Of a stretch of 5,115 nt of DNA, positions 1 to 5,115 are shown one piece after another (position 1 is the stretch's first letter; each line of letters begins with the position of its first letter). The DNA is from Candidatus Rokuibacteriota bacterium (lineage in GTDB: Bacteria; Methylomirabilota; Methylomirabilia; Rokubacteriales; JACPHL01), in assembly GCA_016188625.1 (NCBI GenBank), contig JACPHL010000273.1, forward strand, positions 1 to 5,115. Reading direction: 5' to 3'. The notes below the pieces were generated by a model, which was given only the letters and a program-made list of their open reading frames with translations, ran no database searches and was not told the DNA's origin. Position numbers and translations under genes: made by a program.

Positions 1-216
1 GGGGCGATCCAGAAGGCGCTCCGCGAGACCAACGTCCCCGGGGATCAGCTCATCATGACCTGGGAGGGCGTGAAGTTCGACGAGAACGGCCAGAACACCG
101 GCGTGCGGGCGATCATCCTCCAGCTCCAGGGCGGCCAGTACCACACGGTCTGGCCCTTCGACGTGGCGACGCAGGAGGTGCTCTACCCGATCCCGAAGTG
201 GGCGGAGCGGAAGTAG
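1..216 (+). CDS. ABC transporter substrate-binding protein, C-terminal part (partial)
   Basis: Open from the window edge in frame 1 to a TAG at 214-216, giving the last 71 residues. The end reads ...GVRAIILQLQGGQYHTVWPF followed by a VLYPIPKW segment and a short basic tail. This is the usual ending of type I periplasmic binding proteins of the LivK/amide-urea group (Peripla_BP_6): a beta strand with an 'LQ.QGG.Y..VWP' motif and a closing proline-tryptophan segment. Such proteins capture a solute outside the membrane and hand it to a Liv-type permease with two ATPases. The ligand cannot be read from this fragment, since the binding residues lie mostly further upstream. It ends 15 bases from the stop of the convergent nitrile hydratase activator gene, so a nitrile, amide or amino acid ligand is possible, but that is inference from position only. 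Confidence 0.8.
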   Translation, partial: GAIQKALRETNVPGDQLIMTWEGVKFDENGQNTGVRAIILQLQGGQYHTVWPFDVATQEVLYPIPKWAERK

Positions 217-231
217 CCGGCTCGCGGGCGC

Positions 232-609
232 CTACCCCTCGCGCCGGAGCTCGATCGGCCGGCCCGGCGGGGTCTCGCGGGCGGCGCTCTCCCACTCGGC
301 CTTGCGGCGCGCCAGCTCCTCGCCCCCCACGAGCCCTTTCTCCGCCACGAGCCTCTCCAGGGCGGCGAGCCAGTGCCGGTAGTACGTCGTGCCGGGATCG
401 GGGTCGCCGCGCTCCCGGGCCGCCCTGATCTCCTGCGCCAGCCGGTCGGCCCACTCGCGCCAGGTGAAGCAGCCGGCCTCGTGGAGCTTTACCGCCATCG
501 CGAAGGCCTGGGCCTCCCAGGGCTCCCGGAAGACGGGGCCTTCGTCGTCCCGCGGGATGGCGGGGAGGTCGGCGAGGGTTCGCGGGTCGGGGCGCTCAGG
601 CGGGGTCAA
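232..609 (-). CDS. nitrile hydratase accessory/activator protein (P14K type)
   Basis: This 125-residue protein belongs to the small activator family that helps load cobalt into the nitrile hydratase alpha subunit and is itself related to the N-terminal half of the beta subunit. Visible hallmarks are the IPRDDEGPVFREPWEAQAF segment near residues 18-36, the FTWREWADRL helix near 48-57 and YYRHWLAALERLV near 76-88. These match the family pattern of acidic-PVF, W-E-AQAFA and Y..W...LE. The length fits the family (about 120-140). The start is a TTG at 609-607 that overlaps the end of beta by 14 bases. No ATG or GTG lies upstream in frame, and the only later ATG (FAM) would remove the conserved block. 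The ribosome site is weak (GGGA about 12 bases upstream), so coupling to beta translation is likely. The stop is TAG at 234-232. Third gene of the alpha-beta-activator order. Confidence 0.9.
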   Translation of the reverse strand: MTPPERPDPRTLADLPAIPRDDEGPVFREPWEAQAFAMAVKLHEAGCFTWREWADRLAQEIRAARERGDPDPGTTYYRHWLAALERLVAEKGLVGGEELARRKAEWESAARETPPGRPIELRREG

Positions 610-1261
610 GGTAGTCGTCCCAGAGGTCCACGTACACGCGGTCGCGGGGCGAGGCCTCCGGCCCCCACAGCTCCCGCGCGGCGAAGCGGACGCTGTAGAC
701 GTGCTGGGGCTTCCGGCCGAGGCCGGCCGCGTGGGTGTCGGGGAAGATGAAGACCCCGTGGTCGCGGTCCACCACGCCCTGCCGCCCGCGGACGTAGCGG
801 GGGAGGCGGGTGTGGCCCGCCGGGTGGAGGTTCCGCGCCACGACGCGGTCGCCCGCCCTGAACCGGGGCGCCACCGGGTCGTCCAGGCGCGCGGCCCTGC
901 GGTTCCCGAGGAGCCGCGGCACGTCGGCCGCGCGGAGGGCCCCGGGCTCGATGGGCCGAGCCGTCCGGGGCCGTTCGGCGCGGCGGTCCAGCTCCTCCCG
1001 GGAGAGGAAGCCGTGCTCGACCAGGAGCGTCTCGAGCCCCCAGAGCCAGCGCTCGTAGTAGCCGGCCGCCAGGTACTCGTGGGGCGGCATCCGCTCCCGC
1101 GAGTGGCGCGCCATGTCCAGGCTCCACCGGCCCCAGGCCCCCATCGCCAGGGTGAGGGCGAAGGCCCGCCGCTCCCACTCCGCGTGGAACACGGGCTCGT
1201 CCGCCTCGCGCTCGACCGGGCCGAAGCCGTGCATCCCGCCCAGGTCGTGGACGCCGTTCAC
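596..1261 (-). CDS. nthB: nitrile hydratase subunit beta, cobalt type
   Basis: The product is the 221-residue beta chain of nitrile hydratase (nitrile + water to amide), which pairs with alpha to shape the active site at the subunit interface. It starts with the family signature [17 protein letters not shown] helical N-terminal domain follows, with the ..[14 protein letters not shown] and [13 protein letters not shown] segments (about residues 23-83). An SH3-like C-terminal domain begins at about residue 130, with [26 protein letters not shown] and the ending [13 protein letters not shown]. Arg52 and the arginines at 152-160 sit where the family has conserved arginines that hydrogen-bond the oxidised claw cysteines. 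The start is GTG (1261-1259), which overlaps the alpha stop as GTGA. A strong GGGAGG at 1274-1269 with 7-base spacing supports it. The single undivided chain argues against thiocyanate hydrolase, whose beta-like part is split into two subunits. Confidence 0.96.
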
Positions 1262-1920
1262 CCTCGGGCCTCCCGGCGGGCGCGGGCGGGGGGCTGGACC
1301 TTGGCCGTTCCGATCATCGCGTCGCGGGTGATCAGGGCCGCCAGCTCCTCCTCGCTCATCCCCTCGGTCCCGGGCGGACGCTCGGGCAGGACCAGGTAGC
1401 GCAGCTCGGCCGTCGAGTCCCAGACGCGCACCTCGACCTCCTCCGGCAGCTCGAGCCCGAACTCCCTGAGGACGCCGCGCGGGTCGATGACCGCGCGGGA
1501 GCGGTACGGCGCCGACTTGTACCAGACCGGCGGCAGGCCCAGGACGGGCCAGGGGTAGCAGGAGCAGAGCGTGCAGACGACCAGGTTGTGGACGCGGGGC
1601 GTGTTCTCCAGGACGACCATATCCTCGCCCTGCCGCCCGATGTACCCCATCCCGGCGATCGCCTCGGTGGCGTCGGCCAGGAGCCGCCGCTTGAACTCCG
1701 GGTCCACCCAGGCCCGGGCCACCACCCGGGCGCCGTTCCGCGGCCCGACCCGGCTCTCGTAGGTCTCGATCAGCTCGTCCAGCGCCGCCGGGTCCACCAG
1801 CCCCTTCTCGGTGAGGAGCGACTCGAGGGCCTTCACCCGGAGCTGGACGTCGGACAGGGGCGCCCCGTGCGGATGGGCGGTCCCCCCGTGCCCGTGCCCC
1901 TGGGGGTGCTGATCGCTCAT
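1258..1920 (-). CDS. nthA: nitrile hydratase subunit alpha, cobalt type
   Basis: This 220-residue protein is the metal-carrying catalytic subunit. The claw motif [17 protein letters not shown] is at residues 115-131. Cys116, Cys119 and Cys121, together with Ser120 and backbone amides, bind the metal, and Cys119 and Cys121 are expected to be oxidised. Thr117 (CTLCSC rather than CSLCSC) marks the non-corrin cobalt class, as does YPW after the motif. Other family blocks are [18 protein letters not shown] (27-44), [17 protein letters not shown] (58-74), [14 protein letters not shown] (98-112) and [20 protein letters not shown] (166-185). The first 20 residues are rich in His and Gly (seven His, e.g. 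HPQGHGHG), similar to some known Co-type alpha subunits. The ATG at 1920-1918 lies 3 bases after the kinase stop. No clear ribosome site precedes it, so coupled translation is likely. The stop TGA overlaps the beta GTG. Confidence 0.97.
1269..1274 (-). promoter_or_regulatory. Shine-Dalgarno site for nitrile hydratase beta (GTG start)
   Basis: GGGAGG on the - strand, 7 bases before the GTG at 1261, inside the last codons of alpha. It supports the GTG start and the GTGA stop-start overlap. It is the clearest ribosome site among the three nitrile hydratase genes. Confidence 0.7.
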
Positions 1921-1923
1921 GGC

Positions 1924-3486
1924 TCAGGCGAGCAGGACGTGGCGGATCGCGCGCTGCAGCTCGGCCAGGGTGAACGGCTTCACGAGCCCGACGGTGCGGG
2001 TCCGGTCGAGGAAGGTCCGGGCCTCCGGGCTCACCGGCTCCTCGATCAGGAAGATCAGCCGGTCGGCGATGGAGGGGTTGAGGGCGTCCAGCTCCCGGTA
2101 GAGGCGGATCCCCTCGCGGTCCGGGAGCCGGAAGTCGCTCACGATCACGTCGTAGCTGCCGGTCAGGAGCCGCTGGAGCGCCTCGCCCCCGCTCGCCACG
2201 CGCTCGACCCTGTGGCCATCGACGCCCAGCAGCTCCCCGAGCAGGGCGGCGGTCCCGGCGTCGTGCTCGACCACCAGGACCGTCTTCCCCCGGATCGCCG
2301 GCCCCTCGTCCTCCGGCCGTGCCCGCCGCCGCCGCTCCACGAGGACCGCCAGCTCCACGGTGAAGGTCGCGCCCTCGCCGGGGCGGCTCTCGACGCCGAT
2401 CCTCCCGCCGTGGGCCTCGAGGATCCCGCGGGCGATCGCCAGGCCGAGCCCGGTCCCCTCCCCCTCCGGCTTGTTGGTGAAGAACGGGTCGAAGATCCTC
2501 GGGAGGTGCTCGGGCGCGATCCCCGGGCCGTCGTCGGCGATCTCGGCGACCACCTGGCCGGCCGGCTCGTCGTAGCGGGTCGCGACCGTCAGGGTCCCAT
2601 GGCCGTGGGCCCCCCGCATGGCCTGGGCGGCGTTGCGGACGAGGTTGGTGAAGACCTGCTGGAGCTGGTCGGGATCGGCCAGGGTCTCGGGGAGGTCGGG
2701 GTCGAGCTTCCGGACGACCGCGACCTGGCTCCGCTGCAGCTCGAAGGCCTCGAGATCGAGGGTCTCCTCGAGGAGCCGGTTCAGGCTGAGCGGCTGGCGG
2801 CGGTGGGGCGGCCGCTGCCGCGTGAAGCTCAGGAGGTTGCGGACGAGCCGGGCCATCCGCTCGGCCTGCTGCGTGATCCGGTTGACCCGCTCCAGGGTCT
2901 CGGCGGCGAGCGGGGAGCGGCGCAGCAGCTCCGCGGTCCCCAGGATCGCCACCAGGGGGTTCGACAGCTCGTGCGCCAGCCGGGCGATGACCTGCCCGAG
3001 GGCGGCGAGCTTCTCGGTCTGGAGGACCTGCGCGTGGAGCCGGGCGCCCTCGGCGACCTGGGCGGCGAGCTTCTCCCGCTCCGCCTGGAGCCGGCGGTGG
3101 GCGAGCGCCGCCTCCAGGGTCAGGGGGAGCCTGGTGAGGTAGCCCCGGCGGGTGATCAGGTAGTCGTGCGCGCCCAGCCGGAGGCCCTGGACGGCCGTCG
3201 CCTCGTCGGCGATCGCCGCCAGGAGCACCACCGGGGGCGGGGCGGGCGCCGCCCGGAGCCGCTCCAGGAGGGTGAGGGCGCTCCCCTCGCCGAGCCGGCA
3301 GGCGAGGAGCAGCAGATCGAACGGCTCGGTCTCGAGCCGCCGGAGCGAGTCGGCCACGCCGCTCGCCGCCTCGACGGCGAGGTGGGGGGCCCGGCGCCTC
3401 AGCTCCCGGCGCAGCCGCTCCGCGTCCCTCGGTGTGGAGGGGAGGTAGAGGACCCGGAACGACGCGGGGTTCTCGGGCTGGCTCAG
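1924..3486 (-). CDS. hybrid sensor histidine kinase with degenerate N-terminal receiver
   Basis: A soluble-looking 520-residue kinase with no membrane segment. Numbering assumes the CTG start at 3486. Domains in order: (1) receiver-like fold, about residues 11-125, beginning RVLYLPSTPRDAERL. The acidic pair is replaced by PST, Ala62 replaces the phospho-acceptor Asp in FDLLLLACRL, and DYLITRRG lacks the usual Lys. (2) Coiled linker, about 126-160. (3) HisKA domain with phospho-acceptor His172 in LAHELSNPLVAIL. (4) HATPase with N-box QVFTNLVRNAAQAM, G1 DDGPGI, F-box FDPFFTNK and G2 GTGLGLAIA. (5) Intact C-terminal receiver from about 400, with VEHD, Asp451 in DVIVSDFRLPD and Lys503 in LVKPF. 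No DNA-binding output domain is present and no separate regulator lies nearby. A start at GTG 3357 (477 residues) is possible, but it would cut off the first strand and helix of the receiver fold. Stop TGA at 1926-1924, 3 bases before alpha. Confidence 0.92.
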   Translation of the reverse strand: MSQPENPASFRVLYLPSTPRDAERLRRELRRRAPHLAVEAASGVADSLRRLETEPFDLLLLACRLGEGSALTLLERLRAAPAPPPVVLLAAIADEATAVQGLRLGAHDYLITRRGYLTRLPLTLEAALAHRRLQAEREKLAAQVAEGARLHAQVLQTEKLAALGQVIARLAHELSNPLVAILGTAELLRRSPLAAETLERVNRITQQAERMARLVRNLLSFTRQRPPHRRQPLSLNRLLEETLDLEAFELQRSQVAVVRKLDPDLPETLADPDQLQQVFTNLVRNAAQAMRGAHGHGTLTVATRYDEPAGQVVAEIADDGPGIAPEHLPRIFDPFFTNKPEGEGTGLGLAIARGILEAHGGRIGVESRPGEGATFTVELAVLVERRRRARPEDEGPAIRGKTVLVVEHDAGTAALLGELLGVDGHRVERVASGGEALQRLLTGSYDVIVSDFRLPDREGIRLYRELDALNPSIADRLIFLIEEPVSPEARTFLDRTRTVGLVKPFTLAELQRAIRHVLLA

Positions 3487-3491
3487 CGCGC

Positions 3492-3497
3492 CCTCCT
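3492..3497 (-). promoter_or_regulatory. Shine-Dalgarno site deciding a CTG start of the kinase gene
   Basis: On the - strand the bases read AGGAGG, then GCGCG, then CTG (3486-3484). The reading frame carrying the full receiver fold has no ATG, GTG or TTG between its upstream stop (3594-3592) and the GTG at 3357. The CTG with a consensus site at 5-base spacing is the best candidate, and the protein from here reads (M)SQPENPASFRVLYLP. The site is seen directly; its use for a CTG start is inferred. Confidence 0.6.
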
Positions 3498-3580
3498 GCC
3501 GAGGCCTCCGCTCACGGCGGCCAGGACGAGGCCCGCCCGGGAGATGGCCCGGACGCCCCTGGAGAGCCGACCGCGTTCGT

Positions 3581-3596
3581 CGTGAGGGATCTCACG
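3581..3596. repeat. short inverted repeat in the kinase leader
   Basis: CGTGAG-GGAT-CTCACG: 6-base arms around 4 bases. It lies in the predicted leader of the leftward transcript, about 95 bases before the CTG start. It could be a small hairpin or a protein site; its length alone does not exclude chance. Confidence 0.3.
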
Positions 3597-3629
3597 GGTA
3601 AGTCGAAGTCCCCTCAGCCGATCTATCGC

Positions 3630-3659
3630 ATTTAACGATCGAAAGGCGCTCCGAGTCAA
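3630..3659 (-). promoter_or_regulatory. candidate sigma-70-like promoter for the kinase-nitrile hydratase operon
   Basis: On the - strand, TTGACT (3659-3654; 5 of 6 to TTGACA) is followed by an 18-base spacer and TTAAAT (3635-3630; 4 of 6 to TATAAT). Transcription would start near 3623 and leave a leader of about 137 bases before the CTG start. The -10 box is only fair; an alternative, GTTAAA, has a 17-base spacer. The placement in the only AT-rich patch of the region supports it. Confidence 0.45.
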
Positions 3660-3673
3660 GAACGAAGGTTCTT
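3658..3673. repeat. perfect 16-base palindrome, possible operator
   Basis: AAGAAC-GAAG-GTTCTT: 6-base arms around a 4-base centre. The left arm overlaps the last two bases of the leftward -35 box (3654-3659), a usual site for a repressor or activator dimer. An imperfectly co-centred pair, TCGAAAG (3639-3645) and CTTTCGA (3678-3684), flanks it. No regulator gene is in the window to assign it to. Confidence 0.4.
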
Positions 3674-3695
3674 CCCACTTTCGACGGGGCGACGG

Positions 3696-3758
3696 GGCCT
3701 CGCCGCCGGGGGTTCCCGCCGAGCCCGTTGAGCGAGCCGGAACCCCCGGCGGGAGGCC
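3696..3758. repeat. long inverted repeat / hairpin (20-bp stem, one bulge, 22-base loop)
   Basis: Left arm GGCCTC (3696-3701), one unpaired G (3702), then CCGCCGGGGGTTCC (3703-3716). Right arm GGAACCCCCGGCGG (3739-3752) followed directly by GAGGCC (3753-3758). All 20 pairs are Watson-Crick. No T-run follows on either strand, and it lies between two outward-facing promoters, so it does not fit a standard terminator for either gene. It could be a DNA-level regulatory element, a dispersed palindromic repeat, or a remnant of an insertion. Confidence 0.7.
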
Positions 3759-3771
3759 ACATTGAGGCGTT

Positions 3772-3800
3772 TTGACAGCTCCGGCGCTTTTCGCTACCCT
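3772..3800 (+). promoter_or_regulatory. sigma-70-like promoter of the hyuA-like gene, probably leaderless
   Basis: A perfect TTGACA (3772-3777), a 17-base spacer and TACCCT (3795-3800; keeps the key T, A and final T of TATAAT). The ATG follows 9 bases after the -10 box, so transcription should start at or within a few bases of the ATG. The bases before the ATG (CGTGCCATC) contain no Shine-Dalgarno site, which agrees with a leaderless messenger. Confidence 0.7.
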
Positions 3801-3809
3801 CGTGCCATC

Positions 3810-5115
3810 ATGGGCCGCATCGGGGTGGACGTCGGCGGGACCTTCACCGACCTCGTCGCCTGCGACGACGCCGGGCGGACCCTCGCGGCGCTGAAGGTCC
3901 CCACGACCCCGGACGCCCCGGCCCGCGCCGTCCTGGAGGGGCCCCGGGCCCTCGGCCCCGGCCGCGGGGCGATCGCCCACGGGACGACCATCGTCACCAA
4001 CGCCATCGTCGAGGGGCGGGGGGCGGTGACGGCGCTGATCACCACCCGGGGCTTCCGCGACGTCCTGGAGATCGCCCGCCAGAGCCGGGCCGACCTCTAC
4101 CGCCTCGACACCCCCCCGAAGCCGCCCCCCCTCATCCCCCGCCGCCTGCGGTTCGAGGTCACCGAGCGGGTGGCCGCGGACGGCCGGGTCCTCGTCCCCC
4201 TGGCCGAGGCGGAGCTGCCCGCCCTGATCGAGGCGCTCCGGGCGGCTGGGGTGGAGGCCGTCGCCGTCTGCCTCCTCCACAGCTACGCGGCCCCTGGCCA
4301 CGAGACGAGGCTCGCCGAGGCCCTGCGCGGGGCCTTCCCCTACGTCTCGGCTTCCCACGAGATCAACGCCGAGTTCCGCGAGTACGAGCGGACGGCGACC
4401 ACCGCCCTGAACGCCATGGTGATGCCGCTGGCGGACCGCTACCTGGCCGACCTCGAGGCCTCCCTGGCCCGCGAGTCGGCCGGCGGCCCGCTCCGGCTCC
4501 TCCAGTCGAACGGGGCGATGATGTCGGCCGAGGCCGCCCGCCGTCGTCCGCTGGCGATGGCGGTCTCGGGGCCGGCCGGGGGGGTGGCGGCCTCGGCGCA
4601 CCTGGCGCGCTCCCTCGGGCTCCGGCATGCCATCGCCTTCGACATGGGGGGGACGACCACCGACGTCTGCCTCATCGCCGACGGCGTGGCCCAGACCCTC
4701 CCCCAGCGGCGGCTCGGCGGCCATCCGGTCCGGTTTCCCTCGGTCGCCGTGGAGTCGATCGGGGCGGGCGGGGGGTCGCTCATCTGGCTCGACCCGGCCG
4801 GGGCGCTCAGGGTGGGGCCCAGGAGCGCGGGGGCCCGCCCGGGCCCGGCGTGCTACGGGCTCGGCGGCGAGGCGCCGACGGTCACCGATGCCCACCTGGT
4901 CGCCGGCCGGCTCCGGCCGGATGCCATCCTCGGCGGTTCGATCCGGGTCCAGCGCGCCCTCGCGGAGGCGGCGCTCGGGCCGGTCGCAAGCCGGCTCGGG
5001 CTCGGCCTCGCCGAGGCGGCCGCGGGGGCCCTCGAGGTGGCCGACGCGGCGATGCGCCGGGCGATCCGCCTCATCTCGGTCCAGCGCGGCTTCGACCTCC
5101 GCGAGTTCGCCCTCA
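3810..5115 (+). CDS. hyuA: hydantoinase/oxoprolinase family protein, HyuA-like (N-terminal part, partial)
   Basis: The frame opens at ATG 3810 and stays open to the window edge, giving 435 residues of a family usually near 680-700. Members are the ATP-dependent A subunits of N-methylhydantoinase, 5-oxoprolinase and acetone/acetophenone carboxylase-like enzymes, built on an actin-like fold. The N-terminal domain (about 3-175) starts with the phosphate loop IGVDVGGTFTDLV, then HGTTIVTNAIVEGRGA (58-73) and ALITTRGFRDVLEIARQ (75-91). The second domain has EFREYERTATTALNA (188-202), SGPAGGV (253-259), the second phosphate motif FDMGGTTTDVCLI (277-289), ESIGAGGGSL (315-324) and GPRSAGARPGPACYG (336-350). 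All expected nucleotide-binding motifs are intact. A hyuB partner usually follows and is expected to the right. The substrate cannot be told from this part, so the symbol indicates family only. It is divergent from the nitrile hydratase operon and driven by its own TTGACA/TACCCT promoter. Confidence 0.9.
   Translation, partial: MGRIGVDVGGTFTDLVACDDAGRTLAALKVPTTPDAPARAVLEGPRALGPGRGAIAHGTTIVTNAIVEGRGAVTALITTRGFRDVLEIARQSRADLYRLDTPPKPPPLIPRRLRFEVTERVAADGRVLVPLAEAELPALIEALRAAGVEAVAVCLLHSYAAPGHETRLAEALRGAFPYVSASHEINAEFREYERTATTALNAMVMPLADRYLADLEASLARESAGGPLRLLQSNGAMMSAEAARRRPLAMAVSGPAGGVAASAHLARSLGLRHAIAFDMGGTTTDVCLIADGVAQTLPQRRLGGHPVRFPSVAVESIGAGGGSLIWLDPAGALRVGPRSAGARPGPACYGLGGEAPTVTDAHLVAGRLRPDAILGGSIRVQRALAEAALGPVASRLGLGLAEAAAGALEVADAAMRRAIRLISVQRGFDLREFAL

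Follow-up and report, generated by a model that had tools for sequence, protein, structure and literature searches.

Known operons for Co-type nitrile hydratase carry the genes for the alpha subunit (nthA), the beta subunit (nthB) and an activator, often together with an amidase or a cobalt transporter. The window analyzed here is the whole of a 5,115-nt contig (C90) from a 2.6-Mb metagenome-assembled genome (84% complete, 344 contigs), and its closest nthA homologues are found in Candidatus Rokubacteria. It shares with the known operons the alpha-beta-accessory order, the CTLCSC motif and matches above cut-off to three NCBIfam equivalog models, but instead has a hybrid histidine kinase gene immediately upstream of nthA, and neither an amidase nor a cobalt transporter gene was found within the 5.1-kb contig. 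The minus-strand order is hybrid kinase (3486-1924), alpha (1920-1258), beta (1261-596) and accessory protein (609-232), and the features to which the text refers are as follows.

3810..5115, plus strand: hyuA, a divergent hydantoinase/oxoprolinase A gene (Pfam) that continues past the contig end
3492..3497, minus strand: Shine-Dalgarno sequence AGGAGG, 5 nt upstream of the kinase CTG (duplex -10.8 kcal/mol)
1924..3486, minus strand: hybrid histidine kinase, 520 aa, CTG start, pseudo-REC - HisKA - HATPase_c - REC (Pfam, NCBIfam)
3112..3465, minus strand: N-terminal pseudo-receiver domain (alignments with 13 and 8 homologues; AlphaFold model)
2812..3000, minus strand: HisKA domain, H-box HELSNP with His172 (Pfam)
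2350..2676, minus strand: HATPase_c domain, N and G boxes intact (Pfam)
1942..2280, minus strand: C-terminal receiver, Asp451 and Lys503 kept, DD pocket reading EH (Pfam, alignment)
1918..1926, minus strand: junction TGA GCC ATG from kinase stop to alpha start, 3-nt gap, no Shine-Dalgarno sequence
1258..1920, minus strand: nitrile hydratase alpha (nthA), 220 aa, His-rich N terminus (TIGR01323, 315.5 bits, cut-off 249.85)
1558..1575, minus strand: CTLCSC metal-binding motif of the Co type, alpha residues 116-121
1269-1274, minus strand: Shine-Dalgarno sequence GGGAGG of beta (duplex -10.3 kcal/mol)
596..1261, minus strand: nitrile hydratase beta (nthB), GTG start overlapping the alpha stop as GTGA (TIGR03888, 266.3 bits, cut-off 152.2)
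232..609, minus strand: nitrile hydratase accessory protein of the activator type, TTG start overlapping beta (TIGR03889, 98.5 bits, cut-off 46)

Judged by its gene order and family matches, the enzyme operon appears to be an ordinary Co-type nitrile hydratase operon; the corresponding motif of Fe-type enzymes is CSLCSC. Thiocyanate hydrolase was considered as an identity for alpha and rejected, the gamma model scoring 190.5 bits, under its cut-off of 291.45. The His-rich N-terminal extension of alpha (1861-1920), which recurs in nthA of many loci (for example MTHDHDHDHHHHDHDHDHG in L202), is a possible metal-handling tail. A second group of Rokubacteria nthA genes (L105-L110), about 63-66% identical, is arranged as beta-alpha-accessory rather than alpha-beta-accessory.

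A promoter for the kinase operon would sit in the interval between the kinase and the divergent hyuA gene (3487-3809). A scan for sigma-70 promoters and intrinsic terminators returned nothing, a result that is uninformative at 75% GC and with a scanner that may be ill suited to the promoters of this phylum. The minus-strand ORF at 3483-4895, which matches no family and lies antisense to hyuA, was set aside as a high-GC ghost. Synteny of nthA with hyuA or with the window's solute-binding-protein fragment was seen in none of the relatives except L148, where a hyuA homologue (45%) lies about 5 kb from nthA.

The preliminary description of this DNA reported a 520-residue hybrid kinase ending 3 bases before the alpha ATG on the same strand, and the reading frames, the junction (TGA GCC ATG, 1926-1918) and the gene identities all bear this out. 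Pfam matches the protein to HisKA (E = 4.9e-15), to HATPase_c (1.9e-29) and twice to Response_reg, and the defining features of a hybrid histidine kinase are present, namely the H-box, the N and G boxes, and the Asp and Lys of the terminal receiver. Apart from the pseudo-receiver, Pfam recognized no sensor domain in the kinase, nor any DNA-binding domain, and the 5.1-kb contig, which ends there, contains no response regulator or DNA-binding output for it. The first ATG, GTG or TTG codon of the frame is the GTG at 3357; it lies inside the first receiver domain and was rejected as the start, as it would truncate that domain. The start is instead likely to be the CTG at 3486, where alignments place the expected beginning of the domain, and this codon may be a sequencing error for GTG. 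CTG starts are usually weak, and so the kinase may be made in small amounts, as may any alpha whose translation is tied to it.

In the first receiver the acid pocket is gone, the phosphorylated Asp is replaced by Ala (LLACRL) and the Lys by Thr, residues that are kept in nearly all homologues. The AlphaFold model retains the (beta-alpha)5 order in this domain at a pLDDT of about 80, although the relative placement of domains in the model is unreliable (pTM 0.40). The domain is thus a pseudo-receiver, with its fold kept and its catalytic residues replaced, rather than a phosphorylatable receiver. Pseudo-receivers are common, and the control that they exert is poorly understood (PMC12632262). 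Full-length REC-kinase-REC homologues from the same bacterial order are 37-43% identical to the window kinase, and the best matches of its first receiver (36-42%) reside in kinases of 800-1120 aa in which a pair of N-terminal receivers is followed by a long stretch leading up to the kinase core. Such tandem-REC hybrid kinases of Rokubacteria (REC-REC-linker/sensor-HisKA-HATPase-REC) are 41-43% identical to the window kinase, and up to 42% identical over its first receiver. By comparison, the window kinase is shorter, lacking one receiver and the receiver-to-core region, and its remaining N-terminal receiver has no catalytic residues. On these alignments, the kinase is an ordinary member of the Rokubacteria hybrid-kinase family, a short form with a decayed first receiver. 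None of the 13 full-length REC-kinase-REC homologues and 8 tandem-REC kinases lies near nthA.

The earlier observation that alpha lacks a ribosome site of its own also holds: the best duplex between the 16S tail and the 20 nt upstream of alpha is -1.9 kcal/mol, compared with -10.8 kcal/mol for the kinase and -10.3 kcal/mol for beta. A Shine-Dalgarno sequence precedes nthA in most of 19 Rokubacteria relatives, at -8.2 kcal/mol in the closest of them (G003) and at -9.5 to -11.8 kcal/mol in several; a clear one is also missing at several other Rokubacteria nthA starts (for example, L145 and L159). Same-strand pairs spaced by -8 to +6 nt are indicative of termination-reinitiation (PMC10666635). 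A spacing of +3 nt is rarer than one of -4 or -1, and at +2 nt reinitiation was down by 5-70% in constructs of three E. coli pairs (PMC10666635). The kinase and alpha are co-directional, their +3 nt gap falls inside the indicative range and alpha has no Shine-Dalgarno sequence; on these grounds, it is plausible that the two genes are co-transcribed and that some ribosomes reinitiate from stop to start at alpha. An mRNA hairpin masking the alpha start was considered as a coupling device and rejected, the predicted structure being weaker than that of shuffled sequences (z 2.21).

Whether the arrangement reflects a dedicated regulatory link was addressed by surveying nthA neighborhoods. Of 99 genomes searched, nearly all from the same order, 50 contain nthA, and the window genome is the sole member of its family among them. 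No kinase adjoins nthA at any of 39 loci from 38 other Rokubacteria genomes; next to the closest alpha (G003, 85% identical), the upstream gene, about 80 nt away, is 3-hydroxyisobutyrate-dehydrogenase-like rather than a kinase. A profile built from Rokubacteria kinases was further applied to 226 nthA loci, of which 182 are distinct and 167 include 1.4 kb or more of upstream sequence; they come from Rokubacteria, Alpha-, Beta- and Gammaproteobacteria, Acidobacteria, Actinomycetota and others. Among the 182 distinct loci, a same-strand kinase abuts nthA only in the window and in L202, and five other kinases lie farther off. Counting lineages with an adjoining same-strand kinase, as the preliminary description had proposed, therefore gives two, and their kinases are unrelated. 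Within the loci surveyed, the window's pairing of kinase and nthA is confined to one lineage of Rokubacteria, and a conserved regulatory module in that group is ruled out. The linkage that dedicated two-component regulation would lead one to expect is likewise not conserved (0/39 other loci), and the suggestion that the operon senses its own state, or is under dedicated control, is unsupported. The preliminary description had named absence of the kinase beside nthA in related genomes as grounds for refutation, and such absence is what all 39 of the other Rokubacteria loci display.

Such a frequency can be compared with chance. The survey loci total about 1.78 Mb, in which the five non-abutting kinases that this profile detects amount to about 0.3% of genes if a gene is taken to span 1 kb; kinase density in Rokubacteria is apparently higher. 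If one third of nthA genes have a same-strand neighbor within 30 nt, about 0.2 to 2 abutting kinases are expected by chance per 182 loci. Two abutting lineages, one of which is the reason the search was made, thus call for no special explanation.

Tight junctions upstream of nthA are, moreover, common, and the partner varies. In five Rokubacteria (L150, L153, L155, L156, L158) the nthA start overlaps the stop of the upstream gene by 4 nt (ATGA/GTGA), and this gene encodes an SLT lytic transglycosylase in L156, by Pfam, and in L150, L153 and L155, by shared C-terminal sequence. In SAR324, nthA lies 9 nt after an ABC transporter gene. In a Burkholderiaceae genome bin it directly follows HupE/UreJ (0 nt), and in two other Betaproteobacteria it follows HupE/UreJ by 6 nt. 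Upstream partners other than HupE/UreJ have no evident link to nitriles. Since nthA is so often tightly joined to unrelated upstream genes, a tight junction is weak evidence for a functional link. A HupE/UreJ-type permease directly before nthA (0-6 nt) was noted in the betaproteobacterial loci L009, L012, L023 and L034, the upstream gene of L034 being assigned from a junction near-identical to that of L023. HupE/UreJ is plausibly a cobalt or nickel permease, and its likely role here is cobalt supply.

The explanation that accounts well for these observations, and that we consider probable, is that, in a single lineage, an ordinary nitrile hydratase operon came to lie directly after a hybrid-kinase gene of the Rokubacteria type, as a chance neighbor with probable translational coupling. 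The chance-neighbor explanation, which the preliminary description had left open, is now the better one. Under it, a promoter ahead of the kinase would drive all four genes, giving a joint transcript in favor of which the scan's failure to find a terminator-like site was counted. Ribosomes finishing the kinase would restart at the alpha ATG, such that alpha output partly tracks kinase translation, and beta would be translated from its own strong Shine-Dalgarno sequence. The kinase would have no necessary role in nitrile metabolism, providing transcript and ribosomes much as lytic transglycosylase or permease genes may do in other lineages. The proposal of translational coupling therefore stands as plausible, but the regulatory meaning attached to it is unsupported. 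Besides the uncommon +3 nt spacing, the following points count against this explanation: the kinase gene may contain an internal alpha promoter of a kind that the scanner would miss in this phylum, and a kinase translated weakly from a CTG codon would be a poor source of ribosomes for making an enzyme subunit. Such an internal promoter underlies a distinctly unlikely alternative, namely that the genes are neighbors without real coupling, with alpha transcribed from a promoter of its own within the kinase gene and translated from a start independent of a Shine-Dalgarno sequence. The Rokubacteria nthA starts that also lack a clear one are consistent with this, as is the weak predicted RNA structure around the alpha start, which would ease such initiation; however, same-strand genes just 3 nt apart and without a terminator between them normally share a transcript, and elsewhere in the window strong Shine-Dalgarno sequences are used, by beta and by the kinase. 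That assembly or binning fused two genomic pieces is highly improbable. The contig of a metagenome-assembled genome in 344 pieces is only 5,115 nt long, and this genome is the only one of its family among those searched, but the 3-nt join coincides exactly with a gene boundary and leaves both frames unbroken, and GC and GC3 (0.985 and 0.968) match on its two sides, which argues against a chimera; alpha is also closest to Rokubacteria homologues.

It is conceivable, though unlikely, that the genes form a functional module, in which a cytosolic kinase would use its pseudo-receiver or a partner protein to detect conditions inside the cell (metal, amide or nitrogen status) and would control its own operon by phosphorelay to an unlinked regulator. 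The catalytic boxes of the kinase are intact and the C-terminal receiver retains Asp and Lys. In addition, kinases of a different kind adjoin nthA in one alphaproteobacterial genus, where L202/L278 (G306) have DegP, a CopR-like regulator, a CopS-like HAMP kinase and a Co-type nthA in a row, with about 12 nt from kinase stop to nthA. The arrangement is kept in 5/10 species of the genus (L202/L278, L279-L282), and so operons for this metal enzyme can keep a kinase in front of them. Against such a module stand its lack of conservation in Rokubacteria, the absence of a DNA-binding output or response regulator from the window, and the unrelated architectures of the window and CopS-like kinases. DegP-regulator-kinase blocks also exist without nthA, and in the alphaproteobacterial case, too, nthA may therefore have been inserted behind a module that was already there. 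There is accordingly no support for the window kinase acting as a sensor for the operon or controlling it, which would need relay to a regulator elsewhere. The more specific idea, that a kinase with a pseudo-receiver as its only recognized input heads a cobalt nitrile hydratase operon and feeds back on it, is very unlikely. If it were true, nitrile hydratase would, counting the CopS-like case, have come under two-component control at least two times in evolution. The count thus answers the question of the kinase and nthA, within the loci surveyed, in favor of chance adjacency: the gene neighborhood is real but private to a lineage, with no evidence for dedicated regulation.

How unusual the locus is can be judged against what has been described. 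No histidine kinase in a nitrile hydratase operon was found in the titles and abstracts consulted, or by term match in a Rhodococcus genome paper. The preliminary description had called a kinase as first gene unfamiliar; it is indeed rare, but not unique, given the kinase that abuts nthA in the alphaproteobacterial genus. Compared with gene pairs known for termination-reinitiation (PMC10666635, PMC6728339), the kinase and alpha are alike in their short same-strand distance and in a downstream gene with no Shine-Dalgarno sequence. They differ in having a +3 nt gap rather than an overlap, in that the partners are not subunits of one complex, and in being known from sequence. The CopR/CopS-like pair of G306 resembles the window in that a kinase abuts a Co-type nthA on the same strand. 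Unlike the window's, the G306 kinase is of the membrane HAMP type, has its own response regulator and an upstream DegP gene, is unrelated in architecture and is kept in 5/10 species. Its regulator and kinase best match heavy-metal subfamily models, though under their cut-offs, and a natural guess is that the signal is cobalt or another metal, with control of nthA being putative. That genus is the better candidate for two-component control of nitrile hydratase, an industrially used enzyme.
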